A stretch of 48,534 nt of DNA from Fimbriiglobus sp. (lineage in GTDB: Bacteria; Planctomycetota; Planctomycetia; Gemmatales; Gemmataceae). Shown one piece after another: positions 1 through 48,534 of this stretch. Location of the stretch: the NCBI GenBank assembly GCA_025351325.1, contig JANXWE010000178.1, forward strand, positions 1 to 48,534, in the 5' to 3' direction. Numbering within the stretch: position 1 is the stretch's first letter; every line of letters starts with the position of its first letter. The translations under genes were made by a program, and so were the position numbers. The notes under the pieces were generated by a model that saw nothing but the letters and a program-made list of their open reading frames with translations, ran no database searches and was not told the origin of the DNA.

Positions 1-44
1 GCCTAAATCCGATTTACCTGACGGGCACGCAGATTGATCACCCA

Positions 45-82
45 GGCGAGCCGACTGGCGTGAGCCGTCGGTGCGGTACTTG
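45..82 (+). repeat. 38-nt dispersed repeat, copy 1
   Basis: This 38-nt segment is the exact reverse complement of 1989-2026. Related copies lie at 1814-1848 (inverted) and 1890-1926 (same strand, degenerate). It begins GGCGAGCCGACTGGCG. The similarity extends outward: an ATTGATC-type stretch precedes it and an AAAACCACCAAC-type stretch follows, and both recur near the other copies. It flanks the flavoprotein gene on its 3' side while the other copies lie beyond its 5' side. Confidence 0.8.
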
Positions 83-141
83 CAAAACCACCAACCGATT
101 CTGTAATCGGATTGCCGGGACTGCATTAAATGTACGTAACA

Positions 142-1575
142 TCAATTCTTCCGAGTCCAGCGCAACCATCCTCTTAACAGGCGGGCGACCCAGGGTGTGA
201 GTCGCGCCCGGTTGAATTGATCACCGAGCTTGCGCAGGCTTTCGGTGTACGTCGGGTACGGGAAGACCGTGTCGGCGAAGGCCCGCGCGCCCATTCGATG
301 GGCCAGGGCCAGCGAAAGCGTGCCGATGATCTCCCCGGCCTGGGAACCGACGACAGTGGCTCCGAGAATCCGATCGGACTTGGCCGCCAGGAACAATTTC
401 ACAAACCCGCTCGCCCCGTCGGTCGCCCCGCGATCCAAGTCGGCCAACTCGACCCGTAACACGCGGTTACCGCTGTCGGTATCGCCGATGCTCGCCACCT
501 CCGGTTCGGTGTACGTGCAGCGTGGGATCGACTGCGGGTCGAATTTCGCGCGGCCAACGAACAGGGCATTCCGCAACACCACCCGGGCCATCGCATCGGC
601 GGCATGGGTGAAGTGCGGCATCTTCGCGGCCACATCCCCCGCCGCGAACACCCGCCGATTCGTCGTCCGCAACCGCTCATCGACGGCCACGCCCGCCGTC
701 TCATCGAATGCGATCCCCGCTGCTGCCAAATTCAACGAATCGACATTCGGCACCCGGCCCACCGCCATCAACACCGCATCAGCGGCGAACCCGGCGGGAA
801 CCTCCGGCAGAATCGACACGCCATCGGCTTTCAAAGCGTTCGCCAATAGTTCCGCCGCGTCCGCATCTTCCCTCGGCAGCACTCGGCCCCCTTTCGCAAT
901 CAGCGTGACCACCGACCCCAAGCGGGCAAACGCCTGGCCGAGTTCGCACCCGACCGGCCCGGCCCCGATCACGAGCAGTCGCTTGGGCAGCGTGGTGAGA
1001 GTGAAAATCGACTCGTTCGTGTACACCGGCACCGCGGTGGAAAGCGGGCTGGGAATGGTCGCGGCGCGGGTACCCGTCGTGATCACTGCTTTGCGGAAGT
1101 TCAACACGGCGCCGTTCACTTCGATGGATTCGTCGTCTCGAAACCGACCCTCGCCGAGGAAGACATCGATCCCCAGGGCGCGGAACCGTTCCGCCGAATC
1201 GTGCGTGGCCAACCCGGCCCGCACAGAACGTACCCGCTCCATCACGGCCGCAAAATCGACGGTGGGTTCGGGTGCGTGAATCCCGAAATGACTCGCCCGC
1301 CGCAGTTCGGCGACCAGGCGGGCACTTCGCAGGAGTGTCTTGGACGGGACGCAACCGACGTTGAGGCAATCGCCGCCCAGCGAGCCGCGTTCGATGAGGG
1401 CGACCTTCGCACCCAGTCCCGCCGCCCCGGCCGCACAGACCAACCCCGCCGGCCCGCCACCCAGCACCACGAGGTTGTACTGCGGCGCCGGAACCGGATT
1501 GGGCCAATTGGCTGGTGCCACCAAGCGACGCAACGCGTCATCGTGCCGATCACCAGGGAGGAAGGAGTCGGACAT
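142..1575 (-). CDS. FAD-dependent pyridine nucleotide-disulfide oxidoreductase, mercuric-reductase-like
   Basis: Predicted cytoplasmic flavoprotein of 477 aa that moves electrons from NAD(P)H through FAD to a redox disulfide. An FAD-binding GGGPAG motif lies near residue 40. The redox-active pair is C70/C75 in GGDCLNVGCVPSK, and a second dinucleotide fold carries GAGPVGCELG. The C-terminus has the dimerisation-domain signature FPYPTYTESLRKLGD. Where lipoamide dehydrogenases carry the catalytic base in HAHPT, this protein has Tyr, as MerA-type enzymes do. The N-terminal HMA domain and C-terminal vicinal Cys pair of true MerA are absent, so mercury reduction cannot be assumed. I chose the ATG at 1575; an in-frame ATG at 1656 would add 27 residues unlike the family. 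It stands alone between repeat-rich stretches. Confidence 0.88.
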   Translation of the reverse strand: MSDSFLPGDRHDDALRRLVAPANWPNPVPAPQYNLVVLGGGPAGLVCAAGAAGLGAKVALIERGSLGGDCLNVGCVPSKTLLRSARLVAELRRASHFGIHAPEPTVDFAAVMERVRSVRAGLATHDSAERFRALGIDVFLGEGRFRDDESIEVNGAVLNFRKAVITTGTRAATIPSPLSTAVPVYTNESIFTLTTLPKRLLVIGAGPVGCELGQAFARLGSVVTLIAKGGRVLPREDADAAELLANALKADGVSILPEVPAGFAADAVLMAVGRVPNVDSLNLAAAGIAFDETAGVAVDERLRTTNRRVFAAGDVAAKMPHFTHAADAMARVVLRNALFVGRAKFDPQSIPRCTYTEPEVASIGDTDSGNRVLRVELADLDRGATDGASGFVKLFLAAKSDRILGATVVGSQAGEIIGTLSLALAHRMGARAFADTVFPYPTYTESLRKLGDQFNRARLTPWVARLLRGWLRWTRKN

Positions 1576-1716
1576 GATTTTCCCGAATGTGGTCGAAAGT
1601 TGTGGTATCCGATGCTTGCGCATCGGGCAAACTCTGAATTTCATCGGTGACTTCACCGAGTAAACTTAGATTGACCTGTGTGCAGTCTAGCTCACGCATG
1701 ATCCGGTTCCGACACG

Positions 1717-1771
1717 TTAAGAAACGTGTCGCCACAGGGAGGGCCGTTTTTGGTGGCGACACGTTTCTTAA
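1717..1771. repeat. 19-bp perfect hairpin
   Basis: The arms 1717-1735 and 1753-1771 are exact reverse complements (TTAAGAAACGTGTCGCCAC) around a 17-nt loop. It lies upstream of the flavoprotein gene inside the repeat cluster. No adjacent gene ends here, so it is more likely a mobile or dispersed element end than a terminator. Confidence 0.7.
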
Positions 1772-1813
1772 AACCAAAACCACCAACTGTTCCAAGTGAT
1801 CGGCAAGGTAATT

Positions 1814-1848
1814 GTACCGCACCGACGGCTCACGCCAGTCGGCTCGCC
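1814..1848 (-). repeat. 38-nt dispersed repeat, copy 2 (inverted, 35 nt)
   Basis: It matches the reverse complement of 45-82 from GTACCGCACC to GGCTCGCC and diverges at one end. It forms an inverted pair with the degenerate copy at 1890-1926. The whole 1576-2093 stretch shows no credible gene: it holds this repeat cluster, the 1717-1771 hairpin and the 2042-2089 hairpin. Confidence 0.75.
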
Positions 1849-1889
1849 CGGATCCGTTTTGACGAACGAAAACGCAAATTGATCGACAC

Positions 1890-1926
1890 GGCGAGCCGAT
1901 TGCGTGAGCTGTCGGTGCGGCACTGG
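1890..1926 (+). repeat. 38-nt dispersed repeat, copy 3 (degenerate)
   Basis: Same strand as copy 1, with several substitutions (GGCGAGCCGATTGCGTGAGC). Flanking similarity to copy 1 persists on both sides: an AATTGATC-type stretch before it, and GGCAAAATCACC after it against TGCAAAACCACC in copy 1. This suggests the repeat unit is longer than 38 nt. Confidence 0.65.
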
Positions 1927-1988
1927 CAAAATCACCGACTGTTCAGCCAATTGGGTTGCCAGCATTGCTTGAAGTGGTCGTAAAGTGA

Positions 1989-2026
1989 CAAGTACCGCAC
2001 CGACGGCTCACGCCAGTCGGCTCGCC
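1989..2026 (-). repeat. 38-nt dispersed repeat, copy 4 (exact inverse of copy 1)
   Basis: All 38 nt are identical to the reverse complement of 45-82. Exact identity across about 1.9 kb, with older degenerate copies between, points to recent copying or gene conversion. Confidence 0.8.
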
Positions 2027-2041
2027 TCAACATGCTTTACC

Positions 2042-2089
2042 AAAAATAACCGTAGGCGAACCCACTTGGGTTCGCCTACGGTTATTTTT
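2042..2089. terminator. Long perfect hairpin, probable bidirectional terminator
   Basis: The arms 2042-2064 and 2067-2089 are perfect 23-nt reverse complements. They end in A-rich and T-rich tracts on the two sides, so the hairpin can act as an intrinsic terminator on either strand. It sits 4 bp beyond the stop codon of the small exported protein gene read leftward (2094-2399). Confidence 0.8.
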
Positions 2090-2093
2090 AACT

Positions 2094-2399
2094 TCACTTA
2101 GCGCCGTAGGGCTGCTGGGGGAAGTACGGGTTGATCTGGTAGCCCATACCGCCGCTGCCCGGAGGGGCGTAGTACGGCGAATTCATCATCGGGGCGGCCG
2201 TTTGGAAATGCGAGTTGTACGGCCAGTAGAGGTACCACGGGGCGGCTTGGAACGCCGGGAGTGGTTGCTTGTGGAACAGCGATTTGAAAATCGGCTGCTG
2301 CCCTTGGCATCCGAACGGATTCGGTGCCTGGGCTTGGGCGCCGTCGGCAAATGCCAACAAGCCCATCACGGCGGCCACGGCGATCAGAAACTTCTTCAT
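2094..2399 (-). CDS. Small exported Pro/Tyr-rich protein
   Basis: A 101-aa protein of unknown function. It has a clear Sec signal peptide: MKKF, a hydrophobic stretch to about residue 18, then an AQA-type cleavage region near residue 23. The mature part is rich in Pro, Gln, Tyr and Phe, with repeated short PY/PYY motifs and a single Cys. No catalytic motif is visible. The ATG at 2399 has an AGGA-type ribosome site about 9 nt upstream. A strong hairpin follows directly. Short exported proteins of this type are common in Gemmataceae, and I infer a cell-surface or periplasmic location. Confidence 0.75.
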   Translation of the reverse strand: MKKFLIAVAAVMGLLAFADGAQAQAPNPFGCQGQQPIFKSLFHKQPLPAFQAAPWYLYWPYNSHFQTAAPMMNSPYYAPPGSGGMGYQINPYFPQQPYGAK

Positions 2400-2572
2400 C
2401 GGTTCAATCCTCGGTCGTCCAGTCCATTAGAAAGTGGGCGCGGCTCCCTGCGAGTGCGCACCGAGTTGCAAAATAACTATGCCCGCTGATTATCGGACGT
2501 GCGGGTCGGCGAACCCATTTCCACCGACCCCGTTGAGAACTCCGGCGCCAAAACCGCGCCGACCGGAACGGT

Positions 2573-3217
2573 TTAGCGTTCGGTCATAGTCAGACCCACG
2601 GTTTGAATCGAATCTGACGGTTGAATCGCCGAATGGCACGTCGAACAGCCACTGGTGTGGCGGTGCTGCCACGGGTTGATCCGGTGGCCGACGTTCTTCA
2701 GCGTGGCCAGGGAGTAACTTCCCCACGTGTGCCCACTGCTGCAAGTTCCACACGGACTGTGGCGAACGCCGTGGAGACCAAGGCCACCGAGTCCACCGCT
2801 GAAGCCGCTCGACAGTTCATTGAGTCGCAACCGACCCGTGGCGGCGTTGCCACCCTGGCGACCGATGGGGCCGGTGTACTTCAAGTCCGAGGTCCACGGG
2901 CCGTACGGCTCGAAGGGGTAATAGCCTTCGTACGGGCCATAATTGACGAGCGGGCCTTCTTGGTGAATCCGCGAGAACACGCGGAACCCGACCGAGAATG
3001 GGCCGGCCGGTGGGCAACCGAGGCCCAACCCGTGGAACGGGCCGTGGTAGCCCCCAGTCCCGCCGCCGTAACCACCGCCGTGGTCGAATCTCGGCGGAAT
3101 CACGCCACCACCGCAGCCGCCCGGCGTGTTGCAGCCGGCACCTTGGGCCAGCGCTTGCGACGCGGTGGCCAGTAGGAAAGGCAGGGCCAGCATCCCTGCC
3201 AAGAGCATCCGTCTCAT
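2573..3217 (-). CDS. Exported Gly-rich protein with C-terminal Cys motifs
   Basis: A 214-aa exported protein of unknown function. The signal peptide starts MRRMLLAGMLALPF and ends at an ALAQ site near residue 25. The next region is Gly/Tyr/Pro-rich with Cys pairs. The C-terminal part holds a CGTC motif and a CSTCH motif (C191, C194, H195). The second fits the haem c attachment pattern CxxCH, although the surroundings do not resemble a known cytochrome domain, so haem binding is only a possibility. I chose ATG 3217 because a GAGGGA ribosome site lies about 8 nt upstream; ATG 3226 is the alternative and would add three residues. It lies in tandem with the 2094-2399 gene. Confidence 0.7.
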   Translation of the reverse strand: MRRMLLAGMLALPFLLATASQALAQGAGCNTPGGCGGGVIPPRFDHGGGYGGGTGGYHGPFHGLGLGCPPAGPFSVGFRVFSRIHQEGPLVNYGPYEGYYPFEPYGPWTSDLKYTGPIGRQGGNAATGRLRLNELSSGFSGGLGGLGLHGVRHSPCGTCSSGHTWGSYSLATLKNVGHRINPWQHRHTSGCSTCHSAIQPSDSIQTVGLTMTER

Positions 3218-3498
3218 ATCTGCCATCCCTCGAGGAACGTGGCCCCACCGCTGCCGACTCCCGACGGCGATCCACGGGCCAGTGCGGTAGCTTGCGCTAC
3301 AACCGACGGATAGCCAGCGACGTTATCGGACGGAGACGAGGGTGGTGCCTGTGGAACCCGTTGGCACCGGCGCAACGGTCAAGGGCATCGGGATCGCTAG
3401 AATTGGGATAGGTCTGTTTTGACGATGCTCTCGCTTCCGCACAGGTTGAATTTGCTGTACGATCGGATCTTTCCGCTCCAACCTGCAGGCCATTTCCG

Positions 3499-4911
3499 AT
3501 GATTCGATTCTTTGCATGCCTCTTACTGCTTTTGTCGGCCTCAGCGCTGTCCGCGGCCGACCCCACGCCGTGGGCGACTTATCGGGGCAACCCAGCGCGC
3601 ACCGGCAATACCGACGGCCAAGCGGTGCCGGACAAACCGGTTGTCCTCTGGGCCGTGTCGTCCCAAGATCATTTCATTGCGGCTCCGGTGCCAATCGGCG
3701 ATTCGCTTTACGTCTCGGGTTTTGGCGCCTTCAACCGACCGACGATTGCACTCTACCCGACGGTCGATGGCAAGAAACCGCTCTGGTCGCGTTCGGCACC
3801 CTACCTCCGCTTGGCGTCGGTATCCTCGGCCGCCGTGTCGGGAAATTCACTCGTCTTCGGCGATGGCCTCCATCAAGATTCCGGGGGCGTCCTCCACTGC
3901 CTCACCGCCGACACGGGCCGACCCGTTTGGCAACTGCCGATGCCCGGCGACTTGATGCACCTCGAAGGGGCACCGACCATCGCCGACGGCCGGGTGTACA
4001 TGGGCGCCGGCGCCGGAGGTGTCATTTGCGTGGAACTCGACAAAGCCACGCTCGACGGCAAAGACGTGACCGCCGCCGAGGTGGCGACGCTCCAAGAGGC
4101 CAAGTGGAAAGAACTGCTCGCCAAGTACGAAACAGACAAGAAGAAAGACCCGGACTTCGCGGTGCCACCGACGGAAGACAGTTTGCTGAAACCGGAGCCG
4201 AAGAAGGTCTGGCACAAAGGGGAGAAGAAATGGCACGTCGATGCGCCGGTCTGCGTCGTCGGCGACAACGTGCTGGTCTGCACGAGCTATCTGGACAAAG
4301 AAAAAGTCGGCGAGAAGGCCCTGTACTGCTTGAACGCCAAGACCGGCGAGACGCTTTGGACGCAGCCGCTCGCGCTCAATCCATGGGGCGGAGCCAGCGT
4401 CAGCGGGGAGACGGTGATCGTGTCCGGGAGCAGCGTCGGCTATTACTTTGCGCAATTGAAAGGGGCCAAGGGGGAACTGGCCGCGTTCAACCTCGCCGAT
4501 GGCAAACCGAAGTGGAAAAAGGACGTCCCCGGTGGCGTCGTCGGTGCCGTGGCCATTGCGGACGGACTCGCCGTCATCACGGCCACCGACGGGAAAGTTC
4601 GCAGCTACGCTGTGAGCGACGGCGATCGCAAATGGATTTACGACACGAAGTCGCTGACGTTCGCCCCCGTGGCGATCACCGGGGGGATCGTTTACATCGG
4701 CGACTTGGTCGGCGGAATCCACGCGGTCACGCTCAAAGATGGCCTGCCGAAGTGGAAGATCGATCTGGGTACCGATCCGGCCGTGAAAGCACCCGGGATG
4801 GTCTACGGTGGCGTCACCGTCCACGGTGGCAAGCTGTTCGTAGGAACGTGCAATTTGGAAGGCCCCAACGCCCGCAAGGGGACGTGCTTGGTTTGCATCG
4901 GGGTGAAGTGA
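3499..4911 (+). CDS. Exported PQQ-type beta-propeller repeat protein
   Basis: A 470-aa protein. The N-terminal signal peptide (MIRFFACLLLLLSASALSAA) is followed by repeated Trp-containing blades typical of PQQ-like/BamB-like propellers: GKKPLWSR, GRPVWQLP, GETLWTQP, GKPKWKKD, DGDRKWIYD and GLPKWKID. A roughly 70-residue Lys/Glu-rich insertion near residues 185-255 interrupts the propeller. No quinoprotein dehydrogenase catalytic residues are apparent, so a scaffold or binding role in the periplasm is more likely than an enzyme. The last codons (…RKGTCLVCIGVK) are echoed by a displaced copy at 5778-5816, so the 3' end looks like the site of a past insertion. Confidence 0.82.
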   Translation: MIRFFACLLLLLSASALSAADPTPWATYRGNPARTGNTDGQAVPDKPVVLWAVSSQDHFIAAPVPIGDSLYVSGFGAFNRPTIALYPTVDGKKPLWSRSAPYLRLASVSSAAVSGNSLVFGDGLHQDSGGVLHCLTADTGRPVWQLPMPGDLMHLEGAPTIADGRVYMGAGAGGVICVELDKATLDGKDVTAAEVATLQEAKWKELLAKYETDKKKDPDFAVPPTEDSLLKPEPKKVWHKGEKKWHVDAPVCVVGDNVLVCTSYLDKEKVGEKALYCLNAKTGETLWTQPLALNPWGGASVSGETVIVSGSSVGYYFAQLKGAKGELAAFNLADGKPKWKKDVPGGVVGAVAIADGLAVITATDGKVRSYAVSDGDRKWIYDTKSLTFAPVAITGGIVYIGDLVGGIHAVTLKDGLPKWKIDLGTDPAVKAPGMVYGGVTVHGGKLFVGTCNLEGPNARKGTCLVCIGVK

Positions 4912-4921
4912 GTGGGGTTAT

Positions 4922-5061
4922 GTTGGAGTTCAACCTTCAGGTTGTCTTAGTCGACCAAGTCTTCGAGGTCGGACGCCCGGGGTCGGGCCTCGAAGACTCG
5001 TCCCGACTGACCGTTCGACATTCGACAGCACTTGAAGACAACCTAAAGGTTGAACTCCAAC
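4922..5061. mobile_element. Palindromic MITE-like element
   Basis: The outer arms 4922-4948 and 5035-5061 are 27-nt near-perfect inverted repeats (GTTGGAGTTCAACCTTCAGG at the left end). An inner pair, 4958-4968 and 4988-4998 (AGTCTTCGAGG), is also perfect. The element starts 10 bp after the PQQ gene stop and ends 13 bp before the next start codon. It has no coding capacity. Its form fits a REP/MITE-type non-autonomous element. Confidence 0.7.
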
Positions 5062-5074
5062 GGAGAAAACAATA

Positions 5075-5440
5075 ATGAATGCAATCGCCACACGTCTTCT
5101 TGTGTTTGCCCTATTTGTGATCAGTGCCTGTCTCGCTTTTTCATTTTACGCACGATCATCCCAACAGAAGGTGTGCATTCGCAATTCAACTGGCAAAATG
5201 ATCAATGATATCGTTGTGTTCGTCGACAACAAACCCATTTTCTGTGGAGGCATCAACAGCGGTGAGTTTGAAACTTATAGATTCACCCCAAGCACTGATG
5301 ATGCGGCATTTGACATTTCGTACAGCGTCGATGGCAATTGCATCAGCCACTCCAACGTGGGATACATCACGACCGGGGATAGCACTCGCCATACGATTGA
5401 ATTGCTGTCCAACGACTATAAATACACATCTAGCCCCTGA
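5075..5440 (+). CDS. Small orphan, putative lipoprotein or membrane-anchored protein
   Basis: A 121-aa protein of unknown function. The N-terminal hydrophobic segment, residues 8-25, contains a lipobox-like VISAC with C19, so it may be lipidated; otherwise it is a single-pass anchor. The rest is a soluble, probably beta-rich domain with Cys near residues 32, 54 and 88. Base composition is visibly AT-richer than neighbours, with codons such as AAT, ATT and TCA common, which fits acquisition by transfer. GGAG lies about 10 nt before the ATG. It lies between the palindromic element and a convergent small gene, inside the segment bounded by the two copies of the PQQ 3' end. Confidence 0.65.
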   Translation: MNAIATRLLVFALFVISACLAFSFYARSSQQKVCIRNSTGKMINDIVVFVDNKPIFCGGINSGEFETYRFTPSTDDAAFDISYSVDGNCISHSNVGYITTGDSTRHTIELLSNDYKYTSSP

Positions 5441-5448
5441 TGTGCTTC

Positions 5449-5709
5449 TCACGGGCGAATCCGAGCTTTCGAAACGTAGAAGTTGCCGATGTTGGCTTTT
5501 TTCACGTCGTGAATAGCAGACGCGACCGCATCCTCCAACGATGCTGCCGACCGACAGAACACCATAGACATGATTCCATCCTGGAAACTCAGTATCGAAT
5601 CGTCACAATCCGCTTCAAAGAGCGCATCTTCGACCGTTTCGCTGTGCGCAGTCCGGCTATCCAGAATAAAAGTAAATTCGTGTTTGCACTCGGCTGTATT
5701 CTTCGTCAT
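5449..5709 (-). CDS. Small conserved protein of unknown function
   Basis: An 86-aa protein that starts MTKNTAECKHEFTFIL. It shows the pattern of a small family I recall from cyanobacteria and planctomycetes: an N-terminal FTFIL strand, a central DALFEADCDDS segment, a strand with acidic and hydrophobic residues, and a C-terminal LEDAVASAIHDVKKA helix. The family role is unknown to me. I chose ATG 5709 because an AGAGGG ribosome site lies just upstream; longer in-frame starts would reach into the displaced PQQ remnant. The stop codon lies 8 bp from that of the convergent lipoprotein-like gene. Confidence 0.6.
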   Translation of the reverse strand: MTKNTAECKHEFTFILDSRTAHSETVEDALFEADCDDSILSFQDGIMSMVFCRSAASLEDAVASAIHDVKKANIGNFYVSKARIRP

Positions 5710-5777
5710 CACTCGCCCTCTTTTCACGATAATTTGTGTGGGCTTCGCAGCAGCCCGCAATCCTCCGCCCACACGCT

Positions 5778-5816
5778 CGCAAAGGGACGTGCTTGGTGTG
5801 TTTTGGGGTGAAGTGA
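5778..5816 (+). pseudogene. Displaced 3' end of a PQQ-propeller gene
   Basis: These 39 nt match the end of the intact gene (4873-4911) at 34 of 39 positions and end in the same TGA. In frame they read RKGTCLVCFGVK-stop against RKGTCLVCIGVK-stop. Four of the five differences are in three synonymous codon changes plus one Ile-to-Phe codon (two bases). No other part of a propeller gene is present. It marks the right boundary of the inserted segment 4912-5777. Confidence 0.75.
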
Positions 5817-5835
5817 ATATACTGTTTTACTAAGT

Positions 5836-5883
5836 CGGAAGCGTGAGCGACGGTCGAAGCGAAAACCCTCGCTCACGCTTCCG
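5836..5883. terminator. 15-bp hairpin at the 3' end of the M28 peptidase gene
   Basis: The arms CGGAAGCGTGAGCGA (5836-5850) and its exact complement (5869-5883) enclose an 18-nt loop. It lies 35 bp beyond the peptidase stop. There is no clear T-tract, so it may be a REP-type hairpin acting on mRNA stability rather than a classical terminator. Confidence 0.55.
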
Positions 5884-5918
5884 GCTCGCCAGGAGTGTTT
5901 CACTCCGTAGCGCATCGA

Positions 5919-6827
5919 TTATTCCCAAGCCCACGACGCTGAACGTGCCAACGCCAACTGCGTCACTCGGGACATGAACTCGTAGTCGAGTGTATCCGGT
6001 TTGTCGGTCGCGCGGTGGTAGTGCGGATTCCGGAACTCGGACGTGTCCGTCCACATGATGGCCGGGATGCCAAGCTTCCAAAACGGTGCGTGATCGCTGC
6101 GGTGCAGGTGCCCGAAGTACTTCTCGATACCGAGGTAAATCTTCAGCGCGAGAACCGGCGAATGCGGGACGTACGTGGCCGCGAGCGAGAGGAGCTTTTC
6201 AGCGATGGAATTAGAACGGCGGTTGGCCAGGAGGCCGAGAAAATCGCCGATGTCGGGTGCGCCCACGCCCGGCAAGCCCGGCGGCATTCGCTGAGAACCG
6301 GGCGCGATCGTGCAGTAGCCGACCATCTCGAAAATGTGAGCTTCTGCGATGGCCCACGCGGATTGGGACGCGGCATAGGCCGCGAATTCGGCGCTCCCCA
6401 AGAGACCGTCTTCTTCCCGGTTGAATAGGACGATCATCGCCGAGCCGATCCCGTGCTCTCGGATCAGCCGCGCACATTCCAAACAGACCCCGACTGCACT
6501 CCCATTGTCATCGGCTCCTGGCGTGCCGGGGATCGAATCGTAGTGAGCCCCGAAAAGCAGGTAGGTTCCGTCTTCGGAAGGCCCGGTGGAAACGACGATG
6601 TTGTCGTAGGTGCCTTGGAGCTGCGGCGTGTACCCGAAGCCGGTGAGTTCTCGGATCAGAAGATCTCTCGCCCGGATGTTGGCCTTTCGCTCGGCAATGT
6701 AGTGACGTGGAAACGAGATCATCTCTACGGAGGCCCGGAGCCTTTCTGCCGACACGCCGCTCAGCACCTCGCGGGTACCGGCATCGGCTGTTTTCGGGCG
6801 ACGGTTTTTCGAGCGCGCGACGATCAT
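5919..6827 (-). CDS. M28-family zinc aminopeptidase-like protein
   Basis: A 302-aa predicted metallopeptidase releasing N-terminal residues from peptides. The zinc-ligand pattern of family M28 is visible: H95 in GAHYDS, the bridging D106 in GADDNGS, the catalytic/ligand pair E138-E139 in NREEDG, E167 in FEMVGY, and H271 in YHRATDKPDT, with the companion SDHAPF segment at 244-249. In many M28 enzymes the residue equivalent to E167 is Asp, but an LEM-type variant also exists. No signal peptide is seen, so it is probably cytoplasmic. It lies 31 bp downstream of the yebC-type gene on the same strand and is likely co-transcribed. Confidence 0.85.
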   Translation of the reverse strand: MIVARSKNRRPKTADAGTREVLSGVSAERLRASVEMISFPRHYIAERKANIRARDLLIRELTGFGYTPQLQGTYDNIVVSTGPSEDGTYLLFGAHYDSIPGTPGADDNGSAVGVCLECARLIREHGIGSAMIVLFNREEDGLLGSAEFAAYAASQSAWAIAEAHIFEMVGYCTIAPGSQRMPPGLPGVGAPDIGDFLGLLANRRSNSIAEKLLSLAATYVPHSPVLALKIYLGIEKYFGHLHRSDHAPFWKLGIPAIMWTDTSEFRNPHYHRATDKPDTLDYEFMSRVTQLALARSASWAWE

Positions 6828-6858
6828 GCGAAGGCCCCAGAGGAGAATGCGTGCTCTA

Positions 6859-7599
6859 TCACCCCATCATCTCATCCGTCAGATGCGCGGTGGTGTACAC
6901 GTTCTGGACATCCTCGTTTTCTTCCATCTTCTCGATGATGCGGACCAGCTTCTTGCCGAGTTCCACGTCGACTTCGGTCATCGCTTTGGGGATGTTCTTC
7001 ACTTCGGCGTCGATCAGTTCGTAGCGGGCCGTCAGCAGTGCTTCCTGTAAGCCGTTGAACTTCACCGGTTCGCAGGTGATCTCGTACGTCCCTTCCACGT
7101 TCTGAAAGTCGTCGGCCTCGGCGTCCATGGCGGCGGTCATCACGGCGTCTTCGTCCGGGTACTTCTTGGCGTCGATCAGGATCAAGCCCTTGCGGTCGAA
7201 GAGGTAGCCGACGCAGCCGGGCAGGCCCATGTTGCCGCCGTTTTTGTCGAAGATCAGCCGGACGTCGCCGCCGGTGCGGGCGCGGTTATCGGTGACGGCT
7301 TCCACCATGATGGCGATGCCACCCGGGCCGTACCCCTCGTAGGTCGTCTCTTCGTGGACGTCGCCTTCGAGTTCGCCGGTGCCTTTTAAAATGGCCCGTT
7401 CGATCTTCTCTTTCGGCATGCTCACCGAGCGGGCTTTGTCGATGGCGTAGCGCAGGCGCAAGTTCGTGGTCGGATCGCCGCCACCGCTTTTCGCGGCGAC
7501 CATGATGTAGACGCCGAGCTTGCTGAAGAGCTTGCCGCGCACGGCGTCTTGTTTGCCCTTGCGCGCCGCGATGTTTTTCGAGTGACTGTGCCCTGCCAT
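6859..7599 (-). CDS. yebC: YebC/PmpR-family protein
   Basis: A 246-aa protein starting MAGHSHSKNIAARKGKQDAV, close to the invariant YebC N-terminus MAGHSKWANI. The three-domain length is normal (about 240-250 aa). Other family blocks include the GGGDPTTNLRLRYAI segment and YEGYGPGGIAIMVE. The family is annotated as transcriptional regulators, and some members act at the ribosome to relieve stalling at proline-rich stretches. AAGGAG lies about 7 nt upstream of ATG 7599. The open frame continues upstream, but that part is only the antisense of the next gene. It is flanked on the same strand by the hydrolase gene (53-bp gap) and the peptidase gene (31-bp gap). Confidence 0.92.
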   Translation of the reverse strand: MAGHSHSKNIAARKGKQDAVRGKLFSKLGVYIMVAAKSGGGDPTTNLRLRYAIDKARSVSMPKEKIERAILKGTGELEGDVHEETTYEGYGPGGIAIMVEAVTDNRARTGGDVRLIFDKNGGNMGLPGCVGYLFDRKGLILIDAKKYPDEDAVMTAAMDAEADDFQNVEGTYEITCEPVKFNGLQEALLTARYELIDAEVKNIPKAMTEVDVELGKKLVRIIEKMEENEDVQNVYTTAHLTDEMMG

Positions 7600-7652
7600 G
7601 TCCGACTCCTTCGACCGATGAACCCGCATCTGGGCGTCATTGTACAACCCGG

Positions 7653-8336
7653 TTACGGCCGCGCGGGAAGAAAAGCCCGCAGATCGTTGGCATTCGGGTG
7701 GTTGCTCCCTTTGAACTCGGCGTAGGTCATGAACATCAGCGCCCCGAGGATGCCGTAGCAGATGGTCGTGGCCGCGAACGACGGCGAGAAGAACTTCACG
7801 GCGCTCCCGGCCGACGACTTCAATTTCAAGCGGATCCCGTTGAAATCGACCGAGTAGATTTCGTCGAGTACGAGGTGCGAGAGGAAGCCGATCATGACGC
7901 CGAGACCCAGCAAAATGCGGGTGCTGTGCCAGGGGGAATCGTAGGCGAGGTACGTCAGCAGGCCGAAGATCAACATGCACGGGATGCTGTGGAACATGCC
8001 CCGGTGGACGGTGAGGTGCTTGAACAGATTCGCCAAACCGTAGCGCACGAACAGGTAAATCAGCACGATGGCCGAGAGAATTCCTTCGTGGCTGAGACCG
8101 AGCGCTTCGAGGCGTTTGTAGAGCAACAACGGCACGACCGATGCCGCCAAACCGAACATTTCCCGGATCGGCGTGCCGGAATCGGAATCGAGATCGGGCA
8201 ACATGCCGCCGATGGCGGTGAGTCCGGCCGCGAGGATGGCTGTTTCCGGTGGGTGATCGAGCACTTGCACGGCGACGGCTCCGTAAGCCACGCCGCAGAG
8301 TGTCGAGACCGAAATGTGCATCCGGAATCCGGCCAT
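7653..8336 (-). CDS. Inner-membrane metal-dependent hydrolase-like protein (YdjM/DUF457 type)
   Basis: A 227-aa protein with four or five hydrophobic segments and the conserved polar motifs of the YdjM family: an acidic GGMLPDLDSDSG motif, THRGMFHS-like LTVHRGMFHS, and GFLSHLVLDEIYSVDF. In this family His/Asp residues are thought to bind metal at the membrane, and the physiological substrate is unsettled. A strong AGGAGG lies just upstream of two adjacent ATGs (8339 and 8336); I chose 8336 for better spacing. A more upstream ATG at 8381 is less likely. It is the first gene of a probable three-gene operon with the yebC-type and M28 genes. Confidence 0.78.
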   Translation of the reverse strand: MAGFRMHISVSTLCGVAYGAVAVQVLDHPPETAILAAGLTAIGGMLPDLDSDSGTPIREMFGLAASVVPLLLYKRLEALGLSHEGILSAIVLIYLFVRYGLANLFKHLTVHRGMFHSIPCMLIFGLLTYLAYDSPWHSTRILLGLGVMIGFLSHLVLDEIYSVDFNGIRLKLKSSAGSAVKFFSPSFAATTICYGILGALMFMTYAEFKGSNHPNANDLRAFLPARP

Positions 8337-8415
8337 CATGCCTCCTGGCGATTGAAATCCGAAATTCTTCACTACCGACATCGCAATCGAACCGGCAAGG
8401 CGTCAAACTCTGGGA

Positions 8416-8700
8416 ATGACCAACGACGCCATTGCCAAACGACTGAAAGCGTATGCCGCGGAACTGACGCAGCGCGGCGACAACCTGTACCGGATCCGGG
8501 CAATCCGTCAGGCGGCCTTCGCGGTGCTGAGTCTACCCGAACCGCTGGAAGAAGTGGTAGCCCAAGCGGGATCGGCCGGTGTCGCCGCCCGCGCGGGCAT
8601 CGGCAGCCATCTGGCCGAGACGCTCGCGGAGTACACGAAGACGGGGGAATGGAAGCCGCACAACCGGAAGAAGAAGGAGCCTACTCCCCAGCCCCCATAA
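8416..8700 (+). CDS. Stand-alone helix-hairpin-helix protein (DNA polymerase beta N-terminal-like)
   Basis: A 94-aa protein that resembles the 8-kDa N-terminal HhH domain of family X DNA polymerases. It has an N-terminal helix (AIAKRLKAYAAELTQRG), the NLYRIRAIRQAAFAVLSL block, and a C-terminal hairpin (ARAGIGSHLAETLAEY) with the GIG turn that contacts DNA backbone. The polymerase palm and PHP domains are absent, and the protein ends in a short Lys/Pro-rich tail. A DNA-binding or DNA-repair accessory role is inferred. It is transcribed divergently from the membrane hydrolase gene. Its 3' end overlaps that of the convergent protease gene by 20 bp. Confidence 0.75.
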   Translation: MTNDAIAKRLKAYAAELTQRGDNLYRIRAIRQAAFAVLSLPEPLEEVVAQAGSAGVAARAGIGSHLAETLAEYTKTGEWKPHNRKKKEPTPQPP

Positions 8701-9631
8701 CCCGGCGGAGTTCCGAAGCGGGAACCGTCAGCTTCACAACCATTTGTAACGACGAGGGTGCCACTTTGACTTTGTCATCCGCCTTCTTGCGAACCTTCAC
8801 CATTCGCTTGCGGAGGACCATGTCGGCGGCCTTTTCTCCGTCTTCCGGGTAGTCGATGCTCTCGGTGAGTGCGGCCATGCCCACCACGTTGCCAAAGCGA
8901 TCCACCACAGGCGAGCCGCTGCTGCCGTAAGCGTAATCGGCGTCGATCGCCATCCACTTGGTCATGATGTCGTCGTCGTTTTTGTATCTGGTGTAACGTG
9001 TGACGTGGCCCTGCGTGAAGGTGAAGTACCGATCTCCGGGGTGGCCGAGAACACCAACCCAATTGGCGACGGCACTTGCTTGCGAAGCAACGGGAAGGGG
9101 AGTGAGTCCCTTGGCATCAACACGAAAGATGGCAATGTCAGCCGCTTTGTCGCGGGCCAAAATGCCGGTGACGGGGAAGACTTCGCCGGTGGCACTCCGG
9201 ACGCCGAACGATTCGTCGTCGCCGATTTCGTCGAAGACGTGCCAGTTGGTGACGAGGATACCCTCGGCACCGAGAACCCAAGCCGTGGCCATACGACCAT
9301 CCGCGTATTCTTCCGCTTCTTTCACGACGGAACCAACGACGAACACGCTCGTCTTCAGCGAGACGGCCAGCTCCTCCGGCGACTGTGCCTTGTCGTTTGG
9401 CTTCGCCGACTTCAGCTTGGCCACAATGTCGGCGGCAAGGAGTTCTTTCAGCTTTTCCGGCTTGAGGCACTTGCCGTCCTTGGCGAGTGCGCCGAGTTTG
9501 TCGGTGAAACTTTTTAGGATCACGCCGTCTTCGGTGTATTCAACTTCGACTTTGGCCGGCGGTTTGTCGGCCCGCACGGGGACAAAAGCGAAGGCGGCCA
9601 GCAGAATCGGCAGGAGCAAGACGATGCGCAT
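8681..9631 (-). CDS. Exported trypsin-like serine protease
   Basis: A 316-aa protein with a signal peptide (MRIVLLLPILLAAFAFVPVRA). After about 80 residues of a Lys-rich N-terminal region, a chymotrypsin/HtrA-type protease domain carries the triad H131 (TNWHVFD), D165 (ADIAIFRV) and S238 in GSSGSPVVD. No PDZ domain follows. The last roughly 60 residues are basic and of unknown fold. It is predicted to act in the periplasm. I chose ATG 9631 because it starts a proper signal peptide; an in-frame start 54 nt upstream would hide it. The 3' end overlaps the convergent HhH gene. Confidence 0.85.
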   Translation of the reverse strand: MRIVLLLPILLAAFAFVPVRADKPPAKVEVEYTEDGVILKSFTDKLGALAKDGKCLKPEKLKELLAADIVAKLKSAKPNDKAQSPEELAVSLKTSVFVVGSVVKEAEEYADGRMATAWVLGAEGILVTNWHVFDEIGDDESFGVRSATGEVFPVTGILARDKAADIAIFRVDAKGLTPLPVASQASAVANWVGVLGHPGDRYFTFTQGHVTRYTRYKNDDDIMTKWMAIDADYAYGSSGSPVVDRFGNVVGMAALTESIDYPEDGEKAADMVLRKRMVKVRKKADDKVKVAPSSLQMVVKLTVPASELRRVMGAGE

Positions 9632-9726
9632 CGGTGTCTCTCGCGGGTCAAGGAACACCAGTATGGTAACGGGGATGCGGCCCAAACGGAAGTGGAGTCA
9701 CGACGTCGCCAAGCTCAGATGAAGAG

Positions 9727-9820
9727 GAACGCGGATGACGCGGAAAAAAGGCAGGATGAATAGGATCGGAACAAATCAATTTCTTTCCGATCCTATTCAT
9801 CTCAGGCGTCATCCGTGTTC
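9727..9820. repeat. Compound inverted repeat
   Basis: The outer arms are 9727-9741 and 9806-9820 (GAACGCGGATGACGC, one mismatch). The inner arms, 9755-9771 and 9785-9801 (GATGAATAGGATCGGAA), are perfect over 17 nt. The outer-arm sequence AACGCGGATGA-GCGGAAAAA recurs at 39431-39450. It occupies much of the gene-free stretch 9632-10035, which otherwise holds only a candidate promoter. Confidence 0.7.
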
Positions 9821-9880
9821 GACTCAGGTAATTCGTAGACTCCAAGAATCGTGATTTCTTCCGGGCCGGTTGTGAAACAC

Positions 9881-9910
9881 TTGCCAAATCCAACTTGGTT
9901 TCAATACAAT
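9881..9910 (+). promoter_or_regulatory. Candidate sigma70-type promoter for the TPR/alpha-CTD gene
   Basis: TTGCCA (9881-9886) and TACAAT (9905-9910) are separated by 18 nt, about 125 nt upstream of the chosen GTG. The match is good for both boxes, but planctomycete promoters are poorly defined, so this is tentative. Confidence 0.35.
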
Positions 9911-10035
9911 ATCGAATCGGTGCCACACCTTTTTAGCTGGCCTTCGCGTGCTCCACCGACACGCGGCAAGGGCTGGTTCGGTTGTTTGGGATTTCTTTCC
10001 AAACTCCGAGATGGACTACATTTGGGGACGATTCC

Positions 10036-11370
10036 GTGACCGAACCATTGGTCGATTTGAAGGCGTTGCTGGTCGAACGCGAAGAATTCGAAGGCAGCAT
10101 GGTGTCGAAGCTGCGCGAGGGGTTGAGCCAAGGGGCGAACCAAATCCGCGCGCTCAAAGACATCAACGACATCCTGCAAAAGCGGCTCGCGGCGGCGCCT
10201 CCGGCCCAGCAAAAAAAACTCCACCTCAAACTCGGTGTCGTCCACCATTATCTCGGCCACATGGCGTTGGCCGTCGAACATCTGAAGCAGTCCGAAGGGC
10301 CGTTGGCGTCGTTCTTTCTCGGTCGCACCCACGTTCATCGCGGCGAATTCGACGAAGCCCTCAAAGCCTTCGAGAAAGCCGAGAAATCCGGCTATGCGGC
10401 CCAGTCGGTGCAGTTCCAGCGTGCCGGCGTGTTGCGGGCCCAAGGTGACATCGCCCAGGCGAAACAGATCCTTGCCAAGGTCAAGGACATGGCGGCGCAC
10501 AACCCGGAATACCATTACCAGGACGGCAGCGTGGCCGAAGCCGAAGGCGACACCGTTCGCGCGGTGAAAGCCTACGAACGTGCTGTCGAACTCGATCCGT
10601 CCCACTCGGCCACGCTATTCCGCTTGGCGTTCCTCAACGACCTCGCCGGCAACGACGACGAAGCCATTTCGTACTACGAACGCTGCTTGAAACACCCGCC
10701 CATCGGCAAGGGCGTGCTCTACAACCTTGGCGTGCTGTACGAAGACAACGAGCGCTTCGACAAAGCCGCCGAGTGCTTCCGGCGCTTGCACAAGGCCGAC
10801 CCACTCGACGACCGCGCTCGCCTGTTTTGCAAAGACGCCGAAGCCGCGATGACCATGTACTACAGCCCGGACGAAGAGCAGGTCAGCGTCCAGTTCAAGC
10901 AGGTGATGGAGACGCCGATCACCGATTTCGAGTTGTCGGTCCGCAGCCGCAACTGCCTGAAGCGGATGAACATCCGCACGCTCGGCGACCTGACCCGGGT
11001 GAACGAGCCGCAGCTCTTGGCGAGCAAAAACTTCGGCGAAACGTCTCTCGATGAAATCAAGATTATCATGAACGCGAAGTCGCTGCGGATCGGGCAATCG
11101 CTCGATCAAGGCCAGCAGTACGAGTTCCGCTACCGGCCGCAGTCCAACCTGTCACCCGAAGAGCAGGCGATGCTCGGCAAGCCGGTCTCGGAGTTGAACC
11201 TGTCGGTGCGTGCCCGCAAGTGCATGAACCGCCTCAACATCGCCACTCTCGGCGAACTCTGCCAACGCACCACCGACGAACTGCTGGAAGCCAAGAACTT
11301 CGGCATCACCTCATTAAATGAAGTGAAAGAGAAGCTCACCCTCATGGGCCTGAAGCTCCGGGGTGATTGA
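10036..11370 (+). CDS. TPR protein with two RNA polymerase alpha-CTD-like domains
   Basis: A 444-aa protein. Residues about 60-270 form roughly five to six TPR-type helical repeats (for example YERAVELDPSHSATLFRLAF and YYERCLKHPPIGKGVLYNLG). Two copies of the RpoA C-terminal helix-hairpin-helix domain follow, at about 292-350 (ELSVRSRNCLKRMNIRTLGD … KNFGETSLDEI) and about 382-442 (LNLSVRARKCMNRLNIATLG … KNFGITSLNEV). Both keep the LSVR and KNFG-TSL signatures of bacterial alpha-CTDs, which bind UP-element DNA and activators. No alpha N-terminal domain is present, so it is not a core subunit. I infer a transcription-associated adaptor. I chose GTG 10036, which has GGGGACG upstream; a TTG at 9982 is the alternative. 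A perfect terminator follows. Confidence 0.85.
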   Translation: MTEPLVDLKALLVEREEFEGSMVSKLREGLSQGANQIRALKDINDILQKRLAAAPPAQQKKLHLKLGVVHHYLGHMALAVEHLKQSEGPLASFFLGRTHVHRGEFDEALKAFEKAEKSGYAAQSVQFQRAGVLRAQGDIAQAKQILAKVKDMAAHNPEYHYQDGSVAEAEGDTVRAVKAYERAVELDPSHSATLFRLAFLNDLAGNDDEAISYYERCLKHPPIGKGVLYNLGVLYEDNERFDKAAECFRRLHKADPLDDRARLFCKDAEAAMTMYYSPDEEQVSVQFKQVMETPITDFELSVRSRNCLKRMNIRTLGDLTRVNEPQLLASKNFGETSLDEIKIIMNAKSLRIGQSLDQGQQYEFRYRPQSNLSPEEQAMLGKPVSELNLSVRARKCMNRLNIATLGELCQRTTDELLEAKNFGITSLNEVKEKLTLMGLKLRGD

Positions 11371-11377
11371 GGATCTG

Positions 11378-11416
11378 CAAGGAGGGGAATGCGATGCATT
11401 CCCCTCCTTGTTTTTT
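11378..11416 (+). terminator. Intrinsic terminator
   Basis: The 15-bp perfect stem (11378-11392 with 11396-11410, CAAGGAGGGGAATGC) has a 3-nt loop and is followed by six T residues. It lies 8 bp after the TPR/alpha-CTD gene stop and isolates it from the AT-rich orphan downstream. Confidence 0.92.
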
Positions 11417-11476
11417 GAGAAATAGCCTAACAGATCGGCTTGCCAGTTATCTGGATTTCTTGCGAGAATTCATTTC

Positions 11477-11881
11477 ATGCGCGTGAAAATGCCACGATTG
11501 ACACGGCGATCCATTTCACTCGTTCTGTGCATTTTGCTAATTGCGGCGTGTTCTACATATCTGGTTTGGACTTTGTTGCCGAGAAAGATAGTTTGGCATC
11601 CCGCTAATACCTATATAACTGGGAATGGTGGAGAGCAGGTGACATTGGAAGAGAGGGAGAGGATTGGCAAGTGGGTTTGGCACGTTATCACGACACAAAA
11701 ACCTCTGTCCAAGAATATTCAGGTTTTTTTGCCTAACGATTACTACGTTGTGTTTGTTTATGGAAATCAAACTGGAGAGGTGCTTGCAGTCAACTACTCG
11801 CATGGTTTAATCATTAGACTTAAGGATAGTAGCCAATTTACATTCAACCAAGATACGTATATGGTTATTGACAAAGAATAA
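11477..11881 (+). CDS. AT-rich orphan, putative lipoprotein or membrane-anchored protein
   Basis: A 134-aa protein of unknown function. A basic N-terminus (MRVKMPRLTRR) precedes a hydrophobic segment with a lipobox-like LIAAC at C25, so lipidation or a single membrane anchor is likely. The remainder is a compact domain rich in aromatic and beta-branched residues (for example NIQVFLPNDYYVVFVYGN) with no recognised motif. The gene is markedly AT-richer than its surroundings, with codons such as TTA, AAT and ATA frequent, suggesting horizontal acquisition. It is flanked by a terminator upstream and about 140 bp of AT-rich non-coding DNA downstream. The general design resembles the orphan at 5075-5440, but I see no sequence similarity. 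Confidence 0.6.
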   Translation: MRVKMPRLTRRSISLVLCILLIAACSTYLVWTLLPRKIVWHPANTYITGNGGEQVTLEERERIGKWVWHVITTQKPLSKNIQVFLPNDYYVVFVYGNQTGEVLAVNYSHGLIIRLKDSSQFTFNQDTYMVIDKE

Positions 11882-12020
11882 ATTCAATCGAACTTAAACA
11901 TGAATGACTATCAATACGTTAATGATTCCTGCACAAGGCCGATTTCACTCCGCTATCGCTGCCGGTTTACGCTATCATTGATGTAAACCGCCTCTCTCCT
12001 CGGACGTAGGGTTCTGGTCT

Positions 12021-14753
12021 ATGGCGTTTCTCAAACAAGCTGGCAGCCTGATTGTTTTTCTGCTCACCTTTGCCATTCCAACATCGGTTCGGGCTGAGGA
12101 CTTGAAGGATGCCCGTGGTGTGATCACACGCCAATGTCTGAGCTGCCATGGGGCGGATGCGGAGAAGGGGGTGTTGCGGCTGGATCAGCTTCCCTCGGAT
12201 TTGACAAAAGACGCTGTCTATCGGCAGTGGCTACGGGCCTTTGATCGTGTGGAAAGCGGGGAGATGCCGCCGAAGGAGTTTGGGAAGCTGCCGGAGGCGG
12301 ATCGCAAGCTTTTTCTGGCATCGTTGAAGCAACCACTGATCCAGGCGGAATCGGCTCGGGCTGTCCCGTCGGTCCGGCGGATGAACCGGGTTGAATACGA
12401 AACGACGCTGCGCGACCTTCTGGGGTTGCCAGGCCTTCGTGTCAAAGAGACTTTGCCTGAAGACGGTCGCCAGCATGGTTTTGACAAGGTGGCCGGGGCG
12501 CTCGACATTTCACCGATTCACATGGCGAAGTATCTCAAGGCCGCGGATTTCGCGTTGCGTCAAGCCATCAATGTGCCGAACGAGGCCGTTAAGTCCAAGC
12601 TCTGGCGTGAGGCAGCGGCGAAACAGAATTCGGCACAGGCGGCCATCGCCGTCCACAGCGGCGTACCGATGAACGGGCGGACCCTCGCTCCGGGGTTGAA
12701 GACCCACATCGTCGGCAACCCCAAGGAGGACTTCGGCAATACCTATCGCGGTGCGAGCTTTGGTGGCGAAGCGGAATCCGTGGCCGTACTGACCGGTGTG
12801 ACGGCACCCCACCTTCCAGACGGGTTGCAGATCGACCGATGGAACGTGCCGGCGGCTGGATTGTACACTGTGCGGTTTTCGCTCTGGGGCCTGCGTTGGT
12901 CACGGACTAAGGCCGAACCGGCCGTGCGGAACGACATCCGCCGGTACATGGCGTTCGGCGCACCGTACACACTCGATGCGGCAACCAAGCAGTGGTCGGG
13001 GACTACCGTTGCGGAAACGCTGGAGCTAGTCGGCCGAGAGAACACACAGTTTTATGGCGACGCCGAGACGGTCCATGTGATCCGCGCATCGGTGAAGGGG
13101 GTGACGATCGGCTATTTCGATGCGTTGTCCTTGAAGCCGAAAACTCACGAATTCAAAGTCTATCTGAACCCCGGCGACCGAGTCTCGTTTCACGCGATGA
13201 CGCTGTCGGCCACCAGTGCCGCCAACTATGCCACCCAGGACGGGGTCCGCAGTTACGAAGGGCCGGCCATCGCTTACGACTGGTTTGAGGTCGAAGGGCC
13301 AGTGGTTGACCAGTGGCCACCCGAAAGCCGGAGTCAGCTCTTCGGCAGCAAGCCGATCGCCCAGTGGAATGAGAAGCCCAAAGCGGGGACCGTGACACCG
13401 CTCGGGCCGGACGCGGTAGCACTCCTGATGAAGTTCGCCGAGCGTGCGTTCCGACGACCCGTTGTCAGGGCCGACATCGACCCTTACATCAAGCTGGTTG
13501 AGCAGCAATGGGCACGGGGCCAATCGCTGCAAGACGCCTTGCTTTCGGGCTATCAAGCGTTGCTCTGTTCGCCCGATTTCCTCTTTGTCGGTCTCGAAGG
13601 GGAAGGACGTGACGGCAAAGATAAAGCCGCATACGCTCTGGCTTCCCGCCTCTCGTTTTTCATCTGGAACTCCATGCCCGACACGACCCTGCGTGACTTG
13701 GCAGCCAACGGCAAATTGCACGAACCGGCCGTCTTGAAAGCCCAACTCGATCGGTTGCTCGGTGACCCACGCTCCGAGCGGTTCATCGCGCATTTCCTGG
13801 ACGAATGGCTGGACATGAAGAAGCTCGACTTCACCACGCCCGACCCGCAACTGTACCCCGAATTCGACCCCTGGCTGCGTGATTCCATGCTAGCCGAGAC
13901 GCAGCAAACATTCCGCAAGCTTCTGATGGAGAATCGCAGGGTCGGCCAACTGATTCAATCCGATACTATCCTCATCAATCAGCGATTGGCCGAGCAGTAT
14001 GGCATCCGTGGCGTGAATGGCTCGGAGTTCCGCCCCGTGAAGGTGGACAAAACCATGCACCGCGGCGGCTTTTTAACCCACTCGTCGGTATTGCGCGTGA
14101 CCGCGAATGGTACTTCGACGTCACCGGTGTTACGGGGTGTCTGGATCGCCGAACGGATGCTCGGCATCGAACGGAACCCGCCACCGCCGAACATTCCCGC
14201 CGTCGAGCCGGACGCCACCGGAGCGGTGACCATCCGGCAGATGATCGAGAAACACCGTGCCGACCCGGTCTGTGCCTCGTGCCATGCCCGCATGGATCCG
14301 TTCGGCTTGGCCCTAGAGAATTTCGATGTCATCGGTGGTTGGCGTGACCGCTACCGGCTCTCCGGCCAGCCGAAGAAAATCGCCCAAGGCAAGGAGATGG
14401 TTGACGAGCCATCCCTCGATGTCGTGAACGGAATTTTCACCCCTTACCGCGCGAAAATACGACTTGGCTCCAAAGTCGACGCGACCGGTGAGCTTGAGGA
14501 TGGGCGAAAGTTCGACGATGTTGCCGGTCTGCAAGCACTCTTGCTCAAAGATGAAGACAAGCTTGCCCGAAATCTCCTGCGGCAATGGTCAATCTACGCC
14601 ACCGGAGCGGGTAACCGCTTCTCGGATCGCGACGCGATTGAGGCGGCCATCACTCGCACCCGGACCGACGGCCATGGCATCCGATTATTACTCCACGAAG
14701 TCGTCCAAAGTGAAGCCTTCCGTCGCACGGGGCCAGCCGGCGGGGGACGTTAG
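12021..14753 (+). CDS. DUF1592-family cytochrome-c-like exported protein
   Basis: A 910-aa protein of the planctomycete DUF1587/1592/1588/1585 architecture. A signal peptide (residues 1-25, ending VRAED) precedes a cytochrome-c-like domain with CLSCH (C39, C42, H43). MNRVEYETTLRDLLGL near residues 121-136 is the DUF1587 hallmark. The central part includes a carbohydrate-binding-like region, then FAERAFRRPV (DUF1595) and the DUF1592 segment with LFIWNSMPD-type FFIWNSMPD. CASCHARMDPFG (C751, C754, H755) is in DUF1588, and DUF1585 ends the protein. The biochemical role is not established; periplasmic redox or polysaccharide breakdown has been proposed for the family. It pairs with the DUF1552 gene 89 bp downstream, the usual arrangement. 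Confidence 0.92.
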   Translation: MAFLKQAGSLIVFLLTFAIPTSVRAEDLKDARGVITRQCLSCHGADAEKGVLRLDQLPSDLTKDAVYRQWLRAFDRVESGEMPPKEFGKLPEADRKLFLASLKQPLIQAESARAVPSVRRMNRVEYETTLRDLLGLPGLRVKETLPEDGRQHGFDKVAGALDISPIHMAKYLKAADFALRQAINVPNEAVKSKLWREAAAKQNSAQAAIAVHSGVPMNGRTLAPGLKTHIVGNPKEDFGNTYRGASFGGEAESVAVLTGVTAPHLPDGLQIDRWNVPAAGLYTVRFSLWGLRWSRTKAEPAVRNDIRRYMAFGAPYTLDAATKQWSGTTVAETLELVGRENTQFYGDAETVHVIRASVKGVTIGYFDALSLKPKTHEFKVYLNPGDRVSFHAMTLSATSAANYATQDGVRSYEGPAIAYDWFEVEGPVVDQWPPESRSQLFGSKPIAQWNEKPKAGTVTPLGPDAVALLMKFAERAFRRPVVRADIDPYIKLVEQQWARGQSLQDALLSGYQALLCSPDFLFVGLEGEGRDGKDKAAYALASRLSFFIWNSMPDTTLRDLAANGKLHEPAVLKAQLDRLLGDPRSERFIAHFLDEWLDMKKLDFTTPDPQLYPEFDPWLRDSMLAETQQTFRKLLMENRRVGQLIQSDTILINQRLAEQYGIRGVNGSEFRPVKVDKTMHRGGFLTHSSVLRVTANGTSTSPVLRGVWIAERMLGIERNPPPPNIPAVEPDATGAVTIRQMIEKHRADPVCASCHARMDPFGLALENFDVIGGWRDRYRLSGQPKKIAQGKEMVDEPSLDVVNGIFTPYRAKIRLGSKVDATGELEDGRKFDDVAGLQALLLKDEDKLARNLLRQWSIYATGAGNRFSDRDAIEAAITRTRTDGHGIRLLLHEVVQSEAFRRTGPAGGGR

Positions 14754-14842
14754 CAAGCCACCCCGATTAACAGTTAACATGCGTTCGATCACGAAACCGT
14801 CACAATTGTGATGTTCAAATATTCCTTGTTCGGAACATAACC

Positions 14843-16114
14843 ATGAAGCTTTCTCGTCGAACATTTCTCCAGGCCTCGGGTGTTTCCTTGTCACTTCCCC
14901 TGCTGGAAGCGATGAGTCCTGTCCAGGGTGCAGAATCACCCGTTGGGAAAACCGACGAAACACCTCGGCGGATGGTTGCCATCTGTACCAATCTTGGTGT
15001 GCTCGAACGCCACTTCGTCCCCAAGAAGCCCGGGGTGGGGTACGAGCTGACACCCTACTTACAAACGATGCATGATCTCCGGGATCAATTCACCGTCATT
15101 TCCGGCAGTTCACACCCGGATGTCACCGGTGGTCACTCGGCCGAGGCTGCATTTCTCACGGCGGCGCCCCACCCGGGTGCGGCGTCGTTTCGGAATTCGA
15201 TTTCGCTCGACCAGTATGCCGCGGAGCGCATTGGCTTAACGACACGCTTCTCGTCGCTGTCCCTCGTCGTCGCGCAGAACGGGAACCAGTCGCTGTCGTT
15301 CACATCCGACGGCGTGATGCTGCCCGCGGAGCGTAGCCCGGCACAAGTATTCCGCACGCTCTTTGTCGAAGGGGACAAGGCGACCGTCGATCGCCAGGTC
15401 GAGCAACTGCGTGTTGGTCGGAGCATCCTCGACACGGTCGGTGAGCGGGCCAAGTCGCTGCAAAAATCGGTGGGCAGCGCGGATCGCGATCGGCTTGACC
15501 AGTATTTCTCATCTGTCCGCGAAGTGGAGCGTCGCTTGCAGACCGCTCAGGAATGGGAGAAAAAGCCCAAGCCTAAAGTCGATGCGCCGCCACCACGCGA
15601 TGGTGAACATCTGCTGGAAAGACTCGGAGCGATGTACGACTTGATCCGCCTCGCTCTGACCACAGACTCCACCCGGATTATCACGCTGATGATCCGCCTG
15701 GACGGTTTCGGGGCCCATGTTCCCGGTGTCTCCGACGAGAGCCACGGCTTGTCCCACCACGTCGGCCGGGCCGACAAGCTCGATCAGCTTCGCAACCTCG
15801 AACTGGCCCAGTTCATCGAGTTGGCCAAATTGCTCAAGGCCCTGGGTGCCTCGAAAGAAACCGGCGCGACCTTACTCGACCGAACCAGCATCCTCTACGG
15901 CAGCAATCTCGGCAACGGTAACAACCACGACAATAAAAACCTGCCGATCCTCCTCGCTGGTGGTGGCTTCAAGCATGGCCAGCACTTGGCCTTCGACAAG
16001 GACAACAACTATCCGCTTCCCAATTTGTTTGTCAGCATGCTCCAACGCCTCGGCATCGAATCGGACAAGTTCGCCGGTGCGACTGGAACCATGCGGGGGT
16101 TGGAAACAAAGTGA
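14843..16114 (+). CDS. DUF1552-family Tat-exported protein
   Basis: A 423-aa protein. The N-terminus has a twin-arginine signal (KLSRRTFLQASG, then a hydrophobic run to about residue 25), so export in folded form is expected. The body matches DUF1552, which has an alkaline-phosphatase/sulfatase-like fold: SGSSHPDVTGGHS near residue 90, a central region with REVERRLQTAQEWE, LMIRLDGFGAHVPGVSDESH, and SNLGNGNNHDNKNLPILLAG close to the C-terminus. It is almost always encoded next to DUF1592 proteins, as here, so a joint periplasmic function is likely. ATG 14843 is preceded by GGAAC. A long hairpin follows the stop. Confidence 0.92.
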   Translation: MKLSRRTFLQASGVSLSLPLLEAMSPVQGAESPVGKTDETPRRMVAICTNLGVLERHFVPKKPGVGYELTPYLQTMHDLRDQFTVISGSSHPDVTGGHSAEAAFLTAAPHPGAASFRNSISLDQYAAERIGLTTRFSSLSLVVAQNGNQSLSFTSDGVMLPAERSPAQVFRTLFVEGDKATVDRQVEQLRVGRSILDTVGERAKSLQKSVGSADRDRLDQYFSSVREVERRLQTAQEWEKKPKPKVDAPPPRDGEHLLERLGAMYDLIRLALTTDSTRIITLMIRLDGFGAHVPGVSDESHGLSHHVGRADKLDQLRNLELAQFIELAKLLKALGASKETGATLLDRTSILYGSNLGNGNNHDNKNLPILLAGGGFKHGQHLAFDKDNNYPLPNLFVSMLQRLGIESDKFAGATGTMRGLETK

Positions 16115-16132
16115 CGGATGAAAATTTATTTG

Positions 16133-16245
16133 GCGAGCCGTACCCCGTCAGGGGTCGGGTGATTTATTCGGCGATGCATTTCCGCGTGGGATGATCGCCG
16201 GAGATTTTTGTAGCTTCACCCGACCCCTGACGGGGTTCGGCTCGC
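16133..16245. repeat. 30-bp inverted repeat (REP-like hairpin)
   Basis: The arms 16133-16162 and 16216-16245 pair at 29 of 30 positions (GCGAGCCGTACCCCGTCAGG at the left end). It lies 18 bp after the DUF1552 stop. Within each arm there is a shorter palindrome (CCCCGTCAGGGG), so more than one fold is possible. Confidence 0.75.
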
Positions 16246-16272
16246 TTCAACCGGTGCAGTATAAGTACAAAC

Positions 16273-16313
16273 AATCGCCCGGCATCACTCACAACGAGCG
16301 ATGCCGGGCGATT
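16273..16313. terminator. Terminator between convergent genes
   Basis: The arms 16273-16286 and 16300-16313 (AATCGCCCGGCATC) form a perfect 14-bp stem followed by TCTTGTTT. It lies between the convergent DUF1552 and kinase-fold genes, 22 bp from the latter's stop, and probably serves both. Confidence 0.75.
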
Positions 16314-16335
16314 CTTGTTTCGATGACCCCATCAT

Positions 16336-17958
16336 TTACTGATTCAGCACCAGCAGTTTCACACCGAGGTAGACCAACCCGGCGAGGGTGAGGGCGGCGG
16401 CGGCGATGCCGAGCGTCCCGAAGACGGGCTTCTTGCGCTCTTCGATCGGCTGTCCGGTTGTCCAGCCGGCCGACATCCGATTCGGATCGGTGTAGTTCGT
16501 GCTCGGGTTGGCCCCGATGGCCGCCGTCAATGGCACTTCGTCGTCACCAGATTGTTGCTGTTGCAGTGCGGCCCGGTTGGGCATGCCGACGCGGGCGGGA
16601 GGAATCGCCGCGCCTCGAACCGGCAGGACGGCATTGGATGTCGTCGTGGCGGGGTTCGCCGTTTGGAAGCTGATCCGCTGCTCGCCACTGCGGCCGTTGG
16701 GGCGAGGCAGACCGGCGGACGGCCGGGCCGGCGTCGGTGTTTGTGCGGCGAATCCGGGGCGTTCCCCACTGCTGCGGCTCGGTGGCAGTGGGCCATAGGC
16801 GGGGCGTTCGCCACTGCGGGCCGACGTGCTGAACGTCGCACCGCCTTGGCGATGGCCGATGCCGGCTTGACGCCCGGACGAGCCGGTGGCGGCCATCGCC
16901 GGTTCTTCGATCATCGCGTGGGCTTGCTCGCCCAAGTAGGGTTCCATGGCTTCGACCACTTCGTCCATCCCTTGGAAGCGATCTTCGGGCTTCTTGGCCA
17001 TGAGCCGAGCCACCACCAATTCGAGACCTTCCGGGCAATCCGGGGCGAAGGTGCGGATCGGTTCCGGCTCCTTCGATTGGTGAGCCATCATCTTTTCGAC
17101 GGCGCTTCCTTCCGGGAACGGTACTCGTCCCGTGAGGCAGTAATAAAGTGTGCAGCCGAGGCTGTACTGGTCGCCGGCCGGGGTGCGGTTGGTCGGATCC
17201 ATCACGCTTTCGGGACTGGTGCAATCCAAGCCGCTCGTCAAGGTGTTCGCCGTCGACATGGTATCGACGAGCGATTCGCCGTCGTTTTCGACCAGCAGCG
17301 AGCCGATGCCGAAGTCGAGGATGCGGGCCTGATGATCGGTTCCGACCATGATGTTCGACGGCTTCACAAGGCCGTGGAAGATGCTGTTGTGGTGGGCGGC
17401 GTGCATTCCCTGGGCCACTTGGGCCCCGATCATCCCGGTCTGCTGGGCGCTCAAGCGGCCTTGCTGTTGAACCAGTGTTTCGAGCGTCTCCCCGTCGACG
17501 AGCGGCCAGACGAGGTAGTGCAGGCCGCCGGCGGTGCCGACGTCGACGAACGGCACCACGGCGGGGTGGCTGAATTGGCCGAAGGAGCGCACTTGGCGGC
17601 GGGCCAAGCGGACGTTCCACATACTGCGGCGCGGCAACACTTTAATGGCGTAGAGGTTGGCGTCGTTCTTGGAGTTGGCCTTGAAGACTTGGCCCATGCT
17701 CCCCTGGCCGATGGCGTCCAACAGGACGTATGGCCCGAGCACGAGGCCCGCCGACTTGCCGTTGAGGATGCGTTCCGATTGGAACGCCGTGAGAGTGCCC
17801 TGTTGCACGAGATATTCGGCGAGGGCTGGGGCTTCCGCCCGCGGATTGCGTTTCAAGAACTCGCTGACGATTTGGTCGAGCTGGCCCCGGTCGATCAGCG
17901 AGCTGCGACGGAGATCCCAGACGAACCACTCGCATGCACCCAGGTCGTTGGTCACCAT
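16336..17958 (-). CDS. Membrane-anchored Ser/Thr kinase-fold protein, predicted pseudokinase
   Basis: A 540-aa protein. Residues 1-75 are the planctomycete kinase N-terminal extension (ALAEYLVQQGTLTAFQSERI). A kinase fold spans about 76-345: glycine loop G84-Q-G-S-M-G89, VAIK-type K106 (YAIKVLP), DFG at 215-217, the SPE motif near 248-250 and DQYSLG at 263-268. The catalytic loop reads HGLVKPSN where active kinases have HRDLKPSN, so the catalytic Asp is Leu197 while Lys199 and Asn202 remain. The expected alpha-C Glu is also not evident. A Pro/Ser-rich linker (about 350-500) and one C-terminal membrane helix follow. ATP binding is plausible, but phosphotransfer is doubtful. It starts 11 bp after the doxX-like gene, with AGGG upstream. 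Confidence 0.88.
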   Translation of the reverse strand: MVTNDLGACEWFVWDLRRSSLIDRGQLDQIVSEFLKRNPRAEAPALAEYLVQQGTLTAFQSERILNGKSAGLVLGPYVLLDAIGQGSMGQVFKANSKNDANLYAIKVLPRRSMWNVRLARRQVRSFGQFSHPAVVPFVDVGTAGGLHYLVWPLVDGETLETLVQQQGRLSAQQTGMIGAQVAQGMHAAHHNSIFHGLVKPSNIMVGTDHQARILDFGIGSLLVENDGESLVDTMSTANTLTSGLDCTSPESVMDPTNRTPAGDQYSLGCTLYYCLTGRVPFPEGSAVEKMMAHQSKEPEPIRTFAPDCPEGLELVVARLMAKKPEDRFQGMDEVVEAMEPYLGEQAHAMIEEPAMAATGSSGRQAGIGHRQGGATFSTSARSGERPAYGPLPPSRSSGERPGFAAQTPTPARPSAGLPRPNGRSGEQRISFQTANPATTTSNAVLPVRGAAIPPARVGMPNRAALQQQQSGDDEVPLTAAIGANPSTNYTDPNRMSAGWTTGQPIEERKKPVFGTLGIAAAALTLAGLVYLGVKLLVLNQ

Positions 17959-17969
17959 CGGTCGTTACC

Positions 17970-18446
17970 CTATAAGAAGTACGCGGCAATCGGAATATCG
18001 GGGGCGTTGCCACGCAACCCTAGTTCACGGGGCGCCGGTGTCAAAGCGCCAGTCGCGGTTTTACGAACGCGGCCGCAACCCGTTGCCGAACGGATGCAGT
18101 ACGCCCAAGCGATCAAGACCCCTTGAAACGGCAACCGGAGCCAAAGTACTGTCGGCGGAATTGTCGGGAATAACTCCGGGTTCAAGGCCATGTGAAGGTT
18201 CGCAGGAAACACGGCGACCAGCAACGCGATCAGACCCCAGGCGGCCCAAAACTGAAACCGGGGCACCAGTAATAAAGCACCCAGCAGCACCTCGGCCGCA
18301 CCGCTGAGGTACACCAGCAGCAGTGGCCACGGCAGGTACGGCGGCATAATGGCGACGTACGGATCGGGCATCCGGAAGTGGTTCGCGCCCGCCGCAACAA
18401 ACGCCAGCCCGAACAGCCATTTCATCGCAACTCGGAAGGTCTTCAT
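17970..18446 (-). CDS. DoxX-family membrane protein with an unusual C-terminal tail
   Basis: A 158-aa protein with four predicted membrane segments and the DoxX-type pattern: FVAAGANHFRMPDPYVAIMP, then YLSGAAEVLLGALLL, then a third helix followed by NLHMAL, and a last helix LWLRLPFQGVLIAWAY. Comparable small DoxX proteins usually end shortly after that last helix. Here about 40 further residues follow, rich in Arg, Gly and Ala and with no membrane character (from IRSATGCGRV to the end), which may reflect a past frameshift or loss of the original stop. Function is unclear; the family includes quinol-oxidase-associated and thiosulfate-related proteins. It lies 11 bp upstream of the kinase-fold gene, so it is probably co-transcribed. 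Confidence 0.75.
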   Translation of the reverse strand: MKTFRVAMKWLFGLAFVAAGANHFRMPDPYVAIMPPYLPWPLLLVYLSGAAEVLLGALLLVPRFQFWAAWGLIALLVAVFPANLHMALNPELFPTIPPTVLWLRLPFQGVLIAWAYCIRSATGCGRVRKTATGALTPAPRELGLRGNAPDIPIAAYFL

Positions 18447-18570
18447 GATGGGTCGGATGGGTCGTAGGGTGGAATTTTGGAATTGTACCGGAGTTGGTCA
18501 TCGTCGAGGGTGAAGGAGCGCACCGGTCGTACCCGCGCTCCGCTCCGAAGACTCCGCGTCGCGGCCAATT

Positions 18571-19389
18571 TCATGCACTTCGCAGCGTAATCAAGCTGAT
18601 TTCCGGTGGGCAGTTGTACCGCACGGGGATGCCCGTGACGCCCAATCCGCGTGAGGTGTAGACTTGCGTCGTCGGGGCGTCGGTCAAGCCGTGGGCGTAC
18701 TTGTCGCCGTACTGCGACGGCACGAACGGGTTTTTCATCCCCGGGGCGATCAGTTGGCCGCCGTGGGTGTGGCCCGACAGCATCAGGCCGACGCGGCGGT
18801 CGAGCATCGTTTCGGCGACGTCGGGATTGTGGCTGAGCAGCACGCAGGCATCGGTCGGCTTCGTGTCGGCGAGTGCCGCCGCGACATCGGGTGAACCGCG
18901 CCAGAGATCATCGACGCCGGCGAGTCGCAGGCGGTCGGGGCCACGTCGGAGCCAAACGCCACGGTTCGTCAACTCGCCGATGCCGGCCTTCGCCATGGCA
19001 CTCTTGGTGATATCCGACCCGTGAGCGTAGTCGTGATTGCCGAGGACACCGAAGACGCCGAGTGGAGCTTGCAGTGAAGCGAGCACTTCGAAACAGGGGG
19101 CGATGTATTTCGGGTCGCGCAGGGAGTAATCGCCCCCGAGGACGATGAGATCGGGTTGCAACGTGAGGGCGGTGCGGACGAACGCGGTGACTTGGCCCAG
19201 ATGAACGTATGGGCCATGGTGGATGTCGGTGAGGAAGGCGACGGTCAGCCCGTCGAACGCTTTCGGCAGATTCGGCAACTTCACGCCGACTCGTTCGATG
19301 CGAACGTCCCCGGTTTCGGCGAAGCCGTAAGCCAAGGTGACGACGGGGGCGGAGCAGGCGATCAGCTTGAGGAAGTTCCGACGATGCAT
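18571..19389 (-). CDS. Exported metallophosphoesterase (YkuE/YaeI type)
   Basis: A 272-aa calcineurin-like phosphoesterase. All metal-binding blocks are present: LTDIHHG near residue 54, GGDYS near 85, GNHDY near 117, LSHNPD near 185, and SGHTHGGQ near 209. The N-terminus MHRRNFLKLIA followed by a hydrophobic stretch resembles a twin-arginine or anchor signal, as in YkuE-like enzymes that act outside the membrane on phospholipid derivatives. The substrate here is not known. The ATG at 19389 has CGGAG about 8 nt upstream. The gene is divergent from the SDR gene, with about 240 bp of intergenic DNA between the starts. Confidence 0.9.
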   Translation of the reverse strand: MHRRNFLKLIACSAPVVTLAYGFAETGDVRIERVGVKLPNLPKAFDGLTVAFLTDIHHGPYVHLGQVTAFVRTALTLQPDLIVLGGDYSLRDPKYIAPCFEVLASLQAPLGVFGVLGNHDYAHGSDITKSAMAKAGIGELTNRGVWLRRGPDRLRLAGVDDLWRGSPDVAAALADTKPTDACVLLSHNPDVAETMLDRRVGLMLSGHTHGGQLIAPGMKNPFVPSQYGDKYAHGLTDAPTTQVYTSRGLGVTGIPVRYNCPPEISLITLRSA

Positions 19390-19632
19390 TCTTCGGCTCC
19401 GCGTGAATTCTCCGCCTCGACAGGAGCAAGGCTATCCGAGTTCGAACGCAACTGCGAGAGCAAACCGCACGATTTGAAATGGCACCCGACGAGAACCCGG
19501 ACACTCCACAGCAGTTGTAAACCTTCGGGACGAGTTCGGCTGCCCGGAACGCGAATTGTGATGCAACGGGAAAACAGCAGCCGAGCTGAATCTGTAGAAT
19601 TACCCGACGATTCCACCGTTCGTGTAGGTTCT

Positions 19633-20655
19633 ATGTCTCGACACTCTTCGATTTTGATCACCGGGGCCAGCGGCGAAATCGGGCACAGCCTCATCGACCG
19701 GCTCGCGGCGGCGAGTTCCAAGCCGATCGTGACGCTGGATCTGAATCCACTCGTGCCCGATTTAGCCCGCAAAGTGAAACAACAGTTCACGGGCGACATC
19801 CGCGAGGCGGAACTCCTCGAACGGATCGTGGCGACCCACGAGGTCGACCAAGTGTATCACTTGGCGGCGCTGCTGAGCACCCGCTCGGAGTTCTCGCCGG
19901 CGTTGGCCCACAAGGTGAACGTCGAGGGGACGCTGAACCTGCTGGAATTCGCCCAGCGGCAGGGGGAGTCGCACGGTCGGCCCGTGCTGTTCTTCTTCCC
20001 GAGCAGCATCGCGGCCTACGGCATCCCGACGCTGGCGGCGAAAATTGCGGCCGGAAAAATCTCCGAAGACGCCTTCAACTTTCCGACGACCATGTACGGT
20101 GCCAACAAACTGTACTGCGAGCACCTCGGCCGGTACTACGCCCAGCACTACAAGCAGTTGGCGGCCGAGACACTCTCGGGCAAAATCGACTTCCGCTGCA
20201 TCCGGTTTCCGGGGTTGATTTCAGCGGTCACCGTGCCGAGCGGGGGGACCTCCGATTATGCCCCCGAGATGATTCACGCGGCCGCCCAGAATCAACCCTA
20301 CGCCTGTTTTGTGAGACCCGATGCCCGGATTCCGTTCCTGGCGATGCCGGACGCGGTGGAGGCCATTTGGAAATTGGTGAACTGCCCGAAAGGGCAACTG
20401 AGCCGGTCGGTGTACAACGTCGGCGCGTTCGCCCCGAGTGCCGGGGAAGTCGAAGCCGTCGTCCGGAAGGCCTTCCCGTCGGCGGTGATCACCTATGACC
20501 TGGATGCCAAGCGGCAGACGATCGTCGACAGTTGGCCCGCCGATGTCGACGATACTGCGGCGAGTCGAGATTGGGGCCATGCCCCGCAGTACGGCTTTGA
20601 GGCCGCCTTCGGGGATTATTTGATCCCGCAGATTCGCAAGCGGTACTCGCGCTGA
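19633..20655 (+). CDS. SDR-family NAD-dependent epimerase/dehydratase, L-threonine 3-dehydrogenase-like
   Basis: A 340-aa extended short-chain dehydrogenase. The nucleotide motif is G11-x-x-G14-x-x-G17 (GASGEIG), with an Asp-Leu-Asp after the second strand that favours NAD. The catalytic Tyr155 and Lys159 are in YGANK. The segments YHLAALLSTRSEFSP, RFPGLISAVTVPSGGTSDYA and AMPDAVEA match SDR-type L-threonine dehydrogenases, which oxidise threonine to 2-amino-3-ketobutyrate. No 2-amino-3-ketobutyrate ligase gene is adjacent, so another substrate cannot be excluded. I chose ATG 19633; the open frame extends far upstream but overlaps the divergent phosphoesterase gene and lacks family similarity there. 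Confidence 0.85.
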   Translation: MSRHSSILITGASGEIGHSLIDRLAAASSKPIVTLDLNPLVPDLARKVKQQFTGDIREAELLERIVATHEVDQVYHLAALLSTRSEFSPALAHKVNVEGTLNLLEFAQRQGESHGRPVLFFFPSSIAAYGIPTLAAKIAAGKISEDAFNFPTTMYGANKLYCEHLGRYYAQHYKQLAAETLSGKIDFRCIRFPGLISAVTVPSGGTSDYAPEMIHAAAQNQPYACFVRPDARIPFLAMPDAVEAIWKLVNCPKGQLSRSVYNVGAFAPSAGEVEAVVRKAFPSAVITYDLDAKRQTIVDSWPADVDDTAASRDWGHAPQYGFEAAFGDYLIPQIRKRYSR

Positions 20656-20680
20656 GACGAGTAGTCCGTCCCGCTGCCGA

Positions 20681-20699
20681 CCGGTCGCGGAGCGACCGG
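20681..20699. terminator. Short GC-rich hairpin between convergent genes
   Basis: CCGGTCGC and GCGACCGG form an 8-bp perfect stem with a 3-nt loop. It lies between the SDR stop (20655) and the ftsH stop (20701). The GCGACCGGGCTAC sequence resembles one arm of the hairpin at 46846-46895, so it may be a half element of that repeat family. Confidence 0.45.
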
Positions 20700-20700
20700 G

Positions 20701-22749
20701 CTACACCCCTTCGAATGCCAAGCGCGGTGGCAGTGGCTCCGGCGGTGCCTCGGTGTAAGGCTCGACTTCGGGGCGGGGCGCTTTTCGGAGGAGCTTCTCG
20801 AAGGCCTCGCGGTCGAGTTCCTCGCACGCCAGCAGGGCCTTGGCGATGTTGTCGAGGTCGTCGCGGTTGCGGCCGATGAGTTCCATGGCCCGTTCTTCGG
20901 CGCCGCGCAAGATCCGCTGGACTTCCTCGTCGATGATCCGGGCCGTCCCCTCGCTGAAGTCGCGGTTCTCCACGATCTCTTTGCCCAGGAACACGTGATC
21001 TTCCCCGGCTCGGTAGTGCACCGGCCCGAGTTTGTCGCTCATGCCGAACTGGGTCACCATGGCCCGGGCAATGCGGGTGGCCTGCTTCAAGTCGCCGATT
21101 TCGCCCGTCAGTGGTTCACCGTAGATGATTTTGTCGGCAGCGCGGCCACCCATCGCCACGACCAACCGGGCCATGAGTTCGCTGAACGACATGTCGACGC
21201 GGTCTTCGTCCGGGGCGAACATCGTCACGCCGGCGGTGCGGCCGCGCGGGATGATGCTGACGCGGTCGATGGGGTCGGCCTTCGGTTCGAGCCAAGCGCA
21301 GAGGGCGTGCCCGGCTTCGTGGTAGGCGGTGCGGCGCTTCTCGTCGTCGTTGAACATCTCCTCGCGCTTCGCCCCGAGGCGCACGCGGTCCGACGCGGTG
21401 TCGAAGTCGATGTGCTCGATCTTGTTCTTGCCCATGCGGGTCGCCACGAGCGCGGCTTCGTTGCAGAGGTTCCGCAGGTCGGCCCCGCTCATGCCGATCA
21501 TGTTGCGGGCGATCCGTTCGAGGTCGACCTTGTCGTCGAGTGGTTTGTTCCGCGTGTGCACTTTCAAAATGGCCAGTCGGCCCTGCCAAGTGGGGCGATC
21601 GACCGTGACGTGGCGGTCGAAGCGGCCCGGGCGGAGCAGCGCGGAATCGAGGACATCGGGCCGGTTGGTCGCCGCCAAGACGATGACCGTTTCGGTGGCT
21701 TGGAAGCCATCCATCTCGGAGAGAATTTGGTTGAGGGTCTGCTCGCGTTCGTCGGAACCGCCACCGACACCGGCACCGCGCATCCGACCGACGGCGTCGA
21801 TTTCGTCGATGAAAATCACGCAGGGAGCGGTTTCTTTGGCGTTCTTGAACAGGTCGCGCACGCGGCTGGCCCCGACCCCGACGAACATCTGGATGAACTC
21901 GCTGCCATTGATGCTGTAGAACGGGACGTGGGCTTCCCCGGCCACGGCCTTGGCGAGCAGCGTTTTGCCGGTGCCGGGTGGGCCGACGAGCAGTACGCCC
22001 TTGGGCACCTGGGCGCCGAGCCGGGTGAACTTGTCCGGATTTCGCAAGAAGTCGACGATTTCCTGGAGTTCACCCTTGGCCGTCTCCATTCCGGCGACAT
22101 CGTCGAAGGTGGTGCGGGTGCGGGTCTTCTCGTACTTCTTGGCGGGGCTGCGGATGTAGTTGTTGAGGAAACCACCGCCGGACGAATCGCGAAGTCGCGG
22201 CAACACGAAGTAAAAGAAGATGGCCCCGACGATCAACAACGGAAGTAGTGTCCAGATGAGCGGCCCGATGACTTGCGGAGTTTCATCGTTGATAACGACT
22301 TGAACTTCGGGCGTGGCGTCGTTAGGTGTCGCCACTTTCAATTTATCGCGGTACGCTTTGTCTTTGCTCTGGAGCCGATCGATCAACTGGTTCTGATCGT
22401 TCGAGGCAGGAAGGTTGAAATTGAATTTACCACCGCTGCCGAGTTTCAGCTCTTTCACACTCTCGGCGGTTTGATCGCGGACTTCGCCCTCGGCCCGCTG
22501 TTTCCCTTGAATCACGAGGCGTTTGATTTGACCGTCGGCGGCGAGCTTCTCGTACTCCGTGTAATTGATCGTCTTGGGGTTCTCGTTGCTGAGATAAAAC
22601 AACCCGAAGGCCACGAGCAGGCCGACGGCCAGTAGCCAAGCTTGCGGCAACGCGGTGGATCGCTTGGGAGGCACCGGAGTCGGCGGCGCAGGGGTCGGGG
22701 TCGCTGGGGGTGTCGGTTGCGGCGGAGCGTCCGGACCATTCGTGGCCAT
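20701..22749 (-). CDS. ftsH: ATP-dependent zinc metalloprotease FtsH
   Basis: A 682-aa inner-membrane protease that unfolds and degrades membrane and short-lived cytoplasmic proteins as a hexamer. It has a Pro-rich N-terminal tail (1-33), a first membrane helix about 36-53, a periplasmic domain to about 163, and a second helix about 164-183. The AAA domain has Walker A GPPGTGKT (256-263), Walker B IFIDEID (about 312-318) and the second-region [20 protein letters not shown]. The peptidase zinc site is HEAGH (477-481), with the third ligand Asp in [10 protein letters not shown]. The C-terminus is Pro/Glu-rich. Length is normal. AAGGG lies 6 nt before ATG 22749. The gene is divergent from leuC across about 200 bp. 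Confidence 0.96.
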
Positions 22750-22948
22750 GCAAAACCCTTATCGAAACGAACCAAAGCCGGAGAAGCTTAGAGAATTTAA
22801 GTACTCAGTTTATTATAGCACGAATCATTTGATTCCGGATAGGCAAACAGCCGGGCGAACCGGTTAAAATGTCGCTTCGCGTCCGCATCCCGGTGCATCC
22901 GTACAATACTGGTACCGCAATCTCCCAGGTCGTTTCCGAGTAGCCATC

Positions 22949-24259
22949 ATGACCATGACGATGACCGAGCAAGTGCTGGCCCGGGCCGCCAAACGCGACG
23001 CCGTCCGCCCCGGCGAAAACGTTTGGGTCGATGTGGATGTGCAGATGACGCACGACGTGTGCGGGCCGGGCACCATCGGGATTTTCAAGAAGCAGTTCGG
23101 CGAGCACGCGAAAGTCTGGGATGCCGACAAGCTCGTCATCATCCCAGATCACTACATTTTCACCGCCGATGTGATGGCGAACCGCAACGTCGACGTGCTG
23201 CGCGCGTTCGCCAAAGAACAGGGCCTGAAGTACTTTTACGACGTCGGCACCGAGAACTACAAAGGCGTTTGCCACATCGCTTTACCCGAAGAAGGGCACA
23301 CCCGACCGGGGGAAGTGCTCCTGGGCACCGATAGCCATACCTGCACCGCGGGGGCCTTCGGCTTGTTCGCCACGGGCATCGGCAACACGGACGCGGGCTT
23401 CGTGCTCGGCACCGGGAAGACGTGGCTGAAAGTGCCGCCGACGATCCGCGTCGTCTTCACGGGCAAGCTGCCGCCGTACCTCATGGCCAAAGATTTGATC
23501 CTGGCCGTGATCGGCGACATCGGCGTGGACGGGGCGACCTATCGGGCACTCGAATTCGACGGCGACGGCGTGTTCGCGCTGAACATCGAAGAGCGGATGA
23601 CACTCTGCAACATGGCCATCGAAGCGGGCGGTAAAAACGGCATCATCCCGGCCGACGCGGTCACCACGAAGTACGTCGACGAGCGCGGCGTGAAGACCGG
23701 GAGCAAGCCGTACACGATCTTCAAACCGCTGGCGGGCGCCCAGTTTTACAGCGAATACACCTACGACGTGTCGAGATTGGAGCCGGTGGTGGCCAAGCCG
23801 CACAGCCCGGACAACAAAGCGTCGGTGACGGAACTGAAGGGGACGAAACTCGACCGGGCCTACATCGGCAGTTGCACCGGCGGCAAACTCACGGACTTCC
23901 GCGCGGCCGCGGCCATTTTGAAGGGTAAAGAAGTGCGGATCGACACGTTCGTCGTGCCGGCGACCACGGAAGTGGCCCGGGGCTTGGACACGGAAATGAT
24001 CGGCGGCGTGAGTTTGCGGGACATTTTCTTGAATGCGGGGGCCAAGATCGGCGACGCCTCTTGCGCGGCCTGTTTGGGCGGGCCGTCGGACACGTTCGGC
24101 CGCTTGAACACGCCGATCAGCTGCATCAGCACCACGAACCGGAATTTCCCCGGTCGGATGGGCCACCGCGAAGCCAAAGTGTTTTTAGCGTCGCCGTTGA
24201 CCGTCGCCGCGAGTGCGCTGACGGGAACGATCGAAGATCCGCGAAACTTTGTGGCCTAA
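22949..24259 (+). CDS. leuC: 3-isopropylmalate dehydratase large subunit (aconitase family)
   Basis: A 436-aa protein with the 4Fe-4S ligands C309 (GSCTGG), C372 and C375 (SCAACLGGPSDTFG). The family blocks LGTDSHTCTAGAFG, GTGKTWLKVP and STTNRNFPGRMGH are present. The length of about 420-440 aa and overall pattern fit the LeuC/HacA branch that isomerises 2- to 3-isopropylmalate in leucine synthesis. Activity needs a LeuD small subunit, and none is encoded here: a strong terminator follows the stop directly. A related substrate such as homoaconitate or citraconate cannot be ruled out. Several ATGs lie close together at the start (22949, 22955, 22961). Confidence 0.88.
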   Translation: MTMTMTEQVLARAAKRDAVRPGENVWVDVDVQMTHDVCGPGTIGIFKKQFGEHAKVWDADKLVIIPDHYIFTADVMANRNVDVLRAFAKEQGLKYFYDVGTENYKGVCHIALPEEGHTRPGEVLLGTDSHTCTAGAFGLFATGIGNTDAGFVLGTGKTWLKVPPTIRVVFTGKLPPYLMAKDLILAVIGDIGVDGATYRALEFDGDGVFALNIEERMTLCNMAIEAGGKNGIIPADAVTTKYVDERGVKTGSKPYTIFKPLAGAQFYSEYTYDVSRLEPVVAKPHSPDNKASVTELKGTKLDRAYIGSCTGGKLTDFRAAAAILKGKEVRIDTFVVPATTEVARGLDTEMIGGVSLRDIFLNAGAKIGDASCAACLGGPSDTFGRLNTPISCISTTNRNFPGRMGHREAKVFLASPLTVAASALTGTIEDPRNFVA

Positions 24260-24294
24260 CGGATGAAGTTCAGTGGCCCGGAAACAGGCCTACA

Positions 24295-24332
24295 AATGAA
24301 AACACCCCCGGAAGTCCGGGGGTGTTTTCATT
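24295..24332 (+). terminator. Intrinsic terminator after leuC
   Basis: The perfect 18-bp stem (24295-24312 with 24315-24332, AATGAAAACACCCCCGGA) carries A and T runs on the two sides, so it can work in both directions. It lies 35 bp after the leuC stop and 33 bp from the stop of the convergent Pro-rich gene. Confidence 0.92.
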
Positions 24333-24365
24333 GGATATTACAGCCTCAGACGTTACCGCGTCAAA

Positions 24366-24611
24366 TCACGGAGTCGTTGGCGCTGGGGCTGGAGGGGTTG
24401 GGTACCAAGTACCTGGGTAAATTGGGATCCCGTTCGTGCCGGTCGGTGGTGCTTCCCCAGTTGGAATCGGAGGGGTTGTTGGGGGCGGTGTCGGTGCAGG
24501 CGCTGGTTGACCTGGATTCAGAACCGGCGGGGTGACAGGCAAGGTCGGATCGTAGATCGGGATGCCCGATGGGTTTTCGCGGGTTTCCAACATTTCGAGT
24601 CGCAGACGCAT
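24366..24611 (-). CDS. Small Pro-rich protein with LExRxxPs signature
   Basis: An 81-aa protein. The N-terminus MRLRLEMLETRENPSG carries the LExRxxPs pattern found at the start of many exported or surface proteins of Gemmata relatives; the same pattern occurs in the protein at 47935 (EELESRDCPT). The rest is almost entirely Pro, Thr, Ala and Gly, with two copies of a GIPIY motif. It has no signal peptide in the classical sense and no catalytic motif. I chose ATG 24611, which has AGGGGA 7 nt upstream. Function is unknown; the repeat-like composition suggests an extended surface or linker protein. Confidence 0.6.
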   Translation of the reverse strand: MRLRLEMLETRENPSGIPIYDPTLPVTPPVLNPGQPAPAPTPPPTTPPIPTGEAPPTGTNGIPIYPGTWYPTPPAPAPTTP

Positions 24612-24966
24612 AGCTGTCCCCTTTAGTTGACAGTGAAAGTTCGCGGGTGGCGTGAACTCTGCGGGTATGATGCTCAATGTGTAGCCGCATGTCAACGGGG
24701 AAAGCAAACTAAGTAGGAATATTTTTTGTAAGTGCTCAACTTCCGGACAAATTTGCGACTGATTCGCTGATTTTCATGCTGAAAATTGAGGCAAGGGGCG
24801 AATTTGGAATTCTCATTTTCACTGGCCGGGAAGAAAATTATTGTCCGCCACAGAATGGACAGGCTTGCCGACGTGCTTTCCGATGCGGGCGCGGCCTCAG
24901 AATTCGCATCTTGTGCGCAATTGGTTCAATCCAACTAAAATGGGGGCGGCGCGGGCCACCGAGTGG
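24612..24966. other. Gene-free stretch
   Basis: 355 bp, AT-rich in its left half, between two same-strand genes. It probably contains the promoter of the Pro-rich gene. A 17-nt palindrome ATTTTCATGCTGAAAAT lies at 24770-24786. A 23-codon frame ending in CPFCGGQ (24838-24909, minus strand) has no ribosome site and is not called. Nothing else is seen. Confidence 0.4.
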
Positions 24967-25686
24967 TCAATTTTTGCCCAGCACCAGATCCAGTGCCCAG
25001 CAACCGCGGACGTGTAACCCGGGAAGTCGGAGGTGCAGCAACAGTTCGTCGTCGGTGCAGCCTTCCTCTTCCAAGGCATCGGCGAGAATCGGAAAGCGGT
25101 CGTACGCTTGATCCCGGTGAACCGCCACGGCGATGCGCGACGCCGTTTCGGAAACACGAATCAGCCAGCCGGGTGCCGTCCGTTCCGTCGGCTGCATCCA
25201 CGTGGGAACAGCCGTCCGGGGTGCGAACGGGTTGCCGATGATCTCCCGGAACAGATCGCAAATCTCACCGTGCCGCTTCCCACGCGCTGCGCGGCCCAAA
25301 CCTTCACCGGCATCCCGGGCGGCGACCGCTTCCACATTTTCAATCACCCGGTGGAGGGCGGCATCGAGTGGGCTGCTCACCGCCGAACGAAGTGCTTTGA
25401 TGGCCAAGTACCCCGGAGTCGACGGGTCGTCGCCATCGGTTTCCCGTTCGAGGCGTTGGGCGGCCGTGGTCACTTGGCGGAAGGTTTCCAGCGGTACCTC
25501 CCCCTCGGCGTATTGTTCGAGTCCGGTTAGAATCGGTAGAGCGCGTTCGGTGGGGAGTTGATTGAGAACAAGCCGACAAGCGGCGCACATGAGCAGTTGC
25601 AACTTTCGCGACGTTGTCCGCGTCCGGATGTACCGGAGAAGGTCGTATGCGCCGGTGGTGGTCGTTTGCCAGTCGATTTCTGTCAT
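24967..25686 (-). CDS. Conserved planctomycete protein of unknown function
   Basis: A 239-aa protein starting MTEIDWQTTTT. It follows a layout I recognise from many Gemmata-type paralogues: an N-terminal block with LLRYIRTRTTSRKLQLLMCA-CR, a variable Ala/Glu-rich helical middle, a short IIGNPFAPR motif, and a strongly conserved C-terminus, YDRFPILADALEEEGCTDDE followed by a segment ending HVRGCWALDLVLGK. No enzymatic motif or membrane segment is seen. The open frame continues upstream, but only antisense to glnE. The ATG at 25686 lacks a clear ribosome site. It is 59 bp downstream of glnE on the same strand and may be co-transcribed. Confidence 0.75.
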   Translation of the reverse strand: MTEIDWQTTTTGAYDLLRYIRTRTTSRKLQLLMCAACRLVLNQLPTERALPILTGLEQYAEGEVPLETFRQVTTAAQRLERETDGDDPSTPGYLAIKALRSAVSSPLDAALHRVIENVEAVAARDAGEGLGRAARGKRHGEICDLFREIIGNPFAPRTAVPTWMQPTERTAPGWLIRVSETASRIAVAVHRDQAYDRFPILADALEEEGCTDDELLLHLRLPGLHVRGCWALDLVLGKN

Positions 25687-25745
25687 AGTTCGGTGGCATT
25701 TTACCGGTTCACGTGCGAATCTTGAACCCCAACCGAACGAGCAAT

Positions 25746-28700
25746 TTAGACCCGAAGTGAATCGACCACGGCTTGATAGACTGAGCGAATTGCACTGCGG
25801 ACGGCGTTCAACTGGGCGAGGAACGCGATGGTAGCCGGGGCGTCCTTTCCCGCATCGAACCCAGCGCGCCTGGCCAGTTTTTCGAGGTCGTCGGGGTGTT
25901 CCGGAATCTCCGTCAACGGGCGATCCGTCACGATCCGCAAACGGGCCTCCACGAACCGCAAAAACGAATATCCCGTGCGAAGAGTATCGATTTGTGGCCC
26001 TTGCAGCAGTTGGCTGGCTTCGAGTGCGTCCAGGGCGTCCCAGATGTTCGATTGCAGAATGGTGGGGTAATCCCGAGCATGCCGCAAGATCGACAGTTGC
26101 ACCAAAAACTCGACATCGACGAGGCCACCACGCGCACGTTTCAAGCTCCGGGGGTTGGCACTCGCCTCCATGCGGACACGCATAGCATCGATTTCCTCCA
26201 CCACGTCTCGGCAACATGGCTTCCCGAGTACGGCATCCCGGGTTGTGGCCAGCACCACCTCGGCGAATGCGGAGTCACCCCGAAGAATCCTGGCCCGGGT
26301 GAGGGACTGACGTTCCCAGAGTTGCGCTCCCCCCGTGCCGAAGTAACGCCGGAATTCGTCGATGGGTAGTACCAAACTCCCCGATTTGCCGGTGGGCCGC
26401 AGCCGCATGTCGACTTCGTACAACCGGCCCAGTGGCCCGGTGCGGCTCGCCATCTTGATAGCACGCTGAACGAGTTCCGTGAAAAAATGGAAGTTCGTCG
26501 TCGAATCGAAACCCGGGGAACCATCGTTTCGGGTCTGGCCGTCCGCTTCGTAAATGAGGATGAGATCGAGATCGCTGTGGTAGCTGATTTCCCGGCCACC
26601 TAGCTTCCCGAGGCCGAGGAGAACATACCCGGAAGTCGGGGTGCCGAAGCGCAGTCGAACCTCCTGTTCCACGAGGTCGAAGACGGCGTTCAAAATCGTA
26701 TCGGCCACATCACTGAGCGCGGCGGTGGTCTCGCGGATGGCGGCTTTGCCCAACAAGTCGCGCACGCCGATGCGCAAAAATTCGTTGTCTTGGAAGCTGC
26801 GCAAGATCAAATCGGGGTCGCTGGCACCGCGCAACAGTTCACCGAGTTCCGCCGCCAGCTCGTCGGCCCGACGCGGCTGATCGAGCACCAGGCTGTCGAG
26901 AAGTTGATCTTCCATGCCCGCGTTGCGAATCAGAATCGACGACAGATACGGGCTGTTGGCGCACAGATCGACGTACAACTTCAAGCTCGGCGGATTGAAA
27001 CTGAACAGTTCATACAGCACCGCTTTGGCTCCGAGCGACGCCGTGACCTGCTCGAAGCTGTTGAGCGCTTCATCGGGGTCGGGTGTCGCGGCGATGGCCC
27101 GGAGCAACTGCGGAGCAATGCTGGCGAGGAAGTGCCGGCAGCGCCGGTGCGACAGGAACGGTACCGACTCTTGGGCCAACCGATTGAGATTCTGGTACGC
27201 CGCGGGAATGTCTCGAAAGCGATAGCGGGCCAGGGCCAGTCGGATGTCCGATTCGTCCGGGTCGGGGTCGAGGATCAAGTCCGACTCGGGTTCCGCCAAG
27301 CCCTCCGGCTCCGCGAAGGTTTGGTGCAGCAAGTGGTCGAGAATCGTCCGGTCGATGGCCGTTTTGTCGATGTAATCCTTCAGGAACAGTTCGAGCGGCT
27401 CGAGCAAGAGCGACCGCGTTTCAAAGCCGGAATCCGGCCGTTCGTCGATCGGGGAACGGCGCTGGGCGGGGAACTCGGATCTGGGGAGCGTGGGATCGTC
27501 GTCCTCCGTTGGCCGGGGTTCGACCCCGTAGCCCATTCGCAACGCGAGCTTGCTCAATTCCACGGTCGAGGTCGGCAAGCGGTGCGTCTGCCAGTCGAAC
27601 AGCAGTTGCAACCGATGTTCGGTTTTGCGGAGGAAGCGGTACGCATCGGCGAGAATGTAGGTCTCTTGGGGGTTCAAGCAGCCGGCGATTTCGAGGGCTT
27701 CCAAGGCCAGTAGCGTGTTCCGCTGACGAACCGCCGGGAGGTCGCCACCGTTCAAAAGCTGCAAGAACTGCACCGTAAATTCGATGTCGCGGATGCCACC
27801 CCGGCCGGTCTTCACGTCCTGTTCGTCGATGCCGGCCCGGGTCGCCCGCAGTTCCATCTGACGCTTGAGCGCCTTCACTTCGTTGATCTCGGAGAAGCTG
27901 AAATACTTCCGGTAGACGAACGGTTGCAGCGCCTTGACCACCTGTTTCCCGAGTGGGGAATCCCCGGCCACGTGACGCAGCTTGATGAGTGCTTGACGTT
28001 CCCAAGTTCGCCCCATGACGTCGTAGTAACTGAGGGTGCTGGAAAGAGAACGCGCCAACGGCCCACGATTCCCTTCGGGCCGCAGACGCAGATCGACGCG
28101 GTACGCAAAGCCGCGGTCGGTGTGCGAGGCCAGCAGGCGGATCACCTCCGTGACCACTCGACAATAGAACTCGGAATTGGGCACCGCTCCAGCGCGCTTT
28201 CCCATGGTCTCGCCTTCTTCGTCGTAGACGAACATCAGGTCGATGTCGGACGAGTAATTCAATTCGTCGCCGCCAAGTTTACCGAACGCCAGGGCGACAA
28301 TTTTCGATGGCTGTCCACTCGGTGTCATCGGCTGGCCGAGCTTCTTGGTGAGGTTTTGGAGGGCTGTTTGCACCGCCACCTTCAGCGACGCATCGGCGAT
28401 CCGAGCCAAGTCGCGGGTGATTTCTTCGAGTGGGCGATCTCGGAGGACGTCGTTCACCCCGACCCGCAACGTCTGCAATTGGCGGTAGCGGCGGAAGGCC
28501 CGGAGGATGGAATTGTCGTCATAGGCCGCGTCGATATCACTCCGCAGAATTGAGGTAAGTTCCTCGGTCGAGGGGTTGCGGCGCGGGGCCGCCCGCACGA
28601 TCTCCAACGCTTCGGGATACAAGATCAACGTGTCGGCGAAGAACTGCGACATGGCCAACAATTGCAAGGTCGCTTCCAAATCTCGACCGCGGCGCTCGAG

Positions 28701-28919
28701 TAGTGCCGGCAATTGCTCCCGCGCTGCCGGGACGGCCAACAGCCGCTCCAAATTGTTGAAGGCCATGTCCGCGTCGGCGGTGCGCGGCAACTCCCGGCGC
28801 AGGAGCGGTTCCAGCACCGGCCAGAGCGTGGCACCGACGTGCGCGATGATCGCCGCGTGGTTCCGCTTCGCTCCCTCCGCATCACGAAACAGTTTGGCGT
28901 TCACCCACGATTCCACCAT
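25746..28919 (-). CDS. glnE: Glutamine synthetase adenylyltransferase/adenylyl-removing enzyme
   Basis: A 1057-aa bifunctional nitrogen regulator that adds AMP to, and removes it from, glutamine synthetase in response to PII and glutamine. Two nucleotidyltransferase domains are visible. The N-terminal one has GKLGGDELNYSSDIDLMFVYD near residue 215 (adenylyl removal in the family). The C-terminal one has GKLGGREISYHSDLDLILIY near residue 775 (adenylylation). Helical regions including GGIRDIEFTVQFLQL and GGLVDVEFLVQL follow each. An insertion near residues 465-510 is rich in Pro, Asp and Arg. GGAG lies about 5 nt before ATG 28919. It begins 26 bp after the VWA gene's stop, so it probably shares that transcript. 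No glnA or glnB is in the window. Confidence 0.93.
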   Translation of the reverse strand: MVESWVNAKLFRDAEGAKRNHAAIIAHVGATLWPVLEPLLRRELPRTADADMAFNNLERLLAVPAAREQLPALLERRGRDLEATLQLLAMSQFFADTLILYPEALEIVRAAPRRNPSTEELTSILRSDIDAAYDDNSILRAFRRYRQLQTLRVGVNDVLRDRPLEEITRDLARIADASLKVAVQTALQNLTKKLGQPMTPSGQPSKIVALAFGKLGGDELNYSSDIDLMFVYDEEGETMGKRAGAVPNSEFYCRVVTEVIRLLASHTDRGFAYRVDLRLRPEGNRGPLARSLSSTLSYYDVMGRTWERQALIKLRHVAGDSPLGKQVVKALQPFVYRKYFSFSEINEVKALKRQMELRATRAGIDEQDVKTGRGGIRDIEFTVQFLQLLNGGDLPAVRQRNTLLALEALEIAGCLNPQETYILADAYRFLRKTEHRLQLLFDWQTHRLPTSTVELSKLALRMGYGVEPRPTEDDDPTLPRSEFPAQRRSPIDERPDSGFETRSLLLEPLELFLKDYIDKTAIDRTILDHLLHQTFAEPEGLAEPESDLILDPDPDESDIRLALARYRFRDIPAAYQNLNRLAQESVPFLSHRRCRHFLASIAPQLLRAIAATPDPDEALNSFEQVTASLGAKAVLYELFSFNPPSLKLYVDLCANSPYLSSILIRNAGMEDQLLDSLVLDQPRRADELAAELGELLRGASDPDLILRSFQDNEFLRIGVRDLLGKAAIRETTAALSDVADTILNAVFDLVEQEVRLRFGTPTSGYVLLGLGKLGGREISYHSDLDLILIYEADGQTRNDGSPGFDSTTNFHFFTELVQRAIKMASRTGPLGRLYEVDMRLRPTGKSGSLVLPIDEFRRYFGTGGAQLWERQSLTRARILRGDSAFAEVVLATTRDAVLGKPCCRDVVEEIDAMRVRMEASANPRSLKRARGGLVDVEFLVQLSILRHARDYPTILQSNIWDALDALEASQLLQGPQIDTLRTGYSFLRFVEARLRIVTDRPLTEIPEHPDDLEKLARRAGFDAGKDAPATIAFLAQLNAVRSAIRSVYQAVVDSLRV

Positions 28920-28945
28920 GGCACTCCGGCGATCAACTCCTGTTT

Positions 28946-31900
28946 CTACTTTTTCCCACGCTCCTTCGCTTTCCGCATCCGCGTCAAGAAGTCGTCGCCG
29001 TCGTCGTCCACCGGCTTCACGTCACGCACGGGTGGAGCGCTCGGTAGCGGCGGGCCACTGGTCTGGCTGGCGTACTCATCGGCACCGGCGGGGGCGGGTT
29101 CGCCGGCGACCGACGCATCCGGCTCGAACTTGCGGGTGGCCCGTTTCTTCGCCAGTGTGTCGGTCACAGCCAGTTTGCGTTTCATCAAGTTACCGAGGGT
29201 GCTGTCCTCGTCGGTTTCTTCGAGCGTCTGCCGGCGGAGCTTCGCCCAGATGCGTTGGCCCCACTGCCGGAGTTCCTTCGATTCCAAGCTGATGCGGCGG
29301 GCGCCGACGTCGAAGAGCAGGAAGAACGCCGCCGCGAAGACGAGCCAGTACCAGAACGGCTGTAGTGATCGGATGCTCGTCGGGGCTTTGCGGAAGAAGT
29401 CGGCCAAGGTGGCGAGCTTGGGCACCCCGGCGGCATCCTCCGCTTCTTTGAAATAGTTCCCCCCCGTGGCGGCCGCGATCCGTTCGAGCAGCGGGGCGTT
29501 CGTTTCCAAGTCGGCGTATTCGGGCGAGTAGGGCACCGTGACCCCGGCGCGGGCGCTGTCGAAGGTCTCGGCCCCTTTGCTCCCCTCGACCCGGACGAAG
29601 TACGCCCCGGCCTCCTCGGCGACGAACTCCGCTTCGTACAGGCCAGCCCCCTTCGATTTGAATTCCAGCGTCGGCACTTTCTCACCGGGGCCGGGTTTGC
29701 TCGGCAGGCTCACCGCCCCTTTGAGCGTCAGCCCGGCGACCGGTTTGTCTTTGCCGTCTTTGGTATCGCGGGCGTCGACGAGGATGCGGATGCGGCCATC
29801 TTTGTATTCGGTCACCAACGTCAAATTGCCGCGCTCCGCTTCGCGCATCGCCCAGGTCACGGTCTGTTCCCAGTGCTTTTGGTAAATGTCCGACCCGGCC
29901 CAATCCTTGTCCCAGCCGAGCACGCCCGACTTCGGCTGGGTGCGGGCATCGGCGGTGAAGGCGACGGATTTCCCCAGCCCGTAGCGCCACGACGCCAGCA
30001 CGGGAAACCGCGCCCCCGACTGTTCGTCCACCGGCCCCTCAATGTGCATGGTGCAGAGCGGCGAATCCTTCTTGGTGGTGCGCACGAATCCGTACAGCCG
30101 CGGTAGCACGTTGGGTAACCCGTCGGCGGGGCCACCGCGCGCCACCCACGTCGGCGTGAACGGATCTTTGTAAATGAACGACTGGCTGATGCGGCGCGTC
30201 TCTTTGATGTAAATCGCCGGCAGCTTCGTCGGGTCGGTGACTTTGTGGAAGTTGCCGGGCTTGCCGTTGCCGTCGTCGGTGCCGTTGGCGATGATCTGCA
30301 TCTTGGCGTCTTCGTTGACGCCGTGCGTCGCCACGCCGATGGTCGTGCAGGTGATGCCGGCCTTCTTCATCGCGGCGACGGCGGCTTGCCCCGGGCCGGA
30401 GTAATTCGGGTCGCCGTCGGAAATGACGATGACGTGCCGGGTGCTGAGCTTGTGCTTCGGATCGGAGAGGGTGTCGGCGGCGGCCATCAAAAATGGGTCG
30501 AAGTCGGGCATGTCGCCGGGGCTCATCTTGTCGATCTTCGTGTAATGGACTTCTTTGTCGTCGCCGATCTCTTGGAACGGGATCTGCCAATTGACGCTGC
30601 CGCCGAACAGGCCGAAGTCAACGACGCCGACCATGTCCATCGACCCGAGCCGCTGCACCGCGAGTTTCGCGATCACCTTCTGCCACTTGTTGCCGTCGGC
30701 CATCTCGGACGCGTGCATCACCAGCACCAGGCCCCCTTTCCCGGCCGCCTTCTTGGCTTTGATCTCGCAATCAACTGGCAACGCTGCTTCGATCGGCGTC
30801 TGCTGATACCCACCGGGGCCGTAGGCATCAGGGCCGCCGACCATCACGAGGCCGCAGCCCTGATCGTGGACTTGCTGGCGGATCGTTTCCATTTGATCGT
30901 TGGTTAACAAATCGGCGGGGACGTTGGCGAGCACGATGCAATCGTAGTTGCTTAGGAAGACACCAAGATCGTTCTTGTCGCCGGGCAGTTTATCGATGGG
31001 GAGGAAGTCGAGCCGCTGCTTGGCGTCGCGCAGGCGTTGAATCAGGTGCAGGTGGGGCGACTTCGCCTCGACCGAACCGGGGTCGACGAACAAGATGCGT
31101 TTCTGACCCCGGGCCACCACGGCGGCGGACGCCCGATTGTTCGCGCTGCGATCCCCCGGCAGGCCGGCGACCGTTTCGGCACCGGGACGTTCCACCGACG
31201 AAATGGGCAGGAACGCGGCCTTGTAGGTGTAAGACGTTTCCGACTTCGATTGGTCGCGGTCGTGGAACCGGAAGACGTTCAACCCCGGCACCAACCGGAC
31301 CCGCGGCGGGTTCTTCTTCGTGTCGAGTACCTGTTCCGTCAGTTCGATCTCGACGCTCGATTCCTTGTTCGGCTGCTGCACTTCGAGATCGTCGCCCTGC
31401 CGGCCGACGCGGGTGAGGTCGAGGTAGCCATCCACTTCCCGGGTGGGGTGGGCGTTGCGGATCAGCACCCGGATCGGCAAGCGGGCACCCTGCGTGGCGA
31501 GCGGCGGCGCTTCCACCGATTGCACCAGCACTTCGTTCTCGTTGATGAATCCAGGGGCGAGTGCGATGGTGTCGATGGAGACGCCGTTCTTGCGTGCGAG
31601 TTCCGCTTGCGCTTCGGCGCTCCCGAGGTTCTCGTTCCCGTCGGACACGAGCACGATCCGCCGCGAACTGCCTTCGGGGAACGAGGCCAGTGCGAGCTTG
31701 ATGGCCGCGCCGATGTCGGTGTAGTTGCCATCGATAAACCCGGCGGCGCGTTCGTCGAGCGGCAGTCGATCCACCGCCGCCGGTGGATACGCGAGCTTCG
31801 GTCGCTTCCCGAAATAGATCACGCCGGTCTGGTCGGCACGGTGGGCGATGCCGCGCTTGGCGATGGCGGTTTCGATCAGGCCGCGGATGCGCTCCCAACG

Positions 31901-32572
31901 CTGGTCGATCGGTTCGGAGCCGTCTTGACTTGCCCGCAAATCTTGCGGCACGCTCAGCGACCGATCCACGATGAAAATCACCGTGACGTTCTCGGACGGC
32001 CGGCGTACCCGCGGTTCAGCGAGCGCCATCACCAAGCAAGCCACGACGAGGGCCCGTGCCGTGATCGCCAGCCATTTCCGGGTACTGCCCAGCCCCGACA
32101 AACTCTTGCGACTGATCACAAACACCAACGGCACGAATACCAGCAGCACCAACCACCACGGCCGGGTGAACTCCGTCCAGCGGATCGCTTTGACCACCTC
32201 GGCTAGACCCTTATTCAATTCGCGGCCGACCAACCCGCCCAAACCGATCAACAGCACTGACATCAACACGAGTGCGAACGTGGCCGACCAACGCCGGGCG
32301 AAGACGAGGACGAGTACCGCGAATGCGAAGCCGATGGCCGGGATCAGGAGGATCACTTCGGAGATGAGCGTGGTGTTGCCGTCGTCGCTGAGTTTGAACT
32401 TCCACTTAGCAAGAGCTATCGATCCAAACGCAAAGGCGAGGAATCCACCCGCCCAATAGCCAAGGGGACGCATTCTGCGCCGGCGTAGCGCGGCCGAGCC
32501 GAGTACCCCCGTTAAAAAGAGGAGAACCAGTGCGAACCAGTGCGTTTCAAAGAAGTCGATCAAGCGGGCCAT
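28946..32572 (-). CDS. Large membrane protein with VWA and GATase-like domains
   Basis: A 1208-aa protein. Several membrane helices lie in residues 1-180 (starting MARLIDFFETHWFALVLL), with another near 1065-1085 and a cytoplasmic C-terminal tail ending FLTRMRKAKERGKK. A VWA domain begins near residue 198 with an intact MIDAS-type DRSLS. A class I glutamine-amidotransferase-like region follows near 545-600 (YDCIVLANVPADLL … GGPDAYGPGGY). A second VWA-like unit near 615 has MHASE where DxSxS is expected, so its metal site looks degenerate. Beta-sandwich segments come next. Such proteins are common in planctomycetes and resemble BatA/BatB-like stress proteins; the role is unknown. I chose ATG 32572, preceded by AAGGAAAG; longer frames run through a repeat. 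Confidence 0.85.
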   Translation of the reverse strand: MARLIDFFETHWFALVLLFLTGVLGSAALRRRRMRPLGYWAGGFLAFAFGSIALAKWKFKLSDDGNTTLISEVILLIPAIGFAFAVLVLVFARRWSATFALVLMSVLLIGLGGLVGRELNKGLAEVVKAIRWTEFTRPWWLVLLVFVPLVFVISRKSLSGLGSTRKWLAITARALVVACLVMALAEPRVRRPSENVTVIFIVDRSLSVPQDLRASQDGSEPIDQRWERIRGLIETAIAKRGIAHRADQTGVIYFGKRPKLAYPPAAVDRLPLDERAAGFIDGNYTDIGAAIKLALASFPEGSSRRIVLVSDGNENLGSAEAQAELARKNGVSIDTIALAPGFINENEVLVQSVEAPPLATQGARLPIRVLIRNAHPTREVDGYLDLTRVGRQGDDLEVQQPNKESSVEIELTEQVLDTKKNPPRVRLVPGLNVFRFHDRDQSKSETSYTYKAAFLPISSVERPGAETVAGLPGDRSANNRASAAVVARGQKRILFVDPGSVEAKSPHLHLIQRLRDAKQRLDFLPIDKLPGDKNDLGVFLSNYDCIVLANVPADLLTNDQMETIRQQVHDQGCGLVMVGGPDAYGPGGYQQTPIEAALPVDCEIKAKKAAGKGGLVLVMHASEMADGNKWQKVIAKLAVQRLGSMDMVGVVDFGLFGGSVNWQIPFQEIGDDKEVHYTKIDKMSPGDMPDFDPFLMAAADTLSDPKHKLSTRHVIVISDGDPNYSGPGQAAVAAMKKAGITCTTIGVATHGVNEDAKMQIIANGTDDGNGKPGNFHKVTDPTKLPAIYIKETRRISQSFIYKDPFTPTWVARGGPADGLPNVLPRLYGFVRTTKKDSPLCTMHIEGPVDEQSGARFPVLASWRYGLGKSVAFTADARTQPKSGVLGWDKDWAGSDIYQKHWEQTVTWAMREAERGNLTLVTEYKDGRIRILVDARDTKDGKDKPVAGLTLKGAVSLPSKPGPGEKVPTLEFKSKGAGLYEAEFVAEEAGAYFVRVEGSKGAETFDSARAGVTVPYSPEYADLETNAPLLERIAAATGGNYFKEAEDAAGVPKLATLADFFRKAPTSIRSLQPFWYWLVFAAAFFLLFDVGARRISLESKELRQWGQRIWAKLRRQTLEETDEDSTLGNLMKRKLAVTDTLAKKRATRKFEPDASVAGEPAPAGADEYASQTSGPPLPSAPPVRDVKPVDDDGDDFLTRMRKAKERGKK

Positions 32573-32587
32573 GCGAGCTTTCCTTTT

Positions 32588-32663
32588 CCCGACGAGCCAC
32601 CGGGCTTGCCCCGGTGGGCCTGTGAATCCCGAGCCACCGGGACAAGCCCGGTGGCTCGTCGGG
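32588..32663. repeat. 21-bp inverted repeat (REP-like)
   Basis: The arms 32588-32608 and 32643-32663 are exact complements (CCCGACGAGCCACCGGGCTT at the left end). Each also contains an internal CCACCGGG/CCCGGTGG palindrome. It sits between the VWA start and the displaced NHL gene end. Hairpins built on a GAGCC-type core recur elsewhere in the window with different sequences. Confidence 0.8.
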
Positions 32664-32682
32664 TCAATGTTGTAGCATTTTC

Positions 32683-32751
32683 CTAAAACTTCACCCGCTG
32701 CACCCGGTGGTTCTCCGTGTCCACCACATGCACGCGTCAATTTTGATCGAC
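32683..32751 (-). pseudogene. Displaced 3' end of an NHL-repeat gene
   Basis: These 69 nt match the 3' end of the intact NHL gene (33357-33425) at 61 positions and finish with the same TAG. On the minus strand both read RVHVVDTENHRVQRVKF-stop. The five differences within that shared peptide are all synonymous (CGC/CGG, GTC/GTG, CAA/CAG, CGA/CGG, CAC/CAT). Upstream the copy breaks down, with an in-frame stop and then loss of similarity at 32752, 7 bp from the toxin gene's stop. It marks the far end of the inserted toxin-antitoxin segment. Confidence 0.82.
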
Positions 32752-32758
32752 CAGGACC

Positions 32759-33055
32759 TCAAGATCTCGATTGCCAATCCGCAGGGTTTCGGGAGTGGTG
32801 AAAGACCGCGACGACAATGATGCGGTCGAGCCGAACACGGCAGAAAATGCTGTACGGGAATCGAATGAGAATCGCCTGCCGAATACCTCGTCCCACGCGA
32901 GGAAAGCGGGTTGGATGTTCGGCGATCACATCCAGGTTGCCTTGAATTTCCGCAACGAAATCATCGCCGAGTCCCTGCTGTTCGCCCTCGTACCAGACGG
33001 CGGCTTGGTCGTACTCTGTGCGAGCAATTCGCCGATAGCCGATTGGGAGTTTCAC
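32759..33055 (-). CDS. RelE/ParE-family toxin
   Basis: A 98-aa toxin of the ParE-like branch, which poisons DNA gyrase or cleaves mRNA depending on the member. Family features are the TEYDQAAVWYE helix, GLGDDFVAEIQGNLDVI, PTRFPRVGRGIRQAILIRFP and the C-terminal IVVVAVFHHSRNPADWQSR. I chose GTG 33055 because it overlaps the antitoxin's TGA as GTGA, the classic coupled arrangement; an in-frame start at 33097 would lie inside the antitoxin gene. The module is inserted between the intact NHL gene and a displaced copy of its 3' end, so it is recent cargo at this site. Confidence 0.9.
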   Translation of the reverse strand: MKLPIGYRRIARTEYDQAAVWYEGEQQGLGDDFVAEIQGNLDVIAEHPTRFPRVGRGIRQAILIRFPYSIFCRVRLDRIIVVAVFHHSRNPADWQSRS

Positions 33056-33279
33056 GGATGCATCCGGGCGTGGGTTTCCGCTTTGACTTGTTCCCATGGG
33101 ATGAAATCATCCGGATTCGCGTCGTCTTCATCGGCACGCCGTTCTAACTCTTGCATTTGGGCTTCCGACAAGAGCGGTGGCCCTTTAGGAAGCACACTGG
33201 CCCAGAGGTCATGGGCCAGTGCCATGCGTTCGTCTCGGGTGAGTCGATCCAAACCGAGCGATTCGATGGTCGGCAGCAT
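33052..33279 (-). CDS. Addiction-module antitoxin (TIGR02574 type)
   Basis: A 75-aa antitoxin. It fits the addiction-module component family: LTRDERMALAHDLWASV in the N-terminal half, LSEAQMQELERRADE in the middle, and PWEQVKAETHARM at the C-terminus, which in the family wraps the toxin. The stop codon overlaps the toxin's GTG start by sharing GTGA, so translation is coupled and antitoxin is made first, as expected. Autoregulation of the pair is likely by analogy. It begins 77 bp downstream of the NHL gene's stop on the same strand. Confidence 0.88.
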   Translation of the reverse strand: MLPTIESLGLDRLTRDERMALAHDLWASVLPKGPPLLSEAQMQELERRADEDDANPDDFIPWEQVKAETHARMHP

Positions 33280-33356
33280 ATCCCGCTCCGTCAGTTGGTG
33301 TTGCTTAGCGTTTCAGTGTAACTCATTTTCGTCCCGCGCTCGACTTCGTCTCGCGG

Positions 33357-34292
33357 CTAAAACTTCACTCGTTGGACGCGGTGGTTCTCCGTGTCCACCA
33401 CGTGCACGCGCCCCTTTTGATCGACGGCCAGTGCCCACGGGTCGGCCAGTTGGCCCGGCTCGCGGCCGGGGGTGCCCCAAGTGGCCAAGGGAACCCCTTC
33501 TTTCGTCAACTTTTGCACGCGGTGGTTCCCCCGCTCGACGACGTACAGTTCCCCGGCGCTGTTGAAGGCCAAGTCGTACGGGAAGTGGAACTCGCCCAAG
33601 CCTTGGCCCGGCTTGCCGAACTCGCGGACGAACTCGCCGTCGGTCGTCAGTACCTGGATGCGGTGGTTGCACGCATCGACGCAATACAAATGCCCGTCCG
33701 GCCCGAAGGCCATCGCCCGGACCCGGTTGAACTGCAACGGCCCTTGCCCGTTCGCGCCGAAACAGGCGACGAACTGTCCATCGAGATCGAGCTTCGTGAT
33801 CCGGTCGTTCTGGCCGAACTCCGCGACGTAATAGAACCCGGCCGCATCTTGGACGCAATCGGAGATGTACCCGAACTGCCCCGGTGATTTCCCTGCTTCG
33901 CCGCCGATCTTCTTCAGTTCGGTGCCGTCGTGGGTGTAAATCCGCACGCAGTGGTAGTGCGAATCGGACACCATCAAGTTGCCGTCGCGGTCGATGCTCA
34001 AGCCGCTGGGCCGACCGTTGCGGAAATCGGGTGTGGTGAACGTGATGCCGAGGTGCTCGCCGTCGAGATCATAGGCTTGGATGCGCGCGGTGAAATCAAC
34101 CAGAAAGAGACGCCCTTGCGGATCGATGGCCACGGCCCGCGGCCGGGCGAGGGCACCGTCTTGCACGCCGTGCTGCCCCCAGACCAACTCCGGCGCACTC
34201 GACCGCCGGCCGATCCCGAACGACAGCGCGACCGCCCCCACGACGATGAGCAACACCAGAACGAGAACCGTGCGCGGATTCATACCGGACAT
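33357..34292 (-). CDS. NHL-repeat beta-propeller protein
   Basis: A 311-aa protein with one N-terminal membrane or signal segment (residues 7-25, TVLVLVLLIVVGAVALSFG) followed by about six NHL repeats. The repeats share the pattern P-x-A(V/I)DxxGxLxVxDxxNxRI, for example ARPRAVAIDPQGRLFLVD, NRVRAMAFGPDGHLYCVDAC and DPWALAVDQKGRVHVVDTEN. Such propellers mediate binding; no catalytic residues are visible. It is predicted to be anchored in the membrane with the propeller outside. ATG 34283 is an alternative start. Its last 69 nt are duplicated at 32683-32751, with the toxin-antitoxin module between the two copies. Confidence 0.85.
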   Translation of the reverse strand: MSGMNPRTVLVLVLLIVVGAVALSFGIGRRSSAPELVWGQHGVQDGALARPRAVAIDPQGRLFLVDFTARIQAYDLDGEHLGITFTTPDFRNGRPSGLSIDRDGNLMVSDSHYHCVRIYTHDGTELKKIGGEAGKSPGQFGYISDCVQDAAGFYYVAEFGQNDRITKLDLDGQFVACFGANGQGPLQFNRVRAMAFGPDGHLYCVDACNHRIQVLTTDGEFVREFGKPGQGLGEFHFPYDLAFNSAGELYVVERGNHRVQKLTKEGVPLATWGTPGREPGQLADPWALAVDQKGRVHVVDTENHRVQRVKF

Positions 34293-34323
34293 CTTAGCCG
34301 GGTTCGCCCCCTGGTCGCCGTTT

Positions 34324-34448
34324 TCAAGAATGTTGAACCGCGGAGACGCGGAGGGTACAAAAGAATTGGGATGAAGCTGTATGTCATCACCATCTGATTC
34401 CTTGCTCCGACTTTGTACCCTCCGCGCCTCCGCGGTTCAAATTCTTGA
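34324..34448. mobile_element. MITE-like repeat, copy A
   Basis: The arms 34324-34361 and 34411-34448 are imperfect inverted repeats sharing CCGCGGAG-type and GGGTACAAA blocks and ending in TCAAGAA/TTCTTGA. The core (GGATGAAGCTGTATGTCATC, then ACCATCTGATTC) is matched in reverse orientation by 39495-39535, so this is a true repeat family and not just a hairpin. It fills the gap between the divergent NHL and histidine kinase genes, so it probably carries or displaces their promoters. Confidence 0.75.
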
Positions 34449-34454
34449 CCTATC

Positions 34455-36128
34455 ATGGTCTGCATGTCGTACCGCACGTTCAAAAAATTGCTCGGCGAAT
34501 CCCACCTCGAACGCAAGAGCCGCTACCTGCTCGGCGGGTTGGTGCTCGTGCTGATGGGAGCAAGTTTCGGCATCTACGCCAACCAGACCGAAGACTTGGC
34601 GTACGATCAACTCACGCACACCGGCCGGACGTTGGTCTCGCCCACCATCGCACGCTTGCACATCCGCCAGAACGAAGAACTGCTCAACGGCATGGACGAA
34701 TTCCAGCGCCAATCCGAAAAGAGCTGGCCCGACGACTTGCAGGGGTACAAAAGCAAGTTGATCCTGCCGGAATCGACCAAGCCGGAGAATCGCCCGGAGC
34801 CGGAAGATCAGCCGATCTTGCGGAAGATGCAGAGCGAGCCGAACATGACCGAAGACACCCGGTTCGTGCGGAGCGAAAAGGCATTCCTGTACTACGGTGC
34901 GGTGCGGGCCGGAACGTCCTGCGTGAGCTGTCACCGCGATCCGGCTCGGATGGCGACGTTCAGTGCGGAAAACCTTGAAGCCCGCAAAGCGGCCCAAGAG
35001 ATGGCCAACCCGAACTTGCAACCGGGGGATTTGATGGCCGTGGTGCAGATCCGCCTTTCTTCGGAGATGATCGAATCCGGGTTGCACAAGAACCGGGCCA
35101 TTTTGATCGCCTTCGCCATCGGCACCACGCTGGCGCTGCTCGCGGGCAGCTACTTGATCGTGCGGTACGTCATCGTGAAGCCAGTGAAACATCTCAAGTC
35201 GGTGGCGGACGCGATCGCGGCGGGGCAATTCTCGGTGCGAAGCGATATCCAGACCGGCGATGAGTTCGAAGATTTATCGGTGGCGTTCAACCGCATGCTC
35301 AGCAATTTGATCCAAATGCAGGATCGCAACCGGGGCTTGATCGCGGAACTCGACAAGAAAGTGGACGACTTGGCCCGGGCGAATTTGCAACTGTTCCAAA
35401 CGGGGAAGATGAAAGCCGACTTCCTGTCGACGATGTCTCACGAACTCCGGACACCGCTGAACATCGTGAACGGCTTTTCGGACATGCTGCTGAATTCCGC
35501 GACGCTCACCGAGAAGCAGCAGCGCTGGGCCGCGAACATCAGCACGAGCGGCAAGCAGCTCTTGGTGCTGATCAACGAAATCCTCGACTTGGCCAAGCTG
35601 GAAGCGGGCAAGATGGCGCTGAAGGCCGAATTGGTGGAGATGCCGGCATTCTGCGATCAAGCGGCGATGCTGTTCCGTCCACAGGCGGAACACAAGGAAA
35701 TCGAACTCCGGGTGCAGGTCGCGCCAGACTGGCCCGCGATTCGCCAAGATCTCGGGAAACTCCGGCAGATCGTCTCGAATTTGTTGTCGAACGCCGTGAA
35801 ATTCACCCCCGACGGTGGTCGGATCACACTGAGTGCGAGTCACGCCGGCGACAAATTGATTCTCGCCGTGAGTGATACGGGCGTCGGCATCCCACCGGAA
35901 GAACAAGAGATGATCTTCCAGAAATTCCGGCAAGCGTCGAACCCGCTGACACGCGAACAGGGTGGCTCGGGGCTGGGGCTGTCGATCGTCCGCGAGCTGG
36001 CGAAACTACTCGGCGGGAACGTCGCGTTGCACAGCGAAGTCGGCCGGGGCAGCACATTCACGTTGACGGTGCTCGCCCGTTTGCCCCTCGAACCGTTGGC
36101 CGAACTGGAGACGAATCGCGTCGGATAA
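34455..36128 (+). CDS. Membrane sensor histidine kinase with a periplasmic CxxCH motif
   Basis: A 557-aa orphan sensor kinase. The first membrane helix is about 24-42. A periplasmic domain of the DUF3365/Tll0287 type (about 43-212) contains SCVSCHRDP with C156, C159 and H160, the attachment motif for c-type haem. The second helix is about 214-240, and HAMP is about 240-293. A short coiled coil leads to the HisKA box MSHELRTPLN with H329 and a HATPase_c domain with N, G1 (DTGVGIPP) and G2 (GGSGLGLSI) boxes. Redox or gas sensing is inferred from the haem motif. No response regulator gene is adjacent. ATG 34464 is an equally good start. Confidence 0.88.
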   Translation: MVCMSYRTFKKLLGESHLERKSRYLLGGLVLVLMGASFGIYANQTEDLAYDQLTHTGRTLVSPTIARLHIRQNEELLNGMDEFQRQSEKSWPDDLQGYKSKLILPESTKPENRPEPEDQPILRKMQSEPNMTEDTRFVRSEKAFLYYGAVRAGTSCVSCHRDPARMATFSAENLEARKAAQEMANPNLQPGDLMAVVQIRLSSEMIESGLHKNRAILIAFAIGTTLALLAGSYLIVRYVIVKPVKHLKSVADAIAAGQFSVRSDIQTGDEFEDLSVAFNRMLSNLIQMQDRNRGLIAELDKKVDDLARANLQLFQTGKMKADFLSTMSHELRTPLNIVNGFSDMLLNSATLTEKQQRWAANISTSGKQLLVLINEILDLAKLEAGKMALKAELVEMPAFCDQAAMLFRPQAEHKEIELRVQVAPDWPAIRQDLGKLRQIVSNLLSNAVKFTPDGGRITLSASHAGDKLILAVSDTGVGIPPEEQEMIFQKFRQASNPLTREQGGSGLGLSIVRELAKLLGGNVALHSEVGRGSTFTLTVLARLPLEPLAELETNRVG

Positions 36129-36558
36129 TCTTCGTCCGAAGCGACTTGAGCCGTTTGGGCGAACGAGACCGAAGAACCTGGGCCGCGCTGTTCCTGAACC
36201 GTTCCTCTCGCACCATCCGTGCAACGCACGCGCCGCAACAGTTTGGGCAAAGTGTTCGGTATGTCGGTTCAAAATTTCTTCGATTCGACGAGGCGCGCTC
36301 GACGATAAGCGTGTGTAGAATGTAACGTGTGTGCGGGTGAACAACCGCACCCTCCCTGGACTCCACCCATCGTCGGGGCGAGTCGATTCAGACAAAATTC
36401 TGAATCGGGATCTACCCGCCATCCGTTCTCGTGTAGAACTTAATAGAGATGCCGCCCCGATGCGTGACGTTCCACAGCGTTGGCAATCTTGGCGTTTGCG
36501 TTTGGTTCCGGCCTCAACGCCGTCCGAACTGCCCCCGGCCATCCGATTTCGGGCCAAC
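36129..36558. other. Gene-free stretch
   Basis: About 430 bp between the histidine kinase stop and the chosen start of the FlgM-like gene. No repeats or hairpins stand out. The FlgM-like frame stays open back to 36331 with an alternative ATG at 36460, so part of this stretch may be coding. AT-rich tracts near 36420-36445 may hold a promoter. Confidence 0.35.
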
Positions 36559-36759
36559 ATGATTAGCCCTGAACAACCAACGACCGCCGCCGAGTCGGAC
36601 TCGACCGACTTCCGCCGCGAACTCCCGGATGCCTCCGGGATTCGTCTGGGATTGGTCACGCACATTCGAAATTTGATTGCCACCGGGCAGTACGACAATC
36701 CCGAGCGGTGGGCCTTGGCCGAAGAATTGATGTTCCGTCGCATGGAAGAATCGCGCTAG
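36559..36759 (+). CDS. Small protein with FlgM-like C-terminus
   Basis: A 66-aa protein starting MISPEQPTT. The C-terminal half (IRLGLVTHIRNLIATGQYDN, then PERWALAEELMFRRM) has the spacing of FlgM-type anti-sigma-28 helices, where R-x(5)-I-x(2)-I-x-x-G-x-Y is followed by an acidic or aromatic segment and a leucine-rich helix. The match is by pattern only. The start is uncertain: ATG 36460 would give 99 aa, and no clear ribosome site favours either. It ends 14 bp before the Fur-family start, so the two are probably co-transcribed. No flagellar gene is nearby, so an anti-sigma role is speculative. Confidence 0.5.
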   Translation: MISPEQPTTAAESDSTDFRRELPDASGIRLGLVTHIRNLIATGQYDNPERWALAEELMFRRMEESR

Positions 36760-36773
36760 TCCGGAGTTTCCAC

Positions 36774-37259
36774 GTGCCTCTGCCTTCGGTCGCGGTTTCG
36801 CAATCCCCCGAAGATCGCTTCCGAGAATTCTTGGCCAGCCGCCCCAAACCTCAGCGGTTCACCGACCAACAGGGTGAACTCGTCCGACATATTTTCGAGA
36901 AACATCAGCACTTTGATACCGATGAACTTCTCGCGGACTTGAAAAAAGCCAACCGGACGGTCAGTCGGGCGACGGTCTACCGCACCCTGTCGAAACTCGT
37001 CGAAGCGGGCTTGTTGCGCAAAATCGAAATCGGCCCACGCACGGTGTACGACCACGATTACGGCTACCCTTGGCACGAGCACCTCGTCTGTTCGTCGTGC
37101 GGGACGATGATCGAATTCCAGCACGAAGGGATCGTCGACGCGGTCAAGGGGATCGCCACCCAGAAGCAATTCCGTGTCACCGGGTACGATCTCGTGGTGC
37201 GGGGCACCTGCGCCGAATGCAATGCCGCCGATGCCGCCAAGCGACGCTACGTGATGTGA
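36774..37259 (+). CDS. Fur-family transcriptional regulator
   Basis: A 161-aa metal-dependent repressor. The N-terminal winged helix includes FTDQQGELVRHIFE and the recognition helix SRATVYRTLSKLVEAGLLRK (about 64-83). The dimerisation domain has a structural zinc site with two CxxC pairs, C106/C109 (LVCSSCG) and C146/C149 (TCAECN), and His residues in HEHLVC for the regulatory metal. The length and motifs fit Fur/Zur/PerR, and the exact metal cannot be told. I chose GTG 36774, which has CCGGAG about 7 nt upstream. It is 14 bp downstream of the FlgM-like gene. No obvious Fur box was identified upstream. Confidence 0.92.
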   Translation: MPLPSVAVSQSPEDRFREFLASRPKPQRFTDQQGELVRHIFEKHQHFDTDELLADLKKANRTVSRATVYRTLSKLVEAGLLRKIEIGPRTVYDHDYGYPWHEHLVCSSCGTMIEFQHEGIVDAVKGIATQKQFRVTGYDLVVRGTCAECNAADAAKRRYVM

Positions 37260-37414
37260 CGAACGTCCCAATCAACCGTTCGATTCGTCGAAATTCAGCA
37301 GCCATCGCACTTTGGGCAGTTGATTTTTGAAATGGGCGTGTGATAATTCAGCAACTGGTTCCAATTTGGAATCAGCCCTTTTTCAGTTCCCCCGCCCTCC
37401 GTTGGAGTTTCGCT

Positions 37415-37807
37415 GTGAAGAAGTTCGTCCGTAGCCTGCTCGTTGCGACCGCATTTGCCACCGGCGCCGGTGCGCTCGTCGTGACGGCCCCCTCGCTCGC
37501 CGTGGCACAAGTCGCCAAAGAAGCCCCGAAGCAAAAAGCACCTCCGAAGGGCGAAAAACCGGATCCGAAAGCCGACCCGAAAGCAGACCCCAAGGCCGAT
37601 CCGAAGGCTGCCGTGAAAGGCTCCGTTGTCATCAAGGCCGACAAGCAAGGCAAGTTCCGCTTCTCGGTTCGCGATGAAGACGACAAAACCTTGATGCAAT
37701 CGTCGACCGGATACGAGACGGAAGACGAAGCCAAGAAGATGCTCGACACCGTCAAAGCCATTCTCGCCGGCACCAAAGTGACCACGGAAAAGGCCAACCC
37801 GAAGTAG
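37415..37807 (+). CDS. Exported YegP/DUF1508-like protein
   Basis: A 130-aa protein. The signal peptide is VKKFVRSLLVATAFATGAGA … SLAVAQ, cleaved near residue 30. It is followed by a Lys/Pro linker with four KADP-type tetrads (DPKADPKADPKADPKA). A single DUF1508-type domain covers about 73-120: GKFRFSVRDEDDKTLMQSS, then TGYETEDEAKKMLDTVKAIL. YegP proteins are usually cytoplasmic with tandem domains, so this exported single-domain version is distinct; function is unknown. I chose GTG 37415, with GGAG 7 nt upstream, because it starts a proper signal peptide. A terminator follows. Confidence 0.75.
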   Translation: MKKFVRSLLVATAFATGAGALVVTAPSLAVAQVAKEAPKQKAPPKGEKPDPKADPKADPKADPKAAVKGSVVIKADKQGKFRFSVRDEDDKTLMQSSTGYETEDEAKKMLDTVKAILAGTKVTTEKANPK

Positions 37808-37827
37808 GTTCTCGCCTCGGAATCTAC

Positions 37828-37862
37828 AAAAGACCCGAGCCGACTGTCGGCTCGGATCTTTT
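37828..37862 (+). terminator. Intrinsic terminator
   Basis: The 17-bp stem (37828-37844 with 37846-37862, one mismatch) has the GC-rich core CCGAGCCGAC flanked by A and T runs. It lies 20 bp after the YegP-like gene stop. Confidence 0.85.
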
Positions 37863-37906
37863 CGTGGACATCGCACCGGATCGGTCGACCAGCCTATCAA
37901 TCCATC

Positions 37907-38668
37907 ATGCAAACTCTCATCGCACCACCTCCACGGGCGTTCCTCACGGCTCGCTGGGCCAACCTGATTTTGGCGAACTACGCCGTTCCTGCTGAGGTTC
38001 TTCAGCCGTATCTGCCACCGGGCGTTGAACTCGACCGTTGGCAGGGGCAGACCTACGCCAGCCTCGTTGGCTTCCAATTTCTTGATACCCGCGTGCTCGG
38101 CATCCGTTGGCCGACGTTCCAGAACTTCCCCGAGTGGAATTTGCGCATTTACGTCAAACGCGGCGGGCAACGGGGCGTCTGTTTCGTGCGGGAATTCGTC
38201 CCCCAGCGTCTCGTGGCCTGGGTGGCTCGGGCCATTTACAACGAACCTTACCGCGCTGCCCGCATGGGCATGGCCATCGACGAAACCGCCGACACGCTGC
38301 GGGCCACGTACACCCTGAAGTACGGCGGTCGCACCCACACTATGCAGGCCACCGGAACGAAGCCGACGAACATTCCGGGGCCGGATTCAGTCGAATATTT
38401 CTTCAAGGAACATTCGTGGGGCTTCGGTCAGACCCGCCGTGGCAAATTGATCCGCTACCAAGTGAACCATCCGGAATGGGCCGTCTTCCCGGTGGCAAGC
38501 TATCAGATCGACATCGACTGGGCGGCACTTTACGGCCCGGAGTGGGTCGGCATGAACGGCCGCACCCCCGACTCCGTGACATTCGCCACCGGCTCCGATG
38601 TCCGTGTCTATCCCAAGGGGACATTCGATTCCGCCGGCCAGGCCCACGCCCGTGGATCGACTCGGTAA
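37907..38668 (+). CDS. DUF2071-family protein
   Basis: A 253-aa protein of the YqjF-like DUF2071 family, whose members share an acetoacetate-decarboxylase-like fold. Family blocks are LTARWANLILANYAVPAEVL near the start, LPPGVELDRWQGQTYASLVG, the RIYVKRGGQRGVCFVRE strand pair, and a C-terminal region with VFPVASYQIDIDW and VRVYPKG. No signal peptide is seen. The enzymatic activity of the family is not established. The last 61 bp overlap the convergent mtfA-like gene, so the final 20 residues (after VYPKGTFDS) may be poorly conserved. Confidence 0.85.
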   Translation: MQTLIAPPPRAFLTARWANLILANYAVPAEVLQPYLPPGVELDRWQGQTYASLVGFQFLDTRVLGIRWPTFQNFPEWNLRIYVKRGGQRGVCFVREFVPQRLVAWVARAIYNEPYRAARMGMAIDETADTLRATYTLKYGGRTHTMQATGTKPTNIPGPDSVEYFFKEHSWGFGQTRRGKLIRYQVNHPEWAVFPVASYQIDIDWAALYGPEWVGMNGRTPDSVTFATGSDVRVYPKGTFDSAGQAHARGSTR

Positions 38669-39402
38669 TACCCCTTGAGCAATTCGTAAACAGCCGGCGC
38701 GACCTCGTCCAAATCGTGGGGGTGGCAGTAGAACGACTCGCTCGCGTCGGCGAAGAACTCCGTTTCGTTGTCGCCGGCCTGCTCGGAGAAGAATGTCTCG
38801 CCCCGTCGTTTCAGTTGCTCTTGGTGGTGCCGAAATGCGGCCGTCATCACCGTGGCCCAATTGGCTTCGTCAGCAGGTGTGGCCAGCGGTGGAGTGCCGT
38901 CGATGGCCCCGTCCAGGAAGTCCAACTGGTGGGCGAACTCGTGGATCACCACGTTGTGTCCACACGCAGGGTCGCGGCTTTCGTCGAGCACGTGCCGCCA
39001 GCCGAGGATCACCGGGCCGCGGTACACCGCTTGCCCTTCGGCGACCGTTTCCGAAATGAAGTCATCTTCCCAGTCGTCTTCGATATTCGGCGTCTGAAAC
39101 GAATCGGGGTAGACCAGGATGGCGTCGACGCGGGAAAAGTAGTCGTGCTCGATGCCGAGGAGCACCAGCGAGGCGACCGCCGCGATCGTGATCTTGATTT
39201 CATCGGTGATGTGCAATCCGCCCCGACCTTCCCACGATTTCTCGGCAATCAAAATCCGGGCGGTGTCCCGCAGCGTGGCCCGTTCGCCGTCGGACAGCAC
39301 CGAATAATGGGCGACATTGCGACGCAGGATCGCCTCCCACCATTCGGGGAATGGCTCCGCGAGCAACTTCTGACGACGGCGATTTTGGAAGAAACCAAAC
39401 AT
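38608..39402 (-). CDS. mtfA: MtfA-type zinc peptidase
   Basis: A 264-aa protein similar to MtfA, which in E. coli is an aminopeptidase that also binds the Mlc repressor and thereby affects glucose-PTS expression. The gluzincin site is H154-E155-F-A-H158 (VVIHEFAHQLDFLDG), with the downstream Glu in ETEFFADASESFY. The family block SFQTPNIEDDWEDD and the N-terminal FFQNRRRQKLL are also present. Length is usual (about 265 aa). I chose ATG 39402, which matches family N-termini; an in-frame start at 39426 adds eight residues. The 3' end overlaps the convergent DUF2071 gene by 61 bp. Confidence 0.9.
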   Translation of the reverse strand: MFGFFQNRRRQKLLAEPFPEWWEAILRRNVAHYSVLSDGERATLRDTARILIAEKSWEGRGGLHITDEIKITIAAVASLVLLGIEHDYFSRVDAILVYPDSFQTPNIEDDWEDDFISETVAEGQAVYRGPVILGWRHVLDESRDPACGHNVVIHEFAHQLDFLDGAIDGTPPLATPADEANWATVMTAAFRHHQEQLKRRGETFFSEQAGDNETEFFADASESFYCHPHDLDEVAPAVYELLKGYYRVDPRAWAWPAESNVPLG

Positions 39403-39426
39403 GACCGTATTGTAACGGTGGCACAA

Positions 39427-39586
39427 GAAAAACGCGGATGAGGCGGAAAAATACCGGATTGAAGAGGAGCGGAGACGCGGAGAATACGAAACCAGGGCGA
39501 TGAATCCGATGGTGATGACCTATGGTTTCATCCCGAGTCTTGTTGTATCCTCCGCGCCTCCGCTTCTCCGCGGTTCAAAATTCTTG
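39427..39586. mobile_element. MITE-like repeat, copy B with extra half element
   Basis: 39471-39586 is homologous, in reverse orientation, to the repeat at 34324-34448, sharing the GGAG-ACGCGGAG arms, the TTCTTGA end and the ATCACCATC-type core (read on the minus strand). To its left, 39431-39450 (AACGCGGATGAGGCGGAAAA) matches one arm of the compound repeat at 9727-9820. So two repeat families abut here. It fills the space between mtfA and the acyltransferase/ligase gene and contains no gene. Confidence 0.7.
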
Positions 39587-39606
39587 ATTTGATTCTGACC
39601 CGATCC

Positions 39607-41922
39607 TCACCCCGCGATCTTCTTCGCCAACTCTTGCACGCCGCGCAGGTCGAGCTTGCCGCTGCCGAGGACGGGGAGGGCTTCCACGGCGAAGCAGTCC
39701 CTCAAATCGGGAATCCACAGGTTCGGCAGGCCCTTGGTGCGGAGGCTCTCGAAGGCCCCTTTCAGCCGGGCACCCGCTTCGATCAAGTGGAGCACGATCA
39801 ACCGTTCGCCGCGTTTGTTATCGGCGACGGCGGCGACAGCCAGCACCCGCTCGCCGGCGGTGGCGAGCGTGTCGTGCAGCTCCTCTTCGATCTTTTCCAG
39901 CGGCACCATTTCCCCGGCGATCTTGGCGAAGCGTGACAACCGCCCGGTGATGCGGATGAACCCTTCCGGCTCGATGTGACCCATATCGCCGGTGATGTAC
40001 CACTTGCCAATGAACGACGCTTGCGTCTTCTCGGGCTGCTGCCAGTAGCCCAGCATGGCGTTCGATCCTTTCACGCAGAGGAGCCCCTCAGTACCCACCG
40101 GCAGCGGCGCCTGCGTGTCCGGGTGAAAGGCTTTTGCGACGACTCCGGGAATCGGTTGACCGACGGTACCCGGGGCGTTGGCGAACTGCTTCACACCGGC
40201 CACGGTGACATCAATCAAGTTGGCGCTGACCACGGGCGACAACTCGGTGCAGCCATAGCCTTCGAGTGGCAACACGCCGAATTTCGCTTGGAATTCGAGG
40301 GCCAAACTCACGGGGAGTTTCTCGGCGCCGCAGATGAACAGCCGTGACGATTGGAAATGCTCGGGCACGCAGCGGCGCAGGTAGAACCGCACGAACGTGG
40401 CCGTGCCGAGGACGATGGAGCACTTCCAGCGCTGGCAGAGTTCGCCGACTTCTTTCGCGGCCCGCGGATCGGGGTAGAACACCGACATCATGCCGATGCT
40501 GGCCGGCGCCCAGAGGCAGACGGTGTAGCCGAAGCTGTGGAACGTCGGCAGTGTGCAGAGCATGCGGTCGTGCCGGGTGAAGTTCACACCCTTTTGAAAC
40601 CCGTCCGCATTGCACGAGATATTCCGCAGCGTCAGCATCACTCCTTTCGGGTCGCCGGTACTGCCACTGCTGAAGATGATCGTCAGTAGGTCATCCCAGC
40701 CGAAGCGTCGGCAGCGCAGCACGACCCGGTCGAGGAACCAGCCCGGCAAGAGAAGGACGAGCAGCAGTCGACTGACTTTCCAAGACTTGGGAATCGCCGC
40801 GAGGGCATCTTCCAGATAGATCCGGCGCACAGTATCGGGCAAGTCAAGCGGCATCCGCCCGATGAACCGCTTGGCGGTGATGATGGTCTGGATGCCGGTC
40901 TGGTCGACAGCGGAGCGGACGGAACGGCTGCCCGCGGTGTAGTTCAAGTTCACCGAGGTCCGGTGCAGAAAGGCCAAGGCGATGTTGGCGAACGCCGAGC
41001 CGAGACCCGTCGGCAACCAGACGCCGACGACCTTTTCGTCTGTGCCGAGTTGGCCCTTCAAATACTTCGCCAAGCACCAGGCCCCGACGAACGCCTTCGG
41101 CCAAGTCAACGCTCGGTCGGTGCCTGCGGAGGCATCGACAAAGGCGACCCGGCGCAGGTTGATCCACGCGGCCCCTTTGCGCACGAAACCCGAGTGGACG
41201 GGGATCACATACTCGCTTTGCAGCGTCCCGCAATCGGCCCAGCATTCGACCACGGCGGCCCGCACGTCGGCGGTCTTCGTGTGGCCCGGCAATGGCTCCC
41301 CAAACGAGACGGCGATGCGGCGTCGGAAGCCCTCCGGCCAGCGGAATAGAACTCGGCCGTGCTTCCAACTCAGCAGCGAACCCCAGAGATTCCAGAGGCA
41401 AGCGGGCACAATCGGCACCGGTACGCCGGCACGTTCGACGATCTGCTCCAGCCCGCGTTGGAACGGCAGCATCTGCCCGTTGCGGGTCAGCCGACCTTCG
41501 GGAAACATCATCACGGCGCGGCCGGCCGCGAGTGCTTTGGCGATGGTTTCGAGCGATCCGGTCAAGCTGTGCGGCTTCACGATGTCGCGGCTGTCGATGT
41601 AGTGGGCCCGCCCCCGGACGAACGAGAGGAGCAGCCGGAGGACCCAGTGCCGCTTGTAGCCGCTCCAGAGGACGTAGGTGAGTGGGCGCGGGCTGGCGAG
41701 CCAGAGGAACATCCAGTCGATGTAGGTCACGTGGTTGGAAACAATGAGCACCGGGCCACCGGCGGGGATGTTTTGGCGACCGTAGACGTGGAACCGGTGC
41801 AGGGCGTGGACGATCAGCCACCAGACGGGCCGCAGCAACCCCGGGAAGAGCCACGACAGGAGGGCGTACAGCGTGCAGTACCCGAGCAAGGCCAGCGGAA
41901 CGTGATACCACTCGAACGACAT
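39607..41922 (-). CDS. Acyltransferase/AMP-dependent acyl ligase fusion (Aas-like)
   Basis: A 771-aa protein with two enzyme modules. After a hydrophobic N-terminus, a PlsC-type acyltransferase domain (about 35-235) has the NHxxxxD block SNHVTYIDWMF near residue 61 and FPEGRLTRNG near 140. An AMP-binding ligase domain follows, with IIFSSGSTGDPKG near 414, YGCTELSPVV, and YITGDMGHIEPEGFIRITGR towards the end. This is the order seen in Aas, which reacylates lysophospholipid using acyl-ACP made by its own ligase domain. The MFS transporter domain found in longer homologues is absent. I chose ATG 41922; the start at 41997 adds an Arg-rich stretch unlike the family. Confidence 0.88.
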   Translation of the reverse strand: MSFEWYHVPLALLGYCTLYALLSWLFPGLLRPVWWLIVHALHRFHVYGRQNIPAGGPVLIVSNHVTYIDWMFLWLASPRPLTYVLWSGYKRHWVLRLLLSFVRGRAHYIDSRDIVKPHSLTGSLETIAKALAAGRAVMMFPEGRLTRNGQMLPFQRGLEQIVERAGVPVPIVPACLWNLWGSLLSWKHGRVLFRWPEGFRRRIAVSFGEPLPGHTKTADVRAAVVECWADCGTLQSEYVIPVHSGFVRKGAAWINLRRVAFVDASAGTDRALTWPKAFVGAWCLAKYLKGQLGTDEKVVGVWLPTGLGSAFANIALAFLHRTSVNLNYTAGSRSVRSAVDQTGIQTIITAKRFIGRMPLDLPDTVRRIYLEDALAAIPKSWKVSRLLLVLLLPGWFLDRVVLRCRRFGWDDLLTIIFSSGSTGDPKGVMLTLRNISCNADGFQKGVNFTRHDRMLCTLPTFHSFGYTVCLWAPASIGMMSVFYPDPRAAKEVGELCQRWKCSIVLGTATFVRFYLRRCVPEHFQSSRLFICGAEKLPVSLALEFQAKFGVLPLEGYGCTELSPVVSANLIDVTVAGVKQFANAPGTVGQPIPGVVAKAFHPDTQAPLPVGTEGLLCVKGSNAMLGYWQQPEKTQASFIGKWYITGDMGHIEPEGFIRITGRLSRFAKIAGEMVPLEKIEEELHDTLATAGERVLAVAAVADNKRGERLIVLHLIEAGARLKGAFESLRTKGLPNLWIPDLRDCFAVEALPVLGSGKLDLRGVQELAKKIAG

Positions 41923-42080
41923 AGAAGATCTCGAAAACAACCGGCGGCGAACCTTTGGAACTGTTCTCCGAAATCTGCGGTGGAGTTCAACGGGCACCGG
42001 GAAACGCCGCGAGGCACGGCGGCCGCCGTGCCTCGAGACTTATCGATTCGGCCGAAGGAGCGGCCGGGTAACGGGCAGAA

Positions 42081-42272
42081 CTATTCTTCAGTTTCCAAAG
42101 CGGCCGAGGAGCGATCCTCGGACGGTTCGTGGCTGGCCACTTTGTAATCTTCCGAAAGCCAGCGACCGAGATCGATCACCCGGCAACGCTTTGAACAGAA
42201 CGGGAAATCCGGATATTCGACCGGCGATCCGGGCATCGGATCGTCGCAGATCGGGCATCGCACCCTATTCAT
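42081..42272 (-). CDS. yacG: YacG-type zinc-binding protein (DNA gyrase inhibitor family)
   Basis: A 63-aa protein. The four zinc ligands are C6, C9, C26 and C30 in the pattern RCPICDD … FPFCSKRCRVIDLGRWLSEDY, which is the YacG signature. E. coli YacG binds GyrB and inhibits supercoiling. The C-terminus is acidic and Ser-rich. I chose ATG 42272 because the family begins just before the first Cys pair and a GGGGGG-rich site lies upstream; ATG 42308 would add 12 residues. It is 51 bp downstream of the FmdB-type gene on the same strand. Confidence 0.88.
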   Translation of the reverse strand: MNRVRCPICDDPMPGSPVEYPDFPFCSKRCRVIDLGRWLSEDYKVASHEPSEDRSSAALETEE

Positions 42273-42323
42273 CGGCCACCACCCCCCGAGACTTCGAGAA
42301 TTCCCCACATTATCGGCAATACG

Positions 42324-42680
42324 CTATTTGCCGTCCTTCTTCGCCTTGCCGCTACCACCGGTCTTCTTGGCCGGAGCCGCTGCAGGAGCTTCCACGGCGG
42401 GGGCTGGAGTGGCGGCGGGTGTTTCCGGTTTGGTCTCGGCCGGTTTCGCCGTACCCGCTTCCGCATCGGCCTTCGCCGACTTCTGATAGTCTTCGTTCCG
42501 ATTGTAGTCCGTTTCGTAAAAGCCCGACCCCTTAAATAGGATGGCGGCGCCGGAACCGAAAAGCCGGCGGAGCTTCTTCTTCTTGCAACTCGGGCAGGTC
42601 GTCAGGTGATCGTCTTTGAACGACTGCCACTGTTCAAATTTGTGACCGCAGGCATCGCATTCGTAATCGTAAGTCGGCAT
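42324..42680 (-). CDS. FmdB-type zinc-ribbon protein
   Basis: A 118-aa protein. The N-terminus MPTYDYECDACGHKFEQWQS with C8/C11 and the pair C29/C32 (CPSCKKKKLRRLFG) form the FmdB/CxxC regulatory zinc ribbon. The FKGSGFYETDY block ends the conserved part near residue 60. The remaining half is a low-complexity Ala/Pro/Lys/Glu tail of the kind common at planctomycete C-termini. The family role is poorly defined; a link to amide metabolism gave the name. It is probably co-transcribed with yacG. Confidence 0.9.
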   Translation of the reverse strand: MPTYDYECDACGHKFEQWQSFKDDHLTTCPSCKKKKLRRLFGSGAAILFKGSGFYETDYNRNEDYQKSAKADAEAGTAKPAETKPETPAATPAPAVEAPAAAPAKKTGGSGKAKKDGK

Positions 42681-43047
42681 CGGCGGGAAATCCGGTTGGG
42701 GAGAATTCGAGTTCGGTGTCCCAATCAGTTTACGGCTGCTCGCCGAATCCGAATGTCAATTTTCCCCAATCGGTAATCTGGAGTCCTCATCCACTAGCAG
42801 CCGAGGACAGACTGGTCACCTTAACCGTTTTCACCGACCACGGTTCCGCGTTTGGTCAACACGTTGGGGGCTGCGAAAAACCTGGACTTTGAAACCGCTG
42901 ATATCCCACGGTTTTCGGACTGGGTCATTTGATGGAAGCGATGCCAATAGTTTCTGCCCACGAAATTATGAGAGATTGCTCCGCTTCACTAACGATTCTC
43001 CTATCTGTCCGTTCTCCGGAGCGAACGGAGTACACAGGCGGCACGCA
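42681..43047. other. Gene-free stretch
   Basis: 367 bp between the FmdB-type start and the carbamoyltransferase stop, both on the minus strand. It should hold the promoter of the fmdB-type/yacG pair and the terminator of the carbamoyltransferase operon. A short palindrome TCCGTTCTCCGGAGCGAACGGA lies at 43007-43028, and nothing else stands out. Confidence 0.35.
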
Positions 43048-44955
43048 TTACACCTTGGCCCCCGTTAATTCCCGCTTGGCACCGGGTCGGCTCGTCTCGC
43101 GGTCGGCTTGGTTCTCTTTCAACTTCGGGTGGGGCACCAGGAACGGCCCCGCGGCGAGGTAATCGAGGTTGCCGAGCAGGAAGGCCCGCACGGCGTCCTG
43201 CGGGGTGCAGATGATCGGCTCTTCGTGCATGTTGAAACTGGTGTTGATGACCACCGGGATGCCGGTGCGGCGTTCGTAGGCCGCAAGCAACTTGTGGTAG
43301 CCGGGGTTGCTCTGCGGCGTCACCAATTGCGGCCGCGCGGTTCCATCGACGTGGACCGCCGCCGGGCTGTGTCCCTTCATCCAGTCGGTGCAGTCGAACG
43401 TCACCGTCATGAACTCGGCGGTCTTCTCGCAGCCGCTGACGTTGTGGAACAACTTCGGGGCGGCTTCGGCTAAACAGCTCGGGGCGAACGGCATGAACTC
43501 CGTCCGCGCCAGTTGGTGGTTCAACCACTGGTTCACTTCCGGATCTTTCGCCGGGTAGAGCACGCTGCGGTTGCCGAGGGCACGGGGGCCGTACTCCATT
43601 CGCCCGGCGAAGCGACCGACGATGTGGTTGTCGGCCAGCAGTTCGGCGGTACGTTCTTCCGGTTCGTCGTGGCGTTCGTATTTGAGGTTCTCAGCATCGA
43701 GTGCCGCGCGAATCTGTGCCTCGGTGTAGTCTGGCCCGAAGTAGACGTTATCGAACGGGCCGGCCCGGCGCATGGTTTCGTGGCCGAAGGCGAGCATGGC
43801 CGCGCCGGTGCCGCAACCGCCGTCGCCCATGTTCGGGTAGACGAACAGCCCTTCGGCGCCCGGAATTTCGTGCAGCCGCTGGTTCAGCTTCACGTTGGCG
43901 TGGACCCCCCCACTGACGACGATCTTCTTCAATCCGGTCTTCTGCAACCAGTAACTGACGACCCGCCGGGCCACTTCTTCGAGTACGTATTGGTACGCTG
44001 CCGCCACGTCACGCTTGGCGAAATGGCCGGCGAGTGCCCGCGTGAAGTTGTGGTTCAACCCGCCACGGATTTTGATGTCGCCGTCGGTGGTGTCGAAGCG
44101 TGCCAGCAGGATCTCGGCGAGGTGCTTGGCATCGCCGTAAGCTGCAAGCCCGACAATCTTTCCTTCGTGGCGACTCGGCTTGAAGCCCAACCCGCTGGTG
44201 ACGTGTTCGTAGAAAATCCCGAGCGAATTCGGGAAGCGGAAGCGGTGCAAATTCCGGATGCCGTCCGGCCCGCAGGCGTACACCCCACCGCACATCCCGG
44301 AGCCGTACCCGTCGAACGTGACGGCCAGCGCGGTATCGAATGGGCTGGAATAGTAGGCGTTCGCGGCGTGGGTATCGTGGTGCTGGAATCGCTTGAGCGG
44401 CTTGTTCTCCAGGCCGAAACTTTTCAGTCCGGCCACCAACTCCGCGTTCCACTGGGTGTGGTCGGCAATCGCGTTGGCCTGCCACGTGCCAAACAACCGG
44501 CGGTGCGTCCGGGCGTCGAGGGTAGCACTCCCGGCCAGCCGCTCGTACAGGAACTTTTTGTACCAAACCTTGCGTGGCATGAACTCGGCGGCTTCGGTCT
44601 CTAGTCCCGGGATTCGCACGGTTCGATTCACCTTGTAGCCGCTGTCGATTTTGGCCCGGTACAGGCGATTGCTTTCGCCCCGGTCTTTGGCATGTTCTGC
44701 GAGATCGACGGCCACCGACTCGGCGATCAATCGCGCCTCTTCGGGGGCATCGTAGAAGGCGTAGGCCACGGCATCGAGCGACTGCGGATCCCAACCGAGG
44801 CGGTTCAACCCTTCGCGCAGGGCGAGGTGGGGGAACCCGCTTTGCAGTTTGATCCGGCTGAGCCGTTCCTCGCCACAGGCGAAGAGGACGCGGCCGTCTT
44901 CCATCAGGCTCACGTTGGTGTCTTTATCGAGCGGGCTGATGCCGAGAATTCTCAT
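43048..44955 (-). CDS. NodU/TobZ-family carbamoyltransferase
   Basis: A 635-aa two-domain carbamoyltransferase. The N-terminal YrdC/Kae1-like part starts MRILGISPLDKDTNVSLMED, with GEERLSRIK, the metal-site His pair in HHDTHAANAYYSS, VTFDGYGSG and SGGVHANVKLNQRL. The C-terminal part has GRMEYGPRALGNRS and INTSFNMHEEPI, typical for the family. Members transfer carbamoyl from carbamoyl phosphate to hydroxyls of sugars, antibiotics or lipo-oligosaccharides. The gene overlaps the deacetylase stop by ATGA, so coupled translation and a joint role in modifying a glycan are likely. The last 25 residues are basic and variable. Confidence 0.92.
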   Translation of the reverse strand: MRILGISPLDKDTNVSLMEDGRVLFACGEERLSRIKLQSGFPHLALREGLNRLGWDPQSLDAVAYAFYDAPEEARLIAESVAVDLAEHAKDRGESNRLYRAKIDSGYKVNRTVRIPGLETEAAEFMPRKVWYKKFLYERLAGSATLDARTHRRLFGTWQANAIADHTQWNAELVAGLKSFGLENKPLKRFQHHDTHAANAYYSSPFDTALAVTFDGYGSGMCGGVYACGPDGIRNLHRFRFPNSLGIFYEHVTSGLGFKPSRHEGKIVGLAAYGDAKHLAEILLARFDTTDGDIKIRGGLNHNFTRALAGHFAKRDVAAAYQYVLEEVARRVVSYWLQKTGLKKIVVSGGVHANVKLNQRLHEIPGAEGLFVYPNMGDGGCGTGAAMLAFGHETMRRAGPFDNVYFGPDYTEAQIRAALDAENLKYERHDEPEERTAELLADNHIVGRFAGRMEYGPRALGNRSVLYPAKDPEVNQWLNHQLARTEFMPFAPSCLAEAAPKLFHNVSGCEKTAEFMTVTFDCTDWMKGHSPAAVHVDGTARPQLVTPQSNPGYHKLLAAYERRTGIPVVINTSFNMHEEPIICTPQDAVRAFLLGNLDYLAAGPFLVPHPKLKENQADRETSRPGAKRELTGAKV

Positions 44956-45941
44956 CGCTGCGTCGTCTCCAAATGGGTCGCAATTTCAGTCATGGTGGCG
45001 GGTCGAAATTCGGGCCAACCGCGTACGGTATTCAGTACTGTTTCCGCTCGGTCGAGCATCCGGGCCACGTCGGCTTCGGTGCGGTTGTACGGGCTGCCAC
45101 CGACGAGCAAACTACTGCTGTGCAGGGTGAAGCTCACGAACGGTGGTCGCAACCGGCGCAGAACGGCGAGGAACTGTAGCATCTGTTCGCCGAGTGGGTT
45201 CTCAAAATTCAGCCACGCCCTCGAAACGACACCGGATCGATCCAGAATCCCGGTGACTCGCAGTGCCCGACCGAGTTTGGAATCGGCGAGTTTCAACGTC
45301 CGATCCCAGAAGGACTGGGCTTGGCGGGTGTACCCGTACGTCAGCGGCAGTTCCCAAAGCGGTCGATCTCCATCGAATCGTGGCACCTGACGGACGGGAT
45401 CGAGGCCACGAGTCAAGTAATTCGGGGCACCGTCGTCGGCCCAGGTGTTGAACGGCAGTACCGACGAATCGACCCACAACCCGGCATCGCGCAGGTAGTT
45501 CTGAATTTGAGGGGACATCGAATAGCGACCGCCGCGGAAGCTCGTCGGCTTCAAGCCGGAGTCGCGGAACGCGGCCAGGGTGGTGTCGAGTTTGGCTTTG
45601 GCTTCGGCCCAGGGGAGGTTGTGCAAAAAGCTATCGTGGGTCGGTACCATCGGTTCCGGGGCCACCGGCGGCGTGTTCCACGGGTGGATGTGCAGCCCGA
45701 TTTCAACGTTCGGCCGGGTGGCCAGTTCCTGCATCACCGCTCGGCCGTCTGGGTTCGCTAACACGGCGTGGTTGGTGAAATAGACGACCGCCGTCCCGGC
45801 GTCGGACATCCGAGCTTGGAACGCCGGCAGCAGTGCGATGTTCCGCGTCCGGGTCGGCCCGGTCGGATAGCCCGAATTCCAGTCCCATTCTTCTTCGGTA
45901 TCGACCGTCACGCAGTAGCGGATCGGCTCAGGCTCGGACAT
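44952..45941 (-). CDS. Polysaccharide-deacetylase-family protein
   Basis: A 329-aa NodB-type deacetylase. The first strand carries the catalytic acidic cluster VTVDTEEEWDW. The metal His pair is in IGLHIHPW, followed by an SFRGGRYSM motif in the position of the third conserved block and FTLHSSSL near the C-terminus. No signal peptide is present, so the substrate is probably a cytoplasmic precursor or lipid-linked sugar. It is the first gene of a two-gene unit, and its TGA overlaps the carbamoyltransferase ATG (ATGA). The pairing suggests that deacetylation and carbamoylation act on the same exopolysaccharide or glycolipid. Confidence 0.88.
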   Translation of the reverse strand: MSEPEPIRYCVTVDTEEEWDWNSGYPTGPTRTRNIALLPAFQARMSDAGTAVVYFTNHAVLANPDGRAVMQELATRPNVEIGLHIHPWNTPPVAPEPMVPTHDSFLHNLPWAEAKAKLDTTLAAFRDSGLKPTSFRGGRYSMSPQIQNYLRDAGLWVDSSVLPFNTWADDGAPNYLTRGLDPVRQVPRFDGDRPLWELPLTYGYTRQAQSFWDRTLKLADSKLGRALRVTGILDRSGVVSRAWLNFENPLGEQMLQFLAVLRRLRPPFVSFTLHSSSLLVGGSPYNRTEADVARMLDRAETVLNTVRGWPEFRPATMTEIATHLETTQR

Positions 45942-46238
45942 CAGAATCGCACTCGGGAGAGAGCAGATGAATCATCTTCATAGCTCATGCGCGTCGTTTC
46001 GTGTAGTCAATTCGCGTCGTGAATCGAGAAGCTAGCCGCTCACGCAGATAACCCAAACTACCCAAGTTTTGCATTCTTCGGAACCACTCAGATCAATCTT
46101 GTCTAGGTGTAAAATGTACAATTATACCGAATTATCCGAAGTTGGACATTTTTAGCAATACTCCGGTTGACCTGCCGGCGCTTTGGTTGAACAATACTCT
46201 TTTCGCCACGTCCGGTGGATGGCGTGGTTCTCTGAGAA

Positions 46239-46817
46239 GTGCTTCGAGGAGTTTTCAACTTGATCTTCACCACCTCTTTGGCGGCGTTTGCGTTATCGGG
46301 TCTGTTGGCAGGAGCGAATGTTGGGCAACCAGCGTGGACGACTGATTACCGCCAGGCCTTGGGCGCAGCGAGCGAATTCCGCAAGCCCATCGCGGTCTTC
46401 ATCACGAAGGGTAGCCAAAGTCAGTTGACGAATGGCAACGAGCTCGGCGAAGCCGCCAAGCTCTTGAAGGACGGCTACGTGGCCTTGCACATCGACACGA
46501 CGACCGAAAAGGGCCAAGCCCTGGCGAAGTCGTTCGATCTGGCCGAAGGCCTCATCATCAGCGACAAGACCGGGGGCCTTCAAGCCCTGCGGCACGCGGG
46601 AACGATTTCCCCGAGTGAGTTGAGCGGATACCTGACGAAGTATGCCGGGACGGAAGCCGTGACGACGACGGACTACCGGGCCACAGGCATGATGGCGGCA
46701 CCGACCGTCGGCCAACCTCTGACGATCCAGCCGCAGTATGCACCCGCGAGTTACCCGATGTATCGGAACTACGCCGTACCGACGTACGGGGCACCCCGCT
46801 GCCCGAACTGCCGCTAA
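46239..46817 (+). CDS. Exported protein with thioredoxin-like fold pattern and C-terminal CPNC
   Basis: A 192-aa protein from GTG 46239, or 185 aa from TTG 46260. The N-terminus is a signal peptide (LIFTTSLAAFALSGLLAGAN). The middle portion (about 30-140) follows a thioredoxin-like strand-helix order: WTTDYRQALGAASEFRKPIAVFI, GYVALHIDTTTEKGQALAKSF, GLIISDKTGG. The usual CxxC active site is missing, so it is not a disulfide oxidoreductase. The tail is Pro/Tyr-rich and ends PRCPNCR. GAGGAG lies 8 nt before the TTG, favouring it; the GTG start gives a more typical basic N-region. Function is unknown. Confidence 0.65.
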   Translation: MLRGVFNLIFTTSLAAFALSGLLAGANVGQPAWTTDYRQALGAASEFRKPIAVFITKGSQSQLTNGNELGEAAKLLKDGYVALHIDTTTEKGQALAKSFDLAEGLIISDKTGGLQALRHAGTISPSELSGYLTKYAGTEAVTTTDYRATGMMAAPTVGQPLTIQPQYAPASYPMYRNYAVPTYGAPRCPNCR

Positions 46818-46845
46818 ACTCGAGCGTAACGGAATCCACCGTAGC

Positions 46846-46895
46846 CGTAGCCCGGTCGTCACCCTTCGAAGCACGGGGGTGGCGACCGGGCTACG
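46846..46895. repeat. 19-bp hairpin (REP-like)
   Basis: The arms 46846-46864 and 46877-46895 (CGTAGCCCGGTCGTCACCC) pair with one G-T wobble around a 12-nt loop. It lies 28 bp after the previous stop. The GTAGCCCGGTCG motif resembles the half element at 20681-20705. Confidence 0.7.
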
Positions 46896-46982
46896 GTCGT
46901 TGAATCTCCCTCAAATCGACCAAGTCCCGGCTTTCTCCGTTGGCTTTTGCCCGGACGATAGCTATCTCACACCTAACGAATC

Positions 46983-47666
46983 ATGTCCGAACCAGTGCCG
47001 GGGAGCGAATCGATGCCATTGGCCCGAGACTATGCACCGGATGAATTGGTTCAGGCCCTGCGCGAACGCGGCCCCAAACTGCTGATCGCGTATTACCGCC
47101 CCGACCCGGACTTGCACGCGCTCATCCACGAAGCGGTGGAGGGCAATGCGTTCCGCGCATTCCAGAAACTCTCGCCCAAACCGTCGGACACGTTCCGCAT
47201 CTGGGCCAAGGCGCGGCTCTCCTTTTCCGCGATGTTCGACTTCGGTGCGGTCACCGCTCAGGAAGAGTACGACGCCCTCTTGGAAGGGCACATCCGGAAC
47301 TTGAACCAGCAGTGGGTGAAGGTGTACCAGATCGAAATGGGTCTGGGGTTGTGCCGCAAGATTTGCAACATGCTGATGAACCGCGTGCTGTGCAGCTCGG
47401 AAGTCAAACCCGAGGAACGGAGCCGGGTGCTGCCGTTCCTCCATGTTCCACACGACGAATACACCTTGTCCGCGATCCGCGAAGCGGCCGCGTCCGGGAA
47501 GTACGGAGCCAAGATCGACATCCCCAAGAAGCCGTCGATCAAGTTCCTCACGTCCGACGAGCACTACGCACCGCTTCAAAGTATCTTCAAACAGATCGCC
47601 GCCGAAGCTGGCGTCGCCCCGATCTGCATCGATTTGCTCGCCTGGCAGGACGGCCACCCGGAGTAA
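46983..47666 (+). CDS. Unknown soluble protein
   Basis: A 227-aa protein I do not recognise. It is predicted soluble and mainly helical, with YYRPDPDLHALIHEAVEG, a long helical block FRIWAKARLSFSAMFDF, a Cys/Met-rich stretch GLCRKICNMLMNRVLC, and a C-terminal segment VAPICIDLLAWQDGHPE. There is no signal peptide or membrane helix. The third-position GC pattern is consistent with a real gene. It stands alone between a hairpin repeat upstream and a repeat downstream. ATG 46983 lacks a strong ribosome site; a second ATG lies 30 nt in (MPLARDYAP) and is possible. Confidence 0.65.
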   Translation: MSEPVPGSESMPLARDYAPDELVQALRERGPKLLIAYYRPDPDLHALIHEAVEGNAFRAFQKLSPKPSDTFRIWAKARLSFSAMFDFGAVTAQEEYDALLEGHIRNLNQQWVKVYQIEMGLGLCRKICNMLMNRVLCSSEVKPEERSRVLPFLHVPHDEYTLSAIREAAASGKYGAKIDIPKKPSIKFLTSDEHYAPLQSIFKQIAAEAGVAPICIDLLAWQDGHPE

Positions 47667-47701
47667 TGGGATTGCGGATTGGTGCCGTTCTGACGCCTGT
47701 T

Positions 47702-47763
47702 CTTGTTTCCGCGGAGAATACACCCCTCCCCTCTGCGGAACCAACGGAACCAATGGAAACAAG
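47702..47763. repeat. Imperfect inverted repeat
   Basis: CTTGTTTCC (47702-47710) pairs with GGAAACAAG (47755-47763), and the inner CCGCGGA/TCTGCGG segments also pair imperfectly. It lies 35 bp after the stop of the unknown gene and may serve as its transcript end. The stretch 47667-47934 contains no other recognisable feature. Confidence 0.5.
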
Positions 47764-47934
47764 TACACCAGGCAAAATGACGACCTTTTTTCCGGTGCCA
47801 ATTCAACTTCCACAAATCTTTTACGAATCTTCTTGACAACCCGCCTCCCACAGTTTTTAATTCTGTCATCAACGCGACTATCGCCCACTTCTTTGGCCGT
47901 GTTGAGATCGGCAAACCCGTTCGGGAGTCCTCGC

Positions 47935-48534
47935 ATGTTGAAGCGTTTCTTCGGCCGTCAACTGCCACAGACCGTCCAATCCTCACGCATTGCCCCCTCC
48001 CAGCTTACCAAGCCGAGGTGTGAGGAGCTGGAATCGCGGGACTGCCCGACTCTCTTCGCTGTTTACTTGTTCACCCCCGGTGTCGGCATGACCGGTGATA
48101 CCGCAGCTACGATTTCCGGATCGCTCACGGTCGATCCCACTTTGGCCACCGATGCCAACGGGGCCACCCTGATCGAAGCGAGTTCGATCCAAGACGCCCT
48201 CGACCGCTCCATCGTCGGCACCGTCACGGTGCAGCACGCCGGGGAGACCCTGACCTACTCGATGGGGGTCGGGGAATCGGGCGTCGACGCGGCCGCGCAC
48301 AAGGCGTTCCGCGTCGGCGCCGGGGCGATTGAACTCGAAGACATGACCCGTTCCGCGAACGGCAGCGACTTCGATTACAACGATCATTATTGGTCGACGA
48401 ACGTCTCGGAAGTCTCCGCGCCGTCGATGAATCCGCCGAGTCCGCCACCGCCGACGAGTCCGCCGCCTCCGGGAGGAGGCCCGGCGTACGTCTGGATGAC
48501 CAATGGGGCCGGCACCACCGAGACCGGCCCGGCC
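47935..48534 (+). CDS. Large exported/surface protein, 5' part only (cut by window end)
   Basis: The first 200 codons are open to the window end with no stop. The N-terminus MLKRFFGRQLPQ is followed by PRCEELESRDCPTLFAVY, the LExRxxPs signature of planctomycete surface proteins also seen at 24611. A beta-rich domain comes next and includes EDMTRSANGSDFDYNDHYW, which resembles the acidic E-D-x(4-6)-G-x-D-x-D-Y-N-D motif of DUF4114-like calcium-binding domains. A Pro/Ser linker (PPSPPPPTSPPPPGGG) then leads into a new domain at the window edge. GGGAG lies about 8 nt before ATG 47935. The full protein is probably much longer. Confidence 0.72.
   Translation, partial: MLKRFFGRQLPQTVQSSRIAPSQLTKPRCEELESRDCPTLFAVYLFTPGVGMTGDTAATISGSLTVDPTLATDANGATLIEASSIQDALDRSIVGTVTVQHAGETLTYSMGVGESGVDAAAHKAFRVGAGAIELEDMTRSANGSDFDYNDHYWSTNVSEVSAPSMNPPSPPPPTSPPPPGGGPAYVWMTNGAGTTETGPA

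Follow-up and report, generated by a model that had tools for sequence, protein, structure and literature searches.

The window, a stretch of 48,534 nucleotides from the genome of Fimbriiglobus sp., carries on its forward strand a single-copy gene for a PQQ_2 beta-propeller protein of 470 amino acids with a signal peptide (open reading frame at 3499-4911; Pfam PF13360, E = 4.7e-32). As evident from the alignment, the 3' end of this gene (4862-4911, TGA included) recurs 905 nt downstream at 5767-5816 on the same strand, and the gene-attached and displaced copies are identical at 42 of 50 positions (84%). The gapped local alignment of the two ends showed a score of 61 versus a maximum of 34 among 300 shuffles. 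The sequence-only reading had reported a 39-nt match between 4873-4911 and 5778-5816 with 34 identical positions; this match is exact as claimed, its real extent is 50 nt, and the common orientation and stop codon were borne out by the alignment. Codon by codon, we also found the three synonymous differences (AAG/AAA, GTT/GTG and TGC/TGT) and the one Ile/Phe difference (ATC/TTT) that had been described within the 39-nt core; the additional 11 nt contained two synonymous differences (CCC/CCA and GCC/GCT) and one Asn/His difference (AAC/CAC). Upstream of 5767, neither the DNA nor a translation in any frame resembled the PQQ gene. When the insert was searched against the same genome at the DNA level, the PQQ gene end was matched at this locus only, so the 39-nt match is not a motif repeated across the genome.

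The interval between the two copies was, as had been noted, AT-richer than its surroundings, with 46-53% GC compared with about 60-63% on either side. It contained a palindromic element of ~140 nt (4922-5061, forward strand; own-genome DNA search, BLAST and fold), an open reading frame for a putative lipoprotein or secreted protein of 121 amino acids (5075-5440, forward strand) with no match in Pfam, NCBIfam or PADLOC, and a gene for an accessory protein of 86 amino acids (5449-5709, reverse strand) that resembled PDC-M06B (PADLOC PDLC04388, E = 1.5e-13). The 86-residue protein matched positions 6-70 of the 174 in the profile, which is the N-terminal part of this candidate defence family; it was patchily distributed within the family (24 of 95 genomes), and homologues in some relatives had an extra HTH-like C-terminus that was absent from the window copy. 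Beyond the displaced end, a repeat search revealed a dispersed palindrome of a second kind (5833-5886, forward strand), which is very abundant in the relative G003, followed by a convergent Peptidase M28 gene (5919-6827, reverse strand; PF04389, E = 9e-27); in the relatives, the M28 gene was not beside the PQQ gene and was located elsewhere or absent.

The palindrome that had been reported between the PQQ ends proved to be real, with 27-nt arms at 96% and the inverted ends GTTGGAGTTCAACC...GGTTGAACTCCAAC, and was one member of a dispersed family with a length of about 140-150 nt. This family gave 53 BLAST hits in 0.9 Mb, 12 of which were near full length, and had dozens of members genome-wide; no target-site duplication and no significant Rfam family were seen for it. 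The element at 4922-5061 was predicted to form a very stable fold (z = -6.6) and was flanked by a T-rich left side and an A-rich right side; it may serve as a two-way terminator. Although the element occurred in the inserts at PQQ and L114, enrichment in inserts could not be claimed, as the L114 contig was chosen for carrying it. Another dispersed repeat family (GAGCCGTCGGTGCGGTAC...) was present in both orientations near the start of the window (42-82, 1814-1851 and 1989-2027). At 11477-11881, the window contained another AT-rich small open reading frame without a clear family in a stretch of 42-47% GC.

We compared the PQQ locus with those of related genomes. The propeller protein was matched in 55 of 59 genomes with at most one near-full-length orthologue in each, the closest at 86% at the amino acid level. 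Among 30 loci read, two of which were ended by the contig end, no second PQQ gene end was found nearby besides that of the window itself. All of these relatives thus had a single gene end, and no empty site was found because the downstream neighbourhood of the window was not common to the relatives examined; in the closest relative (G002), for example, an RNase-HI-like gene directly followed the PQQ gene, and the synteny differed from that of the window. The PQQ end of G002 resembled the attached copy more than the displaced copy (42/50 versus 36/50), and most of the polarised changes fell on the displaced copy. We found no change in affinity toward the 3' end along the PQQ gene or along the NHL gene described below, including the changed affinity of the 3' part of the PQQ gene that the sequence-only reading had proposed to look for.

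A second case in the window, on the reverse strand, came from an unbiased repeat search. Here, an NHL-repeat propeller gene (33357-34292; PF01436, E = 5.7e-29), whose own 3' end lies at 33357-33425, was followed by the antitoxin (33052-33279; PF09720 Unstab_antitox, E = 1.8e-13) and the ParE/RelE toxin (32759-33055; PF05016, E = 2.3e-7; start codon inferred from the sequence) of an inserted TA pair. The displaced NHL end (32683-32751), identical to the attached end at 61 of 69 positions, began ~7 nt past the toxin stop codon, and a VWA-domain gene identified by domain match (28946-32572) was located downstream of it. In G003, a VWA gene was also downstream of the NHL gene, without the TA pair.

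As a control, we scanned 563 gene ends in 0.9 Mb, looking for matches to each in the 2.5 kb that follow it, in the 2.5 kb upstream and in permuted windows; sampling covered about 18% of the genome. The downstream comparison revealed eight strong matches, compared with an average of 0.4 expected from the permutations, and the upstream comparison revealed one. Two of the downstream matches and the upstream match belonged to the same locus, L093, which was rejected as a whole-gene tandem family. The other six were displaced ends, at PQQ, NHL, sdhA, an epimerase gene, a Gfo/Idh gene and L092 (a weak case with a spacing of just 135 nt); six in 563 genes is not an unbiased rate, as contigs were partly chosen for the palindrome and two cases lie inside the window. 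L096 was rejected as a case since a 5' end was repeated on the other strand. A mirror arrangement was observed in L083, where the 5' end of a SecA-like gene together with its upstream region was repeated ~1 kb upstream (14521-14748 and 15585-15812; 91% over 228 nt).

The additional cases had the following gene orders. The sdhA locus (L073) contained sdhA, VapBC with a PIN toxin, the displaced sdhA end, a second VapBC and sdhB. The epimerase gene was followed by an orphan antitoxin, an antitoxin/RelE-like pair, the displaced end and a GmrSD-type restriction gene, with the RelE-like toxin being assigned by eye in the absence of a Pfam match. At Gfo/Idh, a small lipoprotein gene was located between the gene and its displaced end. 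In three relatives (404 genes in 0.76 Mb), the only clean case was smc, and stronger hits were repeats or tandem paralogues; in the complete, single-contig relative G035, smc was followed by a gene for a 268-residue protein of unknown family, the displaced smc end and an HNH gene. Two further loci of G035 (L123 and L132) were set aside as integron-like arrays, with IntI-like integrase genes and attC-like repeats, as was a CRISPR-like repeat array (L134/L135). The anatomy of a gene, a short accessory cassette and an isolated second gene end is therefore not confined to PQQ: several unrelated genes of this genome have it, and so does smc in G035. The isolated cases retained about 50-100 nt of the gene end and had inserts of ~0.6-1.3 kb; at NHL, epimerase and smc, the displaced end started within about 8 nt of the stop codon of the last cassette gene. 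As an event class, the replacement of the 3' end that had been proposed for PQQ, or an insertion carrying a gene end, was thus supported by the recurrence at other loci, whereas its direction at PQQ was not, given that the relatives were closer to the attached copy and that the affinity did not change along the gene.

The cassettes also differed between species. The sister species G002 had the order sdhA-vapBC-sdhB with a single TA pair, and in G003 and more distant relatives, sdhA was followed by sdhB without TA genes; sdhA and NHL thus both have TA-free or single-TA relatives, in contrast to PQQ, where the relatives have a single end and synteny is lost. In L073, the two VapC proteins were 46% identical compared with 87% for the two sdhA ends, and the cassette and gene end were therefore not simply duplicated together. 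Three related TA pairs, with no displaced end, were present between the epimerase gene and dapA in G002 (L220, G002:C137, 1940-3771). In G003, a 1.4-kb insertion, probably an insertion sequence, split the epimerase gene itself (L230, G003:C156, 2137-3518); the DNA match showed an overlap of about 5 nt.

Across the cases, the copies were mostly 84-90% identical. Summed over PQQ, NHL, sdhA, smc and Gfo/Idh, the differing codons comprised 16 synonymous and 7 nonsynonymous ones, and the smc copies differed additionally by an in-frame codon. A simulation of duplication, in which the displaced copy subsequently drifts and the attached copy is under purifying selection, predicted ~68% nonsynonymous differences (pooled P < 0.001); the values for individual loci were 0.04 for PQQ, 0.015 for NHL, 0.035 for Gfo/Idh and 0.64 for sdhA. 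Coding selection on the displaced end, as the sequence-only reading had proposed, is therefore weakly indicated by PQQ alone and strongly by the pooled cases. Because the synonymous excess rejects duplication followed by neutral drift, most of the divergence between the copies looks older than the displacement. The relatives also allowed changes to be polarised. At NHL, the displaced copy kept the states of the relatives at three codons (G002, G003 and G001) and the attached copy was derived; the same was seen at two of three codons for Gfo/Idh and at two codons for smc, each with one relative. Such a pattern would follow from displacement of the native end by an incoming one that is now attached to the gene. 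At PQQ and sdhA, by contrast, most changes were on the displaced copy, and the direction there may be the reverse; the displaced sdhA copy had decayed with nonsynonymous changes.

We consider these loci to be most plausibly scars that arose when recombination with a related lineage's DNA set a small cassette and an already diverged gene end behind a resident gene; we assign this reading a probability of roughly 0.55. The donor would be a related lineage with a small cassette, such as a TA pair, a candidate defence gene or a gene for a small secreted protein, behind the orthologous gene. One-sided, homology-anchored recombination would place one crossover inside the common gene; at the other end, the join would lie just upstream of the stop codon of the resident gene and would involve either no homology or a few bases. 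That gene would remain intact, a cassette would be gained, and a second, already diverged gene end would lie beyond the cassette. Long or near-identical repeats would presumably let the cassette drop out again, and hence short diverged scars alone would persist. The cassette contents were ParE/antitoxin at NHL, VapBC at sdhA, RelE-like with antitoxins at epimerase and a PDC-M06B-like protein at PQQ. We found no donor in which gene and cassette join in the same way, and the PQQ locus argues against the recombination reading, since relatives nearer to the attached end and changes on the displaced copy also fit duplication and drift. The decay of the sdhA copy, the constant affinity along the PQQ and NHL genes and the single clean case in 0.76 Mb of three relatives likewise count against it.

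The main rival is an insertion with long target duplication, in which 50-100 nt of the target near the gene 3' end were duplicated; being non-coding, the downstream copy would then have drifted. Such an event has precedent in restriction-modification genes, where the duplications vary in length and measure around 100 bp (PMC3874152; PMC1643837), and the direct repeat of the target around an inserted gene unit that it requires is present at these loci. The decayed sdhA copy and the direction of change at PQQ fit it as well. The pooled synonymous excess is against it (P < 0.001), as are the individual values for PQQ (0.04), NHL (0.015) and Gfo/Idh (0.035); an origin of both copies from one target by duplication thus disagrees with the pooled data, is marginal for PQQ and is compatible with sdhA. 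The derived states on the attached copy at NHL, Gfo/Idh and smc are also contrary to it, and overall we regard this explanation as somewhat unlikely. Collapse of a tandem paralogue, with a complete further PQQ gene lost except for its last 50 nt, would explain the orientation and the common stop codon, and whole-gene tandem paralogues do exist in the genome (L093). However, a decayed paralogue, which the sequence-only reading had offered as one of its two explanations, is highly improbable because the PQQ gene is single-copy and no genome gave more than one near-full-length match, and because the 30 loci of the relatives have no second copy. There is also no decayed gene body before the displaced end, with nothing similar upstream of 5767, and every isolated case keeps only about 50-100 nt.

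Attachment sites in protein genes are short repeats at gene 3' ends with mostly silent differences. The displaced ends resemble them in both respects, and a site-specific recombinase might have targeted a small element to gene 3' ends, with the element giving the replacement end (attL/attR). In contrast to this expectation, the several target genes are unrelated, their ends have no common core sequence, and the inserts of ~0.6-1.3 kb contain no recombinase gene among the open reading frames between the copies; we therefore find attachment-site scars quite unlikely. A chimeric assembly of strain variants in a metagenome-assembled genome also deserves consideration, as the genome of the window is a 382-contig draft and the three named records of the same genus are Fimbriiglobus MAGs. 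Here, the copies are mostly too different (84-90% identity) for a common k-mer to explain the joins, the same anatomy is found in the single-contig G035, and the independent assembly of G002 has TA cassettes in the same places behind sdhA and the epimerase gene, all of which leave a chimera with very little probability.

It has long been an open question how TA and defence cassettes that have neither a transposase nor an integrase get into chromosomes. A scar that recurs, mostly around TA modules, suggests a recurrent route that puts them behind genes while leaving these unbroken. The process can be read from isolated gene ends, as these mark the insertion boundary, make it possible to polarise the direction and lend themselves to genome-wide counts. 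Should other planctomycetes show the same pattern, one could test directly whether a cassette moves together with the end of the gene behind which it settles. The pattern would also caution that, in some genes, the last codons may differ in ancestry from the remainder. As a more general and tentative idea, which we consider rather doubtful, TA and other small selfish cassettes of planctomycetes might spread between related species as units of a gene end plus a cassette, in which the homologous 3' end guides the cassette to the place directly behind a conserved gene, silently replaces the last codons and displaces the native end.

To place these scars among known systems, we compared them with three types of insertion. 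At prophage and island attachment sites, the insert is likewise flanked by two short, directly repeated copies of a gene 3' end, and the coding function is preserved; these sites differ from the cases described here, in which the insert lacks a recombinase, there is no common core and the targets are many and unrelated. For restriction-modification genes, insertion with long target duplication has been described (Nobusato et al. 2000; Furuta et al. 2010; reviewed in PMC3874152). In both situations, a selfish or defence unit without a transposase lies between direct repeats of the target, whose length varies and is around 100 bp. In our cases, however, the repeats are gene 3' ends with the stop codon, the cargo consists mostly of small accessory or TA genes, and divergence between the copies seems to have taken place in coding sequence, ahead of the displacement.

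Hybrid genes with foreign C-termini are found in fungal mitochondria, in Allomyces atp6 and in Glomus atp6, atp9, cox2 and nad3, where an inserted 3' end and a mobile ORF are followed by the displaced native 3' end of 52-279 nt; the native end groups with relatives, and the gene is still expressed as a hybrid (PMC3630166). The order of gene, insert and displaced gene end is the same in our cases, and a pattern pointing towards grouping of the displaced end with relatives is seen at NHL, Gfo/Idh and smc but not at PQQ and sdhA. The fungal mobile ORF encodes a homing-type endonuclease, whereas the inserts described here contain none and are located in a bacterium rather than in a mitochondrion. 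Domain and profile matches revealed no nuclease family in the PQQ, NHL, Gfo/Idh, epimerase and smc inserts, and the HNH gene in the smc case lies just beyond the displaced end, outside the insert. The sdhA insert encodes a PIN-domain VapC toxin, which belongs to a ribonuclease family and is not a homing endonuclease. If cassettes do spread together with gene ends, this would be an endonuclease-free bacterial counterpart of the C-terminus-replacing mobile ORFs of fungal mitochondria. Insertion with direct target repeats is already known, and the main new result here is the recurrence of displaced gene ends behind cassettes that are mostly TA modules.
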